DNA from: Acidobacteriota bacterium | GTDB taxonomy: Bacteria; Acidobacteriota; UBA6911 | NCBI GenBank assembly: GCA_016929335.1 | Contig: JAFGIY010000064.1 | Location: forward strand, 1 to 64,000 | Direction of reading: 5' to 3' | DNA: 64,000 nt | Shown: positions 1 through 64,000 of the stretch, piece by piece | How positions within the stretch are numbered: the stretch's first letter is position 1 | Layout of the letters: every line of letters starts with the position of its first letter | The notes under the pieces: model-generated | What the model was told of the DNA's origin: nothing | What the model saw: the letters and a program-made list of their open reading frames with translations, nothing else | The model's database searches: none | Made by a program: the position numbers and the translations under genes

Positions 1-165
1 ACGATTAAGGCATAAGCCAGCGCCAGGCATCAAGCACAAATTGGACGGCAAGGGCAAAGTTTGCAAAAATTCTAAATTCTATTGTCCCAACCTGGGGTAA
101 AATTACACACAGCGCCGGAATGAACGGCCTAACGGGAACCTGGAAGGTTACATAACCTGAAATTA

Positions 166-687
166 TCAGAAATTTTTTCTTGTCTTCGGCGGAATGTGGA
201 GTGGTTCATTAGGATCATAGTGGAAACGCTGGGATTTCGTTTGGGCAGGTGCTGGGCGAAGTTTTAGAGCCGCTATCCTCCTTTGGATTTCGGCTGGTGG
301 CGTTATTATTTCGGAATTATTGGATATTTCTTCTTCTGTTACTGCTGTTTGGCTCAATTTTGTCATCTTAGTAACTGGCGGCAAATGACACTTTCGTGGT
401 TGTGGCTTACTCCGAGACCGCCTGTGCAGGAATCGATGCACTGTACTCACCGACGCAGAAATTTTGCATCGCTCAGCCAATATCTGAGCGATTTCCCGAT
501 ACGTCCGGCCTCGCCGATGGAGTTCGTCTATTAGTTCTCGAAAAGGATCCAGGCATGAGCGAGGCTCAGGCTCAGGCAAACTGTCCAGGATGTCCCTGAA
601 TTTGTTATCCACGGCTGCCTCGATAAGAATTAGCAGCATTGGTCCCCTGCGGAACAAAGACGAAACAAACGAGGAACAACCACGCAA
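166..687 (-). CDS. Hypothetical protein with helix-turn-helix-like segment, downstream of relaxase
   Basis: 173-aa ORF; segment RGRTYREIAQILAERCKISASVSTVHRFLHRRSR resembles an HTH; same strand as the mobilization genes. Confidence 0.55.
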   Translation of the reverse strand: MRGCSSFVSSLFRRGPMLLILIEAAVDNKFRDILDSLPEPEPRSCLDPFRELIDELHRRGRTYREIAQILAERCKISASVSTVHRFLHRRSRSKPQPRKCHLPPVTKMTKLSQTAVTEEEISNNSEIITPPAEIQRRIAALKLRPAPAQTKSQRFHYDPNEPLHIPPKTRKNF

Positions 688-819
688 TAAACACGGAACA
701 AATGCGGAACATAATCTTGCTCAGGCGGAGACTGGCAACTCTAAGGCGAAGCCTTAGGGATGGTGTCTTTTTATAAAATGATGGCGGCGACAAGATGAAA
801 TGCATTTTCGACGGGCTCC

Positions 820-1149
820 TTAGGCAAGATTTTCATCGATTTTCAAAACGGATATTTCGCGGATAAATGGATCGGTTCCAGCGAGAATTCTTTCCGGGCG
901 GGTTGGTTCTTCCAGCCTAGCTATTCCATTTGCAGCGATAGTGACCATTAGCGAGTCTAGATTGCTGCCTTTCACCAGGACATCGTGGGTTGAGAAGGTA
1001 AGGCGGATTTCGTCATTGCCCCCCTCTGCATATAAGAACTGGCTCCAGGGCAAAACATAGGTACGCTTCAACAGAACGACTTCCAAAGCAAGTGGGTGAT
1101 CCAATGTCGTGATAATACGAGTCTGGTCATAAGCTGAGACCGTGGTCAT
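820..1149 (-). CDS. Hypothetical protein, overlaps the 3' end of the relaxase gene
   Basis: 109-aa ORF overlapping the MobF ORF by 23 nt, suggesting translational coupling. Confidence 0.55.
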   Translation of the reverse strand: MTTVSAYDQTRIITTLDHPLALEVVLLKRTYVLPWSQFLYAEGGNDEIRLTFSTHDVLVKGSNLDSLMVTIAANGIARLEEPTRPERILAGTDPFIREISVLKIDENLA

Positions 1150-3898
1150 GATCTATTTCCATCCTTGGTTCATTTTTTAAGGTTAATTGCTGAGTCTGTC
1201 TTCGAAGCATTAAGGAAATAGACTGGGCGGCGCGCATTGCCAGGGCGCGGGCGGCGGCCAGTCCTCGATGGATGCCTCGGGGCTGTTTAGGCATTGTCTT
1301 TCTTGCCAGTTCCGAAGCGGATCGTCTTGCCGCCGAGCAAGCCAGGGATTCTCGAAGTAATTCCTTGTCGCTGGTTATAATCTGCAGGCCTTTTCTTCCC
1401 CGGGAGGCGGCAACATAAAACAACTCCTTTTGCATTCCATCCGCCGCGATGATTACTGAATCAACCGTCTTGCCCTGACTGCGATGAGCTGTTACGGCGT
1501 AGCCATGTGTGAAATGCCTGAAATTTCGTGGCAGGATGCGGCCATCCTCAAGGTGGATTCGGCCTCCGGCATCCAGCCGGGAAACGGTGATAATTTCGCC
1601 ATTTGTGCAACGAAATCCACGTTTCCGGTAATTGGCAGTCAGCAGTAGCTTGTCGGCGGCCGCTATCTCGATGCTTTGGCGTTCAAGGACATCGAAGCTC
1701 TTTGCATGTTTTGCGGAAATTGTCTGCAGTTGCCGGGCTTCGCCGCGAATAGTCAGGTCATTCTTGTTGACCTGCATCACCTCAAAGGTTTCATTCTTGG
1801 CTATTCCCTTTACGGCGCGATGGAATCCCAACAATTGTCCCGGACGGTAATTCTGCATTTCGCTCTTTTGCGCTGTGGTCCAGTTCAGAGAAACATCCCG
1901 GCTGAAGTGAACGCATTCACCCAGTTCGCCGGCTTGTTTCCGGGCAGAGCGAATGGCTTCCGTAATTCGGTTGATCTCTTCATGAGTGGCGCAGACCACC
2001 AGAGAGCTTTGTCTGCCTATTTTGGGATTGACATAGGTTTTCGCAATTGCTTGTGGGCGATCCATGAAGCTTATTTCACGAACAGCTCCCATCTCATCCA
2101 GCTTTTCAAATCCCCTGGCTGGATTATTCCTTAATTGCTGCATTGCCTCGCGGTAATCGGCGACAGTCTGGCGTTTAACCTGGTTCAGTGCCGTGGTTTT
2201 AAGCCTTGATTCCTTTTCGAGAATCCGCAAGGCATCACAGGCCTCAACGCTCCGAATCTGTTTTGTGTCTCCGCTGAATACTATTCGTGCGGATTGCTCT
2301 TCCGCCAGGTGAAGTACTTCCAACATCTGCCGCCCGGAAACCATGCCGGCTTCATCCAGGATCAGTATCTTCCCCTGCAGGCCATCCTGCACTTGCCGGT
2401 CCTGAAGCAGTCGCTCAATTGTGATTGCGTTAGTGAATCCCACCTTTTGCAGTTCTTCTACTGCGCTGACAGTGGGTGCGGCTGCAAGGATCTTTTGATC
2501 TGCTGCAATAAGGGATCGATGTAGTTCCTGAAGCGTGGCTGTTTTGCCGGTTCCGGCCGCACCGCTGATGTTCACTGCGAGGTCCTGGCTGTTGAGCACA
2601 AACTGAACAACATGTTTTTGCTCAAGATTCAGGCGATCGGAAATGCGGCATTCGCCGGCTCCACCCAGTCGATCGAATCCGCCAATTCCGCGATTAATGA
2701 AATCGATGATTTCGCGCTCTCTCTTCAAGCTTTCCGCGGTGGCGATCTCGGTCCCGTCTCGCAGAATTCTTCCGGATGACTCCTGCAGACTTAAACCGGC
2801 TTTCAGTGCGTCATGGCTGATTTGACCGCGGCCATGGCGGAGAGCTTCCGTCAGTATTTCATGATCACGACAAACGGAAACTCTCTCAAAGATGTGTTCT
2901 TGGGCATAGAAAAGAGACGGATAGGGAGATTTCTCGGCAGTTATATCTCTCCCCACTGTGGGACGCAGTTCAGCAAGCAACCGCTTTTCTTCCGGTTCCA
3001 GACGGTTTCTTTGCTGAGCTCGCAGTTCATCGCTTGAAATTGAGATGAGCTTGTCTGCCCGAGTCTCTCGAACAAGCACGGCTACTTCATTATCGGTAGG
3101 GTTGCGGCCGGTAGCAGCAATGAATCGGTTAATGGCTTCGTCACGCTGCTTGCTTCTCCGGCTGTACTTATTTATAAGCGCTTCCGGAACGCCCCGGATC
3201 TCGAATCCGCAATCCAGGCCTTTGCCGCCACGTCGATTCTCTATTTCATAGCCAAGCTGCCGCATCCGGCAGGCAAGCGAATTGCGATACACCTCTGTCA
3301 GGTACGCTCGCCTTTCATAAATCCCGGAAGCCTGCAATGCCTTCCATCGGCCTTCCTGCCCGTCATAGGTCAGGTTTGAGGCAACGGCGTGCGTGTGAAG
3401 CTGCGGATCAAGTTCCCGGCTTGTATCATGATGATAGACGGCAATGACAAGATTGCCGGTTGTTCTGTCGCTTTGAGAGCCACCCAGCCGCACTCGGGTT
3501 GCGGCATGGGTCTCCAGTTCCTTAAGAGCATCATCAACGGCTTTTTGATGAGCCTGCAAAAGCCGCTTATCTCCTCCCAAGGTGGCCATGATAGAAACCG
3601 ACTTCGGGGCGGAGATCGTGAAGTCATAAAGATTCCGCCCCCGAGATTGTGTCTTTCCATCCAGGGAAGTTCGGTCGGCACTCTGCCGCTGACGAAGGAA
3701 CTCTCCCGTATCCGGATGACATGCCTGGCGAACGGATTCGAAATCCGCTGAATTCACTTCTCCGCTGAGTCCCAGCAATTCCGCTCCACGCCCATGCCAA
3801 CAGCCAATGACGTGCTCGTTTTCTGAATAATAATCGCTGTGCTCCAGGTGATTTGACGAATACCCTTTCCCATCAGACATTGCACGAATTGTGAGCAT
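1127..3898 (-). CDS. MobF-family (TrwC/TraI-like) conjugative relaxase with helicase domain
   Basis: N-terminal YYSENEHVIGCWHGRGAELLGL, HUH-like HHDTSRELDPQLHTHAV, Walker A GAAGTGKT, C-terminal helicase motif VTAHRSQGKTVD. Confidence 0.93.
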   Translation of the reverse strand: MLTIRAMSDGKGYSSNHLEHSDYYSENEHVIGCWHGRGAELLGLSGEVNSADFESVRQACHPDTGEFLRQRQSADRTSLDGKTQSRGRNLYDFTISAPKSVSIMATLGGDKRLLQAHQKAVDDALKELETHAATRVRLGGSQSDRTTGNLVIAVYHHDTSRELDPQLHTHAVASNLTYDGQEGRWKALQASGIYERRAYLTEVYRNSLACRMRQLGYEIENRRGGKGLDCGFEIRGVPEALINKYSRRSKQRDEAINRFIAATGRNPTDNEVAVLVRETRADKLISISSDELRAQQRNRLEPEEKRLLAELRPTVGRDITAEKSPYPSLFYAQEHIFERVSVCRDHEILTEALRHGRGQISHDALKAGLSLQESSGRILRDGTEIATAESLKREREIIDFINRGIGGFDRLGGAGECRISDRLNLEQKHVVQFVLNSQDLAVNISGAAGTGKTATLQELHRSLIAADQKILAAAPTVSAVEELQKVGFTNAITIERLLQDRQVQDGLQGKILILDEAGMVSGRQMLEVLHLAEEQSARIVFSGDTKQIRSVEACDALRILEKESRLKTTALNQVKRQTVADYREAMQQLRNNPARGFEKLDEMGAVREISFMDRPQAIAKTYVNPKIGRQSSLVVCATHEEINRITEAIRSARKQAGELGECVHFSRDVSLNWTTAQKSEMQNYRPGQLLGFHRAVKGIAKNETFEVMQVNKNDLTIRGEARQLQTISAKHAKSFDVLERQSIEIAAADKLLLTANYRKRGFRCTNGEIITVSRLDAGGRIHLEDGRILPRNFRHFTHGYAVTAHRSQGKTVDSVIIAADGMQKELFYVAASRGRKGLQIITSDKELLRESLACSAARRSASELARKTMPKQPRGIHRGLAAARALAMRAAQSISLMLRRQTQQLTLKNEPRMEIDHDHGLSL

Positions 3899-3907
3899 GA
3901 TTGTGCC

Positions 3908-4693
3908 CTATTTATGCTTTTCAGGAACTGGCGCAGGTGCAGGTGAATCTTTTTGATAAACATACAGCTTGCGCACTGGGGGATCTTCTATCCAATGCTG
4001 GAAAAGCATGCCAATGCCGATTCCCACCAAAAGCGCCAGACCGGAAAGTGCATACAAAGCCCAGCGATAATGCTGCCGAAAAGCACGTGATAATTCTTGA
4101 GTCGCATTTTTGGCTGCGGTTGTGGCGCTTGAAATAGATCCGCTTATCTTTTCAATTGCCTTGTTGGCATTCTCCGTCACTCCCGAATATGAAGTGGTTA
4201 GTTCCTTTGCAGTACTAACAAATTCATCTGCCGCGGATTTCATTTGTCCGCTGACAAGACAGAGAGCTTCTCCCGTTTGTGGGATTGTCGAACGAAGGAA
4301 CTCCTGTTTCAGGCTTTCATTGATCTTGGCAACAATAGCGGCGGGACTGATGTCCTCTGCGATTTTTTTGGGAATTCCCGTAAGATGCGTGCCCAATTTA
4401 TCCAGGTAGGTCTGATTGGCTTGTTGATGTTCCTGGAGTTTATGCAGCACAATCGTAAAAACCTGTTCATACTTACCGCGTTCGATAGCCATCTTGCCGG
4501 GCACCTCCACGGTGAGAAGCGTAAGAAACTGCATGGCCCGAAGAATGAGCAACATCTCATCGCTCTTCGGTAGCGATTGGCAGTGCCTCATTTCACGATA
4601 ATATGAAGCACGCACTTCAGGAGGCAGAGCATCGGCAATGCGATCAATAAGATCCGGTTCCATTTCATCACGGACTTCTTTGGTTTTAATCAT
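3908..4693 (-). CDS. Hypothetical protein with C-terminal transmembrane segment, mobilization-associated
   Basis: 261-aa ORF between relaxase and ParA-like gene; hydrophobic WALYALSGLALLVGIGIGMLF near the C-terminus. Confidence 0.65.
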   Translation of the reverse strand: MIKTKEVRDEMEPDLIDRIADALPPEVRASYYREMRHCQSLPKSDEMLLILRAMQFLTLLTVEVPGKMAIERGKYEQVFTIVLHKLQEHQQANQTYLDKLGTHLTGIPKKIAEDISPAAIVAKINESLKQEFLRSTIPQTGEALCLVSGQMKSAADEFVSTAKELTTSYSGVTENANKAIEKISGSISSATTAAKNATQELSRAFRQHYRWALYALSGLALLVGIGIGMLFQHWIEDPPVRKLYVYQKDSPAPAPVPEKHK

Positions 4694-5460
4694 GGCAGCA
4701 GTAGCTCCTTTACTTTTTCGAATTCAGCGAACATCCGGCGGCGATAGCTTTGAGCACGCATTACAAGAGAAGCCTTCTGTAGTTCGGGAGCGTTTGTTTT
4801 TCTTGAGGCTATATCTCCCAGGGTCAGCCCGTGGTTTCGTGCGCCATTTTCAAGATCCGGAAGGCGGTAGTCCATCCGGATCACGGCAGGATCGAACGCC
4901 TGTTTGAATTGCAGAGCCTGTTCGCTTTCGTACCAATATGTGAATTCCGTGTATTCAGTGATGCTGTTTTCAACAACCAAGTACCTGACCCTGTTTTGAA
5001 GTCGAGATGCCCAGGCAAGAACGCTCTCGACGCTTGCAGGATCAGCCGTAACCACTCCGATCGCCGTAAAGGCGATACCGGATTCAGCGACATCCGGATA
5101 CATTCGGTCGAACCACTCATAAGTTATCTGACCGGCACCGGCTCCCATATCTGCGAGTATTACCGGGATGCCGTCTGAAAGATGATCTATGAATGCATCA
5201 AGCCCGGCAGGTGTGTTGATGTTTATCTTTGGAACGCGTCCGCCGAAAAAGTGAGTCAGAGACCCACGAGCCTTGTTCTCGATATCGAGATCCAGCAGTT
5301 TGACGGGAATTTGATTCTCATCGAACCACTCGGCAAGACTCGCCATGATGCAGGTCTTGCCTACTCCGCCCTTTCCGCCCATGGATAAAATGACACGCTT
5401 TTGTATGCTTGCGGAATTGACATGTGTTTGTCCAACACGTGATTCGCTCAACTCGCTCAT
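4690..5460 (-). CDS. ParA/MinD-like P-loop ATPase (TraL-like mobilization accessory)
   Basis: Deviant Walker A GGKGGVGKTCIMASLAEW; overlaps the 261-aa gene by 4 nt. Confidence 0.8.
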   Translation of the reverse strand: MSELSESRVGQTHVNSASIQKRVILSMGGKGGVGKTCIMASLAEWFDENQIPVKLLDLDIENKARGSLTHFFGGRVPKININTPAGLDAFIDHLSDGIPVILADMGAGAGQITYEWFDRMYPDVAESGIAFTAIGVVTADPASVESVLAWASRLQNRVRYLVVENSITEYTEFTYWYESEQALQFKQAFDPAVIRMDYRLPDLENGARNHGLTLGDIASRKTNAPELQKASLVMRAQSYRRRMFAEFEKVKELLLP

Positions 5461-5500
5461 GTTTTATGCCCCTTGTTTGTGATTAAAAGCGTGATGTCGG

Positions 5501-6616
5501 CTAGAGTTCGCCGTAGACGAAAGAAAGCTCTTCGAACAGTCTTTGCAGTGCTGGCATCTTCATGGCTTTCGCGAATAGACCTTTTAGGCTGTGCCATTCT
5601 TGCGAAGAAAGTCCCAGTGTGACGCCATCTTTATGACGGCGAAAATAAAATTTCAATGCACTGCCAGAGGTCTCCTGGTTGGTATATGCATAGAAATGGA
5701 GGCCACGCCACGGCTTGTCAGCCCTAAGATGCTCCAATACTGCAACAAATTCTCTGATTTCGGGATAGGGTCCCAGGGGATACATCAAATCTCTTTCTGC
5801 AATCTGCAACAAAATTGATACCTCGCCGTCACTGCCAACTGCAAAAGAGAGACGAAATCCTGCAGAACTTACAGATGGGATTTCTTCTACAATGTGTTGT
5901 GCCTGCCCCGCACCACGAACAGGCTGATGCTCCCGTATCCAATGACCGCGCGCAGCCAACCGTAAAAGCGTATCCATGAAAGGGAACAACATCTTGTTGA
6001 TAGAGACCAGATCCGGTAACTCTTCGTCCCGTATGGCAACATAGAATGCTCGCCCGGCATAGGTTGGTTTCCTGGAATTAGACGAGGTGCGTAAATGCTG
6101 GGCCCATTTATTAGCTACTCGGGGGACGATGTCTGGATCTAATTGTCGATTGTTAAAAAATGTGCTCTCATCCTCGAAACCAATATTTTCGAGATAGAAT
6201 CTGTCAAGCCCAACGCCACGCTCCACACGAAGTGATCGAATGGCAAGCAGCGCTTCGAGCAAGACGGCGAATGATTCTGAAGTGGGCATCTCAGGGTTTT
6301 CCGAAAGCTCCTCGCAAGCAACTTGAATGTATTGGGAAAGGAAAATCCATTCCGCTCGGGAGAGATCCCGTTTTTGATCCCACTTGCGTCGAATGTTCCA
6401 TAGTGACTCAGTAGATGAATGCTGAAGCTTAGCCGCTTCAAGCCGAAAGTCCAGGCGGTCATCCTTAGCCGATTCAAGCAGGATCTTGGCAACATCTGAG
6501 GTTGAGACGGATTCCCCGCGCCCGCTCGAAATCACCTGTTTGGATCGTTCCAAGAAATCTCGAAGAGCCTCTGAAACACGGATAGATAAAGTTTGCTGCT
6601 GTGGTTTGCGTGCCAT
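5501..6616 (-). CDS. Uncharacterized protein with RHH/CopG-like N-terminus (track ORF extends to 6655; likely start MARKPQQQ at 6616)
   Basis: N-terminus TLSIRVSEALRDFLERSK...STSDVAKILLE looks like a ribbon-helix-helix domain; long uncharacterized C-terminal region. Confidence 0.6.
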   Translation of the reverse strand: MARKPQQQTLSIRVSEALRDFLERSKQVISSGRGESVSTSDVAKILLESAKDDRLDFRLEAAKLQHSSTESLWNIRRKWDQKRDLSRAEWIFLSQYIQVACEELSENPEMPTSESFAVLLEALLAIRSLRVERGVGLDRFYLENIGFEDESTFFNNRQLDPDIVPRVANKWAQHLRTSSNSRKPTYAGRAFYVAIRDEELPDLVSINKMLFPFMDTLLRLAARGHWIREHQPVRGAGQAQHIVEEIPSVSSAGFRLSFAVGSDGEVSILLQIAERDLMYPLGPYPEIREFVAVLEHLRADKPWRGLHFYAYTNQETSGSALKFYFRRHKDGVTLGLSSQEWHSLKGLFAKAMKMPALQRLFEELSFVYGEL

Positions 6617-6656
6617 GGGAAATATTATCGTCCCTAGATGAACAAATTGCAACACT

Positions 6657-6688
6657 ATAAATGTATTGAATTGTATCGATACATTTAT
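6657..6688. promoter_or_regulatory. Candidate operator: 10-bp inverted repeat containing a 12-bp palindrome
   Basis: ATAAATGTAT (6657-6666) and ATACATTTAT (6679-6688); internal palindrome TGTATCGATACA (6672-6683). Confidence 0.5.
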
Positions 6689-6801
6689 TATACTATAGAA
6701 ATGTCATTTAGATTTTTATTCCTTATGTCCGTGCTAACCCAACCTCTTGTTTCTAATTGTTGCAACCGTAAGATGTTTATCTACAAGGAGATAATAGTAT
6801 A

Positions 6802-6981
6802 ATGCGATACATCCGATTTAGGGATTTGCGGCAACGGGTTCCCCTTTCAAGATCCACGATTTGGAGAATGATGCGCGAAAACCGATTCCCACAGAGCAAA
6901 CGGATTGGGAAGGTAGCTATGGCGTGGCTTGAGGATGAGATTGAGGATTGGATTAAGAAGCGCGCCGCTGGAAAGGAATGA
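6802..6981 (+). CDS. AlpA-family excisionase/transcriptional regulator (59 aa, absent from ORF track)
   Basis: Translation MRYIRFRDLRQRVPLSRSTIWRMMRENRFPQSKRIGKVAMAWLEDEIEDWIKKRAAGKE; upstream AAGGAG ribosome-binding site. Confidence 0.88.
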   Translation: MRYIRFRDLRQRVPLSRSTIWRMMRENRFPQSKRIGKVAMAWLEDEIEDWIKKRAAGKE

Positions 6982-7252
6982 TATATATCAACCTCGGCAT
7001 AGCGGAATGAGAAATACTCCATTCCGCGTGACATGGAATGTGCGATGCAACCATTCCTCAAAAATTTATCAGCATTGTTCCCAAACTAGGAGCTTGTGAT
7101 GCAGCTTTTCTGCGGGATTAATTCGGATAAATCTGGTATGGATTATGGATCCAGGCTTAACATTTGTGTCTATATTCCTTTCGTTGCGGGAAGCAAGGCT
7201 TTAAAACAAATGATACACGGGAATCATTATAAAATCTGTCGCTTTCATTCCT

Positions 7253-8719
7253 TTGGAGATTGAAATGAATGATGGCATGAAAATAAATGCCAAAAAACTC
7301 TCTGCATTATTGGCGAAGGGCGAGAATGAGATAATTGAATTCAAGCGCTCGACCGGCGAAATGAAAGAGGCTATGCAAACTCTCTGTGCATTTCTCAACA
7401 GCATCGGAGGAACGGTTCTTATTGGCGTAAAACCGGATGGAACGGTGGGAGGCCAGGATGTGTCTGATAGAACGTTTCGCGAAATTGCTCAGGCCACCGA
7501 CCGTTTCGAACCTCCTGCTCATGTATCTATTGATCAAATCAAAACTAGCAAAGGTCAAAATGTAATTGCTTTGGTGGTTGAAGGTGGACAAGAAATGCGT
7601 CCGTTCGCATATGAAGGTCGTGCTTATGAACGGATTAGCAGCACGACGCGTCGAATGCCGCAATCCAAGTATGAGCGGCTGCTGATTGAACGCGGTCATG
7701 CAAAGCGCCGTTGGGAAAATTTGATAGCCGAAGGAGTAAAACTAAATGATCTAGATCGAAAAGAGATCTTGAGAACTCGTGAATTAGCTATTCAGCAGAA
7801 CCGGATATCTCCGGATACAAGCCGTGATCCTGGAGAAATTCTCAACCGATTAGGCTTGCGCATAAATAACGGCATCACTCATGCCGCCCAAGTTCTTTAT
7901 GGAACACAATTTCTTCCCAATTATCCACAATGCCTTCTTAAAATGGGACGTTTTCGGGGAACGGAAATTACTGGAGAAATCGTGGACAATCGGCAGGAAC
8001 ACATGAGCGCTTTTGCCATGGTGCGAGAAGGCATGGAGTTTCTGAAACGCACGATGCCATTGGGTGCTCGATTCCCGGAAGGCGAAATATTCCGTGAGGA
8101 CCGCTTCCCGGTTCCTTTGGACGCCCTTAGAGAAATTCTCCTCAATGCTGTCATGCATCGTGATTATTCCCACTACTCCGGCAATGTCTCCATTGTCGTC
8201 TTTGATGATCGCATCGAAATACGGAGTTATGGTCGGCTTCCTACTGGAATCACAGTTGAACAACTTGCCGGGAGACATGAATCGAAGCCGGTAAATCCTT
8301 TGATTGCCGGAGCTTTTCATAGAACCGGTGCGGTTGAAGTTTGGGGCCGCGGAACCAATCGAGTCATTGCCATGTGCAAGAAGCATGGGACTGCCGTGCC
8401 GTCCTTCGAAGAACGCCAAGGTTTTTTAATCGTTACATTCAAAGCGCAATTGGTAGCCGCTACTGGCGTGGAAACTAGACAACCCAAAGGTCGAAAAGTG
8501 TCGGAGAAAACGTCGGAGAAAGTGTCGGAGAAAACGTCGGAGAAAATTTTAGCAACCCTAGCCGCCACTCCTGAAGCTACTATTGCAGAATTGACTACAA
8601 AGCTGGGAGTTACATCGCGAACAATTGAAAGGAATATACAAAAACTGATTGCGCATGGACGATTGAAACGAATTGGCCCAGATAAGGGCGGTCATTGGGC
8701 AGTAATAGAATTTTTATAA
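7253..8719 (+). CDS. AlbA_2/Schlafen-domain, RecG-related ATP-binding protein with C-terminal winged HTH
   Basis: KGENEIIEFKRSTGEMKEAMQTLCAFLNSIGGTVLIGV; NAVMHRDYSHYSGNVSIVVFDDRIEI; VWGRGTNRVIAMC; C-terminal TIAELTTKLGVTSRTIERNIQKLIAHGRLKRIG. Confidence 0.88.
   Translation: MEIEMNDGMKINAKKLSALLAKGENEIIEFKRSTGEMKEAMQTLCAFLNSIGGTVLIGVKPDGTVGGQDVSDRTFREIAQATDRFEPPAHVSIDQIKTSKGQNVIALVVEGGQEMRPFAYEGRAYERISSTTRRMPQSKYERLLIERGHAKRRWENLIAEGVKLNDLDRKEILRTRELAIQQNRISPDTSRDPGEILNRLGLRINNGITHAAQVLYGTQFLPNYPQCLLKMGRFRGTEITGEIVDNRQEHMSAFAMVREGMEFLKRTMPLGARFPEGEIFREDRFPVPLDALREILLNAVMHRDYSHYSGNVSIVVFDDRIEIRSYGRLPTGITVEQLAGRHESKPVNPLIAGAFHRTGAVEVWGRGTNRVIAMCKKHGTAVPSFEERQGFLIVTFKAQLVAATGVETRQPKGRKVSEKTSEKVSEKTSEKILATLAATPEATIAELTTKLGVTSRTIERNIQKLIAHGRLKRIGPDKGGHWAVIEFL
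8498..8545 (+). repeat. In-frame 12-bp tandem repeat (x4; 24-bp period x2)
   Basis: GTGTCGGAGAAA ACGTCGGAGAAA GTGTCGGAGAAA ACGTCGGAGAAA encoding (V/T)SEK x4. Confidence 0.95.
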
Positions 8720-8732
8720 GTCGCAGGTAATT

Positions 8733-8809
8733 GCATCGGCGATGCGGAAATCAAGAAGAGTAATCGCAGCATTGAAACCGGACATTTCCGCATCGGTGAT
8801 GCGGAAATC
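8733..8809. repeat. Direct repeat pair with palindromic core GCATCGG[C/T]GATGC
   Basis: 20-bp copies at 8733-8752 and 8790-8809 with one mismatch; the second sits in an 11-bp-stem hairpin ATTTCCGCATC-GGT-GATGCGGAAAT (8784-8808). Confidence 0.9.
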
Positions 8810-9059
8810 TGGCCCCAAGGTTCCCCCCCACTGCCCGCGATAAATGTTTTGGCCTTCTCATGGACTCAGCCTATTGAATTGTCGAGCTGGTTGAAAAGGA
8901 TTGCGAGCTATTCGAGGCGAAGACCAATAGGATTGACGGGAACAAAGGATTTCTTCGCCTTAAGATGATAAACACTAAACAAAACAGAGCTGCGGAAGTT
9001 AAGCCTCGGAACAATCTGTAGCTAGGCGCACTGGCTTGAGGTGTTTCTCAAAAACCTTC

Positions 9060-10331
9060 CTATCCCCCGGATAGTTCCGTTTTTACGAGTTCCAGGCCGC
9101 TAACGATACGAGAAACTCGCGCTCCCCAAGCATCCAGCGCTTCTTGTTTTTCTCTATCATAACTGTAGCGATCGTAAACCTTCGTTACTCCCGGCTCAAT
9201 GTGATTTAATATTTTTCCTATTACCAAACGAGGCACTCCCATTTTAGCCATCATAGAAGCCGCAGTGCGTCTAAAATCGTGCGCCTTAAAATCAATTTGG
9301 GATTCCGTTCGAACGCGCCGGGCAAGCTTCTGGCACTCGCTGATGTGATCTTTACGCCGGATCGGGTTTGGAAATACCCACTCACTTGGTTGCCGCCCGA
9401 ATTTCTTATCTTGTTCCTCAGTAATTTTCCGTACTTGTTCCAGTATCCGCATTGCTTGCGGGGATAAGGGCACTCTATGACTTAAGCGGTTTTTAGAAAA
9501 TTCCGCCGGAATAGTCCACCATTCGCCATCAATATCCTTCCATCGCAGTGCGTGAACCTCGGCACCTCGCTGCGCCGTTAGAAGCCGAAGTCGAAACGTC
9601 GCCGCCATAAGCAATTTTTCGTCGTCTAATGCTTTCCAGATCGTTTTGATTTCATCCTCGGATAAAACGCGGTCTCGCTGGCGCTCTTCACCAGGCCGTG
9701 ATATGCCGTGACAAGGATTGCTTTCCGCGCGGTCTTTTGAAATTCCCCAGTTCCAAATTTTCCGGGCGCAAGCAAGCACTCGATTCGCTTTGATCTCGGT
9801 GCCTTCTGCCACTAAACGGTCCAGCAACTCGCGGATCTCACGGCGTTTAATATCGGCCAATGGCCTATTGCCAAATTCAGGATTGAGTACCTTTTCGATA
9901 TACCACTCATCTGTTTTCCACGATCGCTTCTTCGGTTTCGCGTATTGCTCAAGGTAGTCGTGACTCAGCCGTTTGAAGATGTTCTGCTCATATTCACGAA
10001 GAAGGCGTTCTTGTTCTAGTGCTTTCCGCTCTTGTTCAAAGGTTGCCTGTTCGGCTTCACGCTTTGCTAGTGCGGGATCAGTTCCTTTCCGCACCAACTC
10101 AAAAGCATCGCGGGCCATTTCCCGCGCAGTAGCCAGTCCGATAGCCGGGTATCTGCCCAGCGTAAATCGTCGCTGTTTCCCGGCAATCCTGTATTTCACG
10201 CAAAATGTCTTGTCTCCATTTGGGGTGATGCGCAGGCCGAATCCGGGAAGTGAATCATCCCAATAATCCATCCTTACGATATTTGATTTCAGTGAGTAAA
10301 TTGTCCGATCTGTGAATTTTATTTGTGCCAT
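9060..10331 (-). CDS. Tyrosine-type site-specific integrase, DUF4102/P4-like N-terminus
   Basis: Start MAQIKFTDRTIYSLKSN...DDSLPGFGLRITPNGDKTFCVKYRIAGKQRRFTLGRYP; catalytic-like RLLTAQRGAEV, HDFRRTAAS, VTKVYDRYSYDREK. The track ORF to 10550 runs into the att region. Confidence 0.93.
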   Translation of the reverse strand: MAQIKFTDRTIYSLKSNIVRMDYWDDSLPGFGLRITPNGDKTFCVKYRIAGKQRRFTLGRYPAIGLATAREMARDAFELVRKGTDPALAKREAEQATFEQERKALEQERLLREYEQNIFKRLSHDYLEQYAKPKKRSWKTDEWYIEKVLNPEFGNRPLADIKRREIRELLDRLVAEGTEIKANRVLACARKIWNWGISKDRAESNPCHGISRPGEERQRDRVLSEDEIKTIWKALDDEKLLMAATFRLRLLTAQRGAEVHALRWKDIDGEWWTIPAEFSKNRLSHRVPLSPQAMRILEQVRKITEEQDKKFGRQPSEWVFPNPIRRKDHISECQKLARRVRTESQIDFKAHDFRRTAASMMAKMGVPRLVIGKILNHIEPGVTKVYDRYSYDREKQEALDAWGARVSRIVSGLELVKTELSGG

Positions 10332-10342
10332 GGCTTTTTTCC

Positions 10343-10518
10343 GGGGTACCACTGGGGTACCAAAAAAACGAAACCTTTTGATTAATGGCAATAGAACATA
10401 TTGAAACAATTTGTTACCTGTGGAACATACCATACCCTTGTCAATAAAGGCTAGTAATACTGTGCAGGATATTAGGAAATATGTTGCATATGGATTCATT
10501 CTGTTTCGTGGGGTACCA
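10343..10518. repeat. Three GGGGTACCA direct repeats upstream of int (candidate arm-type or regulatory sites)
   Basis: GGGGTACCA at 10343-10351, 10354-10362 and 10510-10518. Confidence 0.7.
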
Positions 10519-10534
10519 GAAAAAGGCCAAAATT

Positions 10535-10584
10535 GTTGACTACGAATCAAAAGGCCGCAAGTTCGAGTCTTGCCGGGCGCACCA
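10535..10584 (+). mobile_element. attR-like junction: 3' fragment of tRNA-Arg(ACG)
   Basis: gttgaCTACGAAtcaaaaggccGCAAGTTCGAGTCTTGCCGGGCGCACCA: anticodon loop CTACGAA, T-arm, acceptor 3' strand and CCA, with no 5' half; adjacent to int. Confidence 0.82.
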
Positions 10585-10873
10585 TTTCCTAAAAAATATC
10601 AAGCATTCAGAGACTCCATAAAATTATTTGCCCAAATTCTCCTATTGGGGGTGACCGCCTTTTAAGGCTTTTGCCTGCACTTGCCCTTCTCGAGAAAAGT
10701 CCTGGCTGTCAGGGTTCGAGAGGAGCTCAAATAAAGCGATTCAAGCGACGAACTCCGTTTTGACTGCAAGCTCTTCAAATAATCTTGGGCAATTCTGATG
10801 TACTCTTTTACCTTTTAACGCGAATGCTGCAACGATACAAGAGGACAGAAATCGGCTGGAATGTGTCGCATTG

Positions 10874-10900
10874 TGAACTTCTTTGCATTATGCAAAGAAG
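10874..10900 (+). terminator. Perfect 13-bp hairpin followed by T-rich tract
   Basis: AACTTCTTTGCAT-T-ATGCAAAGAAGTT then TTTCTC. Confidence 0.5.
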
Positions 10901-11154
10901 TTTTTCTCTTATAAGCAGTTGAAACCATTCGCTGCAAACAAAGAAGCTGAGTGTTGACAGCTGAAAGCTGAAAGCGCGCGGCTGCCGACCGCATCGGCTA
11001 TTTGGTTGCGGCCTGATGAGATTGGAAGCGGCGAGGGTTACGGCAGCGAAAATGAAGGCGATCCAGGCATCGGGATGCCGGTTGTCTCTTCGCAAATACC
11101 TTCTTCTTTGAAAAATTCGTCGGCAGAGGTTGCGACTAAGCCTGCAGGTATTTG

Positions 11155-11757
11155 TTATCCATGCATCAGGAACCGGAAAAGCATGGAGGCTATCGGCCAT
11201 AAAACATAATCCAACGCACCAAGCCAGAGCAGGCCGAATATAATGATAAAACCGTAGCTTTCCAGCTTGAGATAAGGGGAGATCAGGCGGGATGGAAGAA
11301 ATCCTATTGCCACCCGGGATCCGTCCAGTGGCGGGATGGGGATCAGGTTGAAAAGCGCCAGGATGACGTTGACGATGCAGAGATTCAGGAGAAAAAGACC
11401 CGGCAGCCCTCCGAAAGAAAATATTCGATAAATGAAGGCTGCAACGACGGCCACGATCAGATTGCTTGCCGGACCCGCCAGGCCCACAAGCATTACTCCC
11501 TTTTTTACATTGCGGAAGTATCCCGGATTGAAAGGCACCGGTTTTGCCCAACCAAACAGGACCGGGCTCTTGGCAAGAATGAGAATCAGAGGCAGCAACA
11601 CGGATCCCATGAGATCGATGTGCGCCAGGGGATTCAGCGTCAGACGGTTGGCGTCTCTGGCCGTGGGATCCCCGAGCCGGTAGGCTACATACCCATGCGC
11701 CACTTCATGGAAAATTACCGAAAAAATGAGAGCTGTTATTTGCAGAATCAGTTCCAT
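11155..11757 (-). CDS. Site-2 protease family protein (peptidase M50)
   Basis: FHEVAHGYVAYRLGDPTARDANRLTLNPLAHIDLMGS and NLIPIPPLDGSRV. Confidence 0.92.
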   Translation of the reverse strand: MELILQITALIFSVIFHEVAHGYVAYRLGDPTARDANRLTLNPLAHIDLMGSVLLPLILILAKSPVLFGWAKPVPFNPGYFRNVKKGVMLVGLAGPASNLIVAVVAAFIYRIFSFGGLPGLFLLNLCIVNVILALFNLIPIPPLDGSRVAIGFLPSRLISPYLKLESYGFIIIFGLLWLGALDYVLWPIASMLFRFLMHG

Positions 11758-12049
11758 TCACATTTGCCTCTGGCGGTGGAACGCCGGCTAAGCCGACGCA
11801 TCGCGCCGCTAATACTGTACCACTGATATCAGATAACGAACAGATTCAGACAATCCCGGCTGGATAACGGGATGGAATTCTTGGCAGTAGTTTCAGCTGA
11901 AGCTTCTGCCGCGGATCCGCGGATTCTCACAAACTCGGCATGCTGATACCGAAACACGGTCCCACATGTGAATACTGATCCATGCGAATCTGCGAAAATC
12001 CGCGATTCAATAGTCTCCGTTTATTAAAAAAGACAAACGAGACTGTGGG

Positions 12050-13816
12050 CTAGCGCCACGCATCGATTAGGACGCTCTGGCGGGCTGCCATCCCTCCATA
12101 ACTCCAATAATTGTTGTTTGCGCCTCCGGCTACGACAATGGCTAACGGCATTCCGCCAAAGAACGCGCCTCCGGCAGGTTGCTTCCCGGCAGGCGGTTTT
12201 TGGGCCGGACTTTTTCCTTCGGGAGATTTCCCGGCAGGCGGTTTCCCTAACGGAGGGCCTCCGGCCGACTGCAGCCATTGAATCAGCTTTTCAATCGTAT
12301 CAAATCCCTCCTCCTTGATGTAATTGGCGACCGGAGGACTGAGAACGGCCATGGCTCCGAAAAGCCTGCCCTGGTCATTGACGATATTTTTGAGGGCTCC
12401 GGAGAAATTCATTTCTCTTTGCCAGACACTGTGTCTTGAGTTCGCAGCCGAAAGAATTCCCCATCCTTCGCACAGTGTCACTACATTGTCCGTCGGCTTG
12501 AATCCTCTCTGTACGTGGAAAGGCTTCCAGGGGGAAGCTTCTTCGTTTTCCGCAATGATGACGCTGTTCCAGTTCATGGGATTTCCTATAACACCCATGT
12601 AGGTCGTTCCCACCCTCCCGCAATTCCCGGCATTGATGGAAAGCAGGCCCCAGGCCCGCCCGATTGTGGAATTAGCCTGGCTGAAAGGTCCCAAAGCGCC
12701 GATGCCGTAGTTGAGTCCTATTTCCTTCCGTATGGGCCCGTTAATAATAAGGCCTCCCGTAAAGGAATTATCCGACACCGACATGGATTCTTTCCCTGTG
12801 GAAGCAACCGCGAGGATTACGGGCAGGTATTCCGGCTTTGCGCCGGCCATGACGGCATTGATGGCAACCGTCTTTACCGTATAGGACCAGTGCTCGAAAA
12901 CTTCAACATTTTGTTCGCCAGGCATTGCCGTGTGCGCCGCCATTTTGCCGACTACCTCGTCGGGACTATGGCTGGTTCCCTTCAGCATGTCGGCGACTCG
13001 TTCTTCGGTCGGCAGGATGATGGGCATATAATCGGTCATTCTTTTTTCCATAAACATGCGCTGTAGATTATCCGGAGTATCCGTATAACTCCCCGGACCG
13101 GCCGATTGTTCAATGGAGCCCGTCTTTTTTTCCTCGTTGCTTAAAGGTCTGGTGAGATTCTCGACGATCTCCTGCATTATCATCTTTCCGCTTACAGGGC
13201 TCTTGCGGACGATATCTTTACTGATCTGTTCCGCCGTTTTGCCCCATACAGGCGTTATCAGGTAGGTAACCCGAAGACAGGGCATTCCTTTCTGCACGGT
13301 ATGATGGGTCTTCACCTGCTCAAAAAATTCGGAGACGATCAGAGGAACGGTAGGAATGCCAAATTCCGATTCGATGTTTATGCAGTGGCCAACGACCCCT
13401 GCCACACAGAGGCTTCAATGGCCCATTCCCATGATAACGGCGTCCGCTTTCTTCTCTTTGAATTCCGCCCATAAAGCCGGATCCTCCGCCGTGAATCCCC
13501 CTCCCGTCATCGGCTTATAAAGGACATTCACCTTGGGCATGTTTGCCTTGAACCAGGCCAGCATTTCACCGAGAAGAATATCGGTTCCCAGATAACCATC
13601 GTTGACGAGATAGACGGTTTTGCCTTCCAGCGTGTCCAGCCGGGGCGCCATCGGCTTCAATTGGATTGCCGGTGGTTTGCCTCTTGGACTGAGTACGGTG
13701 ATTTTCTGTTCCATGGCTTTTCCCTGTGCCTGAGCCGGATTGTTTGTAGTATGAAAACTGCAGAACAATCCAAGGCACAATATCGCTATCATAGTTGCTG
13801 AGATACGAAATTTCAT
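12050..13816 (-). CDS. Putative secreted UGSC-family selenoprotein; two track ORFs joined through in-frame TGA at 13415-13417
   Basis: ORFs 13415..13840 and 12050..13405 are in the same frame. Junction reads ADAVIMGMGH-TGA-SLCVAGVVGHCINIESEFGIPTVP, giving U-x-x-C. Signal-peptide-like start MKFRISATMIAILCLGLFCSF at 13816. Confidence 0.78.
13382..13417 (-). promoter_or_regulatory. Candidate bacterial SECIS element immediately downstream of UGA
   Basis: RNA: UGA-N12-GCAG-G-GGUC-GUU-GGCC-A-CUGC; apical G is 22 nt after UGA. Confidence 0.6.
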
Positions 13817-14057
13817 AATTGGATCCTCCACCGCGGGCATTGTTGCTTACCTCGGGATCGGCATCGGTTTTTCTCGACTTCGATCCCGATATCCGATTGA
13901 CGCACCTCTCCGGAATCCCGACTTCTCTGCGTCATCCCAAGCTTAAAACAAAAAACAGGGGGGTAAAAAACAGGTTTAAGGCCCCTTTTTTGCTCTCATT
14001 TCACGCAAAGATACTGATTAGATTCCTGTTACGTCGGTCCGACCCCCGTTTCCTGCC

Positions 14058-15815
14058 CTACGCCATTCTCAGCGGCGGCACTTCTTCAGGATCAATATGG
14101 ATCTCCAGCAGCGTAGGTCCTTTTCTGTTGCACAGGGCCCGACAGTCGAGCTTTTCGAAATCTTCCGGACGACGAATTGCGAAAGCATCAGCTCCTGCCG
14201 CCTCCGCCATCTTGCAGAAATCAATGGGCGGTATCGCAAGGTCGACATGTTCATCGCTGGTCCGTCGTAGGGAGTGTTTGATCATTCCATACGCCCGATC
14301 AATCAAAACCGCAAAAATTACCGGCAGATTCTGTTCTACCGCTACAGAAATCTCCAGTCCGTTCATCAGAAAGCAACCATCGCCGGTAAGACAAATAACG
14401 GGCGCGTTTCCCGCCCCCAGAGCCATGCCAACCGCTGCCCCTATCGCCCAGCCCATCGAAGCGAATCCGACCGACAGGTGATAGTGCTTGGGATGGCGGT
14501 TAAAGAAATAGTGTATGGACCAGGGCACGCTGTTGCTGTTGTCAATGAGGAACCGTGTCTCAGCGGGGAATCGTTGCGCGAGTTCACGAATCACGCGCTG
14601 TGGCTTGAGGACAGGCGAGGAATTTGTCAGCTTGCAGCTATCCGGGTCCTGAACCTTAATGAACCGGGGCACATATTGCTGATACTCCAGATATTGATCC
14701 GCTGCCGCCTCCTGTCCTTTTACCATGCCGATCGCCAATTTGCCTTCCTGAATGGCTGCCTGGATCCGTTCTGCCAAATGCCTGAATATAGTGCTGATGG
14801 TCCCGTAAACGTGCAGCTGCGCCATAGGCGACCTGGAAAAACAATCCATCGTGTTGTGTATATGGACAAGCTTGTTATTCATCAGAGCAGGATCCCACCC
14901 GCCCGTTGCCCATTCTCCCAGGTCGGTGCCTGCCGCCAGTATGAGCCCGACGCATTCATCGGTCAGCGCCTCGCGAGCCGTTATATGCCCCGCAAACCCG
15001 AATACTCCCCGGGCTAAAGGATGATAGGGATCGATGCGCGACTTGCCGCGTTGTGTTGTTATCATGGGAGCATGGATAAGCTCGGCAAATCCTGTGAGCT
15101 CATCAGTTGAACCGGCGCAATCATGGCCGATCAGCAGCACTACCTTCCGGCCCCGGCTTAAAGTCCTGAACAGATCCCGGCAGAGCGCTTCTACGCCTGT
15201 GTTGTCAATCAATGAAACAGATTCGGTTGCCAGTTTGTGTAAATCCGGGAATGCAATTTCTCCGCCGCCTCCTGCGGAGGCGCGAAGGATTTCGACCGGC
15301 ACACTCAGGTGGGCAGGGCCTTTGGGCGTTTGCAGGGCGACGGTCAAAGCTGCAGCAAGCTTCTTTTCCAGCTGTTCCGGATGGCTCACGAGTGAGCTAT
15401 AGCGGGTGCAGTGTTCAAACATACCAACGATATCCACGGCATCAGCGGACGATTCCTGAAATGGCCCCAGACCGAAGGTAGGCAACGGCGTTTGTGGTGT
15501 GATAACGAGCATGGGAATATGGTCGGCATAGGCACAGGCAACGCCCGTAATCAGGTTGGTTGCCCCGGGCCCCGTTGTCGCACAGCAGACGCCAATCCTG
15601 CCGGTTTCACGCGCATAGCCGTCAGCCATAAACGCTGCTCCTCCCTCATGCCGGGCGAGTACTGTCCGCGGGCCGCCCCTCCTTTCGCTGCGAACAAGGG
15701 CATCATATAAGGGGCCTAAAGGACTGCCCGGCACGCTAAAGACAAATTCCACGCCAAGCAGTTCCAGGTATCTGATGATTACATCGCTGAGTGTTTTATC
15801 CATTATAGCACCCAT
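14058..15815 (-). CDS. Thiamine pyrophosphate-binding enzyme (acetolactate synthase-like)
   Basis: GVEFVFSVPGSPLGPLYDAL, RHEGGAAFMADGYARETGRIGVCCATTGPGATNLITGVACAYADHIPML, GDGCFLMNGLEI. Confidence 0.88.
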   Translation of the reverse strand: MGAIMDKTLSDVIIRYLELLGVEFVFSVPGSPLGPLYDALVRSERRGGPRTVLARHEGGAAFMADGYARETGRIGVCCATTGPGATNLITGVACAYADHIPMLVITPQTPLPTFGLGPFQESSADAVDIVGMFEHCTRYSSLVSHPEQLEKKLAAALTVALQTPKGPAHLSVPVEILRASAGGGGEIAFPDLHKLATESVSLIDNTGVEALCRDLFRTLSRGRKVVLLIGHDCAGSTDELTGFAELIHAPMITTQRGKSRIDPYHPLARGVFGFAGHITAREALTDECVGLILAAGTDLGEWATGGWDPALMNNKLVHIHNTMDCFSRSPMAQLHVYGTISTIFRHLAERIQAAIQEGKLAIGMVKGQEAAADQYLEYQQYVPRFIKVQDPDSCKLTNSSPVLKPQRVIRELAQRFPAETRFLIDNSNSVPWSIHYFFNRHPKHYHLSVGFASMGWAIGAAVGMALGAGNAPVICLTGDGCFLMNGLEISVAVEQNLPVIFAVLIDRAYGMIKHSLRRTSDEHVDLAIPPIDFCKMAEAAGADAFAIRRPEDFEKLDCRALCNRKGPTLLEIHIDPEEVPPLRMA

Positions 15816-15928
15816 GTCACTGCATTGTAGCGGACTTGATAGGCGCAGCGCCCGGAAGAATTAGAAAAACTTTCACCGTACTTTAGTAAAAGAACAGCCG
15901 GCAATTCAAGAAACTAATTTGTTTGGGG

Positions 15929-16066
15929 CTCCTCCGGCTCTGCCGGGGAGGCGGCAAAAGCCCGGCAATCCCAGGAAAGAATTTTGATTACTTTTGGAGT
16001 CTTAGAGTTGATTTAACTCAGAGACTCCAAGGCTCTGAGGTTCTAAGAAAAGATTCCAATGCGCCC
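15929..16066. repeat. Dispersed intergenic repeat (copy B1 plus F1)
   Basis: 70-bp segment 15936-16005 matches 27831-27900 at ~60/70; 16021-16061 matches 57098-57138 at ~35/41. Confidence 0.8.
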
Positions 16067-16339
16067 TTGTTAAATAATCTTACACTCTCAGGATTCGGCG
16101 ATTTATACAACAAGTCATAATTTATCAATAGGTTAGCTAAATCAAGAATTTTGCTTCGGGAATTTCTGTAAAGTTACTTTACATTCTGTGAAGACAACTC
16201 AGCCCGATTCAGGATTGCATGCGATCAGGTCTAACAATAATGATTTCTTATATTTATATAGATATTTTAGGGTGAAATTCAGTGGAATCTGAAACTGGAG
16301 AGGATATTGCTTAATTGGAATTAGCGAGGAGGTTTTGAT

Positions 16340-16975
16340 ATGAAGAAAATATTTTTGATTCTGTCCTGTGCAGCAATTTTGATCCTGGGACAATATGCAT
16401 TTGCTGATCCGGTCTATGTGGGAGCCAAAATTAAACTTTACGATGGTCCTGGTACTACGGGAGGCGAATTCCTAGCCGATGTCGCTCCATATCAGTCTCC
16501 CAACTTCGATTTCATCACCTTCTGCATGGAATTTTCTGAAGGAGTTTCCACTAATACAGAATATATAATCGACGGAATAGGCTATGAGGCAATCAAGGGT
16601 TCTGAAGCTGTAAGCGACCCGCTCGATATTAAAACTGCCTATCTTTATTATCTGTTCCGTGAAGGGCTCCTGACAGGCTATGTCCATACAACTGAATCTG
16701 CCAATGCCTTGCAGAGAATAATATGGGAAACTGAGGATGAGATTTTTAGCGGCCTTAGTCCTATTGATCTCACTTTATATGGCAATTGGAACAGCATAAC
16801 AGTCCCGGACGGCTGGGAGAATCCCGGAGTTGTGGTTTTGAATCTGGTTGATGCCACCGGCGCGCTTAAGCAGGATGTGCTTGCATATAATCCCGTTCCT
16901 GAGCCGGGAGCTATTCTGCTTCTCGGTACCGGATTGGTTGGGATTTTTGCCGCCAGCCGATATCGTCGCAAATAA
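16340..16975 (+). CDS. PEP-CTERM sorting domain-containing protein
   Basis: Signal peptide MKKIFLILSCAAILILGQYAFA; C-terminus PVPEPGAILLLGTGLVGIFAASRYRRK; RBS gaggagg. Confidence 0.92.
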   Translation: MKKIFLILSCAAILILGQYAFADPVYVGAKIKLYDGPGTTGGEFLADVAPYQSPNFDFITFCMEFSEGVSTNTEYIIDGIGYEAIKGSEAVSDPLDIKTAYLYYLFREGLLTGYVHTTESANALQRIIWETEDEIFSGLSPIDLTLYGNWNSITVPDGWENPGVVVLNLVDATGALKQDVLAYNPVPEPGAILLLGTGLVGIFAASRYRRK

Positions 16976-17003
16976 AAAAATAGCAGCAATCAAATCCAAT
17001 TTT

Positions 17004-17036
17004 AAAAAGCCATCCTGAAAAGGATGGCTTTTTTTT
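17004..17036 (+). terminator. Rho-independent terminator of the PEP-CTERM gene
   Basis: AAAGCCATCCT-GAAA-AGGATGGCTTTTTTTT. Confidence 0.9.
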
Positions 17037-17192
17037 GGCTCCGACATTTATCTTCTGAAGACCATGCTTCCCATTCTCTATAACTTTGGCTTCTAACGCC
17101 TTACAATGGTTCGTATATGCAACCCTTCCAGACGGCAGCCCTTGGATGTCGGGACAGAAAATGGAATACTGGAAATAGGAAGGAAATCGCCC

Positions 17193-17570
17193 ATGATGAA
17201 ATATGATCCCACGATTGGGCCGGATAGTGAGGAATGGCATAAACTGGATGAAGGAGAGCAAATCAGGATGGTTCGCCAATACCATCGACGGGCCGGAGTG
17301 AAACTGCCCAATGCAATATTGCACGCGGCCATTCACACGGTGGTTGAAAATCAGATCGCGATGGGCGATGACATCCCCGTCCGGCGGACCATCGAGCGGT
17401 TGCAGACTGAAGGTTTGGACAGACACGAAGCGATCCACGCCGTCGGTTTGGTCCTTTCGGAGCACATATATGATTTAATGAAATCTCCTCCCGTAAATCA
17501 GGACCCCAACGAGCGCTACTGGAAATCCCTCGAAGAATTAAGCGCCGAGGGCTGGCGAAATAGAAAATGA
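17193..17570 (+). CDS. DUF1841-like protein (track ORF begins 17106; likely start MMKYDP at 17193)
   Basis: VRQYHRRAGVKLPNAILHAAIHTVVENQIAMGD...RLQTEGLDRHEAIHAVG. Confidence 0.75.
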   Translation: MMKYDPTIGPDSEEWHKLDEGEQIRMVRQYHRRAGVKLPNAILHAAIHTVVENQIAMGDDIPVRRTIERLQTEGLDRHEAIHAVGLVLSEHIYDLMKSPPVNQDPNERYWKSLEELSAEGWRNRK

Positions 17571-17602
17571 CGATATGAAAGATATGGATCCCAATACTAA
17601 TC

Positions 17603-18223
17603 TTATAAGCTATCCTCTCTGATAAATACCTGCTTTATGGTTGTGACTCCTCGCGGCGTGGTTCGCATTGTTTTAAGGGTTAATTTCTTCCCATTTTTAG
17701 ATAATGAGAACTCTTCCTTAATATAGATCTCGGTCCTTGGTCCCTCCGCTGTAATAGTCTCGGTGCCCGAGTTAATCAACCTGCGCTTTTCCCAGGTGGA
17801 TCTCGAAACAAAATCGCCCCGGCCGTCCGAAGCAGGGTTGAAGCACTGGCTGCCGTCCAATGCGAATTTCTGAGCGACAGATTGGTCTCGGCCATCGGCT
17901 GTGAACTGGCGCAGGATCTGGGCCGAATCTGCCGTCTGGATAATTTTTAGAGTGAGATTTGCCACCTGTCCTATCAGCGGTTCTGCGACCGGACTATTGC
18001 CGTCACGCTCATTCGGTCTTCCCACTGTTCCTATGCCTGAAGTGATCCTTATCTTCCGCAGCTCGGGAGTCGTCTGCTTTATTTGACTCTTCTTCGCATC
18101 GAGAATCCATGTGCCATTCAGGTCCGCAACCGGATCCTCGGCCGGCAGTATGCCCGCCAGGTTTGCTGCCACAATGATGATCAGTGCAACATTCCTCATT
18201 GCGTTCCCTCCCACATCGATCAA
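17603..18223 (-). CDS. Hypothetical exported protein
   Basis: N-terminal hydrophobic stretch; DLNGTWILDAKKSQIKQ lipocalin-like start. Confidence 0.65.
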   Translation of the reverse strand: MIDVGGNAMRNVALIIIVAANLAGILPAEDPVADLNGTWILDAKKSQIKQTTPELRKIRITSGIGTVGRPNERDGNSPVAEPLIGQVANLTLKIIQTADSAQILRQFTADGRDQSVAQKFALDGSQCFNPASDGRGDFVSRSTWEKRRLINSGTETITAEGPRTEIYIKEEFSLSKNGKKLTLKTMRTTPRGVTTIKQVFIREDSL

Positions 18224-18340
18224 TTATCAACAAATTGCATTGGATGCCACGATAATTCATTCTCATTAAAGATGATGAGCTTCAAAATGACGCCAATCAA
18301 CATTCCGATGTTTTATTTGTATCTGGTGTAAGATTAATGA

Positions 18341-19381
18341 TTGGGATTTCTGCCGAGAGCTGAAACCATAGGAGCAAAGAATAAAATGCCGTTGATGAGC
18401 CGTTTCCTGTCACTGCTTTTTCTGGGCGTCGTGTTAAGTAGCAGTGCCGGGATTGCCGCCGAAGACTACCAGCTGATCGGAAAAATCTTTCCGAAGGGCA
18501 GAGAGTTTTCCCGGCGCGCCCTGCCCGTAGTGCTGCTTGAGGGGACCAGGACATTTTTTGCCGCTCATACGCGTTCCGATTTGGCCGGAAATTTCAGGTT
18601 CAAAAATCTGCAGCCGGACCTGTTCACTCTCATCGTTTTCATACCTCAAGCCGGCGAGTACAGGAAGACTGTCGAGATAAGTCCCAGCCTTGCGGATTCC
18701 AAAAAGAGAATCTTCGTGGATGTGGAATTTCAGCCCAATCTGGGAAGCAAGGTCCAAATGGAGGCGTCGCTGGCCATGCTTTCCGTACCGGAAAAGGCAT
18801 GGAAGGAATACGAGAAGGCCCGCAAAAAGCTTGGCAGTCGCGATGCAGAAGGCGCCATTGCTCATCTGAAGAAAACCATATCTATTGCTCCGCAATTCGT
18901 TGAGGCGTGGAATACTCTGGGAACGCTGGCGTACAAGTCCCGTGATTTCCGTCTGGCTGAAAGTTATTTTCGCGAGGCGCTGAAACGGAATCCGGAGTAT
19001 TTCCCCTCGGTGGTGAATTTGGGCGGCGCTTTGCTGTCGCAAGGCAAAATACATGATTCGTTGCCTTTCAACATCGCCGCGGTCGAGGCGAGACCTGATG
19101 ACGCACTGGCGCATTCGCAATTGGGACTGAGCTATTTTTATCTGGAAAAATTTCCGGAGGCTGAAAAGCACCTGAAGAAGGCGATATCTCTGGATCCGGG
19201 GCACTTCTCGTACCCGCAGCTGACATTGGCAGAGATATATTTTTATAAGAACGACTTATCGTTGGCAGCCGGGGAAATCGACCAATTCCTGAAACTCCAT
19301 CCTGATGCAGAACAGTCGGTCGCCATTAAGAAGCGCATTGAACGAATCCGCACAGCCTTGAACACCGAAAAAAACCACTGA
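18341..19381 (+). CDS. TPR-repeat protein with carboxypeptidase-regulatory-like N-terminal domain
   Basis: FVEAWNTLGTLAYKSRDFRLAESYFREALKRNPEYFPSVVNLGGALLSQGK. Confidence 0.8.
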   Translation: MGFLPRAETIGAKNKMPLMSRFLSLLFLGVVLSSSAGIAAEDYQLIGKIFPKGREFSRRALPVVLLEGTRTFFAAHTRSDLAGNFRFKNLQPDLFTLIVFIPQAGEYRKTVEISPSLADSKKRIFVDVEFQPNLGSKVQMEASLAMLSVPEKAWKEYEKARKKLGSRDAEGAIAHLKKTISIAPQFVEAWNTLGTLAYKSRDFRLAESYFREALKRNPEYFPSVVNLGGALLSQGKIHDSLPFNIAAVEARPDDALAHSQLGLSYFYLEKFPEAEKHLKKAISLDPGHFSYPQLTLAEIYFYKNDLSLAAGEIDQFLKLHPDAEQSVAIKKRIERIRTALNTEKNH

Positions 19382-19429
19382 TATAATTCGAAAATCGAGG
19401 ACGCCCCAATGAGGCGTCCCCGATAATGC

Positions 19430-20287
19430 TTATTTAGGCATGTCTTTAGGCAGGGGGATTTTGGGGCAGCCGTTGGGACAAACCGTAATCACGTGAACGT
19501 AACGGAGTTTCCCATCTTCCAGCCGGAACGTATGAGCATCCGGTAATCCCTTCGCTCCGCCAAAATCGATTTGGCCTACGACGGTTCCCATATCCACATC
19601 GACTATGTAGCGCCGGTTTGTCATCGGGACGCCACCTCCCTTCGGGACTCCAACAGTACAGGAGGGATTCGGCTCGTTTTTTGGATTCGTATAGGCTCCG
19701 CCCTCTATGCGGACACAGGGGATGCCCCAGGGTACCTTGGGAAAAGCAGAATAATCCTGGAAGATATCGAAATAGTCGCTCGCGGCTTTAATAAGGGTCT
19801 GACGGTCCGTCCGCCTTTCGGGAGGGAGAATGTCCCATTTTTCCGTCGAGGAATATTTAAGGTAGTTGTCGGCATCGAAAAGCCAATCGTCACTATCGCT
19901 GACGAGGCTTTCCACTTCCTCGATTTTATCATCCGCAATCTTCAAACGCGTCCCGATGACATACGGATGACTGCTTTTGGCGCTGATGATTTCAGTGAAA
20001 GTCTCGCAAATGTCTACATCGAGCAGGCTGCGGCTGAAATCGACAACCAAAGGCGCCTGCCAAAGGCCTTGGCCAAACGGCACTGCCTTTCTGCTCTCTA
20101 TATATTTCGCTTCCGGAGCAAGAGGCATCAGTGACGGATTCCCTTTCTTCAGAGCTTCCAGGTATTTGTCGGTTACGCTTTGAAGGCTTGCTCGCGTACA
20201 GGCCGCTACCGGCTTCGGCGGAACCGACTCAGCTCGTACCGACGCGATGCTGCAGAGCAGTGAAAACATAACGATTGCTCGAATCAT
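19430..20287 (-). CDS. Secreted uncharacterized protein, paralog of 51323..52207 (DUF8021-like)
   Basis: Shared motifs SRSLLD...C.TFTE, PYVIGTRL, YLKYSSTEKWDI, PWGIPCVRIEGGAYT. Confidence 0.75.
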   Translation of the reverse strand: MIRAIVMFSLLCSIASVRAESVPPKPVAACTRASLQSVTDKYLEALKKGNPSLMPLAPEAKYIESRKAVPFGQGLWQAPLVVDFSRSLLDVDICETFTEIISAKSSHPYVIGTRLKIADDKIEEVESLVSDSDDWLFDADNYLKYSSTEKWDILPPERRTDRQTLIKAASDYFDIFQDYSAFPKVPWGIPCVRIEGGAYTNPKNEPNPSCTVGVPKGGGVPMTNRRYIVDVDMGTVVGQIDFGGAKGLPDAHTFRLEDGKLRYVHVITVCPNGCPKIPLPKDMPK

Positions 20288-20328
20288 AGGTCCTCCTTAA
20301 ATGTCGCTTTCCAACGGACCCAATCATT

Positions 20329-20545
20329 ACCCGTTGATGCGGCAAATGGAAGAGGTTATTTTTCGGGGTCGGAGTCGCTATCTGCATCGGGGTCGAATAG
20401 AAATAATAGTTGAGAATGCAATTGACATACTCCATGGCCAAAAGCCGACCCCGGTGCCGATTCCGACGCCGACCCCGAGATATCAAATCCTTGCCCCGCT
20501 ATGCGCTCATTGTGGGGCACTCTTGATGCTGTGGGCGTCTTTGCC
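20329..20545 (-). repeat. GGGGTC palindromic dispersed element, copy A1
   Basis: cggggtcggagtcg...aaaagccgaccccggtgccgattccgacgccgaccccgagatat; reverse orientation relative to A2 and A3. Confidence 0.85.
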
Positions 20546-20961
20546 CTATTAAGGCGGAACTACAATAGCTGCAAGATTTAAATTCAGTCCGGGGATCATC
20601 CGACAGCCTTTTTTATATGGGTGTCCAAAGCTTTCCAAAGCCTGGATGGGATCTTGTGGAAAGGGACAAAACCCTCGTCAGTGCTCCCGTAATTTTTCAA
20701 GCGGAATAGGTTTTTGGTTGATAGTGATTTTAATCGATCGCTGCAACGGCCCGGATATATTCATTTCTGGGTGGCCGGAACCGGGTATCGGCGCCGGGAG
20801 TACCACCACTGAGACATTGGACTCACTGGCTGTACATTGCGGCAGATATTGCACTTGGACTGCATTCTGCAGGCGGAAATATATGCCGGAAGACCGGATT
20901 TTGCATTGACAGTTGTGACCGTATTTCCTTAACATGAAGTGTTTCTAATGAGGATGTAAAG

Positions 20962-21195
20962 ATGATTATGAGAAGTACGAAAAAAGTCATGAACATAAGA
21001 TGCCCGATTTCGGGATTACCATGCATCAATTGCTCTCTATATCGAGGAAAGCATTTTAACCTGTGTTTCCAGGATCATTTTAGAGGGGATAGCACTAAAC
21101 TCACCGGTCCATTAAAGAGTATGGGGTACCCGGCCACGGCACAGATAGTAAAATGTGAAAACTGCTCTTCGGGATATCTGGTGACTCAATCCTAG
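20962..21195 (+). CDS. Small cysteine-rich hypothetical protein
   Basis: 77 aa with CPISGLPCINCSLY...CFQDHF...CENC. Confidence 0.45.
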   Translation: MIMRSTKKVMNIRCPISGLPCINCSLYRGKHFNLCFQDHFRGDSTKLTGPLKSMGYPATAQIVKCENCSSGYLVTQS

Positions 21196-21600
21196 CCAGA
21201 AAAAGTCATCCTTTGATGGCTCACCGACGCCTAATCCCTACTACATTAATAAGGTGATTTGCCCATAGGGGAAGGCCTCAGGATTGACGTTGAGAGCGAT
21301 ACCCCCGAAGGGGTGATAGGGCGAGAGAACCACTTGGAAAGGAATAAGTTGGGGAACGCCCTTGGTTGCAGCTTTTCTGTTTATTTTTAAATTCCACATA
21401 TTCGAGATCCCAACAAGAGTATCGGGGGATTTAGCCTGATCCGGCATCGTCAAAAACGGAATTAGGGAAGCGTGCCGGAGTGACAATCGGATATGCGGTT
21501 TGTCCTTCCTATTCTCTTCATGAAACGCGGCAATTGCTTCCTTTGCCGCCCTTGGGGGAGAGAATAAAACTGTAAAGAAGATAAGGGGGTCCAAGCTGAA

Positions 21601-22488
21601 ATGAAAGCTATTACCACTGATTTTGAGTATTTGCCTGCTTCAACGGCTGAGGAAGCACTCGATCTGCTTTCTCAACACAAGGACGATGATTATAAAATCA
21701 TCGCAGGCGGTCAGTCTTTATGCACAGCAATGAAGCACAGATTGATTGCCCCTGAGTATATTATTGATATTAAAGGCGTTTCGGATTTGGATTATATCAA
21801 ATTCGATGAAAAAGAAGGCCTGAGGATTGGCGCTTTAGCCACGCATCGGTCTCTGGAAAAGTCCCCGATCGTTCGAGAAAAGTACAGCGTACTTTGTGAG
21901 ATGGAAGAGAATGTGGCCTCAGTCGAAACACGGAACTGGGGAACGGTAGTCGGTGATCTCTGCAACGCCGATCCCGCTACCGATCCCGCACCACCGCTGA
22001 TTGCATTAGATGCGAAGCTGAAGATCGCCAGCAAAGGTGAAGAGAGAGCAGTTGATGCCGAAGAATTTGCCTTGGACTATTTTGAAACCGCCGTCCAGGC
22101 CGGCGAAATGGCTGCCGAGATTCAGATTCCCGTCCTGCCGCCGAATACGGGCGTCTATTTCACAAAATACTCCCAGATTCATGGGGATTATGCCCTTGCA
22201 TCCGTGGCGGTATTAATAACTCTCGATAAAAAGAAGGAAGTATGCGCCAACGCCAGAATTGGTCTGGCCGGCGTCGGCTCTACGCCCATCAGAGCGAAGA
22301 AAGCTGAGGAGGTTCTGAAGGGCAAGAAGATCACCGAGGCTCTGATTGCTGAAGCGGCCGAGGTGGTGAAGACGGAGATCAGCCCCGTATCCGGTATAGA
22401 AGGATCGGCGGATTACAAACGAGAGTTGGCGGGAACTTTGCTGAAACGAGTGGGGAAAGAAGCCTTGGCGCGAGCTCAGAAGGCTTAA
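21601..22488 (+). CDS. FAD-binding subunit, molybdenum hydroxylase family (CoxM-like)
   Basis: IAGGQSLCTAMKHRL, RIGALATHRSLE, NWGTVVGDLCNADPATDPAPPL. Confidence 0.92.
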   Translation: MKAITTDFEYLPASTAEEALDLLSQHKDDDYKIIAGGQSLCTAMKHRLIAPEYIIDIKGVSDLDYIKFDEKEGLRIGALATHRSLEKSPIVREKYSVLCEMEENVASVETRNWGTVVGDLCNADPATDPAPPLIALDAKLKIASKGEERAVDAEEFALDYFETAVQAGEMAAEIQIPVLPPNTGVYFTKYSQIHGDYALASVAVLITLDKKKEVCANARIGLAGVGSTPIRAKKAEEVLKGKKITEALIAEAAEVVKTEISPVSGIEGSADYKRELAGTLLKRVGKEALARAQKA

Positions 22489-22511
22489 TCCATGATAAAT
22501 GGGGGAACGTT

Positions 22512-23066
22512 ATGAAACGGGAGTTAAACATTGTTGTGAATGGAGAGTCCTACAATTTCTTCATAGAACCTAAGACTCTCTTGGTTCAGGTCATAAGGGA
22601 AATGCTGGGATTGAAGGGTACCCATCAGGCTTGTGACAGCAGTTCCTGCGCAGCGTGCACCGTGTTGGTTGATGGGAAAGCCGTCAAATCCTGTTCCATT
22701 TTGGCGATGCAGGTGAATGGGAAAAAAGTTACGACCATTGAAGGTTTGGCGAATGGCACTGAACTGCATCCAATTCAGCAGGCTTTTATTGACAACTGGG
22801 CATTCCAATGCGGATTTTGCACTTCAGGGCAGATCATGGCTGCCAAAGCATTATTGGATGAGAATCCAAACCCGACGCGGGAGGAAATACAGGCGCAGAT
22901 GGATGGTCATATTTGCCGTTGCACCGGCTACAACATGATTAATGAAGCCATCCAGGATGCGGCAAAAAGACTACAGTCACGGGATGCGGCAAAAAGCAAG
23001 CCGGCGCAAAGGAATTTGCAGCCGCAAAAATGGATGCAGACAGCCAAGTCAGGGAAGGGGGCATAA
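22512..23066 (+). CDS. (2Fe-2S)-binding subunit, molybdenum hydroxylase family (CoxS-like)
   Basis: GTHQACDSSSCAACTVLVDG and QCGFCTSGQIMAAKALL...GHICRCTGY. Confidence 0.95.
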   Translation: MKRELNIVVNGESYNFFIEPKTLLVQVIREMLGLKGTHQACDSSSCAACTVLVDGKAVKSCSILAMQVNGKKVTTIEGLANGTELHPIQQAFIDNWAFQCGFCTSGQIMAAKALLDENPNPTREEIQAQMDGHICRCTGYNMINEAIQDAAKRLQSRDAAKSKPAQRNLQPQKWMQTAKSGKGA

Positions 23067-25387
23067 TGAAAGAATATTCCATAATAGGCAAGCCGACACC
23101 CAACGTCGACGGACCGGCAAAGGTTACAGGCGAAGCCCAATATACCATAGACATGACCTTGCCGAATATGCTCTACGGCAAACTACTAAGAAGTCCTTAT
23201 CCACATGCCAAAATAATTTCGATTGATACCAGCGAGGCGGAAAAGCTGCCGGGAGTAAAGTGTGTCATCACCGGCAAGGATACGCCCGGAGGCAAATGGG
23301 GATTGTGGAGGCGCTTCCGTGAACTTGCCGATCAGCAGGCTCTTGCAACAGACAAGGTTCGCTTTATCGGGGATCCCGTGGCTGCTGTAGCCGCTACCAC
23401 TGAGGAAATCGCCGAGAAAGCTTTGGATTTGATTGAAGTGGACTATGAGCCGTTGCCGGCCGTATTCGATCCAATGGAAGCCATTAAAGACGACGCGCCG
23501 ATGGTGCACGAGGATTTCCCGAGCAATATCAATGCGACGCGTCATATTGAATGGGGCAATGTGGATAAAGGTTTCGCGGAAGCCGACTACATCCGGGAAG
23601 ACAGATATGTGCTTGAAGCCGCGCACCCATGTGCGATGGAGGTGCATAATTCCCTGGCCAGCTATGATAAAGGCACCGGCAGATTGACCGTGTGGACCTC
23701 TACGGCGTCTCCCTACTTCGTTCAGCTGAACCTGGCGGAAGCCTTGAAGATGCGAGAAGGGGACATCCGGGTGATAAAACCCCATGTCGGCGGCCACTAT
23801 GGCGGCAAGAATTCCACCATGCCTGATTCGGTCAACGCAGCCATTCTTTCCATGAAGACAGGCAGGCCTGTGAAGGTGGTTTTTAACCGGGACGAGGAAT
23901 TTACCACCACCGAGCACCGTACTGCTCAACATATAGCCCTGAAGATCGGTCTCAAGAAAGACGGTAGGATCGTTGCTTTTGAAGCAAAGGCAATTACCAA
24001 TGGAGGCGCTTTCACCGGATTAGGGGCTACGACGCTTTTTCTCACCGGTACCTTTATAACCATGCCTTATCGGATACCCAATTATAGATACGACGGTGTT
24101 CGAACTTACACGAATATCGTCTGGGGAACGTCGATACGCGGATTCGGCGCCGTTCCGTCCAAGTACTGTTCTGAAACCCAATTAGACAGGGCGGCAAAGG
24201 ACCTCGGAATTGATCCGCTGGAAATCCGGCGTATCAACGCTGTAGAACCAGGTTACGAAGCTCCCGGTCAGTATACATTTGAAAGCTGTGGCATTCAGCC
24301 CTGTATCGCGAAAATGGCTGTAAGAGTCAAAGAAAAATGGCCTAAACTTGAGAAGGATGAAGGCATTGGATACGCCGCATTTGCCTACATGTCCGGTGGA
24401 ATATTCAACTGGATCGATACTCCGTACGCCTATTCATCGGCTCATGTAAAAGTCAACATCGACGGAACGGTGGACCTTTATTCCCAGGCAGCCGATACCG
24501 GTCAGGGCCACAATACCGTAGCTGCCATGATCTGCGCCGAAGAACTGGGCATTGGCATCGAGGATATTCGCCTGCATCTCGGCGATACCGCTCATGCCTA
24601 TACTGATCTTGGCGCCTGGGGCAGCCGTGAAACGTTAATGAACGGCAATGCGATCAAGGAAGCCGCTGCGCAGGTTAAGCAAAGACTCATTGATCTCGCA
24701 AGGTTGAAGCTGGGTGAGAATATCGCCTATGACCTCGTAGCCAAGGATCACAGAATATACCTTGAATTGCGTCCGGAAAGAGGACTTTCCTACTATGATC
24801 TGGTAAAAGATGCGATCCGGGCCAATGATGGCGTGCCGCTGAGCGGAGTCGGCCACTACACACCTCACAATAAGGGCATGATTTCGCCTGCGTACGGCAT
24901 GGGAATCATGGCGATCAAGGCGAAAGTCGATCGCGAAACGGGTCATACCACGGCACAGGATGTCCTTGTAGTGCATGATTGCGGCCAAGTCATCAATCCC
25001 CTGGGAGCTCGTGGCCAGGTCGAAGGATCCATTCATATGGGCTTGGGTTATGGCTTATGTGAAGAGATGCCCATGGATCAAGGTATGCTGCTTAATCCGG
25101 AATTCGTGGATTATAAGATCCTGCGAACCCGCGATATGCCGCAAATTGAAGAAATTGAAATCCCTACCTATGAGCCGAATGGCCCATTTGGCGCCAAGGA
25201 AGCCGCCGAAGCTACAATCGCGCCTACTGCTCCCGCACTGGCAAATGCTGTGTATCAGGCCTGCGGGGCGGAGTTTTTCAGCAACGTCTTGAAGCCTGAG
25301 AAGGTTTTGAAGGCTATTAGAGAGAAAGAACAAAAAGACAAGGAAAAACCAAAAGCAACTTCCAAGGCAAAGGCCAAAGGCAAGTAA
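23066..25387 (+). CDS. Molybdopterin-binding subunit, xanthine dehydrogenase/CoxL-like family
   Basis: MKEYSIIGKPTPNVDGPAKVTGEAQYT; KPHVGGHYGGKN; GPFGAKEAAEA; TAATG overlap with coxS-like stop. Confidence 0.93.
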   Translation: MKEYSIIGKPTPNVDGPAKVTGEAQYTIDMTLPNMLYGKLLRSPYPHAKIISIDTSEAEKLPGVKCVITGKDTPGGKWGLWRRFRELADQQALATDKVRFIGDPVAAVAATTEEIAEKALDLIEVDYEPLPAVFDPMEAIKDDAPMVHEDFPSNINATRHIEWGNVDKGFAEADYIREDRYVLEAAHPCAMEVHNSLASYDKGTGRLTVWTSTASPYFVQLNLAEALKMREGDIRVIKPHVGGHYGGKNSTMPDSVNAAILSMKTGRPVKVVFNRDEEFTTTEHRTAQHIALKIGLKKDGRIVAFEAKAITNGGAFTGLGATTLFLTGTFITMPYRIPNYRYDGVRTYTNIVWGTSIRGFGAVPSKYCSETQLDRAAKDLGIDPLEIRRINAVEPGYEAPGQYTFESCGIQPCIAKMAVRVKEKWPKLEKDEGIGYAAFAYMSGGIFNWIDTPYAYSSAHVKVNIDGTVDLYSQAADTGQGHNTVAAMICAEELGIGIEDIRLHLGDTAHAYTDLGAWGSRETLMNGNAIKEAAAQVKQRLIDLARLKLGENIAYDLVAKDHRIYLELRPERGLSYYDLVKDAIRANDGVPLSGVGHYTPHNKGMISPAYGMGIMAIKAKVDRETGHTTAQDVLVVHDCGQVINPLGARGQVEGSIHMGLGYGLCEEMPMDQGMLLNPEFVDYKILRTRDMPQIEEIEIPTYEPNGPFGAKEAAEATIAPTAPALANAVYQACGAEFFSNVLKPEKVLKAIREKEQKDKEKPKATSKAKAKGK

Positions 25388-25401
25388 GGAGGAGAGCGCA
25401 A

Positions 25402-25629
25402 ATGCCATATTATCGTTGTCCAATGTGTCGCAAAATTTGTTCCGAGCATCTTGACTTAGCCCGGCATTATCTGGGACAAACCGACAAAAAGCATAAGGAA
25501 TGGCTGAAAACGCAAGGGCTTTCCTATGCAGCACTGATAAAAGCCCAGGTCACTGAATTCGGTAATAAGGGTTACCAGGCCTTGGCTGATGTACTGAAGA
25601 AAACGGCCGTCCAGGTCGACGACATTTAA
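25402..25629 (+). CDS. Small zinc-finger-like protein in molybdenum hydroxylase operon
   Basis: 75 aa, MPYYRCPMCRKICSEHLDLARHYLGQTDKKHKEW; RBS ggaggagag. Confidence 0.7.
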   Translation: MPYYRCPMCRKICSEHLDLARHYLGQTDKKHKEWLKTQGLSYAALIKAQVTEFGNKGYQALADVLKKTAVQVDDI

Positions 25630-25872
25630 AAAGGGAAATTGCGACCCCAGGCTTCTGAGCGAGCATAAGGCTTGGGGTCGCCCCGAAAACTCAGATACCA
25701 TCCTGAAGAACAGTAAAAAAGCACGGGCTGCAGGGTATTGCAGGGATCGAGAAAATCCGTGAAGGTATTTTGATCATTTTGCCTGGCACTTGCATTTTTT
25801 CGAAGAGACTGGGGAAAACAGCAACACGCACTCAGCCTATAGCCTGTGCTTCTTAGAGAAAGGAGCAATAGA

Positions 25873-26319
25873 ATGTTAATCGAGGGGCAATTCAAGCTGC
25901 AAGCGCCCATTCAAAAGGTCTGGGATCATCTGCTCGATCCTAAAACGCTCGGCACCTGCGTGCCCGGCACCGAAAAGATGGAAGCCATCGATAAAGAGAC
26001 GTATGAAAGCATAGTTGCGCAGAGAGTGGGACCGTTCAAGGTTAAGCTGAAATTTACGACGAAGCTGACCGAAGTGCGTCCGCCAAATTACATCAAAGCG
26101 GTGGGAAGAGGCGCTGATGTAACCAAGCTCGGCAATTTCTCGACTGAAATCGAGGTTAACCTCAAGGAGACTTCGCCGAATAACGTCGAGGTTTCCTACA
26201 AGGCGAATGTCAGTCTTGTCGGCCGGCTGGCTACCTTTGGCGAAAGGATTATGCGGGCCAAGGCAAAGGATGTCGGAGACGAGTTTACCAGGAACCTGCA
26301 GGAAAAACTTAAGGGTTAG
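25873..26319 (+). CDS. CoxG-like SRPBCC-domain protein
   Basis: MLIEGQFKLQAPIQKVWDHLLDPKTLGTCVPGTEKMEAI...VGPFKVKLKFTTKLTE. Confidence 0.92.
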   Translation: MLIEGQFKLQAPIQKVWDHLLDPKTLGTCVPGTEKMEAIDKETYESIVAQRVGPFKVKLKFTTKLTEVRPPNYIKAVGRGADVTKLGNFSTEIEVNLKETSPNNVEVSYKANVSLVGRLATFGERIMRAKAKDVGDEFTRNLQEKLKG

Positions 26320-26612
26320 GCAGAAGCGGTTAATGCTCGGGGGAAGTGAGGCGCTGCAAATCCTGCCATACTCACGGCTCCCAATCGAATAACTGCGGTT
26401 GCCTCATTTGCCTGTCTTTCTTTTCCAGGATGCGGACATAATCGCACGCCTTGTCCGCATCCACTCCCACATCTTCGAGATAATTCCCTTGGCTGGAACA
26501 ATCCCGGGAGTCATTTCCTGATTCATGCGCAGTTTTTTTTTCTTGCGCCTGCGTGAGATTAGCCTAAGAGCCGAAGCACCTTCATTAACGGCTTTTGTAA
26601 CGCGAGATAAAT

Positions 26613-26894
26613 ATGTCAATTTGCAGAAGTTGTCACAAAGAAATGTCCGATCCATCCATAACCACCTGTGAAGCGAATGAGTTCGTCAAATATCCGGACG
26701 GTGAAGTTCTCAAGACGGTCCCTTACGATCCGAAACAGCTCCATTTCCCGAAGTGGTTTCGCTGTCCCGACTGCAATATAGTGCCGGGCGGGAAGCATCA
26801 CTCGAACTGTGATCAGGAATACTGTCCCAGATGCGGAGGACAGCTGATTTCGTGTTCTTGTTTTGATGCTCAGGATGAGAAGGGAACTAAATAA
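26613..26894 (+). CDS. Small multi-cysteine (zinc-ribbon-like) hypothetical protein
   Basis: MSICRSCHKEMSD...CPDCNIVPGGKHHSNCDQEYCPRCGGQLISCSC. Confidence 0.7.
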   Translation: MSICRSCHKEMSDPSITTCEANEFVKYPDGEVLKTVPYDPKQLHFPKWFRCPDCNIVPGGKHHSNCDQEYCPRCGGQLISCSCFDAQDEKGTK

Positions 26895-27262
26895 TGGGAA
26901 TCGCCAATTATCTGAATATGAGCGAACTCATGAATGCCATCCTGAAAACAGGCCAGGGTGTTTCAATCTCAGACCTGGTCAAAGAAGCCCAGAAAAGAAA
27001 GATCATACTTGCATCGGAAGGCGAGATGGCCGATAAATCGGATCTTGAAAACGGTTTTATAGAATTGGTTAACGCTCTTTATCGCGCCGGCGCCATCAAA
27101 CCTGATCCCGAAAACGAAGCCGAGATTAATCTGATCCGGCTGTATGAATCCGGCAAACTGGCGGAGAATGGATACGGTGGGGAAGAAGGAGACCGGTTCC
27201 TGGAAATAAAATGGATCGCTGTGATCGATGATCTTCCCGTATTCGTAAATCTGAATATTTAG
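26894..27262 (+). CDS. Hypothetical protein, coupled to the preceding zinc-ribbon gene
   Basis: 122-aa ORF; TAATG overlap with upstream ORF. Confidence 0.65.
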   Translation: MGIANYLNMSELMNAILKTGQGVSISDLVKEAQKRKIILASEGEMADKSDLENGFIELVNALYRAGAIKPDPENEAEINLIRLYESGKLAENGYGGEEGDRFLEIKWIAVIDDLPVFVNLNI

Positions 27263-27329
27263 ACCTGCGATCAGGAGAAATGATTTATCGCCAGGATTTC
27301 CTGCAAATGACTTGCTGAGATTAAAAAAG

Positions 27330-27360
27330 GGCCATCCTGACGATATCGCGCAGGATGGCC
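27330..27360. terminator. Bidirectional terminator-like hairpin between convergent genes
   Basis: GGCCATCCTG-acgatatcgcg-CAGGATGGCC. Confidence 0.65.
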
Positions 27361-27383
27361 TTCCCTGTTTTACCGCGTACCGC

Positions 27384-27686
27384 CTACTTCATCTTTTTGA
27401 TATGTTCGGCAATTGCTTTTGCCTGCTCTTCGTTGAGGTCACTTATCGGATCGGCATGGATGGTCTTTGTTTTATCCCCCTTCGTGAGGTAAGTAACCAG
27501 CTGCTCAACGGTCATGGGCGTTCCCTTGACCGCCGGCATGTTTGCATCCTTGTTGCCTTCCCCTTTGGCTCCATGACACATGCCGCATCTCGATTCGTAT
27601 AGAGCTGCCCCATCCTCTGCGGCCCATAACAGGATCGGTGCAGCCGCAAGCAGCGCAATCGCTATTAGAATGCTAATACCTTTCAT
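27384..27686 (-). CDS. Mono-heme c-type cytochrome
   Basis: Signal peptide; EDGAALYESRCGMCHGAKGEGNKDANMPAVKG. Confidence 0.92.
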   Translation of the reverse strand: MKGISILIAIALLAAAPILLWAAEDGAALYESRCGMCHGAKGEGNKDANMPAVKGTPMTVEQLVTYLTKGDKTKTIHADPISDLNEEQAKAIAEHIKKMK

Positions 27687-27828
27687 CGGTTATGCTCCTT
27701 TGCTTGAACGCAAATAAAAACCGTCTCCATTCCCTGAAGCACTCCCGGCGAATGCCCGTTCCTGGGACGTTAAAGCTCATAATTTATGCCTTACGCGCGA
27801 AAATGGTTCAATGGCAATTTTGCGAAAG

Positions 27829-27900
27829 CCGGCTCTGCCCGGGAGGCGGCAAAAGCCTGGCAATTCCAGGAGACAATTTTGACCATTTCTGGAGACTTAG
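27829..27900. repeat. Dispersed intergenic repeat copy B2
   Basis: GGCTCTGCCCGGGAGGCGGCAAAAGCCTGGCAATTCCAGGAGACAATTTTGACC, matches 15936-16005. Confidence 0.8.
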
Positions 27901-27982
27901 CGGCTTGGAGTCTTCGTGTTGATTCAAATCAAAGCTGATGATTCCGGAACATGAATCAAATAAATCAACATAGTCAGGTTTT

Positions 27983-28729
27983 ATGGTATATCATCGCCCA
28001 ACGGCTGTAGCATGGGATGCAGTCGACAGGAGCGAATGGATGAATCAGCAAGAGGGGGCCATTTTCGTAGCTATTCTATCGAAGAACAGAGAGGAAGAGA
28101 AAGCCATCACGGACGCGGTTGAAGCGTTCAAATCCGATTACATGGTTGCGCATTCCATAAGCCATCTAAGGGATATCCTTATGGAGCAGCCGTGCAACGG
28201 CCTTTTGTTTTGCATCGCATCTCTGGTCGGCATCGATCAGGCAGGCAAGAGTTTTGTCCAGACGCTGGAGCAGGTGTATCCCGTCGCCAGGATACGCTTG
28301 AACAAGCAAAAAGGGACTTTCTCTCTCATCGCTTCCCGCAGCGGGCGTGTGGAGACAATCGCCGATTTCATCCATGTCTGCTCCAAGTTTCATGCGCGAT
28401 GCCTTAGACGCAGCGAACGACTCTCCAAAACGCTCAATGTGCTTGCCTCTGCTGATCCCGATTTTTCAGATCCGATGCGCACCTTCACCGTAAATGTCTC
28501 GCCTCGAGGTTGCTTCCTATATTCTTCACGCGAATGGGATATTGGAGAGACCGTGTTCATCCAGATTCAGGAATTGCCCGGCCGGAGCACGATAGAAGGC
28601 ATGGTCATTCGATACGTTCCCTGGGGAGTCCCTTTTCATATACAGGGGATCGGGATTCAGTTTATTAATACGGAGAATAGACAGATTGAAGAACTGCAGC
28701 ATCTTTTATATGACCTTCCCGGCGAATGA
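27983..28729 (+). CDS. PilZ-domain-like protein
   Basis: C-terminal TFTVNVSPRGCFLYSSREWDIGETVFIQIQELPG...GIGIQFIN. Confidence 0.7.
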   Translation: MVYHRPTAVAWDAVDRSEWMNQQEGAIFVAILSKNREEEKAITDAVEAFKSDYMVAHSISHLRDILMEQPCNGLLFCIASLVGIDQAGKSFVQTLEQVYPVARIRLNKQKGTFSLIASRSGRVETIADFIHVCSKFHARCLRRSERLSKTLNVLASADPDFSDPMRTFTVNVSPRGCFLYSSREWDIGETVFIQIQELPGRSTIEGMVIRYVPWGVPFHIQGIGIQFINTENRQIEELQHLLYDLPGE

Positions 28730-28842
28730 AGACTGGAAATTCACTGCTAAATGCTTTCTTTGCGGCCGATAATTTGTGTTTTCTGAGAGGCTGAATTAGA
28801 ATGCGTGCATACCCGGTTAATTCCAGGAGATAATTCGACGCT

Positions 28843-30504
28843 ATGACTACGGAACGTATCGGCAGATATGAGGTTATCAAAGAACTGGGCGCCGGCGCGA
28901 TGGCCGTTGTCTACAAAGCAGTCGATCCTATCATTGGCCGTACTGTCGCTATTAAGACAATCAAGATTGATGCGAGCATCGGAATACAGCATGAGGAATT
29001 GCGGCAGCGGTTTTATCGCGAAGCGCAGAATGCGGGCAATCTCAACCACCCCAGCATCGTAACGATCTATGACATCGGTGCGGCGGGCAATATCGACTAT
29101 ATTGCGATGGAATTCGTGGAAGGTGAAAGCTTGCAGGACTGGATCGCGAAAAATCCGATCCCGCCCATTGAACAGACCATCGCCATCATCGAACAGATTG
29201 CTTCCGGCTTGGATTATGCCGCTTCGCACGGCATTATCCATCGCGATATCAAGCCGGCCAATATACTTCTCACCCTGGACATGAAGGCCAAGATAGCCGA
29301 TTTCGGAATCGCCAAGATCTCTACCTCAAAATTTACTCAGACCGGCGCCGTCATAGGAACTCCCTCCTACATGTCTCCCGAGCAGGCCATGGGGAAGACC
29401 CTTGATGGGAGAACCGATATTTTTTCTCTGGGCGTGATATTTTATGAAATGCTGACCGGTGAAAAGCCGTTCGCCGGCACCAATCCGTCTACCATCATTT
29501 ATAAAATCCTGCATGAAGAACCGGTCAAGCCCCAACAACTGAATGTCACCCTGCATCCGGCGTTTAACGAAATAGTCGGTAAAATGCTGGCCAAGGATCC
29601 AGACAAGAGATATCAAAACTGTTCGCAACTGATCCATGACCTTAGAAACTACACGTCGCTCAATGTCGAGAAGGAGGAACCGGAGAAGCCGGCAACTCCC
29701 GCAAAGGCGAAAGCAAAAAAGAGTAACCGGCCGCTTGTATTCGTGATTTTTTCTGTTCTTGTGGCGGCCTTGGCAGTCTTTGGCTATATGTATTATCAAC
29801 AGACCCGGAAGCCTGCCGTGAAGGAGGCCGCGACTATTCAGACTCCTCCGCCGGAACCGCCAAAAGCCGATACCAAAGCAAAAGCCGAAGATATGGTTCT
29901 TTCAGAAAAAGTGGAACAGCAGAAGCTGCCCGATGCGACACCCCCTGCGGCTGACATCCAGACTGCCGCGAAGGAGGAAGTCCCCGCCGCAAAAAAGGAG
30001 CCGGTGCCAAAGGAGGAGATCGGCCGTGCCGAGGTCCGCCTCGAATTTGCAGGCGAAGGCTATCCGATAGCCGTATATGACGGCACTGCCGTATTGAAGG
30101 GATTATCGGCATCGAATCCTTCCATCCAGATAACTGCCGGCAACCACCGTTTCCGCATCGTAAGCAATGATGTATATCTGGATGTGAGATTGGATCGGGT
30201 CAAACTAAAGGCTGATGAGGTCTATACAATTCCGGTTCCCGCTTTATGCAGTGCCTTTATCGAAGTGACGAACGATGCCTACGATGGATGTGAAATCCGG
30301 CTGAACGACAAAAGGCTTTCCACTCCTTATCCGGCGCAAATTCCAAAACTCGCCGCCGGCAATCACCGGATCGTCTTTCGATGGGACTCCGGAAAATACG
30401 AGGGCAAGGAGCTTTCCTCAACTTTTGCAGGCGAGGCAAATCATCACTACCGCATCCGGGGAGAACCCGCTCGTGAAAACGTTCTTGTACAGCAATTGCG
30501 CTGA
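28843..30504 (+). CDS. Ser/Thr protein kinase with TM segment and PEGA-like C-terminal region
   Basis: RYEVIKELGAGAMAVVYKAVD, IIHRDIKPANILL, KIADFGIAKI, TPSYMSPEQ; TM FVIFSVLVAALAVFGYMYY. Confidence 0.93.
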   Translation: MTTERIGRYEVIKELGAGAMAVVYKAVDPIIGRTVAIKTIKIDASIGIQHEELRQRFYREAQNAGNLNHPSIVTIYDIGAAGNIDYIAMEFVEGESLQDWIAKNPIPPIEQTIAIIEQIASGLDYAASHGIIHRDIKPANILLTLDMKAKIADFGIAKISTSKFTQTGAVIGTPSYMSPEQAMGKTLDGRTDIFSLGVIFYEMLTGEKPFAGTNPSTIIYKILHEEPVKPQQLNVTLHPAFNEIVGKMLAKDPDKRYQNCSQLIHDLRNYTSLNVEKEEPEKPATPAKAKAKKSNRPLVFVIFSVLVAALAVFGYMYYQQTRKPAVKEAATIQTPPPEPPKADTKAKAEDMVLSEKVEQQKLPDATPPAADIQTAAKEEVPAAKKEPVPKEEIGRAEVRLEFAGEGYPIAVYDGTAVLKGLSASNPSIQITAGNHRFRIVSNDVYLDVRLDRVKLKADEVYTIPVPALCSAFIEVTNDAYDGCEIRLNDKRLSTPYPAQIPKLAAGNHRIVFRWDSGKYEGKELSSTFAGEANHHYRIRGEPARENVLVQQLR

Positions 30505-30573
30505 TCCGTCAACACCCGGCCGGAAATGAATTATCCGCATTTTCTATCCATGGTTCATCGATCCTGATATAAT

Positions 30574-32109
30574 TTGGTTCGCTATAGTCTTCGATTGATC
30601 CGAAGTTGCGTCGGGATTTGCGTGAGGGACTATATGTCTATTGCCAGATTTCTCTTTTGTTCGCTGCTCCTTTTTCAACCGGCAATGGCGCTGGATGAGA
30701 CACAAATACGATTCTATGAGGCCTTGGATCTTGTCCCGGTACAGGGGATCCCGTCTCTGATAGGCAAGTTGGATGCCTTGATTAAAGACGCTCCTTCTTC
30801 GTCTTTCGTCCCATATGTTCATGAGACGATTCACGTCGTCGGACTCCTGCATCCCGGAACAGTCCCCGACCTGGATGCGCGCCTGAAATCGTTAAAGGCG
30901 GCGGCCGCCGGCAGCCCCTCAGCGGCCAAGGTCTCCAGGCGCATGCTTATCCTGCAGGATTACTATGCCGCCGCGATCCAGGGAGACCCGGAGAGCGCCC
31001 TGGCCGCGCTTTCAGACCCGGTATTCGAAGGATCCATTTATGGAGTGCAGGCGCAGGCAGACGCAGCTTTACGCATGCGCGACTATGGAAAAGCTGCAGA
31101 GCTGGCATATAGAGTTATCGAGAATGATCCGCTATCGCCGTTTCTTTCCAATGCCTACATGGTCCTGGGTTTGAGTTCATCATTCCAAGGTGATTCCAGG
31201 TCGGCACTCCGCTATTTTCAACGCGCGCACGCGGCTTCTGATCTTCCCAACATCTATGGCAATCCGCGTGACTATGTCTTTATAAGCTACCGTTTTTCGC
31301 GGCCGGTCCCCGCTCCCATCGGCGAGATTTTTGAAGAAGTCGCTGCAATGCGTATGACGGACGCGGGACTCAAAGAGCCGCAAGCTCTGGTCCCCGGCGA
31401 AAAAGATTACATCCTTCTGGATAGAGAGGCGATTCTGACAATCTCTGCGGACGGTAAGGTCCTGGATAAAAAGCAGGCACGCAAAATCGAGGACATTGCC
31501 GCGACAAGAAACGGAAAGATCTATACCATAACCAACGAGCAAATCGATCTTGGTTCAGGGACTCCGGCCATTCTGAACCTGATTGCCGGGAAAAAAACGA
31601 AGCGGATCACCAAACTGCGATCTCTTGCAGTGGATGCACGGGGGTATATTTACTTTCTCGACAAGGATCTGGGCATTCTCCGCAGCGACGCAACCGTAAC
31701 GGCCAATGCTCTTACCCTGACCGATTTCTCTCCGGTAAAAGGCCTTCTCATCAGAGCTGACAGCTGGGGCAATCTGTATGTTTTGAGCCCCGATCAGAAA
31801 AGCATCCAGATTCTTTCCCTGGAGGGCAAGCCTTTGGACGTTATCCGTCCCGATCCGGTTGCGGGAAAGACGGGCGAAATAGAGCATTTTGCGCTCGACT
31901 CACTAAATCATCTCTATATCCTCGGATCCGATTCCGTGCAGGTTTTCGAGATGATCCATAGCAGCGCCGGTATGGAAAAAAAGCGTGTCGGTCTGCATGC
32001 ATTCGATCCGCGTTCTCAATTCCGTAATTTGAGAGTCCTGGGAGTCAGTGCGGCCGGCGAATTGGTTATGACCGGAAAGAATGAGGACAATTGGGTGTGT
32101 TTCAAATGA
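30574..32109 (+). CDS. Exported NHL/beta-propeller-like and TPR-like protein in kinase operon (likely start 30634)
   Basis: Signal-peptide-like MSIARFLFCSLLLFQPAMA; repeated ...GNLYVLSPDQKSIQILSLEGKPLDVI... segments. Confidence 0.6.
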   Translation: MVRYSLRLIRSCVGICVRDYMSIARFLFCSLLLFQPAMALDETQIRFYEALDLVPVQGIPSLIGKLDALIKDAPSSSFVPYVHETIHVVGLLHPGTVPDLDARLKSLKAAAAGSPSAAKVSRRMLILQDYYAAAIQGDPESALAALSDPVFEGSIYGVQAQADAALRMRDYGKAAELAYRVIENDPLSPFLSNAYMVLGLSSSFQGDSRSALRYFQRAHAASDLPNIYGNPRDYVFISYRFSRPVPAPIGEIFEEVAAMRMTDAGLKEPQALVPGEKDYILLDREAILTISADGKVLDKKQARKIEDIAATRNGKIYTITNEQIDLGSGTPAILNLIAGKKTKRITKLRSLAVDARGYIYFLDKDLGILRSDATVTANALTLTDFSPVKGLLIRADSWGNLYVLSPDQKSIQILSLEGKPLDVIRPDPVAGKTGEIEHFALDSLNHLYILGSDSVQVFEMIHSSAGMEKKRVGLHAFDPRSQFRNLRVLGVSAAGELVMTGKNEDNWVCFK

Positions 32110-34325
32110 GACCAATCATCGGAGCCTTTTCATTTTTCTTCCTGGTCCTGTCGCAGAGCATAGCGCAGATCCCGTCGCAAACAGCTTTTGATGCAGCCGC
32201 AGCGGACCTGATTCTCAAGGAAGCCGGCGAACTGCAGTCAACGCAGCCCCAGTCCGTTGGTGAGAAGCTGGCCCCGCTTTTGACGGAACTGCGCCAGGCG
32301 CGCCAAGGCGGAACCCTCGGAGAGGATGCATCCCGGATACTAAGAGACGCTCTCCTGCTGCTGATGCGTACTCAGATCATGCTGCTTGCGCCCGAGCAGG
32401 AAATCCTGACGCAGGTCCGCGAAATTTTAATAGCCAATCCCAAGATTGATGAGACTATTTTCAACCCAAGAGAAAAGCTGCTGCTGAATAAAGTGCGATC
32501 GGGTGAAACCGGGAGTCTGTCGCTGGAAACCACTCCGCCCGGGGCAATCCTTTCCTATCTGGGCGCTGAACTGGGCACAACTCCCGCAAAGGTCGACCTG
32601 ATTGCGGGAGCTTATAGATTTCAGCTCCGCTTGCCCGGTTATCTTGACCAGGAAATTGATGCGACGATTCAGCCTCTGGAAATACTGACCCTCTCGAGAA
32701 GCATGCGCCGCCGGGCGGTAGAGATACCAATTTCAATCAATGCTCCTTCCACGACCATCGTTTTCAACGGAAAGACTCTGGGGGTGAGTCAAGATTATAA
32801 AACATGGCTGGCATCTCTTCCTGCGGAGCGACGGGCAGAATATGAAGCGCTCATTCAGCAATGGAATGTCGATCCGTTCGCATCAAGTTTTTTGCGTCTG
32901 GTCGACGTGCCTGTTGACGAACCTTTCAAACTTGAATTTAAGGCTGCCTGCTATCAACCGTTGAGAGTAGAAGCTAAGGTGACGGAGCAGGAAGTGGATT
33001 GGGCGAAGAGAGCGTTTGTGGTTCCCGCATTGAGAAATGTGCAGCTGACTAAAGATACGGGTTCCATCGAAGTGTCCTCCACTCCATCCGGCGCAGAGGT
33101 CTGGCTCGACGGCAGTCTGCAGGGCCAAACGCCTCTGGAGGGGAAAGAGCTTTGTGCAGGGACGCACCGCATTCAGATCTTACATGACGCGGGACAGTAT
33201 GTTCAGGATATCTCGGTTCAACATGGACGGACCTTAAGAGTAAGGGGCCGGTTGCGTCCTGCCCTGGCTTTCCTGGGAATTTATGCGGTAGATCCGCAGA
33301 ACAATGAGCTTGCCCTTGAAACCGCCGATTCGAAGGCTGTGGCAAATAAAATCGCTCTGAACTGCCGGGATTTTGCAGATCCTCTGGTCATGCCCGAGGA
33401 CATCGAGCTGTTAAGGAAAAAGGGATCTCTGCCGATCAGCCGGCTTCTTCAGGATGCGACGGAGGAAGGCGATCTGGACGGGCAGATAAAGAAGACATCC
33501 GCATCTGCCGCTCGCTCTGAGTTGCTTCTCATCGGTTTGCGTTCAGAAAAAGGATACATGCTCAAACTCTATAGTACGCTGCAGCCGGTTCCGGATCTGA
33601 TAGAGATCCAAAGTCTGGATGAATCCAATCTCGATTTTCTTATCTCTCAGCTCAACAAAACCGACAAGATCCGCGCACGCCTCCAGATCGCCGATTTCGG
33701 GTTGGAAATGGCGGATTCTCCCAACGGTCTGACTATCATGCACCTGTCTTCTGCGGTTGTATCCCGAAAGACGGCACTTGCTCCGGGCCAGATTGTAAAA
33801 TCTGTGGATGCCAAACCGATGGGCTTCGCCGATTTTCAAAACTACATGCGTTCCAAAAAGCCGGACCAGACTGTTGTGCTGGAAGTAATGACGGACAAGG
33901 AAAAAGTGGCGCTCGTTCCGATCCCCATACGTCAACTGGGCGCCGAATATCCCTGGGACAGACCTGACGGTTTTCCCAATTCGGTGCTGACAATTTTGCG
34001 GCATCTCATCAGCCGGGATCCTCTCTCGGAAGAATCGAAATTCGCAGCCCTCAGCCTCGCCCGTGGCTTCATGAAACTGAAGCAATGGAAGCTGGCGCTT
34101 GAATATCTGGCTAAAGCCAATCTGGAACCGCACAAAACCGGGATATGTCCGGGGACAGTCCTTTATTACCAGGGCCGATGCTATGAGGAACTGGGGAATG
34201 CAACTCAAGCCGAAAGCTATTATATGCGTGCCAGGGATTATACTGAAGCAACCATCGGAATGACCGACAGCCTTAGTGTCCCCGTACTGGCCGAACAGCG
34301 GATCCAATCTCTGAAGAAGCGTTGA
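32106..34325 (+). CDS. Exported PEGA-domain protein with PDZ-like region and C-terminal TPR
   Basis: GSLSLETTPPGAILSYLGAELGTTPAKVDL and GSIEVSSTPSGAEVWLDGSLQGQTPLEGKEL; ATGA overlap with upstream stop. Confidence 0.8.
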   Translation: MRPIIGAFSFFFLVLSQSIAQIPSQTAFDAAAADLILKEAGELQSTQPQSVGEKLAPLLTELRQARQGGTLGEDASRILRDALLLLMRTQIMLLAPEQEILTQVREILIANPKIDETIFNPREKLLLNKVRSGETGSLSLETTPPGAILSYLGAELGTTPAKVDLIAGAYRFQLRLPGYLDQEIDATIQPLEILTLSRSMRRRAVEIPISINAPSTTIVFNGKTLGVSQDYKTWLASLPAERRAEYEALIQQWNVDPFASSFLRLVDVPVDEPFKLEFKAACYQPLRVEAKVTEQEVDWAKRAFVVPALRNVQLTKDTGSIEVSSTPSGAEVWLDGSLQGQTPLEGKELCAGTHRIQILHDAGQYVQDISVQHGRTLRVRGRLRPALAFLGIYAVDPQNNELALETADSKAVANKIALNCRDFADPLVMPEDIELLRKKGSLPISRLLQDATEEGDLDGQIKKTSASAARSELLLIGLRSEKGYMLKLYSTLQPVPDLIEIQSLDESNLDFLISQLNKTDKIRARLQIADFGLEMADSPNGLTIMHLSSAVVSRKTALAPGQIVKSVDAKPMGFADFQNYMRSKKPDQTVVLEVMTDKEKVALVPIPIRQLGAEYPWDRPDGFPNSVLTILRHLISRDPLSEESKFAALSLARGFMKLKQWKLALEYLAKANLEPHKTGICPGTVLYYQGRCYEELGNATQAESYYMRARDYTEATIGMTDSLSVPVLAEQRIQSLKKR

Positions 34326-34614
34326 TACATCCGCCCCTATATTATCCGCTTTGCCGGGGTGATACGCCTGGCGAATTAATGGTGTAATTCGTGGCAAAAA
34401 TGCTGTTTTTGTTCTCCGGCGTAGTAGCATGTGTCAATAACACAGCGCTTTGGTACGCATCCCAGGTTTTCGCCTTGCGGTTGCAGGGATGAAGGCAATA
34501 GATGGAATCTGTAACATGCGTTTTCCTGCCGGTGAATCTCATGGCTTTTACTGCCAATACTCCCCTCGATAAGGGATATCTTTGCGGGGAGAATGGATAT
34601 ATTTGTAGGGCGTC

Positions 34615-35412
34615 ATGCTGATATTCATAACAGATATGGACGGGACGCTCCTGGACGCCGATTACGGCTTTGAGGAAGCGCAGCCTGCCCTTCAGGAGCT
34701 TAAAGAGCGGCAGATCCCTCTCGTTTTCTGCACCAGCAAGACTCGCGCGGAAGTTGAAGCTTACCGTCGCCAACTCGACAATACGCATCCATTCATTGTC
34801 GAGAATGGAGGCGCTTTATATATTCCCGAAAGCCATTTCCCGGTGCCGATTTGCTCGGCGGAGCATCGCGACGGCTATGCCGTCATCGAATTCGGAAGCC
34901 CGTATCCTGAGATCGTTGACACTCTTCTTAAGGCTGCGGAGGAGAGCGGCTGCACGGTGCTCGGCTTCAGTCAAATGAGCGTCGAAGAAATCAGCCGACG
35001 ATGCAACCTGCCGCCGGCAGCCGCACAGTTGGCAAAGCAACGCGAGTATGACGAACCGTTTGAAATTCTGGCGGGCGACAGCGATCGCCTGCTTAAAGAA
35101 ATCGAGAAACGGAAAAAACGATGGACGCGGGGAGGCCGCTTTTATCATATATTGGGAGCCAACGATAAGGGGCATTGCGTGATACTTCTGCGCCACTTTT
35201 ATGAAAGAATCTACCAGTCGGTTGTTGTGGCGGGATTGGGGGATGGGATGAACGACGCAGGATTTTTGAACGTAGTGGACATTCCTCTCCTTATGGAATC
35301 GGATGAAATCGAGGATTTGAAAAAGGCAGTGCCTCGCGGTCGCATTTGCCCCGGAGGCCCGCGAGGCTGGAATGCAACCGTTCTGGATGTGATCCGCAAC
35401 TATTCAAACTGA
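34615..35412 (+). CDS. HAD-IIB, mannosyl-3-phosphoglycerate phosphatase-like
   Basis: MLIFITDMDGTLLDADYGFEEAQPAL, CTSKTRAEVEAYR, FIVENGGALYIP, GLGDGMNDAGFL. Confidence 0.85.
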   Translation: MLIFITDMDGTLLDADYGFEEAQPALQELKERQIPLVFCTSKTRAEVEAYRRQLDNTHPFIVENGGALYIPESHFPVPICSAEHRDGYAVIEFGSPYPEIVDTLLKAAEESGCTVLGFSQMSVEEISRRCNLPPAAAQLAKQREYDEPFEILAGDSDRLLKEIEKRKKRWTRGGRFYHILGANDKGHCVILLRHFYERIYQSVVVAGLGDGMNDAGFLNVVDIPLLMESDEIEDLKKAVPRGRICPGGPRGWNATVLDVIRNYSN

Positions 35413-35487
35413 GCGAGGGCATCTGATAAGCTATTACCGCAGAAATCAGCGCATGCAGCGAATGCCTGATGCCTGGCGAGATATGCC

Positions 35488-36840
35488 ATGAAACGGGGTA
35501 CGGCAGCAATTCTGTTGATGGGATTCGGGGCGCTGGTGATAATGATTGCCGCTCTGGGATTCGGTGCATTTCACAGAGCGGATCAGATTGAATCGGAAAT
35601 CGCCGCCATTCACGAGAACTACCGGCAAACAGCCCTGGCATTGAGCCAAACCAAAGAGGATGCCTATAAGTCCGGCATCATCGTGCGCGATTATCTCCTC
35701 GACCCGTCAACGGTTGGCGCCCCGCAATACAAGCAGGAGCTTCTTTCAATCCGCTCCGCAATGCCTCAAAGGCTCGAGTCTCTGAGCCGGTTGATCAGCA
35801 GCGATGAAGGACATGTTCTGGAACGCCTCCGCAGCGAGTTGAATGCATATTGGGATTCACTGGATCCGGTCTTCGAATGGACGCCTCAGCAGAGGTCGGC
35901 TTATTCTTCGGCATTTTTGAGGAGAGAGGTTATCTCGCGCCGCAGCTCGGTTTTTTCCATTATGCGTGAAATCGATGACCTCAGTGCCAGGACGTTCAAT
36001 ATTGAACAGGCAACCACGAATAAACGCAGGATGGAATTCCAGGCATACCTCTGGAAGATGTCGGCCGCAGCTGTATTTTTCGCATTGGGAATAGCCGCCG
36101 TTTCGATCTTTCGCGTTTCCGCTCTGGAACGTCGAACCGAAAACCAGCGACACCGGGCTGAGAATGCCGAAACGGGATTGCGCCATCTGTCTCATCAGCT
36201 GGTGCAGGCGCAGGAAGAGGAGCGGAAGAGAATATCCCGGGAACTCCATGATGAGATCGGCCAGATGTTAACCGGGCTTAAAATGGAGCTTGCCAACCTT
36301 GAGGAACTGCGCAATAGTCCCGGAGATGAGTTCCAGAAGCATCTGAATGAAACCCGAACAATCACGGAACAGACAATGCAGTCTGTCCGGCGGCTGGCCA
36401 TGGGATTACGTCCGTCCATGCTGGACGATCTGGGGCTCGAGCCCGCCTTGCGCTGGCAGGCCAACGAGTTTTCACGGCGCAGCGGGGTCCCGGTTTCGCT
36501 CGAGACGGATGGAGAGCTTGAGAATCTCTCCGACTCCGTGCGCACCTGCATCTATCGGGTTGTCCAGGAATCGCTTACAAATTGCGCGCGCCACGCAGAA
36601 GCCAGCAATGTCCGGATCACGGTTCACGGCAGCAGAGACCGGATTTATCTGACGATTCAGGATGATGGGAAAGGCTTTGATATCCGGAATCCCGGCAGCC
36701 GCGGCATGGGCTTGATCGGCATGGAAGAGCGTATAAAGAAATTGGGCGGCACTCTGATTATCTCGTCGCAGAATATGAGCTATCCCAAAGGTACTGTTCT
36801 GGAAATCAAGCTTCCGCCCGCAGGAGAATCATTATCATGA
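35488..36840 (+). CDS. NarX-type sensor histidine kinase (HisKA_3/HATPase)
   Basis: ERKRISRELHDEIGQMLTGLKMELANLEEL; VQESLTNCARHAEA; IQDDGKGFDIRNPGSRGMGLIGMEER. Confidence 0.93.
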   Translation: MKRGTAAILLMGFGALVIMIAALGFGAFHRADQIESEIAAIHENYRQTALALSQTKEDAYKSGIIVRDYLLDPSTVGAPQYKQELLSIRSAMPQRLESLSRLISSDEGHVLERLRSELNAYWDSLDPVFEWTPQQRSAYSSAFLRREVISRRSSVFSIMREIDDLSARTFNIEQATTNKRRMEFQAYLWKMSAAAVFFALGIAAVSIFRVSALERRTENQRHRAENAETGLRHLSHQLVQAQEEERKRISRELHDEIGQMLTGLKMELANLEELRNSPGDEFQKHLNETRTITEQTMQSVRRLAMGLRPSMLDDLGLEPALRWQANEFSRRSGVPVSLETDGELENLSDSVRTCIYRVVQESLTNCARHAEASNVRITVHGSRDRIYLTIQDDGKGFDIRNPGSRGMGLIGMEERIKKLGGTLIISSQNMSYPKGTVLEIKLPPAGESLS

Positions 36841-37487
36841 GCCGGATACGTATTCTCGTCGTGGATGATCACGGTATTGTGCGAAAAGGCCTGCGATTTC
36901 TGCTGGAACGGCAGCCTGGAATGGAGGTTGTCGGAGAGGCTTCCGAAGGCAGAGAAGCCGTTCGCCTTTGCGATGAGCTGAAGCCGAACGTTGTCATTAT
37001 GGATGTGGCAATGCCCAAGCTTAACGGCATCGACGCGACGGCGCAAATCGTCAAAAATAATGCGGGCGTCGGCATAGTGATTTTGAGCATGCATGCAGAT
37101 GAATCTTACCTCGTACGCGCGCTGAGTGCCGGGGCTAAAGGATATCTCCTGAAAGATTCGGCCGAGGTGGATCTGGTACGGGCGGTGCAGGTGGTTGCAC
37201 AGGGACGGCCGTTTTTCAGCCCCCAGATCGCTCAATCGCTTCTTGAAGACTATGTCAAGACTCTCCAACAGCGAGGACTGCAGGATTCCTACGATTTATT
37301 GACCGATCGAGAGCGCGAAGTGCTGCAGCTGCTGGCCGAAGGCAAATCCAACAAGGAGGTTGCATCTGTCCTCGATTTAAGCACCTATACGGTTGAAACG
37401 CACCGTACCAACCTTATGCACAAGCTGAACCTCCACAATACCGCCGAAATAGTCCTTTATGCCGTCCGCAAGAAAATTATCACCTAG
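36837..37487 (+). CDS. NarL/LuxR-family response regulator
   Basis: ILVVDDHGIVRKGLRFLLE, VIMDVAMPKLNG, LTDREREVLQLLAEGKSNKEVASVLDLSTYTVETHRTNLMHKL; ATGA overlap with kinase. Confidence 0.96.
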   Translation: MSRIRILVVDDHGIVRKGLRFLLERQPGMEVVGEASEGREAVRLCDELKPNVVIMDVAMPKLNGIDATAQIVKNNAGVGIVILSMHADESYLVRALSAGAKGYLLKDSAEVDLVRAVQVVAQGRPFFSPQIAQSLLEDYVKTLQQRGLQDSYDLLTDREREVLQLLAEGKSNKEVASVLDLSTYTVETHRTNLMHKLNLHNTAEIVLYAVRKKIIT

Positions 37488-37657
37488 AGTGGTGCGGCGC
37501 AAAGACTCTTTTCTGAGCATGGGCAATAAGCCGGCCACGAATTTTCACGAATACTCAGGAATGACAATACGGGCTGGGGGCAGTTTCCCGAGACATTGGA
37601 TGCTTGGAGCACCGGTTCCGGTTAGGATAAAATCATCCAGAACGGAATCGGTCAAAA

Positions 37658-38977
37658 TTGCCGGTACGGGACAACATGAAAGAGAGAGAGTGTACGGGAA
37701 ACTCGCTTTGCACGCTTCGCATATCCATTGCGGACATGGTCTCCCTGAACGTTAGAAGCATAAACCCCGAGCTGCCGAAAACGCTTTATCAGGATATGCC
37801 ATTGCGAGCGATGGCGCTCATGTCTACCGTTCCTTGCGGAGCGTTTGCGGTTTCCATATCGGGCGAAACAGGGGGGAGCCGCGGGTATCCGATTCTCAAA
37901 TACCCGCCGTTGTCTGCCGAAGGTTTTGTGATTGCCTATGATCGCCATCCGAACGGCCGCTACGTGGCGGCAGCGGTGCGGTACCGAAACCGGGACTTTA
38001 AGATTGCAGAATTTTTTGATATCGCATGCCGCTGGGCCGAACGGAATGGCCGGATCCCAAAACCGGTTGCCGGCCGCTATGCCTATTTTGTTCCGACGAG
38101 AGACGAGTGGGGTGTCATTCTCAGGGACAGCGGATACTCAGCATGGGATCCCGCGAGCATGCCGTCGGCGCTAAATGCGGAATTGCTGCTTGGCCATGGC
38201 TCGCAGCAAAGCAGCGCAATTGTTGCGCGCATCCCGGTATTCACCGGAGATGGTCGACGCGAAGAGGAAGTCCTGCCCGCATTTGCGCAGACGGAAGTGA
38301 CGCTCGATCCCGATCCCGGCCCGCACAGCATTTGGCTCAGCTATGCAGAGTATAAGCGGATAAGGATTTTGGCGTCGCAACCTCCGGATACAATAGTCAG
38401 GGACTTTCACGATTGGCTCGGTTTGCTGACAAAAGAGAGCGGTTTCGAATACTGGATTTTTAATCCGGGAATGCTGTTCGGCGACCACATTGAATGGTGG
38501 GGGGATCGATGCCGGCGCCGTACTGAACACGAAGGCTTTGATTTTGCCAGAGGATCCATTGCAGGCACCGGTATTCGCTTCATACCGGAAGGCGTTCCGG
38601 TTCGATCGATGGCGGATGGAGACGTGGTCGCGATGCTCGACGATTTTTTGGGCAAAACTGTTGTCGTGCGTCATCCGGCCATCATCCGGCCAAATGGCGA
38701 TGTCTTTCACACACTGTTAAGTCACATCCAGCCGCGGACAACGAAAATGAGTCCCGTAACAAAGGGCCAGGTTGTCGGCGAGGTGCCCAAGACGACTAAT
38801 CCGAGAGTCCCCGCCCATCTTCATCTGACTGCAGCATGGATCCCGCCAAGCCTTACTCAGGATGAGCTCAAAATGGATCACATCCATCCGGCGTTTGCTC
38901 CGGTGATTCTTACAGACATCACGCCCCTTTTGCGGAGCAATCCTCTGTGCCGATGGGATATTGCCGAAAGCAATTGA
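37658..38977 (+). CDS. Protein with C-terminal M23 (LytM)-like peptidase domain
   Basis: HEGFDFARGS, GVPVRSMADGDVVAMLDDFLGKTVVVRH, PAHLHLTAAWIPP. Confidence 0.6.
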   Translation: MPVRDNMKERECTGNSLCTLRISIADMVSLNVRSINPELPKTLYQDMPLRAMALMSTVPCGAFAVSISGETGGSRGYPILKYPPLSAEGFVIAYDRHPNGRYVAAAVRYRNRDFKIAEFFDIACRWAERNGRIPKPVAGRYAYFVPTRDEWGVILRDSGYSAWDPASMPSALNAELLLGHGSQQSSAIVARIPVFTGDGRREEEVLPAFAQTEVTLDPDPGPHSIWLSYAEYKRIRILASQPPDTIVRDFHDWLGLLTKESGFEYWIFNPGMLFGDHIEWWGDRCRRRTEHEGFDFARGSIAGTGIRFIPEGVPVRSMADGDVVAMLDDFLGKTVVVRHPAIIRPNGDVFHTLLSHIQPRTTKMSPVTKGQVVGEVPKTTNPRVPAHLHLTAAWIPPSLTQDELKMDHIHPAFAPVILTDITPLLRSNPLCRWDIAESN

Positions 38978-39129
38978 ATGTGGATCCCCCAATGCAGCGC
39001 CTTGGACGAGCCCGGCTATCGGGTCAGGGGGGGCTTATACGGAGGTTTCCCACAGATAATTCTTCATGAAAGGTTTGCCCCTCACAGCGCTCGCTGTGGG
39101 ACGCACTTGACACTGTGGGTGTCCTTTCT

Positions 39130-39242
39130 CATGTGGGTCGCGGCTTCAGACGCGACGCGCGATTAATCTTATGTGTGAGAAATTCTTATGCCTGCCCTTC
39201 TGTTTTCATATACTTGTCGCGTCTGAAGCCGCGACCCACATG
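39130..39242. repeat. 27-bp perfect inverted repeat with 59-bp spacer
   Basis: CATGTGGGTCGCGGCTTCAGACGCGAC (39130-39156) and its exact reverse complement (39216-39242). Confidence 0.95.
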
Positions 39243-39337
39243 AATTTTTTGTTTTGGATTGCGTCATCCCTGACGCAGTTTTTAAGCTTGTTGCAGAGTG
39301 TGGAGACAGTCTCAAAAGCTCGCACGCATAAAAGAGA

Positions 39338-39560
39338 ACCCCCCACAGTGTCAAGTGTGTCCCGCAGTGAGCGCACAGCGGGGCAGCTTTTTTTATCTCG
39401 GGGTCGGGGTCGGGGTCGGAGTCGGTATCGGGGTCGGCTTTAAGTCATGGAGCTTATCCGTTGCGTTCGCACTTAATATCATTTCCGATTCGACCCCGAC
39501 CCCGAAACAAACCGCTTCCATTCGTCTCATATAACTCCATGTCAACGGCACGCCGGAACA
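39338..39560 (+). repeat. GGGGTC palindromic dispersed element, copy A2
   Basis: tctcGGGGTCGGGGTCGGGGTCGGAGTCGGTATCGGGGTCGG...TTCGACCCCGACCCCGAAAC...CCATGTCAACGGCAC. Confidence 0.88.
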
Positions 39561-39692
39561 GCTTAACCTGTCAGGGTCGCACGGCCCGAGGCCGTGGGTT
39601 TAGAGGTACCAAAGGGGCTGCATCTGGCTTTTTGGAGATCCATGCTCCGGCCCGCACCGGAGAACTTGAGCCGCTTTACTCCCATGAGACAT

Positions 39693-40250
39693 TCAGGATT
39701 TTGCGTTGATAAAGCCCAGGGCAAGGGTTGCCAGCGCCTCGTCCCTATACTTGAACCAGATTTCAAACAAATCTTCGGGAAGAGGTTCGGTCCAATAATG
39801 AATTCTCTTGATCTTCAGTTCGTGTTTTGCATCCATTCCCAGATGATAATGAGCGCTTGCCTGAAGCGGAATCCATTCTTTCCTGGATATTTTATCTCTG
39901 AAGCGGATCTCAAACTGGACGACAACAGCCATCTGCTTCACATCAATCACATAGCACCGCGGTATTATGTCTTCGTGCAGTCCGGGGTGGACAAAGGACA
40001 GCAGCAGCGAGTCACGGGACATCGTTTTCACATGAGGCGTACCTGGAGCCGTATACATGGTCAGTTCAAGGTCCGTGGCGAAATACTTTTTGAGGTTTGA
40101 TACTGTTTCAATCGCTCCCTGGCTTCTTCGAACCTCCTCAAAATAGCCTTCAAACCATTTCAGAATGCTTTCATAGGTAAGTTCCATCGGCGACTTCTCC
40201 CAATTATTTCTCCGTAGACTCTGATCGAAAGAGACCCCATCCGTCAACAA
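39693..40250 (-). CDS. Hypothetical protein (NTF2/SnoaL-like fold suspected)
   Basis: 185-aa ORF; likely start MELTYESILKWFEGYFEEVRR. Confidence 0.55.
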   Translation of the reverse strand: MLTDGVSFDQSLRRNNWEKSPMELTYESILKWFEGYFEEVRRSQGAIETVSNLKKYFATDLELTMYTAPGTPHVKTMSRDSLLLSFVHPGLHEDIIPRCYVIDVKQMAVVVQFEIRFRDKISRKEWIPLQASAHYHLGMDAKHELKIKRIHYWTEPLPEDLFEIWFKYRDEALATLALGFINAKS

Positions 40251-40280
40251 AAGAGAAGCTTTTTCTAAAATAAATCGCCT

Positions 40281-41828
40281 TTGGGGTATCCGGAGCGGGT
40301 AATGGCGTTTTCAGCAGGGGCAAGGTCAATCCGGCAAGTTCTTATCTTGTGGACGATACAATCAGGATTTAAAATCCCTTCATTACCGGACAGGGGATCT
40401 GTTTTTATGCGAACGCAAATGCATGCTGGAGCGGGACTGAAGCTGTCGTTAATCCTCGGATTGGCTGCGCTCCTCCGTTTCTGGGGGTTGGGAGTCAAAC
40501 AGCTCTGGCTGGATGAAATTCTTCAGTTGCTTCATTCACGGCCGGATACCCTGAGAGGAATACTGGAAGGAGTCGCGCAGGATCGGGGAGGGGCGCCAAT
40601 GGATTATCTTGTCCAACATCTTTTCATCTCAAATGTGAGTGGAGCCATCGAATGGACCGCCCGCCTTCATGCGGCGCTTTTTGGAGTTCTGGCGGTATAT
40701 TTGATATATGTCGTCTGCCAGATCCTGTTCGAGAATCAACGCTGGTCTCTTTTAAGCGCGCTGCTGCTTTGCTTTTACCCTTTTCATCATCATTATTCCC
40801 AGGAAGGCCGGCCGTATTCGCTTTTCATGTTGCTCACCCTGGCTTTATTCTTCATCCTTTTCCGGTCTCTCAAAAATAGCGGCCGGTTTGTCTGGGTATG
40901 CTTTGCCGCAGTGTCCGTACTGTCCTTCTATACCAACGCCTACACCGCCATCGTGCTCTTCGTTCAGCTTCTTATTCTGGTTTATCATCAACTTATTAAA
41001 CACGAGACCTGGCCGTCGGCTTTGCGGAGGATTGCCGTTTTTATATTTTGCAGCCTCGTTGCCGCCGTAGCCTATATCCCCTGGCTGCGCTATTCCTATT
41101 TCAATGCAAAGGGGAATGCCCCGCCGGGAAACAGCTTCCGGTTGTTCGCGGAGATGGTTAAAGGATTGGGAGACGGGAGCTACCCCCTTGCATTTGCGTT
41201 GATCCTTTGTGCCGTGGCCGGTATTTACCACTTAAGAAAGACACAACGGAGTTTTGAAGCCGGCGCTCTTTTGATTTGGATGATCGCTCCATTCCCTATC
41301 GTTTTGGCTGTTCTGAACCTGCGAAATTACTTTTTCTCCACCCGGCAGCTGGTTTTTATCGTTCCCGCACTCATGATGCTGGCGGCAATCGGCGCCGATT
41401 ACATGAAGCGCAAGATCGGGAGCAGGTATTTTTCACCGGCTGTTATTCTGATCCTGATCTCAGTTGTGGTTATTGCACTGCATTATCCGGACAGGCGGGA
41501 TGACCAGCGTTCGGCCGGCCGTTATTTGAAGGATAATGTGCAATCCGGCGATGCTGTCATCGCCCCCGGCATTTCCTATACGCTGTCGTTTTATTTCCCC
41601 GACATCAACAAATATTCCGCGGAAAACCGCCCGATTGAGAGTCTGCTGAATGCCGGTGATGTGTCCAGGATTATTTATGTGGACTCCAGATTTAATTATA
41701 GCCGAGCCGGGATAGATGACCTTTTCTCAGCCGTGCCCAAGCCGGAGGAAACGCGATTCCGCGGAATCACCATATATTCTTTTTCGAAGCCGCGATGGCC
41801 TGCTGCAGCAGCATCCGAAGCCGATTGA
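40281..41828 (+). CDS. Multi-spanning glycosyltransferase family 39-like membrane protein
   Basis: KLSLILGLAALLRFWGLGVKQLWLDEILQLLHSR; many hydrophobic segments. Confidence 0.75.
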   Translation: MGYPERVMAFSAGARSIRQVLILWTIQSGFKIPSLPDRGSVFMRTQMHAGAGLKLSLILGLAALLRFWGLGVKQLWLDEILQLLHSRPDTLRGILEGVAQDRGGAPMDYLVQHLFISNVSGAIEWTARLHAALFGVLAVYLIYVVCQILFENQRWSLLSALLLCFYPFHHHYSQEGRPYSLFMLLTLALFFILFRSLKNSGRFVWVCFAAVSVLSFYTNAYTAIVLFVQLLILVYHQLIKHETWPSALRRIAVFIFCSLVAAVAYIPWLRYSYFNAKGNAPPGNSFRLFAEMVKGLGDGSYPLAFALILCAVAGIYHLRKTQRSFEAGALLIWMIAPFPIVLAVLNLRNYFFSTRQLVFIVPALMMLAAIGADYMKRKIGSRYFSPAVILILISVVVIALHYPDRRDDQRSAGRYLKDNVQSGDAVIAPGISYTLSFYFPDINKYSAENRPIESLLNAGDVSRIIYVDSRFNYSRAGIDDLFSAVPKPEETRFRGITIYSFSKPRWPAAAASEAD

Positions 41829-41968
41829 TGGGTGATCCATCCGCTCATTTGCAGTATGATCTTTTATGGCAGCATTCGGTATTGGCTGAGCAACTGCTTC
41901 AGGAATTGATATGCAGAAGGCGTTCAGCCCTTTTTGATCATTGGTCCTAAGACGGCCGGGAAAAATAA

Positions 41969-42865
41969 TTGAAAACAAGCAAATCCATAAAACGGCAGCC
42001 TGTAATCCGGATTGCTCTGTCTTTTTGCATCCTTATCATCCTGACGGGCGTCGGGGCGGCGTCTGCTCAGCTCGTCATAGGCGCAAAAGCCGGGATCATA
42101 GGCTTCATTGAAGGAGAGGTCTTTTTGGATGGCGAAGCGGTGAATCTGGAGAAGAGCCAATATGTTCAGATCCGGATTGGCCAGAGACTGGCAACGAAAA
42201 AAGGCCGGGCAGAAGTGCTTCTTGGGCCGGACGTTTATGTCAGGCTCGGTGATAATGCATCTCTGAGAACGGACAACAATCAGCTCGATGACACCCGGCT
42301 GAGATTGCAGCAGGGCTCCGCTCTGATTGAAATTGTGCAGGAGAAAAGGGGAATTCGCACCTTAGTGCTTGTTTCAAATAGCGCTGTGGAGGTCACGAAG
42401 GAGGGCCTATACCGGCTCGACGCCGATTCTGCCGAACTCAGGGTTTATGGCGGAGCCGCCCTCATCACTACGCAGAAAATGGGAACGGAGGTCAAAGGCG
42501 GAAGAAGAGTCCAACTCAATGGAAAACCTGTTGTGACCAGGTTTGACGTGAAGACTGACGATTCTCTGCATCAATGGGCGGCGCGCAGGTCTTTTGATCT
42601 TTTCAATGCCTCCTCAAACACACGAACTCAGAACCACTGGCGGTCCATATCTCTGGGATGGGCTTATAATGCCAATTACAGGATGAGATTTCGTTCGGAT
42701 TTCCTTTTCGCTGATTGGATCAAGGGTCGGCAGCCGACATTGGCTGAAGTGACGGCCGCGGCAGAGCAGGAGAGAAGAGAAAGAGAAGAACGGGAATATC
42801 GCAGACGGCAAGCACTGAAAGCCAAGATCGAGGCAGAAGCCGCGCGAACAGGTGATATTCCGTAA
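41969..42865 (+). CDS. FecR-domain-containing exported protein (TTG start in track)
   Basis: GFIEGEVFLDGEAVNLEKSQYVQIRIGQRLATKKGRAEVLLGPDVYVRLGDNASLRTD. Confidence 0.75.
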   Translation: MKTSKSIKRQPVIRIALSFCILIILTGVGAASAQLVIGAKAGIIGFIEGEVFLDGEAVNLEKSQYVQIRIGQRLATKKGRAEVLLGPDVYVRLGDNASLRTDNNQLDDTRLRLQQGSALIEIVQEKRGIRTLVLVSNSAVEVTKEGLYRLDADSAELRVYGGAALITTQKMGTEVKGGRRVQLNGKPVVTRFDVKTDDSLHQWAARRSFDLFNASSNTRTQNHWRSISLGWAYNANYRMRFRSDFLFADWIKGRQPTLAEVTAAAEQERREREEREYRRRQALKAKIEAEAARTGDIP

Positions 42866-42970
42866 AAGCATCCATTCCACAAAACAGGCAATAGTCAATC
42901 CCACGCGCGCCTGCTTCCCTATTGGAGGAGCACAGGGGCGGCCAATATTGAATGCTGTTGGGAGCGCAGG

Positions 42971-43546
42971 TTATATAACGATGACGTTCCGCCGCTTGAG
43001 CTCAAAGAAGCACTTCGCGCATGCCGCAACATCCGCGCCCGCATCATGGGCTTCTTCATATCCGCTTTGAAACAGCTCCCGGTGCAGCTGTGAAAGCGTC
43101 GGCCACTTATAGCCGTAAGGGCCCGGGATGCGGCACAGTTCCGTGCTTTGCGTCATGGTACAGACGCGTTTTTTTGCCGCGAATGGCGGATTGATCCGCA
43201 GCCTGAGGTATTCTGCAGATATTACACTCTCGTCGAACCTGATATTGTGGGCAACAAGTATCCTCGATCTCTCGACAGCTGCTGCGAATTCCTGCAGCAC
43301 AGTTTGAAGCAATTTCCCTTCTGCCCGTGCACGTTCAGTGCTTATGCCGTGTATTCGCTGCACATCGCCGGGGATGACAAATCCCTCAGGGCGCACCAGG
43401 TGTGTCACCGATTCGAGCTGCTGGTCCGCGATGTCATAGAGAGACCATGCCAGTTGGATAACGCGCGGCCAGTTCTCAAGGTCCGAAGCCGGTGCCTTCC
43501 AGTTGCGCGGCAGGCCGGTTGTCTCGCAGTCGAAGATCAAGTACAT
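42971..43546 (-). CDS. 3'-5' exonuclease, DnaQ-like (likely start MYLIFDCETTG at 43546)
   Basis: MYLIFDCETTGLPRNW...VQRIHGIS, LVAHNIRFDESVISAEY, AHDAGADVAACAKCF. Confidence 0.9.
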   Translation of the reverse strand: MYLIFDCETTGLPRNWKAPASDLENWPRVIQLAWSLYDIADQQLESVTHLVRPEGFVIPGDVQRIHGISTERARAEGKLLQTVLQEFAAAVERSRILVAHNIRFDESVISAEYLRLRINPPFAAKKRVCTMTQSTELCRIPGPYGYKWPTLSQLHRELFQSGYEEAHDAGADVAACAKCFFELKRRNVIVI

Positions 43547-43717
43547 CTCATTTGCTCTCCAAAACGTTTTGGCAGCAAAATCTTTTATCAATTTAACATA
43601 GAGGCAGCCATTCAAACCCGGAATTATCGCGCAAATCCAGGATATGGTGATGAGCACGATAAAAACGGCTCTTAAATATATACGGATTCGCCTGAATTGA
43701 CGATAACTAAGAGGACT

Positions 43718-44857
43718 ATGGCTACTGATTCAATTCCGACTGAAGTGAAGGCGAAGCCTAGCGCGTTCGAGCGCTTTAATAACGTTTTGAAGATGATGGT
43801 TGAGAAGGAGGCCAGCGATCTGCACGTGTCTGTCGGGAGCGGTTTCAGGATTCGCATCCTGGGACAGCTTATTCAGGCGCCCGATAATGCGCCGCTGACT
43901 CCCAGTGAAATCGCGTCCATTGCCGGCGGTATCCTGATCGCCGGTCGCAAATGCACCAAGGAAAACGTGGTGCAGTTTGTTGAGTCACTGACCGACTATG
44001 ACTGCTCGTACTCGGTTCCCGGACTGGGCCGCTACAGGGTCAACATTTCCAGTCAACGTCGATCTCTTGCCCTGGTACTGAGGCATATCCCGTATGTTTT
44101 GCCTACTATTGGAGGCCTGGGCTTGCCTCCGGTTCTGGGAGATATCGCGCTGGCGGAACGCGGGCTGGTCCTTGTGACCGGAATAACCGGAAGCGGAAAA
44201 TCCACAACTCTTGCGGCCATGATCAACCTGATCAACCAGAACCGGCAGAGCAAGATTGTCACCATCGAGGACCCGATCGAGTTTCTCTATCGCGACAATA
44301 AATGCAGCATTATTCAGCGCGAATGCGGGTCGGATACGGAAAGCTTCGCCAAAGCCTTGCGCGCTGCCCTGCGCCAGGATCCGGACATCATTCTTGTCGG
44401 CGAGATGCGCGATAAGGAAACCATCGACATCGCAATCAAAGCTGCCGAAACAGGACACCTGGTTTTGTCGACCGTCCATACAACCGATGCTCCCAGGACG
44501 ATTTCCCGAATCCTCAGCGTCTTCGATCCATCCGAACAGGCGGCAACGCGCCTGCGGCTTAGCGAAACACTGCTGGCCGTCATCTCCCAACGTCTGCTGC
44601 AGCGGGCAGATGGCGCCGGGCGCGTAGCGGCTTGTGAGGTGATGCGCCAGACGAAAACCATCCAGGAGTGCATCGCGGAGCCGGAAAAGATATACATGCT
44701 GAAAGAGTACATTGAGAAAGGGCGGGAATTTTATCAGATGCAGACTTTTGACCAGCATCTGACCGACCTTTATCAAGCCGGAACCATTACCCTGGATACG
44801 GCCAAGTCTGCTGCTACATCTGCTGCCGATTTTGAGCGTAATCTGCAGTTTGAATAA
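43718..44857 (+). CDS. PilT/PilU-type twitching ATPase
   Basis: ASDLHVSVGSGFRIRI, LVTGITGSGKSTTLAAMI, EDPIEFLYRDNKCSIIQRE, ALRQDPDIILVGEMRDKETI. Confidence 0.95.
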   Translation: MATDSIPTEVKAKPSAFERFNNVLKMMVEKEASDLHVSVGSGFRIRILGQLIQAPDNAPLTPSEIASIAGGILIAGRKCTKENVVQFVESLTDYDCSYSVPGLGRYRVNISSQRRSLALVLRHIPYVLPTIGGLGLPPVLGDIALAERGLVLVTGITGSGKSTTLAAMINLINQNRQSKIVTIEDPIEFLYRDNKCSIIQRECGSDTESFAKALRAALRQDPDIILVGEMRDKETIDIAIKAAETGHLVLSTVHTTDAPRTISRILSVFDPSEQAATRLRLSETLLAVISQRLLQRADGAGRVAACEVMRQTKTIQECIAEPEKIYMLKEYIEKGREFYQMQTFDQHLTDLYQAGTITLDTAKSAATSAADFERNLQFE

Positions 44858-45024
44858 TAAATGGAAGCGATCCGCTCTCCACAATTTACAGCTTCCATCC
44901 GCCCCGGCAAGACCGCAGCTAATGAATACAAGAACCGGAAATAAATCCCGCTAATTCAATAACCTGCCTAAACCCCTTGCCGATATAATTTGTAGCTCCC
45001 GGCAGAAGTGTAGGCAGTAGAAGC

Positions 45025-46269
45025 ATGGATGAACGGATTGGCAGCTCATGGAAAACTTTTGTCGCCCGCCAGCCGATTCTGGATGGCCATAAGAATATCT
45101 TTGCCTATGAGTTGCTGTTCCGTTCCAGCCTGGAAAATGTTTTCCAGTCCGGCTTGCCGGATCAGGCGTCGTCAAGTGTACTGGTTTCCAGTCTCTTCCT
45201 GATAGGGATTCAATCCATAACAGGCGGTCGCCGGGCTTTTGTAAATTTTACCCGGAATCTTTTGACTCAGGGATATGCCGCTTTCCTCCCGCCCGAACAA
45301 GCTGTTATAGAAATTCTCGAAGATGTGATGCCGGACAGCGATATTGTGGACGCATGCGAGTTTCTGAAGAAGACAGGGTACATACTTGCATTGGATGACT
45401 ATCCGCTTGACGGTCGCATGGACCCGCTGCTCCCTTTCGTTGACATCGTCAAAGTTGACTGGCTCAAAACGCCGCCTGAAGTCTGCCGGAAACTCGCCCA
45501 TGATCTCATCCCCAAAGGGATCCGGCTGCTGGCTGAAAAGGTGGAAACACACGAGCAATATCGGCAGGCTCAAGAAATGGGGTATTCCTATTTTCAGGGA
45601 TTTTTCTTCTGTGAACCTGAGGTCCTGACCGGACGTGATATCCCGACGCTCCAGACCAACTGCATGATGCTTCTGCGCGAGGTAAACGGAGATGATCCCA
45701 AGCTGAACGCAATTGAACGGGTTCTTATGCGGGAGCCGTCGCTTTGCTACAAGCTGCTGAGATATCTCAATTCCGCAATATTTTATTTCCGGGGTAATAT
45801 CACTTCGGTGCGTCATGCACTCTCGCTCCTGGGTTTGGAAGCGATCCGGAAATGGGTTTCGCTTGTAACACTCGCAGGCATGGGAGAGAACAAACCCGAA
45901 GCGCTCGTGGTTACTTCCGTGATCCGCGGCAAGTTCTGCGAATCCATCGGGCAAGCCGGCAACCAGAGCAAATACTCAACCGAGCTCTTTCTAATGGGCA
46001 TCTTTTCTCTGATCGATGCCATACTCGATAAGCCCATGGATAAGCTTCTGTACGCTCTGCCTATTTCCAGTGAAATAAGAGATACGCTTCTGGGGAAAGA
46101 AAGCCCTTATCAGGCTGTATACAAGCTTGTCTGCGCGTATGAAAGGAGCAACTGGGATGCTGTTGCCAGCCTCGCCGAGACTTTGTATGTGAGCGAAGAG
46201 AACGTTGCCAAAGCCTATATCGATGCAGTAGCGTGGGCTCAGGAACTTACGAGCGCGAGCAAAAACTAG
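45025..46269 (+). CDS. EAL-HDOD (YuxH-like) signalling protein
   Basis: FVARQPILDGHKNIFAYELLFRSS; HDOD-like LCYKLLRYLNSAIFYFRGNITSVRHALSLLGLEAIRKWVSL. Confidence 0.9.
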   Translation: MDERIGSSWKTFVARQPILDGHKNIFAYELLFRSSLENVFQSGLPDQASSSVLVSSLFLIGIQSITGGRRAFVNFTRNLLTQGYAAFLPPEQAVIEILEDVMPDSDIVDACEFLKKTGYILALDDYPLDGRMDPLLPFVDIVKVDWLKTPPEVCRKLAHDLIPKGIRLLAEKVETHEQYRQAQEMGYSYFQGFFFCEPEVLTGRDIPTLQTNCMMLLREVNGDDPKLNAIERVLMREPSLCYKLLRYLNSAIFYFRGNITSVRHALSLLGLEAIRKWVSLVTLAGMGENKPEALVVTSVIRGKFCESIGQAGNQSKYSTELFLMGIFSLIDAILDKPMDKLLYALPISSEIRDTLLGKESPYQAVYKLVCAYERSNWDAVASLAETLYVSEENVAKAYIDAVAWAQELTSASKN

Positions 46270-46322
46270 CGTAATCCGCTCAAGTTCATGGCCGGCCTTA
46301 TTCCGTAGCCGCCGTTTCCCGA

Positions 46323-47579
46323 TTACTTGGCCGGAGGAGTCATCATATCCGGCTTTCCCAGCAGATATCCCTGACCGTAATCGGCTCCCAGTTTCTGGAC
46401 GGTTTTCAGTTCCTCGGGCAGCTCAATCCCTTCTGCGATTACTTTGGCTCCGATGCCGCGTCCCAGAGAAATGATTGCTTTCAGCATTTCGCGATTGATC
46501 ATGCTCAGATGCACGCCCTGAACCAGAGACATATCAAGTTTCAGATAACTGGGTTTCAGCTTGACGATTGTCTCAAGTCCGGAGTAACCGGACCCTACAT
46601 CATCCACCGCCAGGGCTACTCCCAAATCCGTAAAATAGCTCATCGCTTCCTGGAACAGGCTCAGGTTGTCGATTACGAGCTTTTCCGTGATTTCAATGAC
46701 AATGCGATCGGGCGTAATGCAGGCACGCTCCAGCAGATCAATCAGATGCTTCCCCTGAAACTCAGGATCGCGGATTGTGGCAGGCAAGGTATTAATAAAA
46801 ACCTTGGCTTTGGAAGGGACACGATTCGAGAACAGGAGCGCACGCGTACGACATAATCGATCAAGTTCAACAAGCTGGTGGTGCTTGATCGCGGCATTGA
46901 ATAGCTCGTCCGCTGATTGAAAAGCCGTACCGGCATTGCCTCGGGATAGAGCTTCGTAAGCAACGATCCTGTTCTCGTGCAAGTCCACAATCGGCTGATA
47001 TAAAGTGATCAATTCTCCGTTCAGCAGAACCTCTTTCAGTTTCTGGAGAGTTACGATTTCTTCCGCGCGCTGTTGAAGTCGCGCCTGGTCCAGAGCTTCG
47101 CGGATGATGCGCAGAATCGTGTGATGAGGATCGACGAGAGGATTGTAGACGCCGATGGCATAGCCTATGGAGATCCGAGGCCGGCTTTTCAGATAGGGCT
47201 GAGCCGTGCGCAATATCCTCGGAATCAGCACGCTGTGCAGGCGGGAACACAGGGATTCAAGGCTCTCAAAATATCGAGAGGGCGCCTGGCGCTTGGGGCT
47301 CAAGAACAGCAGGATACTTGTCCCTCCCGGTTCTTCCAGCGCCAGTATATCCTCCTTGCGATAATCCTTCCCGGATTGTTCTGTCAGCAATGAAAAAATG
47401 CTGCGCCGCACTTGAGTGTAAGTTTGAATGCCGTACTGCTCTTCAATCGCGCTGAAAGGGGAGATGTCCATAATCAGCATCGAAAGATGGCTGTTTTTTA
47501 TCAACTCTTCCGTGAGGAACGGAAGATGTTCATGATATGCGCGAATGGATTCGGACAGAGACATTCTAATCCCTTTCAA
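46323..47579 (-). CDS. EAL-domain c-di-GMP phosphodiesterase-like with degenerate GGDEF-like N-terminus
   Basis: LITLYQPIVDLHENRIVAYEALSRG, ELDRLCRTRAL, AVDDVGSGYSGLETIVKLKPSYLKLD, VIAEGIE. Confidence 0.92.
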   Translation of the reverse strand: MKGIRMSLSESIRAYHEHLPFLTEELIKNSHLSMLIMDISPFSAIEEQYGIQTYTQVRRSIFSLLTEQSGKDYRKEDILALEEPGGTSILLFLSPKRQAPSRYFESLESLCSRLHSVLIPRILRTAQPYLKSRPRISIGYAIGVYNPLVDPHHTILRIIREALDQARLQQRAEEIVTLQKLKEVLLNGELITLYQPIVDLHENRIVAYEALSRGNAGTAFQSADELFNAAIKHHQLVELDRLCRTRALLFSNRVPSKAKVFINTLPATIRDPEFQGKHLIDLLERACITPDRIVIEITEKLVIDNLSLFQEAMSYFTDLGVALAVDDVGSGYSGLETIVKLKPSYLKLDMSLVQGVHLSMINREMLKAIISLGRGIGAKVIAEGIELPEELKTVQKLGADYGQGYLLGKPDMMTPPAK

Positions 47580-47664
47580 TCAGCCGGGGTCATAATACAA
47601 CGAATTTGAAAGGGATTTGTCTATTTCGTATGTAAAATGTTTTATAAAACTTCTAAAACTGCCC

Positions 47665-47860
47665 TCGCACAGAGGAGCAGATTTTGATATCTCGAGGTCG
47701 GGGTCGGGGTCGGAATCGGTATCGGGGTCGGCTTTTGCTCGTGCAGCATATCTATCGCGCTCACACCTAATATCATTTCCAAATCGACCCCGATTCCGAC
47801 CCCGAGATAAATTCTTCCGGTCGTCTCGTATCGTTCCATGTCAACGGCACTGCAGAACAA
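47665..47860 (+). repeat. GGGGTC palindromic dispersed element, copy A3
   Basis: atctcgaGGTCGGGGTCGGGGTCGGAATCGGTATCGGGGTCGG...ATCGACCCCGATTCCGACCCCGAG...CCATGTCAACGGCAC. Confidence 0.88.
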
Positions 47861-47939
47861 ATCAGACTGTCAGGATTGCGCGGCCATAGGCGGCAGGTTT
47901 GCGTGCCCACTTTGTTTGTTGCCGTCTCCGGCATTTTTG

Positions 47940-48734
47940 CTACTTTATCCCAGGGAAAACACAGGCCAGGATGGGAAATAGTTCGTCCAGAGTGGAGATC
48001 TCCCAATCCGGGACGATAGAATCGTCGCGCGATGCGCCGGATCGATTGAGCCAGACGGCGCGCAGTCCGGCCGCGTGTGCCCCCTGGATATCCGAACTGA
48101 TGCTGTTCCCGATTGTTACCGTCGCCTCTGCGTTTGCTCTCATGCGGGCAAGCAGCATGCGAAATATACCGGGATCAGGCTTGCCGATACCGATATCACC
48201 TGAGATGAGTATCTGGCTGAAATATCCATTAATCCCGGATCCTTCAATTTTCCTCCTTTGCAGATCAGAAGCTCCATTTGTCAGCAACGCCAGAATGTAA
48301 TTTCCACGCAGCCGCTCCAGAGTCCGGATGGTATCCGGGTAAACCGCATGCTTCTTACGGCGCAGGCGCGGAAAAGCCTCTGCCATCTCGGCAGCCAGAT
48401 CAGCATCTTCGATGCCATGAAGGTGAAGTGCTTTCCGCCAGGCTTCATATCGATAGACGGGGGCCCATTCCCGCAATGCTTTCAGATCGGGATCCGGGCC
48501 GATGAATTCTGCCCACATCCCTTCCCATGAACTGATGCCGACCCGTTTGCAGTACGGGTGTGAGGGAAAGCCATACCATAATTCCCGGCAGGCTTTCCTT
48601 AATGTCGAGTGGAGGTCGCTCGGATCAATCCCGTATTTGTCCCGTGCCGGCCCTCCGGTTTCAATAAAAGCGGCTTCGGCTGATGCTTCCTCGACAACCA
48701 GGGTATCGTCAAGATCGAATATCAATGCCGGCAT
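47940..48734 (-). CDS. HAD-family hydrolase
   Basis: MPALIFDLDDTLVVEEASAE, ALLTNGASDLQRRKIE, GIGKPDPGIFRMLLAR, VTIGNSISSDIQGAHAAGLRAVWLNR. Confidence 0.93.
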   Translation of the reverse strand: MPALIFDLDDTLVVEEASAEAAFIETGGPARDKYGIDPSDLHSTLRKACRELWYGFPSHPYCKRVGISSWEGMWAEFIGPDPDLKALREWAPVYRYEAWRKALHLHGIEDADLAAEMAEAFPRLRRKKHAVYPDTIRTLERLRGNYILALLTNGASDLQRRKIEGSGINGYFSQILISGDIGIGKPDPGIFRMLLARMRANAEATVTIGNSISSDIQGAHAAGLRAVWLNRSGASRDDSIVPDWEISTLDELFPILACVFPGIK

Positions 48735-48747
48735 TGGACAAACCTTC

Positions 48748-49125
48748 CTATAGAGCGGATTCCCAAATTTTATTGCCTGTCGCCGAATAGCCGGCGCGTT
48801 CTATTTTAACAGGTAGGCAATAAGCGGAGTCAGCGTCAGCGGGCTCAGGATCGTTAAATGTGAATAGAGCAAGCTTGCCGAATTCGCTTCCGGATATTCT
48901 CACACTCTTCAGAGATACGAAAACCAGGCATGGGCTGAAAATATGGAACGCCATATTCGAGGCTGCCTTGATGTCCGGACGCACAGTGCGGCCCAATACG
49001 AATCCTGTCGAGGCACAGAGGAGGACGGGCAGAAGGTTATTGATAAAAACATCGCGTATTACCGCAAATTCCATCGGTACTGCTCCAGATTCTCCGGTCA
49101 GATAATCAGGCTTCCGGGCAGGCAA
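48748..49125 (-). pseudogene. Truncated AEC-family transporter remnant
   Basis: N-terminus AVIRDVFINNLLPVLLCASTGFVLGRTVRPDIKAASNMAFHIFSPCLVFVSL is AEC-like; after ~90 aa another frame reads LTILSPLTLTPLIAYLLK-stop, implying internal deletion/frameshift. Confidence 0.65.
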
Positions 49126-49180
49126 ATATTCCTATCAATCCGGTTTAAATGCCAGTCCAAATCAACAGAGAAAAGCGTAG

Positions 49181-49315
49181 CCACGAATTAACACGAATTG
49201 CACGAACCGGGATGGTAAATATATGGGCGGGCCTCCGGCCCCTGGAGCTATCTCTGGAGCAGCGCTCCGCGCTGACGCCCATACGCCCTTCTTAAAAATT
49301 CGTGATAATTCGTGG
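49181..49315. repeat. CCACGAATT inverted-repeat element
   Basis: CCACGAATTAACACGAATT (49181-49199) and AATTCGTGATAATTCGTGG (49297-49315), 18/19 complementary, around an inner GGGCG...CGCCC fold. Confidence 0.85.
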
Positions 49316-49366
49316 CCGGATTCATATTCATGATATGCAAAGATCCGGTAAACGCACTACACTAAG

Positions 49367-50200
49367 ATGATGCTGAGCGAGTTTATACATTCTATTGTGC
49401 CTCCTGATTCACCAAAGAATGATGAAGCGTGGTGGTTCGTCTATTCGGAATATCGACTGCTCGTCAAGATCTCAGGGGATGCTGTCGGAATTCCGGTAAC
49501 AGGAGAGGCGGAGGCTTTTGGCGTTGATTGTTCACACGGACTTTATCTCGGACTTTATCGAGGAAAGCCCTGCTATGCTGCGGAAACGTGTCTTCGGGAG
49601 GAAGCTTTGCCGGGAGCCGATTTCCAGGAGCTTCGGTCGCTCTTTGGGCGTCTTGAAAACGGATTCTACGAAATTGCCCTTTTTGGTATACACCTCACAG
49701 GTTGGGATAAATCCTGTCAATTTTGCAGCCGGTGCCGTGGGAAACTGAAATCCCGAAGCGATATGAGGGCAAAAGAATGTGAAGAATGCGGCCGGCTTGA
49801 GTTCCCGAGAATTTCTCCCGCAATCATAGTACTTGTGGAAAAGGGAGACACGCTGCTTCTGGCACGTTCCCCCAGATTTGCCGGCCGATTTTTCAGCGTC
49901 CTCGCAGGCTTTGTGGAGCCGGGCGAAAGCCTGGAAGAGGCGGTCCGCCGGGAGGTCCGGGAGGAGACGGGCATCGCCGTGAAAGATATTGCTTACTTCG
50001 GAAGCCAGCCGTGGCCGTTCCCCGATAGCCTCATGATCGGGTTCACCGCCCAGTATGAATCGGGGGAGATACAGATCGACGGAGAAGAAATCATTGAAGC
50101 CGGTTGGTATCGCGCGGATAGCCTGCCGAGTATTCCCGGGAAGCTGAGCATCGCGCGGCAGCTCATCGACTGGTTTATTAAGAAGAACGCCGGAAATTAG
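49367..50200 (+). CDS. nudC: NAD(+) diphosphatase (NudC-like Nudix hydrolase)
   Basis: Zinc ribbon CQFCSRCRG...CEECG; Nudix box GFVEPGESLEEAVRREVREETGI; SQPWPFPDSLMIGF. Confidence 0.94.
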   Translation: MMLSEFIHSIVPPDSPKNDEAWWFVYSEYRLLVKISGDAVGIPVTGEAEAFGVDCSHGLYLGLYRGKPCYAAETCLREEALPGADFQELRSLFGRLENGFYEIALFGIHLTGWDKSCQFCSRCRGKLKSRSDMRAKECEECGRLEFPRISPAIIVLVEKGDTLLLARSPRFAGRFFSVLAGFVEPGESLEEAVRREVREETGIAVKDIAYFGSQPWPFPDSLMIGFTAQYESGEIQIDGEEIIEAGWYRADSLPSIPGKLSIARQLIDWFIKKNAGN

Positions 50201-50293
50201 CCGGATACCAGGAATCAAGACGATAAGTGCAATCTGGCTTGTATGCCAGAGTATTGAACCGACCTTTGGCCATTGAATATGGGAGGTGCCTCC

Positions 50294-51121
50294 ATGCTTG
50301 AATTGCCGGAAACAAACTGCATTGCGGAACAAATCGCCGGATCGTTCGGAAAGAGCAAGATCAGCAGCGTCCTGGCGGCACATACTCCGCATAAGTTGAC
50401 GTGGTATTTCGGAAATTTCGAGAAATATCCTGAGCTTCTTATAGGAAAAACCATTGGAAAAGCTTCCGGTTGTGGAAGCATGGTGGAGATATACGCAGGG
50501 AAATCGATTCTGCTTTTTTCGGAGGGTGTCGGTCTCCGCTTTCATGATCGAAAAGAGCCTCGGCCTGAGAGGCATCAGCTTTTGATAGAATTCGACAATG
50601 GTACCGCTCTGAGCGCCGCCGTCCAGATGTATGGCGGATTGGGGTGCTTAGCCGAAGGCAAGCTGGATAATCCATATTACAAAGCCGCCAAAGAAAAACC
50701 TTCGCCGTTTTCCAGGGGATTCGGCAAATCCTATTTTGCCCGCCTGATTGGCGATCCGGCGGTGCAAAAACTGAGCGCCAAAGCTTTTCTTGCCACGGGG
50801 CAGCGGATTCCGGGACTGGGGAATGGAGTTCTGCAGGACATACTGTTTAATGCCGGGATACATCCCAAAAAGAAAGTGAGCACGCTTTCGCTCGCAGAAA
50901 GAAATGAGCTGTACGACTCAATCAGGACCACGCTTCACGCAATGCTGAAAGGAGGCGGCCGGGATACCGAAAGCGACCTGTATGGAATCCGCGGCAGATA
51001 CAAAACCATCCTTTCGAAAAATACCGCGGGCAAACCGTGTCTTCTGTGCGGAACGCCGATTAAAAAGGAAAGCTATCTGGGCGGCAGCATTTACTTCTGC
51101 CCTAAATGCCAACCTCTGTAA
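50294..51121 (+). CDS. Divergent Fpg/Nei-family DNA glycosylase-like protein
   Basis: N-terminus MLELPETNCIAEQI; C-terminal zinc finger CLLCGTPIKKESYLGGSIYFCPKCQ. Track start 50273; likely ATG 50294. Confidence 0.85.
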   Translation: MLELPETNCIAEQIAGSFGKSKISSVLAAHTPHKLTWYFGNFEKYPELLIGKTIGKASGCGSMVEIYAGKSILLFSEGVGLRFHDRKEPRPERHQLLIEFDNGTALSAAVQMYGGLGCLAEGKLDNPYYKAAKEKPSPFSRGFGKSYFARLIGDPAVQKLSAKAFLATGQRIPGLGNGVLQDILFNAGIHPKKKVSTLSLAERNELYDSIRTTLHAMLKGGGRDTESDLYGIRGRYKTILSKNTAGKPCLLCGTPIKKESYLGGSIYFCPKCQPL

Positions 51122-51322
51122 TCATGGCGAGTTGTTTGTCAGGATTTTCCAATATCCGGCTAAAGTCATAGGGAGGTGGAAAAACTTGATTCAAAAAGAT
51201 CTTTCTCTCTTCTGTCGCATATCATTTATTATAGTAACCCAGCGCATAAATCGTGTCGGAGTGTTCAGCACCGGAAGCGGCTTATTCGACTCATATGCTG
51301 ATAAACAGAGGAGGAGTGTTCG

Positions 51323-52207
51323 ATGAAGATGTTTAGTCTCATGTGGATTTTACTCACGGGTGCGTTGATCGCCCCCACGGCAGGCTTTGCGCAGATTTCC
51401 TGCTCGCGCGAAGGATTGCAGGGCGCAGTCGATCTCTATATCGCCGCTCAGACCAAAGGGGATGTATCCGGCCTGCCGCTGGCGAAAGGGCTGGACTATA
51501 TGGAGAACATAGCCCCCGCAAATATCGACAACGGCCTGATCAAAAAGCCGATGAAGATTGATTTCCATCGCAGCCTGCTTGATCCGGCAACGTGCCAGAC
51601 GTTTACCGAGGTGATCGTAACAGACAATGAGAATCCTTATGTCCTCGGAACGCGCCTGCGCGTCAACCGTGACAAGATTGCCGAGATTGAAATCATTTGG
51701 ACAACAAAGGGCTATTGGGGATTCAGCGCCGACAGCTACATGAAGTATTCGTCCACGGAGAAGTGGGATACCATCCCTGCCGACAAGCGCGATACACGCG
51801 CCACGCTCGTTTCAGCTGCCGGCGCTTATCTTGATGCATTTCTCGAACAGAAGAAGGACCTGGTGCCGTGGGGATATCCCTGCGTCCGCATAGAAGGCGG
51901 CATGTACACCGGCAGAGGGACACCCAATGACAGCTGCGATGTCGGCGTCCCGAGCGGGGTGAACATAGTCAACCGCCGCTTCGTGGTCGACGAAACAATC
52001 GGTTCGGTCGTTGTATTCTGCACTTTTGGCGCCGCAAGCCCGACGGGCCGAGGCGGCGCGCCCGATTCGCACCTTTTCCGCCTGGAGAACGGCAAGCTTC
52101 GTTACGTACACACCCTGACACATTTGAAGCAGGCGGATTTCCAGGGACCGCTCCCTCCGGGCAGCGCCCCCGGCCTGGGTCCCGGAGCCCCGCCGAAAAA
52201 GCAGTAG
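51323..52207 (+). CDS. Secreted uncharacterized protein, paralog of 19430..20287 (DUF8021-like)
   Basis: HRSLLDPATCQTFTEVIV, NPYVLGTRLRV, YMKYSSTEKWDTIP, VPWGYPCVRIEGGMYT. Confidence 0.75.
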   Translation: MKMFSLMWILLTGALIAPTAGFAQISCSREGLQGAVDLYIAAQTKGDVSGLPLAKGLDYMENIAPANIDNGLIKKPMKIDFHRSLLDPATCQTFTEVIVTDNENPYVLGTRLRVNRDKIAEIEIIWTTKGYWGFSADSYMKYSSTEKWDTIPADKRDTRATLVSAAGAYLDAFLEQKKDLVPWGYPCVRIEGGMYTGRGTPNDSCDVGVPSGVNIVNRRFVVDETIGSVVVFCTFGAASPTGRGGAPDSHLFRLENGKLRYVHTLTHLKQADFQGPLPPGSAPGLGPGAPPKKQ

Positions 52208-52278
52208 CTATGCATGGATCCCGGGGATCACGGATTGATTCCCGGTCGATTCAGTGCAGTAATTCGCTTTAGGTAAAA

Positions 52279-52358
52279 CCTCCGGCTCTGTCCTCGCTTT
52301 AGGACAGAGTTGACACTTCAGTCTTGCCTGTAGGGTAACAGCGAGGGCTCTGCCGGAG
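52279..52358. repeat. CCTCCGGC palindromic dispersed repeat, copy B3
   Basis: CCTCCGGCTCTGTCCTCGCT...AGCGAGGGCTCTGCCGGAG. Confidence 0.85.
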
Positions 52359-52364
52359 AGATAT

Positions 52365-52610
52365 TTATTCACGGGACCGGCGCAGGATACGTGTCATGCT
52401 TTTTTGCATGCGCGGCAGGTCCCCGCTTTGGCCGCGTATGAGCTGCACTTCCCTGATCATCTGCCAGGCGGCTGCAAAACGGCCGGCATCTCCGACTTTT
52501 TGCCAAAATTCAATATCGAAGGACCTGTCATCATGTTGTTTGCGCCTGGCTACACGCGACATGATCACTCGAGGTTTCGACAGACCGGTTTCTTTCAACG
52601 GCTCGCCCAT
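52365..52610 (-). CDS. Small hypothetical protein paired with nucleotidyltransferase gene
   Basis: 81 aa, DRSFDIEFWQKVGDAGRFAAAWQMIREVQLIRG; starts 28 nt after the upstream gene. Confidence 0.6.
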   Translation of the reverse strand: MGEPLKETGLSKPRVIMSRVARRKQHDDRSFDIEFWQKVGDAGRFAAAWQMIREVQLIRGQSGDLPRMQKSMTRILRRSRE

Positions 52611-52637
52611 GGCATCAATCTTTAAATAAGATCAGAC

Positions 52638-53099
52638 TCAGCTTTTCTTCTTTTTGATGGCTTCCAACCTGTATGCATCCAGAATGTCTTGTTCGCGCCC
52701 GGAGGCCTTTTTGGAATGCACGACATCCTCGTAGCTCAACACATGGATTTTTTGATCCTCGTATGTTCCGCTTGCGCGTCGTTCCCACGCTTCCTGAAAA
52801 TTGAGCCCTTTGACATCCAAAAGGATGTCAACACGATTCGGTTCGATACCTATCTGGAAGACAATGTCCGGGTTGCTAAGATCGGCCAGGGTTAAATCGG
52901 CCAGCGGCGCGCCGAAGCGCATCAGAGCATCCCATATTCTCCGGGCATTTTCCGGCGTCGGGTCCGCCCAGATATCCAGGTCTTTCGTGTAACGCGGTTC
53001 GGTGTAATAAATGACCGCATACGCGCCGACAATCAGATATCTCGCGTCCGCTTCATTCAAGCATTGCAGCAAGTCCCGGAAGTCATGATTGCCATTCAT
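52638..53099 (-). CDS. Nucleotidyltransferase-fold (AbiEii/DUF6036-like) protein
   Basis: YLIVGAYAVIYYTEPRYTKDLDIWADPTPENARRIWDAL. Confidence 0.8.
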   Translation of the reverse strand: MNGNHDFRDLLQCLNEADARYLIVGAYAVIYYTEPRYTKDLDIWADPTPENARRIWDALMRFGAPLADLTLADLSNPDIVFQIGIEPNRVDILLDVKGLNFQEAWERRASGTYEDQKIHVLSYEDVVHSKKASGREQDILDAYRLEAIKKKKS

Positions 53100-53608
53100 A
53101 GCATCAGTATATTAGTCTAAGGCGGCAAAAAAAGCGATTCCCCACAAGCTCCATTTTTCGCAATCCATGGAAACGCCCATATTTCCTTTAATCCACTTTA
53201 AGGATGTAAATTCCCATTAGCATATGGGAATAAAATCCGCGCGTAAGGGGTGCGCTATAGCCTTTGCTCCGGGCATATTTCGCGATAAATTTTTCAGGGC
53301 AGGCTGTTAGTTCTCGCATGCATCGATTTGGTGAAGAGCAATGTGCAAATAATTGCCTTTTTGCTGAAAGCCCTTTTGCATTATAGCCCGATTCATCATT
53401 AGCCTGCATTCGACGGCTGCGGCCGACCGAATGCGGTATCGGGAATTATGACTTTAAAGCATATGTCGCCGTGATGGAGAAGCAGCGCCGGCAGCATGCT
53501 TTTTAGATTCATGGTTGACTATCGGTTTTAATATGAAAAAACCCGGTGTATATACTAAACTGACGCGGAACGACATCCGGTACTATTTGCTTTCTTTGAG
53601 GTGGGAAT

Positions 53609-54772
53609 ATGCAGGCGATATGCAAAGCGAAACATAAGATCGTGGGCGGTTCAATGGCGTTTCTGACACTGGCGGCGGTAGTGGGGATTGCTGCTTACCG
53701 GACGCACACTGAACCCGACTCTGCTCTGTTTTTTAAAGCCTACCCCCAGGTGCTTGGGACGAGGTTGGATGGCTGTGAAACATGCCACTCCCGCATCGAA
53801 TCTCTTCCTCCGGGAGAAGTCAAAGGGAATGCAGTGAAACTGAGCAGCTGTGACTCGTGTCACCAGATCACCGACTATGGCCGCAAGCAGGGCAATACAC
53901 TGACTCCCTATGGGCATGAATACAGAAAGGCCGGAAGAAACGCGGCTGCTTTTGCCGCTATTGCAAAGCTGGATTCCGATCGGGACGGATGGTCAAATGC
54001 CGCGGAGCTCGATGCTAAAACCAATCCCGGAGATCCATTGAGCACGCCGGATAAAAAGTTGGCGCCGCACATTGTGATTTCATACGATGACCTGGTCGCG
54101 AAAAAGATCCCGATATTGGAACAGGCTATCTTCGTCAATGTTACCAAATCAAAAGACGGAGACAGTTATTCGGATCTGAAGGGCTTCAAGCTTATTGATG
54201 TGCTCGAAGCTGCAGGAATGAATAGAGAAGCAACAAGCGTCGATGTCATCAGCCTGGACGGATTTTCCACAACATTTTCCATCAATCAGTTGCGCCGGAA
54301 ATACCGTCAGGCGCCGCCCGAATTCGGCCTTGGAGCGGATACATTGGGAGAATGCGGCTGGGTGCGATATGGAGCCAGGAATCTGAAAGCGGGCGTTCCG
54401 CTTCCGGATGCCAATGTGCTTTTGACTTTTGCTGTAAACCGGAAAGAATATCCGCCTGCTTCAATCAACGACCAGCAGCGGCTTCAGGGGAGCGGGCCAT
54501 TCCGCATTGTCGCTCCGCAGATGAAAAATCCCGGGATGCCGGATAATTCAAGCAGAGCGACAGAAGCCTGCATTGCGAAGGTCCCGGAGAAATATCGCTA
54601 CAATAGCGATTTCGAAAAGAACTCCGATTACTGCGTCAAGGCTGTGGTGGCGCTACGCGTGAATCCGCTGCCGACCGGCACAATCGATATTCATTGGCCT
54701 CAATACGCAGGGAAAGCGATTGAGGGAAAGAATATTGTGATTTTCGGCGCTTTGAAACAGGCCAAACGATAG
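53609..54772 (+). CDS. Diheme c-type cytochrome with Ca-binding-like repeat and molybdopterin-oxidoreductase-like C-terminal region
   Basis: CETCH and CDSCH; LDSDRDGWSNAAELDAKTNPGDPLSTP; signal anchor MAFLTLAAVVGIAAY. Confidence 0.85.
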   Translation: MQAICKAKHKIVGGSMAFLTLAAVVGIAAYRTHTEPDSALFFKAYPQVLGTRLDGCETCHSRIESLPPGEVKGNAVKLSSCDSCHQITDYGRKQGNTLTPYGHEYRKAGRNAAAFAAIAKLDSDRDGWSNAAELDAKTNPGDPLSTPDKKLAPHIVISYDDLVAKKIPILEQAIFVNVTKSKDGDSYSDLKGFKLIDVLEAAGMNREATSVDVISLDGFSTTFSINQLRRKYRQAPPEFGLGADTLGECGWVRYGARNLKAGVPLPDANVLLTFAVNRKEYPPASINDQQRLQGSGPFRIVAPQMKNPGMPDNSSRATEACIAKVPEKYRYNSDFEKNSDYCVKAVVALRVNPLPTGTIDIHWPQYAGKAIEGKNIVIFGALKQAKR

Positions 54773-54847
54773 CGATCGCCCGTTACGGCCAGGTGTAAAC
54801 AGCCGCTTGATCGTTCACGCGAGAAAGCCCGCGTCTCTTTGATCAAA

Positions 54848-54903
54848 CCTCCGGCTCTGCCCTCAATCCCGGGATCAGGCAACATCCAGGGCTTTGCCGG
54901 AGG
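54848..54903. repeat. CCTCCGGC palindromic dispersed repeat, copy B4
   Basis: CCTCCGGCTCTGCCCTCAATCCC...CCAGGGCTTTGCCGGAGG. Confidence 0.8.
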
Positions 54904-54930
54904 CCGCTGTTTTTAATCCAATACTGCAGG

Positions 54931-55422
54931 CTAACGCTTCTTCAGCTTTTTAATCTCTGCAGGCGTATATTTCTTACGTGGATGCGAAGGGTGATTCGCA
55001 ATGTCTCCTTTCTTCATGTCATATTTGGGAGCCAGGAGTACATGCATCCACTGAAAAGGTTTATTCACCTTCGTAATGGCGACCGGGCCGTGCAACAACC
55101 CCTTAGGCATATACACAATGGAAGTCGTGTTGATTATGTGTTTCTCCCTTTCCTTGCCAATGCATATCTCGATTTCGGCGTCGAAATCGAAATAGTTCTT
55201 CGGATTCCTGCCAAAGATGAAAAAAATTTCATCGCCGTCATGGGTATGGAGCTGATGAGGAAATGCGATGGGTTTGGTGATGCAAAGCAGTTGAACTTCA
55301 ACAGGAAAGCTGGGAAATACGGCACCCGCGCAACCTTTTTCAGCACAAATGTGCAGCGATGGGGCATTTCCTTTTTCCAAGGGTTCTCTGATTATGTACT
55401 TCCCGTACTTGGTCTTGGCCAT
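54931..55422 (-). CDS. Cupin-like protein
   Basis: FPHQLHTHDGDEIFFIFG...IVYMPKGLLHGPV. Confidence 0.65.
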   Translation of the reverse strand: MAKTKYGKYIIREPLEKGNAPSLHICAEKGCAGAVFPSFPVEVQLLCITKPIAFPHQLHTHDGDEIFFIFGRNPKNYFDFDAEIEICIGKEREKHIINTTSIVYMPKGLLHGPVAITKVNKPFQWMHVLLAPKYDMKKGDIANHPSHPRKKYTPAEIKKLKKR

Positions 55423-55737
55423 TTTGAATCCTCCTTCTCTTTATCTCAGGCAATAGCGATACACCGATAATCGGGACCGGGCTGTGGCTGAAATAGCTAT
55501 TGGATGACAGGCAGAATGAATCCCATTTTCACAATCCACTATCTATCAAGCCATTCTCTGGTTCTGTTCATATTTCTACGTAAACTTGCTTGAATCTGCG
55601 GATGGAATTCTACTACAGGTTGCGCTGAGGAATGTTGAATTTTACAGATCGCGCCTTTGGCTCTCAGCATTCAGCTATCGGTTTTGAGCTTTCAGCGGAG
55701 GCTGCCCGGCCGGATTTTTTGCGGAATGGAAAAAGAA

Positions 55738-55761
55738 AAGGCCGCTCCGAAGAGCGGCCTT
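55738..55761 (-). terminator. Terminator of PEP-CTERM gene
   Basis: Minus strand AAGGCCGCTC-TTCG-GAGCGGCCTT followed by TTCTTTTTCC. Confidence 0.85.
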
Positions 55762-55787
55762 GATTGGAGTTGATGCTGTAGATGAAA

Positions 55788-56612
55788 TTACTGTCTCTTT
55801 ATTCGCCGAGCCGCTAATCCGGCTATTCCAAGCCCGGTTCCGAGGAGGAGGAGGGAGCTGGGTTCGGGGATATCGGGTACTTCATTTATTCCGACGCGGA
55901 TTCTATAGGCTCCGTCATTATCATCGTAGGCGCCGGGAGATCCGACAAAACCGAAACCATCCGGAATTCCAAACGCGACACGAGTCGCACCGATAGGAGC
56001 TATAAATTGCTGAAAAACTCCGCCAGTGGTCATTCCATTGCCAATGTAGAAAACCTGGCCCAGTCCCGGGGTGATGGACGGGAAATTGGTGCCTAGCCCG
56101 GCGGAAGTGAAATCCAATCTGGCAGGAGTCGATCCGTTGGGAATATTGTCATCGAGAAATACCCCGACAAGAGGACCGGCGCCATTTGATAGAAAACCGC
56201 TTATCCCGCCATAGCCCAGAACATCTGTGTTTCCGGGACCACCTTCAGGTCCATAAATGCTTCCTCCAAAGCCGTTGTAAAAACTGATTCCTCCTACGGC
56301 CGGATCCAAAGCCCGTATGATGTCACCGGCAGTAACTGCCAGTAACGGCGGAAGTGTTTCCTGGATCTCTTCAGGAGTAGGATACCCATGTCTTTGCATG
56401 CCGGCAGGGTAGTTCCAGGGATCGCTTGCAGGCGGAATAGTGATATCCGTCCGGCCCGCGAGAAAAATAGCATCACCGCCATCTATGGTGATGTCAAAAA
56501 CATCCGCTCTTGCGGATGGGACAAAGCTAATGGCGACTATGATCGAAACTAAAACGATTAATGCACCGCTTCCAATTTTGACAGACATGAAACCCTCCAT
56601 CGATATGGCCAC
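55788..56612 (-). CDS. PEP-CTERM sorting domain-containing protein
   Basis: Signal peptide; C-terminus IPEPSSLLLLGTGLGIAGLAARRIKRQ. Confidence 0.92.
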   Translation of the reverse strand: MAISMEGFMSVKIGSGALIVLVSIIVAISFVPSARADVFDITIDGGDAIFLAGRTDITIPPASDPWNYPAGMQRHGYPTPEEIQETLPPLLAVTAGDIIRALDPAVGGISFYNGFGGSIYGPEGGPGNTDVLGYGGISGFLSNGAGPLVGVFLDDNIPNGSTPARLDFTSAGLGTNFPSITPGLGQVFYIGNGMTTGGVFQQFIAPIGATRVAFGIPDGFGFVGSPGAYDDNDGAYRIRVGINEVPDIPEPSSLLLLGTGLGIAGLAARRIKRQ

Positions 56613-57097
56613 TTTTAATTAAAGAAGCATTATTGAATAAGCAATGTATATGCCATATCCCGCGTTTGGATAGCATTAAATGCCATTGCGGGTCTCAATT
56701 ATTAGATTAATAATGGGTTAGGAGAATTTTTAATCAGGGTAGCAGCAAATGAACTGCTCCTGCTTCATTAAATTTTGTAAAACAAATTTACATTTGTTAA
56801 GGCTGGCCGGCCCAATGATTATTTGCCAATTCATTATATATCTATTATTTGCGAGATATTGCCTTTTCTTCCCGAATTGTAATATTTCCCGACATGGGTT
56901 GATTAAAACAGGGTGGCTGAATTCCGAAAGGCAGGAATCGCAAACAGGCAGCCCAATCCGGAAGCAGAGGAGGATGAAGATATTCTTTTATCCTTTCAGC
57001 TGACTGTCCGACTTTTTTGCGGATGCATTTCAAGTTTGCATCCAACCTTGATAAGTGGAACGGACCTGCAAAGTTTGAAGCTTTCTAATCCGTTGCG

Positions 57098-57258
57098 AGA
57101 TCCCAAGGCTCTGAGGATCTGAGCAAAGATCCCAATGTTTCCTTTCTTTAGGAATGCAGTGCCAGCCGCTTTGAGTGGTTCACCTACAAGCCTTCGGCTT
57201 TGCCCTCGCTGTGGCCCAAAGTGTCAACTGTGTCCTACAGCGAGGGCTTTGCCGGAGG
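57098..57258. repeat. Dispersed repeats F2 and B5
   Basis: GAGATCCCAAGGCTCTGAGGATCTGAGCAAAGATCCCAATG (F2); CCTTCGGCTTTGCCCTCGCTGT...ACAGCGAGGGCTTTGCCGGAGG at 57191-57258 (B5). Confidence 0.8.
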
Positions 57259-57421
57259 TTCCTGATTCATGTACCGCTTATGTGAAGCGCCATCTGCAGG
57301 TCTTGAAAGGCTGGGCTAACCCAAATAATCTGCCAGACAGCCTGCAAATGGCGCTTGAGGACGAACTCCATAAGTTCGGAGCTCAGGTTTATTTGGTGAT
57401 CGCCTCCAGGATTTGAGATTC

Positions 57422-57769
57422 TCAACCGATGGCTGAGCTTCCTCTTTCTTCCGTTCTGATACGGATACAATCAGGTAAATCAAGAACGAAGATTTTTCCG
57501 TCACCGATCTGGCCGGTTTTGGCGCCCCGGATTATTGCCTGGATGGTAGGCTCCACGAAGCTGTCATTTACAGCTATCTCAAGCCGCACTTTTTTCAACA
57601 AATTCACTTCCACGTCCACGCCGCGATAGGATTCGTGATAGCCTTTTTGCTGTCCACAACCCAGTGAATTGGTTGCCGACATCTTATACACCTCGGCTTT
57701 ATACAGTGAACGCTTCACATCGTTTAATTTATGCGGCTGAATATACGCTATGATCAGTTTCATGATCAT
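57422..57769 (-). CDS. glnK: P-II family nitrogen regulatory protein (GlnK/GlnB-like)
   Basis: [25 protein letters not shown]...[28 protein letters not shown]; located after amt. Confidence 0.93.
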
Positions 57770-57822
57770 ATCTCCCTTAAAATTGCATGATCGTTAGTGG
57801 TTAGGACACCCAGAATGCCCTG

Positions 57823-59190
57823 CTATTCAGTCATAAAGACCTGAAATCCTGCGTAAGCCTCATTGCCGTGTTCTTCGATATCCAGACCTTTCAGTTCTTC
57901 CTGTGCACTCACGCGAAGGCCGACGGTTTTCTTCAGGATCCCAAACAGGATCATGCCTAATCCGAAAGCCCATACGAACGCGGTCGCGGCTCCCAGCAAC
58001 TGAATTCCCAATTGTTTGAATCCATGGCCGTAAAACAGCCCGCTGCTGGTTGAAAACAGGCCGAACGAGATCGTGCCCCAGAATCCATTGACGGCGTGTA
58101 CACTAACGGCGCCCACCGGATCGTCCACTTTAAGAACGAAGTCGATGAAAAGGACACTGAGAACGACCAGGGTTCCTGCTATAGCGCCTATCCAAATCGC
58201 GCCTATGGGCGAGACTCCGTCGCAGGGAGCGGTAATGGCCACCAGTCCTGCAAGTGCGCCGTTGAGCGTCATCGAAATATCCGGCTTCTTGATAACGACC
58301 CACGCCGTAATCAACGCCATGATGGCCCCGGCCGCAGCTGCCAGATTCGTTGTTACGGCAATAAATCCAATGGAGCCATTGCCTGCCGTGGTGCTGCCCG
58401 GATTGAATCCGAACCAGCCGAACCAGAGGATAAATACTCCCAACGTAGCCAACGGCATGCTGTGGCCGAGGATGGCGGTAGGCTTCCCGTCCGCGCTATA
58501 TTTCCCGAACCGGGGCCCCAGCATAATCGCTCCTGACAGCGCCAGCCACCCGCCGATGGAATGCACCACCGTCGAGCCTGCAAAATCATGGAATCCCATC
58601 GCCGCCAACCAGCTATAGTTATCAGTTAGAAGCAGATTGCCCCATGCCCAGGAGCCGAAAATCGGATAGATCACCAGTGATATAGCAGCGCTGTAAATCA
58701 GGTAGGAGATGAATTTTGTCCGCTCGGCCATAGCTCCCGAAACGATCGTCGCCGATGTTGCGGCAAAAACGGTCTGGAAAATCAAAAATGTCCATTCCCA
58801 GCTTCCTCCCAACTCGATGCCCTTCAGGCTGAACAGGGTTGTTCCGAATAGACCATTGGTAGCTCCGAACATCAATCCAAAGCCAATCAAAAAGTACGCC
58901 AGGCTTCCAACGGAAAAATCCATCAGGTTTTTCATCAGAATATTCACCGCATTCTTCGCGCGCGTGAATCCTGTTTCCACCAGGGCGAAGCCCGCCTGCA
59001 TGAAAAAAACGAGAAAGGCGGCGACACAGGTCCATACAATATTGATATTCAGTTGAAGCTCCTCCTTAATGGATTCCAGAGAAGCCGTGCCCTCCGTTGC
59101 CGGTTCCGCGGCAGATGCGATTGCCACAAAGGCAGTCAGGCATACAGCAATGATCAACCACAGCATTCTTATTTTGAGTTTATTTCGCAT
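57823..59190 (-). CDS. amt: Ammonium transporter
   Basis: FFMQAGFALVETGFTRAKNAVNILMKNLMDFSVG; DFAGSTVVHSIGGW; HAVNGFWGTISFGLF. Confidence 0.97.
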   Translation of the reverse strand: MRNKLKIRMLWLIIAVCLTAFVAIASAAEPATEGTASLESIKEELQLNINIVWTCVAAFLVFFMQAGFALVETGFTRAKNAVNILMKNLMDFSVGSLAYFLIGFGLMFGATNGLFGTTLFSLKGIELGGSWEWTFLIFQTVFAATSATIVSGAMAERTKFISYLIYSAAISLVIYPIFGSWAWGNLLLTDNYSWLAAMGFHDFAGSTVVHSIGGWLALSGAIMLGPRFGKYSADGKPTAILGHSMPLATLGVFILWFGWFGFNPGSTTAGNGSIGFIAVTTNLAAAAGAIMALITAWVVIKKPDISMTLNGALAGLVAITAPCDGVSPIGAIWIGAIAGTLVVLSVLFIDFVLKVDDPVGAVSVHAVNGFWGTISFGLFSTSSGLFYGHGFKQLGIQLLGAATAFVWAFGLGMILFGILKKTVGLRVSAQEELKGLDIEEHGNEAYAGFQVFMTE

Positions 59191-59223
59191 TTTCCTATCC
59201 CGATATATGGTCTGACTGCAGGT

Positions 59224-59994
59224 TTAGAAGCTCTTTGACAATCCGACGCCAAACCAGACGTTATTTCGTTCATAGGTTGCGTGGCCGATGTCTTCGTCCA
59301 GCATTGTCGAGAAGTTCACGCCGGGTGTGATGCTGACATGCTTCAGATTGAACGGGATGCCTATGGAAACGGTGAGGTCGTTGAATTTTGTCTTATTGAT
59401 TCCGAAATAGCCGCTGTTGTAGCCGGAACCGGCGAAGGCGAGACTTCCGCTTAAACTCAATCCGACGTAATAGTCACTGTCCCATGCCGCGATTTTTTCA
59501 AAGGCATGGCCGGCCGTGATCTGTATATAACTTCCATCGATTGAATTCACATCCCGATACCAGGTGATCTTTGGAGACAGGGGGATCGCAAAGCCCAGAC
59601 CTCCATAGATTTCTGTTGTCGACTGGAATGGCGTATTGGGGAAAAGATAATGAATAACACCTAACGAAAATCCCACTTTGGAAAATGAGCGCGAATAATC
59701 CAGCGTGTAATCAATTTCACTGAATTCTCCCGCATTGTCCGGAGCAAACTGGGAGTCGTTGGTTAAATCAATATTGGACCAGATGGATCCGGTGAATCTA
59801 TAGGCGTTACCCGACACGTTGGTTTTCAGCACGCTGCTATCGTTCACATTCTGCCCGCGCCATATGTATTTGCTGCTATAGCCCGCGGAAACGCCGGCAC
59901 TGAATGCATTTTCTTCTTCAGCTATTGCGGTCCTTCCCAGCGAAATGAAAAGCAGGGCGGCCAAGCTCCATCCAACCGTTTTCTTCAAATTCAT
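59224..59994 (-). CDS. TorF-family putative porin
   Basis: Signal peptide; FSAGVSAGYSSKYIWRGQNVNDSSVLKTNVSG; C-terminal WFGVGLSKSF. Confidence 0.8.
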   Translation of the reverse strand: MNLKKTVGWSLAALLFISLGRTAIAEEENAFSAGVSAGYSSKYIWRGQNVNDSSVLKTNVSGNAYRFTGSIWSNIDLTNDSQFAPDNAGEFSEIDYTLDYSRSFSKVGFSLGVIHYLFPNTPFQSTTEIYGGLGFAIPLSPKITWYRDVNSIDGSYIQITAGHAFEKIAAWDSDYYVGLSLSGSLAFAGSGYNSGYFGINKTKFNDLTVSIGIPFNLKHVSITPGVNFSTMLDEDIGHATYERNNVWFGVGLSKSF

Positions 59995-60079
59995 CTCAGT
60001 TCTCCTCTGACTGTTTGATTCATGATTCCTGCAATTTGTGCCTTTTCATACCTGCTGTTTTCTAACCCAACCAGGCTTG

Positions 60080-60096
60080 TGCAACTCTTGTACCAA
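60080..60096 (-). promoter_or_regulatory. Sigma-54 (-24/-12) promoter for porin-amt-glnK operon
   Basis: Minus strand TTGGTACAAGAGTTGCA, near consensus YTGGCACGN4TTGCW with invariant GG-N10-GC. Confidence 0.78.
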
Positions 60097-60670
60097 ATGA
60101 CTCAATAAAAGCATAAGGGATGTAAGTCATTGAATTTCAATAGCTGGCGCGGTTGTTGGCAAATAATGCCATACTGTGAAAGAATGCAGAAATGTATATA
60201 AGATTATTAAAAGAAACATAAATGTATACGATGGCAATCCGTTACAGCCTGGATTTGCAGATTACTTCGGCTGCCGGTCCTTTACCCACTGTGCTCTCGA
60301 CCGCTATCGGAATCCTCGGGAGACTTGGCGCCGGTTGTTTGATCAGCAGACAAATTTGCCGTTCTAAAATGACTATACCGGAAGCTTTTTCATCCCGCCA
60401 AGAGAAGGGAATGACAAGTCGGCCATTGAACATATCTGTAAAAGCCATCCCGCAATATTACATATATGTGCGAGTCAGTATATCCTGCGATTCATCCAGG
60501 CGCACTCGGGAAGCATAAAGGCCTTTTTGCATTAAGGAAGTGAGGCGCTCTAAAAGCGTATCCCGGTATGGAAATCAAGGGATGCATTCACAGATCGAAT
60601 TTTTGGGGAATCCGGTCGCAGCCTGTACGCTTGATTCGTGGTCCCTTTTCAAGCATGCATAGCGCTGAAT

Positions 60671-60780
60671 CATGCGGGTCGCGGCTGAAGACGCGACCCA
60701 CATGGGAATTCTTGTCTGTATGGATTGTGCTTCATTGCGGCTGCAGTTTTTAGCCTGTTGTCGAGTCTTGAAACAGCCTT
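60671..60780. repeat. Second copy of the GGGTCGCG dispersed repeat (collapsed arms)
   Basis: CATGCGGGTCGCGGCTGAAGACGCGACCCACATG followed by sequence resembling 39243-39315. Confidence 0.75.
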
Positions 60781-61030
60781 TTCAATCCGGAACTGAAGGC
60801 TGAAACTCGGATCCTCAGCGGCTTTGGCGCTGAATCCAGCGTGGAGGCTGATGAAATACGACGCTTCCTTCCTGCTGCAGCAGGAATAAAGGCAGCCGCA
60901 GTGTCAGCCGCGTTCCGCATGACAATAAAGCCTTTTATTATAATTAATAACGCCGATTTACTAATTAAATAGTGTCCGCTGGACGATCAAATCAATTGGT
61001 TTTTGGGAAACACAAGTGAAAGGATGATGC

Positions 61031-62329
61031 ATGAGGAAGGGCGCAGGATTATTTTTATGTTTGCTGCTCTTTGTGGTCGAAGGAGCATACGGAACGGCAA
61101 AAGAGGACGGGGAACTGCTGGAGGTACTATTGGAGAATGGCACCATTACGCAGGAGCAGTACGATAAACTGATAAAAGAAGCCTCCCAGGAGGATGACCG
61201 GCACGTCGCCGTCCAGTTCACTACGGAGGGAGGACTTGAGGCGTCGACGTATGACGGCCGGTTTGCGTTCAAGCTCGGGGGCGTATTCGCCAGTGATCTG
61301 GCATTCTATAATGAAAACAAGAATCCCCTGGGGAATGGTACGGAAATCCGCAGCGGGCGTGTTGAGATGGAAGGAACGTTCTTCTCCAATTGGGATTTTG
61401 AATATTCCATCGAATTTGCCGACGACACGGTAGAGATCAAGGACGCGTTCCTGACCTATAAAGGTTTGGGATCCCTGAACCTGACGTTCGGTCACTACAA
61501 AGCGCCGTTCAGCCTGGAACAGGTGGGGAGCAGAAGGAATCTGACATTTCTGGAGCGCGCATTGCCGAATGTATTGGTGCCCGATCGCAAGCTCGGCGTT
61601 GGGGCAAGTTATTATGGCGCTATCTGGACCGCAGCAGCCGGGATTTTCGGTGAGACTTATAATGGGGATGTAGACGATGAAGGTGACGAAGGTTGGACGG
61701 CTTCCGGCCGCTTTACCCTTGCGCCCTTTCATTCCGATACGCGCGTGCTGCATCTGGGCGCTTCCGCCGCTTATCAGGTTCCCGGAGATGTAAAAGAGGT
61801 CCGGTTCAGAGAAACTCCGGAATCTCATCTCACGGATGCAAGATACCTCAATACAGGGAAGATCAAGAATATCAAGGACTGGTTTACATACGGAATGGAA
61901 TCCGTAATTGTCTACGGCCCATTTTCCGTACAGGGAGAATTTATACATTCGTCTTTGAATCGGGGAAGCAATAATGACAATCCTGCTTTCAATGGAGGAT
62001 ATGTGTTTGGAAGCTGGATGATTACCGGTGAATCCAGAGACTATAAATTTAAAAAGGGAGCCTTCGGCCGAATTACACCGGATAGGACCTATGGCGCGCT
62101 GGAACTGGCCGTTCGATACAGCGTGCTCGATCTGAACAGCCCTCCGGAAACCTCTGGCGGCCGGCAGGATAATGTGACCTTTGCGCTGAACTGGTATATC
62201 AACAGAAATGTCCGGCTCATGACCAACTATATCCTGGCAAATAATGATTCTTATGCAACGGACAATGGGGATCTGTACGGAGATGACGACATACATATTT
62301 TTCAGGCAAGATTACAGGTCCATTTCTGA
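61031..62329 (+). CDS. OprO/OprP-like phosphate-selective porin family protein
   Basis: Signal peptide; GRFAFKLGGVFASDLAFYNE...GRVEMEGTFFSNWDFEYSIEFADDTVEIKDAFLTYKG; terminal IFQARLQVHF. Confidence 0.88.
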   Translation: MRKGAGLFLCLLLFVVEGAYGTAKEDGELLEVLLENGTITQEQYDKLIKEASQEDDRHVAVQFTTEGGLEASTYDGRFAFKLGGVFASDLAFYNENKNPLGNGTEIRSGRVEMEGTFFSNWDFEYSIEFADDTVEIKDAFLTYKGLGSLNLTFGHYKAPFSLEQVGSRRNLTFLERALPNVLVPDRKLGVGASYYGAIWTAAAGIFGETYNGDVDDEGDEGWTASGRFTLAPFHSDTRVLHLGASAAYQVPGDVKEVRFRETPESHLTDARYLNTGKIKNIKDWFTYGMESVIVYGPFSVQGEFIHSSLNRGSNNDNPAFNGGYVFGSWMITGESRDYKFKKGAFGRITPDRTYGALELAVRYSVLDLNSPPETSGGRQDNVTFALNWYINRNVRLMTNYILANNDSYATDNGDLYGDDDIHIFQARLQVHF

Positions 62330-62418
62330 TTCATGGCGGCCGTTGATGCAAACCCACAGGGCCTCAAAATCCTGCAAATCTGAATTGCGGTGCATTTGTC
62401 GGCTGTGAGATGTAATGA

Positions 62419-63447
62419 ATGATGCGGATGTTCCTTCTTTTTAGGCGAAGAGCGCTGGCAATCTGGAATGGCACACATTCTAAACACGCCTCATGCCTGC
62501 TCTTTTTATCTTTGCTAAGCATTTTTTTACTGTTTTCGGAATTTCGCAGCGGTCTTTGCCTGTCGCCGGAACCGCCGCCTCATACCGGCTCCATCGCCGC
62601 GCATCCACGGAATGTGCTGGTAATAGGCAAAGTTTCCAATAATCCACGAAAGCATTATCACTACCTGAAGCCCATGGTGGATTATGCCGCAGGCCATATG
62701 AAAGACCTGGGCATTGATAAAGGCAATGTTCTAATGGCGAGGGACAATGCTCAGATGATCGAGCTGTTGAAGCAGGGGAAGGTTGACTGGGTTACCGAAA
62801 CAGCCTATTCCGCCCTGTTGTATGAGCATCACAATGCCGCGCAGATCCTGCTGCGGAAATGGAAAAAAGATGCGTCGCACTATTACACGATATTTTTTGC
62901 GAGGAAAGACCGCTACATCCATTCGCTTGAAGACCTTAAGGGAAAGGTGCTTGCATTGGAGGATGCCGGATCAACAACCGCCTTCTTTGAGCCCATTCTG
63001 TGTCTTGTCGAAAATAATCTGACGCTTCAAAAGCTCGGCAGTTTCAAGGAACGCCCCGATCCCGATAAAGTGGGATATGTTTTATCCCGCCAGGAAATCA
63101 ACTCATCGGTTTGGGTCCACAAAGGCCTTGTGGACGCCGGTGCTTTTAACAATCAGGATTGGAATAAAAGCGATCATCTGTATAAGAACATGAAAAAGGA
63201 TCTGAAAATATTCTACAGATCCGAGCCTATTCCCAGAGCTTTCGAATTGGTCCGCACGAACCTCGATGTTTCCATCAAGGAAAGGCTCAAAGATATCCTG
63301 CTCAGAGCGCATCTGGACAGCAAAGCCCAAAAAGCACTTCGGGATTATCAACAGACCAGACAGTTTGATGAATTGGATGCAGAAGGCATCCATGCATTGA
63401 ACGCCGCCCGTAAGGCTCTTCTGGCCCATATCGAGGTCGTTCGATAA
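62419..63447 (+). CDS. PhnD-like phosphate/phosphonate-binding periplasmic protein
   Basis: HYHYLKPMVDYAAGHMKDLGI, GKVDWVTETAYSALLYE, SLEDLKGKVLALEDAGSTTAFF. Confidence 0.88.
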   Translation: MMRMFLLFRRRALAIWNGTHSKHASCLLFLSLLSIFLLFSEFRSGLCLSPEPPPHTGSIAAHPRNVLVIGKVSNNPRKHYHYLKPMVDYAAGHMKDLGIDKGNVLMARDNAQMIELLKQGKVDWVTETAYSALLYEHHNAAQILLRKWKKDASHYYTIFFARKDRYIHSLEDLKGKVLALEDAGSTTAFFEPILCLVENNLTLQKLGSFKERPDPDKVGYVLSRQEINSSVWVHKGLVDAGAFNNQDWNKSDHLYKNMKKDLKIFYRSEPIPRAFELVRTNLDVSIKERLKDILLRAHLDSKAQKALRDYQQTRQFDELDAEGIHALNAARKALLAHIEVVR

Positions 63448-64000
63448 ATGCGCCTGAACCTGAAACGCAAATATACATTCTTCATTGTTTCGCTGATTTT
63501 GTTTGTGGTGATTGTGTTTTTTGCATTTTCCTATACGCAGTTTAATCGGATGTCCTCATCGCATAAGGATTCCAGCTCGCGCCTCCTGACTGAAGCTTTA
63601 TCGGAGGAAATGGAGAAAAAGGGAATTGTCATATCACAGCTCCTGGCTGAGAATTTGATAAATCCCCTATACAACTATGATCAGAATGCCATTCAAAACC
63701 TGCTTGCAGGTTTTAAATCCTACCATGATGTCCTGGGCGTTTATGTTTATGATTCCGAAGGCAAAGTCATACACGACGGGACCAAGAGTGTCGAAAAATA
63801 CGGGGCTTTTCTTGAAGACCGGGGAAGCGCTGCAAGGATTTTCGCCGATCTCGAACCGGTCGTTCTGAGATATGATGATTATATTGAGGTGTTTCATCCC
63901 GTATCTCTGGATCAGACGGTATTGGGCGGCATAAAAGTTGTGCTGTCGCTTTCGGATATCAACCATCAAATTGCAGTCATGGAAACCCGCCTGTCGGATA
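63448..64000 (+). CDS. Membrane sensor protein N-terminus, truncated by window end (absent from ORF track)
   Basis: ATG directly after PhnD stop; MRLNLKRKYTFFIVSLILFVVIVFFAFSYTQFNRM... open to 64000. Confidence 0.82.
   Translation, partial: MRLNLKRKYTFFIVSLILFVVIVFFAFSYTQFNRMSSSHKDSSSRLLTEALSEEMEKKGIVISQLLAENLINPLYNYDQNAIQNLLAGFKSYHDVLGVYVYDSEGKVIHDGTKSVEKYGAFLEDRGSAARIFADLEPVVLRYDDYIEVFHPVSLDQTVLGGIKVVLSLSDINHQIAVMETRLSD

Follow-up and report, generated by a model that had tools for sequence, protein, structure and literature searches.

The intergenic region at positions 39050-39620 of the window (the 64,000-nucleotide stretch of DNA analysed here, which belongs to contig C104 of genome G000) raises the question of how several different inverted repeats came to lie within one another. 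Its neighbours are an M23 peptidase gene, whose last position is 38977, and, on the minus strand, an ORF of 185 aa (39693-40250); the several hundred base pairs in between contain no convincing gene, in agreement with an initial annotation that had considered this DNA apparently non-coding. The same annotation had described a nested island of an outer unit, a perfect inverted repeat, a second, inverted outer unit and a so-called A2 element, resembling repeats inserted into repeats. All of these components are present, at slightly shifted coordinates (Table 1). Here, we argue that the island is, with high probability, a stack of three layers, in which a REPIN-like pair lies in a MITE-like element that lies in turn in a hairpin-ended outer element; the layers, their footprint and the direction of nesting are additions to the initial annotation.

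Genome G000 is a fragmented assembly of 6.51 Mb in 258 contigs with an estimated contamination of 6.3%. Module statistics refer to 1.66 Mb of this genome (the window together with 1.59 Mb of contigs), called the sample below, and are complemented by genome-wide pattern counts. Folding of the island is far outside chance: as single-stranded DNA, positions 39070-39395 are predicted to form a single long hairpin (-96.6 kcal/mol, z = -12.1), and the inner inverted repeat folded alone reaches z = -9.6. Relatives of the M23 peptidase gene, about 44% identical, occur in the genus, but none of its neighbour genes in the window was matched in the flanks retrieved with them, so that no island-free site could be aligned.

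Table 1. Coordinates of the island's layers and their parts, in window positions.
Feature	Positions	Strand	Description
Left half of T-U end hairpin	39077-39089	+	GCCCCTCACAGCG, versus consensus GCCCCGCACAGCGGGGC of uninterrupted copies
Left 9-bp target duplication copy	39081-39089	+	CTCACAGCG; 8/9 identical to 39372-39380
Middle layer, MITE-like, 282 bp	39090-39371	.	TIR matches at both ends; near-complete paralog
Left TIR (in first outer unit of the initial annotation)	39090-39119	+	CTCGCTGTGGGACGCACTTGACACTGTGGG
Left REP	39129-39156	+	CATGTGG tag and GTCGCG..CGCGAC palindrome
REPIN spacer, 59 nt	39157-39215	+	29 sample copies, nearly all beside a REP
Right REP	39216-39243	-	Perfect inverse of left REP
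Flank module G within middle layer	39244-39341	+	18 sample copies; palindromes GCGTCATCCCTGACGC and GAGACAGTCTC
Right TIR (in second outer unit of the initial annotation)	39342-39371	-	Inverted match to left TIR
Right 9-bp target duplication copy	39372-39380	+	CGCACAGCG
Outer layer, right part of T-U (hairpin half to right end)	39372-39612	+	86% identity to T-U consensus
TCGGGG hairpin in mid T-U (A2 of the initial annotation)	39398-39505	+	TCGGGG-rich hairpin

The island is made of modules from three dispersed families. Genome-wide, matches to the REP GTGGGTCGCGGCTNNAGCCGCGAC with up to three mismatches number 187 on the forward and 186 on the reverse strand, and those to the outer unit 17 and 15; neither pattern gives a match when read backwards. 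Because a palindromic REP can match both strands, there are fewer REP sites than these 373 matches; within the sample, 106 REP matches merge into 68 sites. Profile searches of the sample returned 72 copies of the REP, 29 of the spacer, 25 of the outer unit (A), 18 of G, 37 of T and 20 of U, with zero copies of the six modules in the reversed sample sequence, and the TCGGGG element was scored at about 40 places. Every module except the inner spacer was found alone elsewhere, and the components thus do occur separately, a point on which the initial annotation had staked its reading. Further partial copies lie in the window itself, at 20387-20535 (T with A), 47666-47900 (T-U), 57215-57247 (A alone) and 60674-60779 (REP with G).

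The outer layer is formed by T and U, which together constitute a single old dispersed element of about 270 bp with a conserved hairpin at each end. Its left end reads GATCGACCACGGCTAGAAGCCGTGGCTT..GCCTGCCCCGCACAGCGGGGC and its right end ACGCCGGAACGGCTTAGCCTGTCAGGGTCGCACGGCC..GGCCGTGGGTTTAG..GTACTAA (GTACCAA in the window), and between these conserved ends the middle varies, resulting in total lengths of 210-640 bp. Copies in G000 have a sharp right boundary. In the window, most of the left end is lost or decayed, and the right part survives together with a left remnant; A2 is positions 39386-39612 of this layer, comprising the TCGGGG-rich hairpin and a tail of about 100 bp. Sixty relatives were searched with the T-U consensus, and seven genomes, spread over three genera of the family, contained the element. 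Across genera (L257-L283), the T-U family keeps its ends while its internal cargo changes completely, and it is without terminal inverted repeats.

The middle layer interrupts this element. The outer units, which the annotation had noted at 39083 and 39343, are found as 44-nt sequences at 39076-39119 and 39342-39385 and are indeed mutually inverted (84% complementary), yet they are not two separate repeats, being both ends of one element with TIRs of about 30 bp. This element is flanked by a 9-bp target duplication, and it is short, non-coding and present in many copies, which makes it a MITE. A near-complete paralog (G000:C137:22448-22728) has the same TIR-REPIN-G-TIR content and a 9/9 duplication. 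TIR searches gave 39 matches in G000, 66 in its sister G001 and none in 14 other relatives. Among 20 complete G001 elements of 155-373 bp, the flanks are 93% identical at exactly 9 bp, versus 10-44% at other lengths (n=4-12), and 11 element pairs, mostly from G000, show 73% flank agreement over 9 bp; weaker duplications in G000 include L224 (4/9) and L185 (1/9 in register). In G001, the element carries other palindromic cargo.

The site of insertion is as distinctive as the duplication. The window element sits at the apex of the T-U end hairpin CCCCGCACAGCGGGG, of which insert-free copies exist, with uninterrupted T-U elements in both G000 and its relatives. Two G001 loci (L272 and L286) contain extra DNA inside this same hairpin, starting with CTGACTGCGGAACACACTTGACACTG and ending in its inverse, with CGCACAGCG nearly unchanged on both sides. 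Together, the TIRs, the 9-bp target duplication and the uninterrupted host hairpins bear out the idea of repeats inserted into repeats as far as the middle layer within the outer one is concerned. When the flanks were joined and one duplicate was removed, 5.75 of 8 positions paired around the centre of the duplication, versus 1.4-3.4 when the centre was displaced and 2.0 for random positions; most of the palindromic targets behind this figure are copies of one T-U hairpin and hence not independent. Duplications also lie at the centres of unrelated palindromes, namely the G001 targets CCCCCATCTTGGGGG, GCCCAGCCATGCCGGGC, CGCCTATGGCG and CCCGGCCTTTTAAGGCCGGG and, in G000, a CTCCGGCTCTGCCGGAG-type repeat (e.g. 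at 52293-52345 of the window). Weaker targets are L065 (3/8, not clearly palindromic) and L200 and L210 (both 5/8). More generally, the middle element shows a preference for the centres of GC-rich palindromes. A more speculative reading, which we consider rather doubtful, is that it inserts by DNA shape at the tips of extruded hairpins or cruciforms regardless of their sequence, in which case palindromes of this lineage would serve as mutual landing platforms for ever deeper nests; part of the targeting could stem from a sequence preference, CC-N9-GG, so that shape recognition is no more than a possibility.

The inner layer is a pair of REPs. The annotated perfect inverted repeat is present, at a length of 28 nt rather than 27 and with a 59-nt spacer. 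REPINs are inverted REP doublets at a preferred spacing that form hairpins and occur in many intergenic copies (Bertels and Rainey 2011, PMC3116915), and the pair in the window has these same properties: REP pairs at short distance in the sample are nearly all inverted with spacers of predominantly 47-59 nt, the sequence forms a hairpin, and it is extragenic and high in copy number; ORFs of 150 aa or longer, which cover 82% of the sample, contain 2 of the 72 REPs. REP doublets are 96.9% and singlets 94.5% identical to the consensus (permutation p 0.044). REPs are associated with RAYT transposases (Nunvar et al. 2010, PMC2817692), and a cognate RAYT flanked by this REP was not found in the fragmented G000 assembly, which is why we call the inner layer REPIN-like. 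The REPINs of G000 may accordingly be orphaned, or else their RAYT gene may lie in a part of the genome that was not assembled. The genome does contain one RAYT-like gene under the cut-off of NF047646 (REP-associated tyrosine transposase) and unflanked by this REP, plus a Y1 fragment; the 227-aa Y1 gene was rejected as the cognate RAYT for these two reasons, its lack of REP flanks and its score under the cut-off.

Among 246 other genomes of the phylum to which the window belongs, none has an exact copy of the REP. In bacterial genomes the exact pattern occurs at no fewer than 67 loci; among the matches listed, all but one are labelled Acidobacteriota, Terriglobia or Acidiferrales. In two Acidobacteriota (L101:6446-7041 and L254:1332-1927), inverted exact REPs 572 nt apart flank a 158-aa gene that passes NF047646 (109 and 114 bits, cut-off 80). 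The sharing of the REP with Acidobacteriota RAYT loci and its absence from the other sampled genomes of the window's phylum hint at a transfer between distant lineages, and this common sequence makes both the passage of REPINs between lineages and their persistence without a transposase testable. An element that ends in TGGAGTTTATACATTT lies directly beside REPs or interrupts them (at L031:1300-1830 on G000:C73, and also in L003, L018 and L354), and its L031 copy holds a fragment of an IS200-like Y1 transposase.

How might the layers have been assembled? The island can be read as a stack of small mobile elements whose distribution narrows inward: the outer layer is family-wide (T-U in seven genomes and three genera), the middle one is found in two sister species of the genus (TIR) and the inner one in a single species (REP). 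The REPIN is also found without the middle layer, and the sister species has the middle layer without the REPIN, having no REP match. This inward narrowing and the different cargo in G001 agree with an order in which the outer element came first and the REPIN last. A target duplication is not expected for REPIN-type elements. We infer the nesting of the REPIN in the MITE and its late arrival from these sequence distributions, whereas the middle-in-outer part of the nesting proposed in the initial annotation is shown by the sequence itself.

In the proposed sequence of events, an old hairpin-ended T-U family would have settled in intergenic DNA, after which a MITE-like element with TIRs of about 30 bp would have entered the apex of a T-U hairpin by staggered cutting, thereby duplicating 9 bp. 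The MITE was probably mobilized in trans by an IS4-family (IS10/IS50-like) DDE transposase, a proposal made because its ends fit the CT and IS50 signatures and its duplication measures 9 bp. It may have carried the REPIN already or received it later, the REPIN itself presumably being moved in trans by a RAYT, a Y1 HUH single-strand transposase that would recognize the inverted REPs. Transposases for the two inner layers were not found in G000, and no transposase-like ORF was noted beside the unpaired TIRs examined, where ORFs were read by eye and contig breaks could hide one.

The island could instead be one BIME-like mosaic, put together a single time and since multiplied in one piece, so that the parts seen elsewhere would be fragments of it; we consider this improbable. 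Order and polarity of the modules are indeed nearly fixed in the sample: A adjoins the REP facing outward in 14 of 16 cases, G neighbours the REP with the same polarity in 10 of 12, and T is followed by U in 18 of 18. At six loci, exactly 9 nt separate the TIR from the REP, and the C137 paralog has the same content; loaded elements therefore also spread as blocks, and not all copies are separate events. As the sole explanation, however, a single composite BIME unit is rejected on account of the 9-bp duplications at several unrelated palindromes, which indicate that the TIR element moves by itself. T-U moreover occurs in genera without TIR or REP and REPINs occur alone elsewhere, and the interior of the element lies in either orientation relative to its T-U host (in the window versus C137, and among G001 loci). 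The latter points to several insertions, even though inversion of the segment between the TIRs could give the same result.

Selection of the island as a functional hairpin (a terminator, an mRNA stabilizer or a nucleoid or supercoiling site) would fit its strong predicted hairpins and intergenic location, and such roles have been assigned to REPs of other bacteria (PMC3733652). We nevertheless judge it very unlikely, as convergent gene pairs are not favoured (8 of 72 placed clusters versus 86 of 547 gaps), copies are fragmented, inner layers differ between the sister species, and purifying selection that removes gene-disrupting insertions would be expected to produce an intergenic bias in any case. 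The missing enrichment at convergent genes led us to reject a terminator role in particular, and no known structured RNA family was found in the island, mir-766 being a chance match (18.8 bits against a cut-off of 110). No layer appears to benefit the host cell. An assembly chimera at repeats, finally, would be conceivable in that several contigs end within the U repeat, where the assembly evidently breaks, but its probability is negligible given that the same nesting recurs at many G000 loci and separately in G001, and that ordinary genes lie on both sides of the island. We thus retain the three-layer stack.

Neither palindrome-targeting ISs nor REPINs are new in principle. Insertion sequences that target palindromes or REPs include ISRm22 (IS4), IS1397, ISKpn1 and ISPsy8 (IS3), and IS621, ISPpu9, ISPpu10 and ISPa11 (IS110) (Tobes and Pareja 2006, PMC1525189); the sites hit by Tn5 are frequently palindromic as well, and ISRm22 and Tn5 share an IS4-type preference for palindromic targets (PMC1525189). 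Like these, the middle element inserts repeatedly at one point of a repeated palindrome. Unlike these, it is a gene-less MITE of 50-373 bp that hits several unrelated palindromes, centres its 9-bp duplication on their axis and carries palindromic repeats as cargo. Its 5'-CT ends and 9-bp duplication match the IS10 and IS50 subgroups of IS4, which have 5'-CT ends and direct repeats of 8-9 bp (PMC2266710, Table 1). The TIR variant CTGACTGTTACCCACACTTG fits the IS50 end signature CW------Y---CA-A--W- (PMC2266710), as does the GGGAC variant at all but one position; the relation is thus drawn from the ends and the duplication length, a YREK DDE transposase not having been found.

As in REPIN/RAYT systems, the inner layer is an inverted, hairpin-forming REP doublet with hundreds of intergenic copies whose identical REP flanks Acidobacteriota RAYTs; it differs from them in the REP-flanked RAYT not found in G000 and in the many REPINs that lie inside a DDE-type MITE. 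The island also resembles BIMEs in that a single intergenic mosaic combines REPs of alternating orientation with further short recurrent motifs, except that this mosaic resolves into separate mobile elements with target duplications, a feature not implied by the BIME concept. It thereby shows a route by which BIME-type composite repeats can originate, namely by insertion at palindrome centres. The novelty lies in a MITE that sits at palindrome centres, itself carries palindromic cargo and takes part in stacks of three or more layers, as seen in two sister species; neither the REP nor the TIR sequence was found in print in the literature searched.

Related nests were observed at other loci. At 52293-52345 of the window, a 53-bp miniature of the TIR element lies in a palindromic repeat (CTCCGGCTCTGYC/GGCTCTGCCGGAG) with an 8/9 duplication. 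In G001 (L318-L334), TIR elements of 338-341 bp and 373 bp hold nested hairpin pairs GGCCCGAAGGGCC and AACGCCGAAGGCGTT, which occur a single time in shorter copies, as though a hairpin-pair element had been gained or lost. A deeper nest, with a REP in a TIR element in a palindromic repeat, is found at L354:92-426 (G000:C120:9491 onward), beside another element with the hairpins GTCCCGTTAGGGAC and CCCGGCGCTTCAGCGCCGGG.
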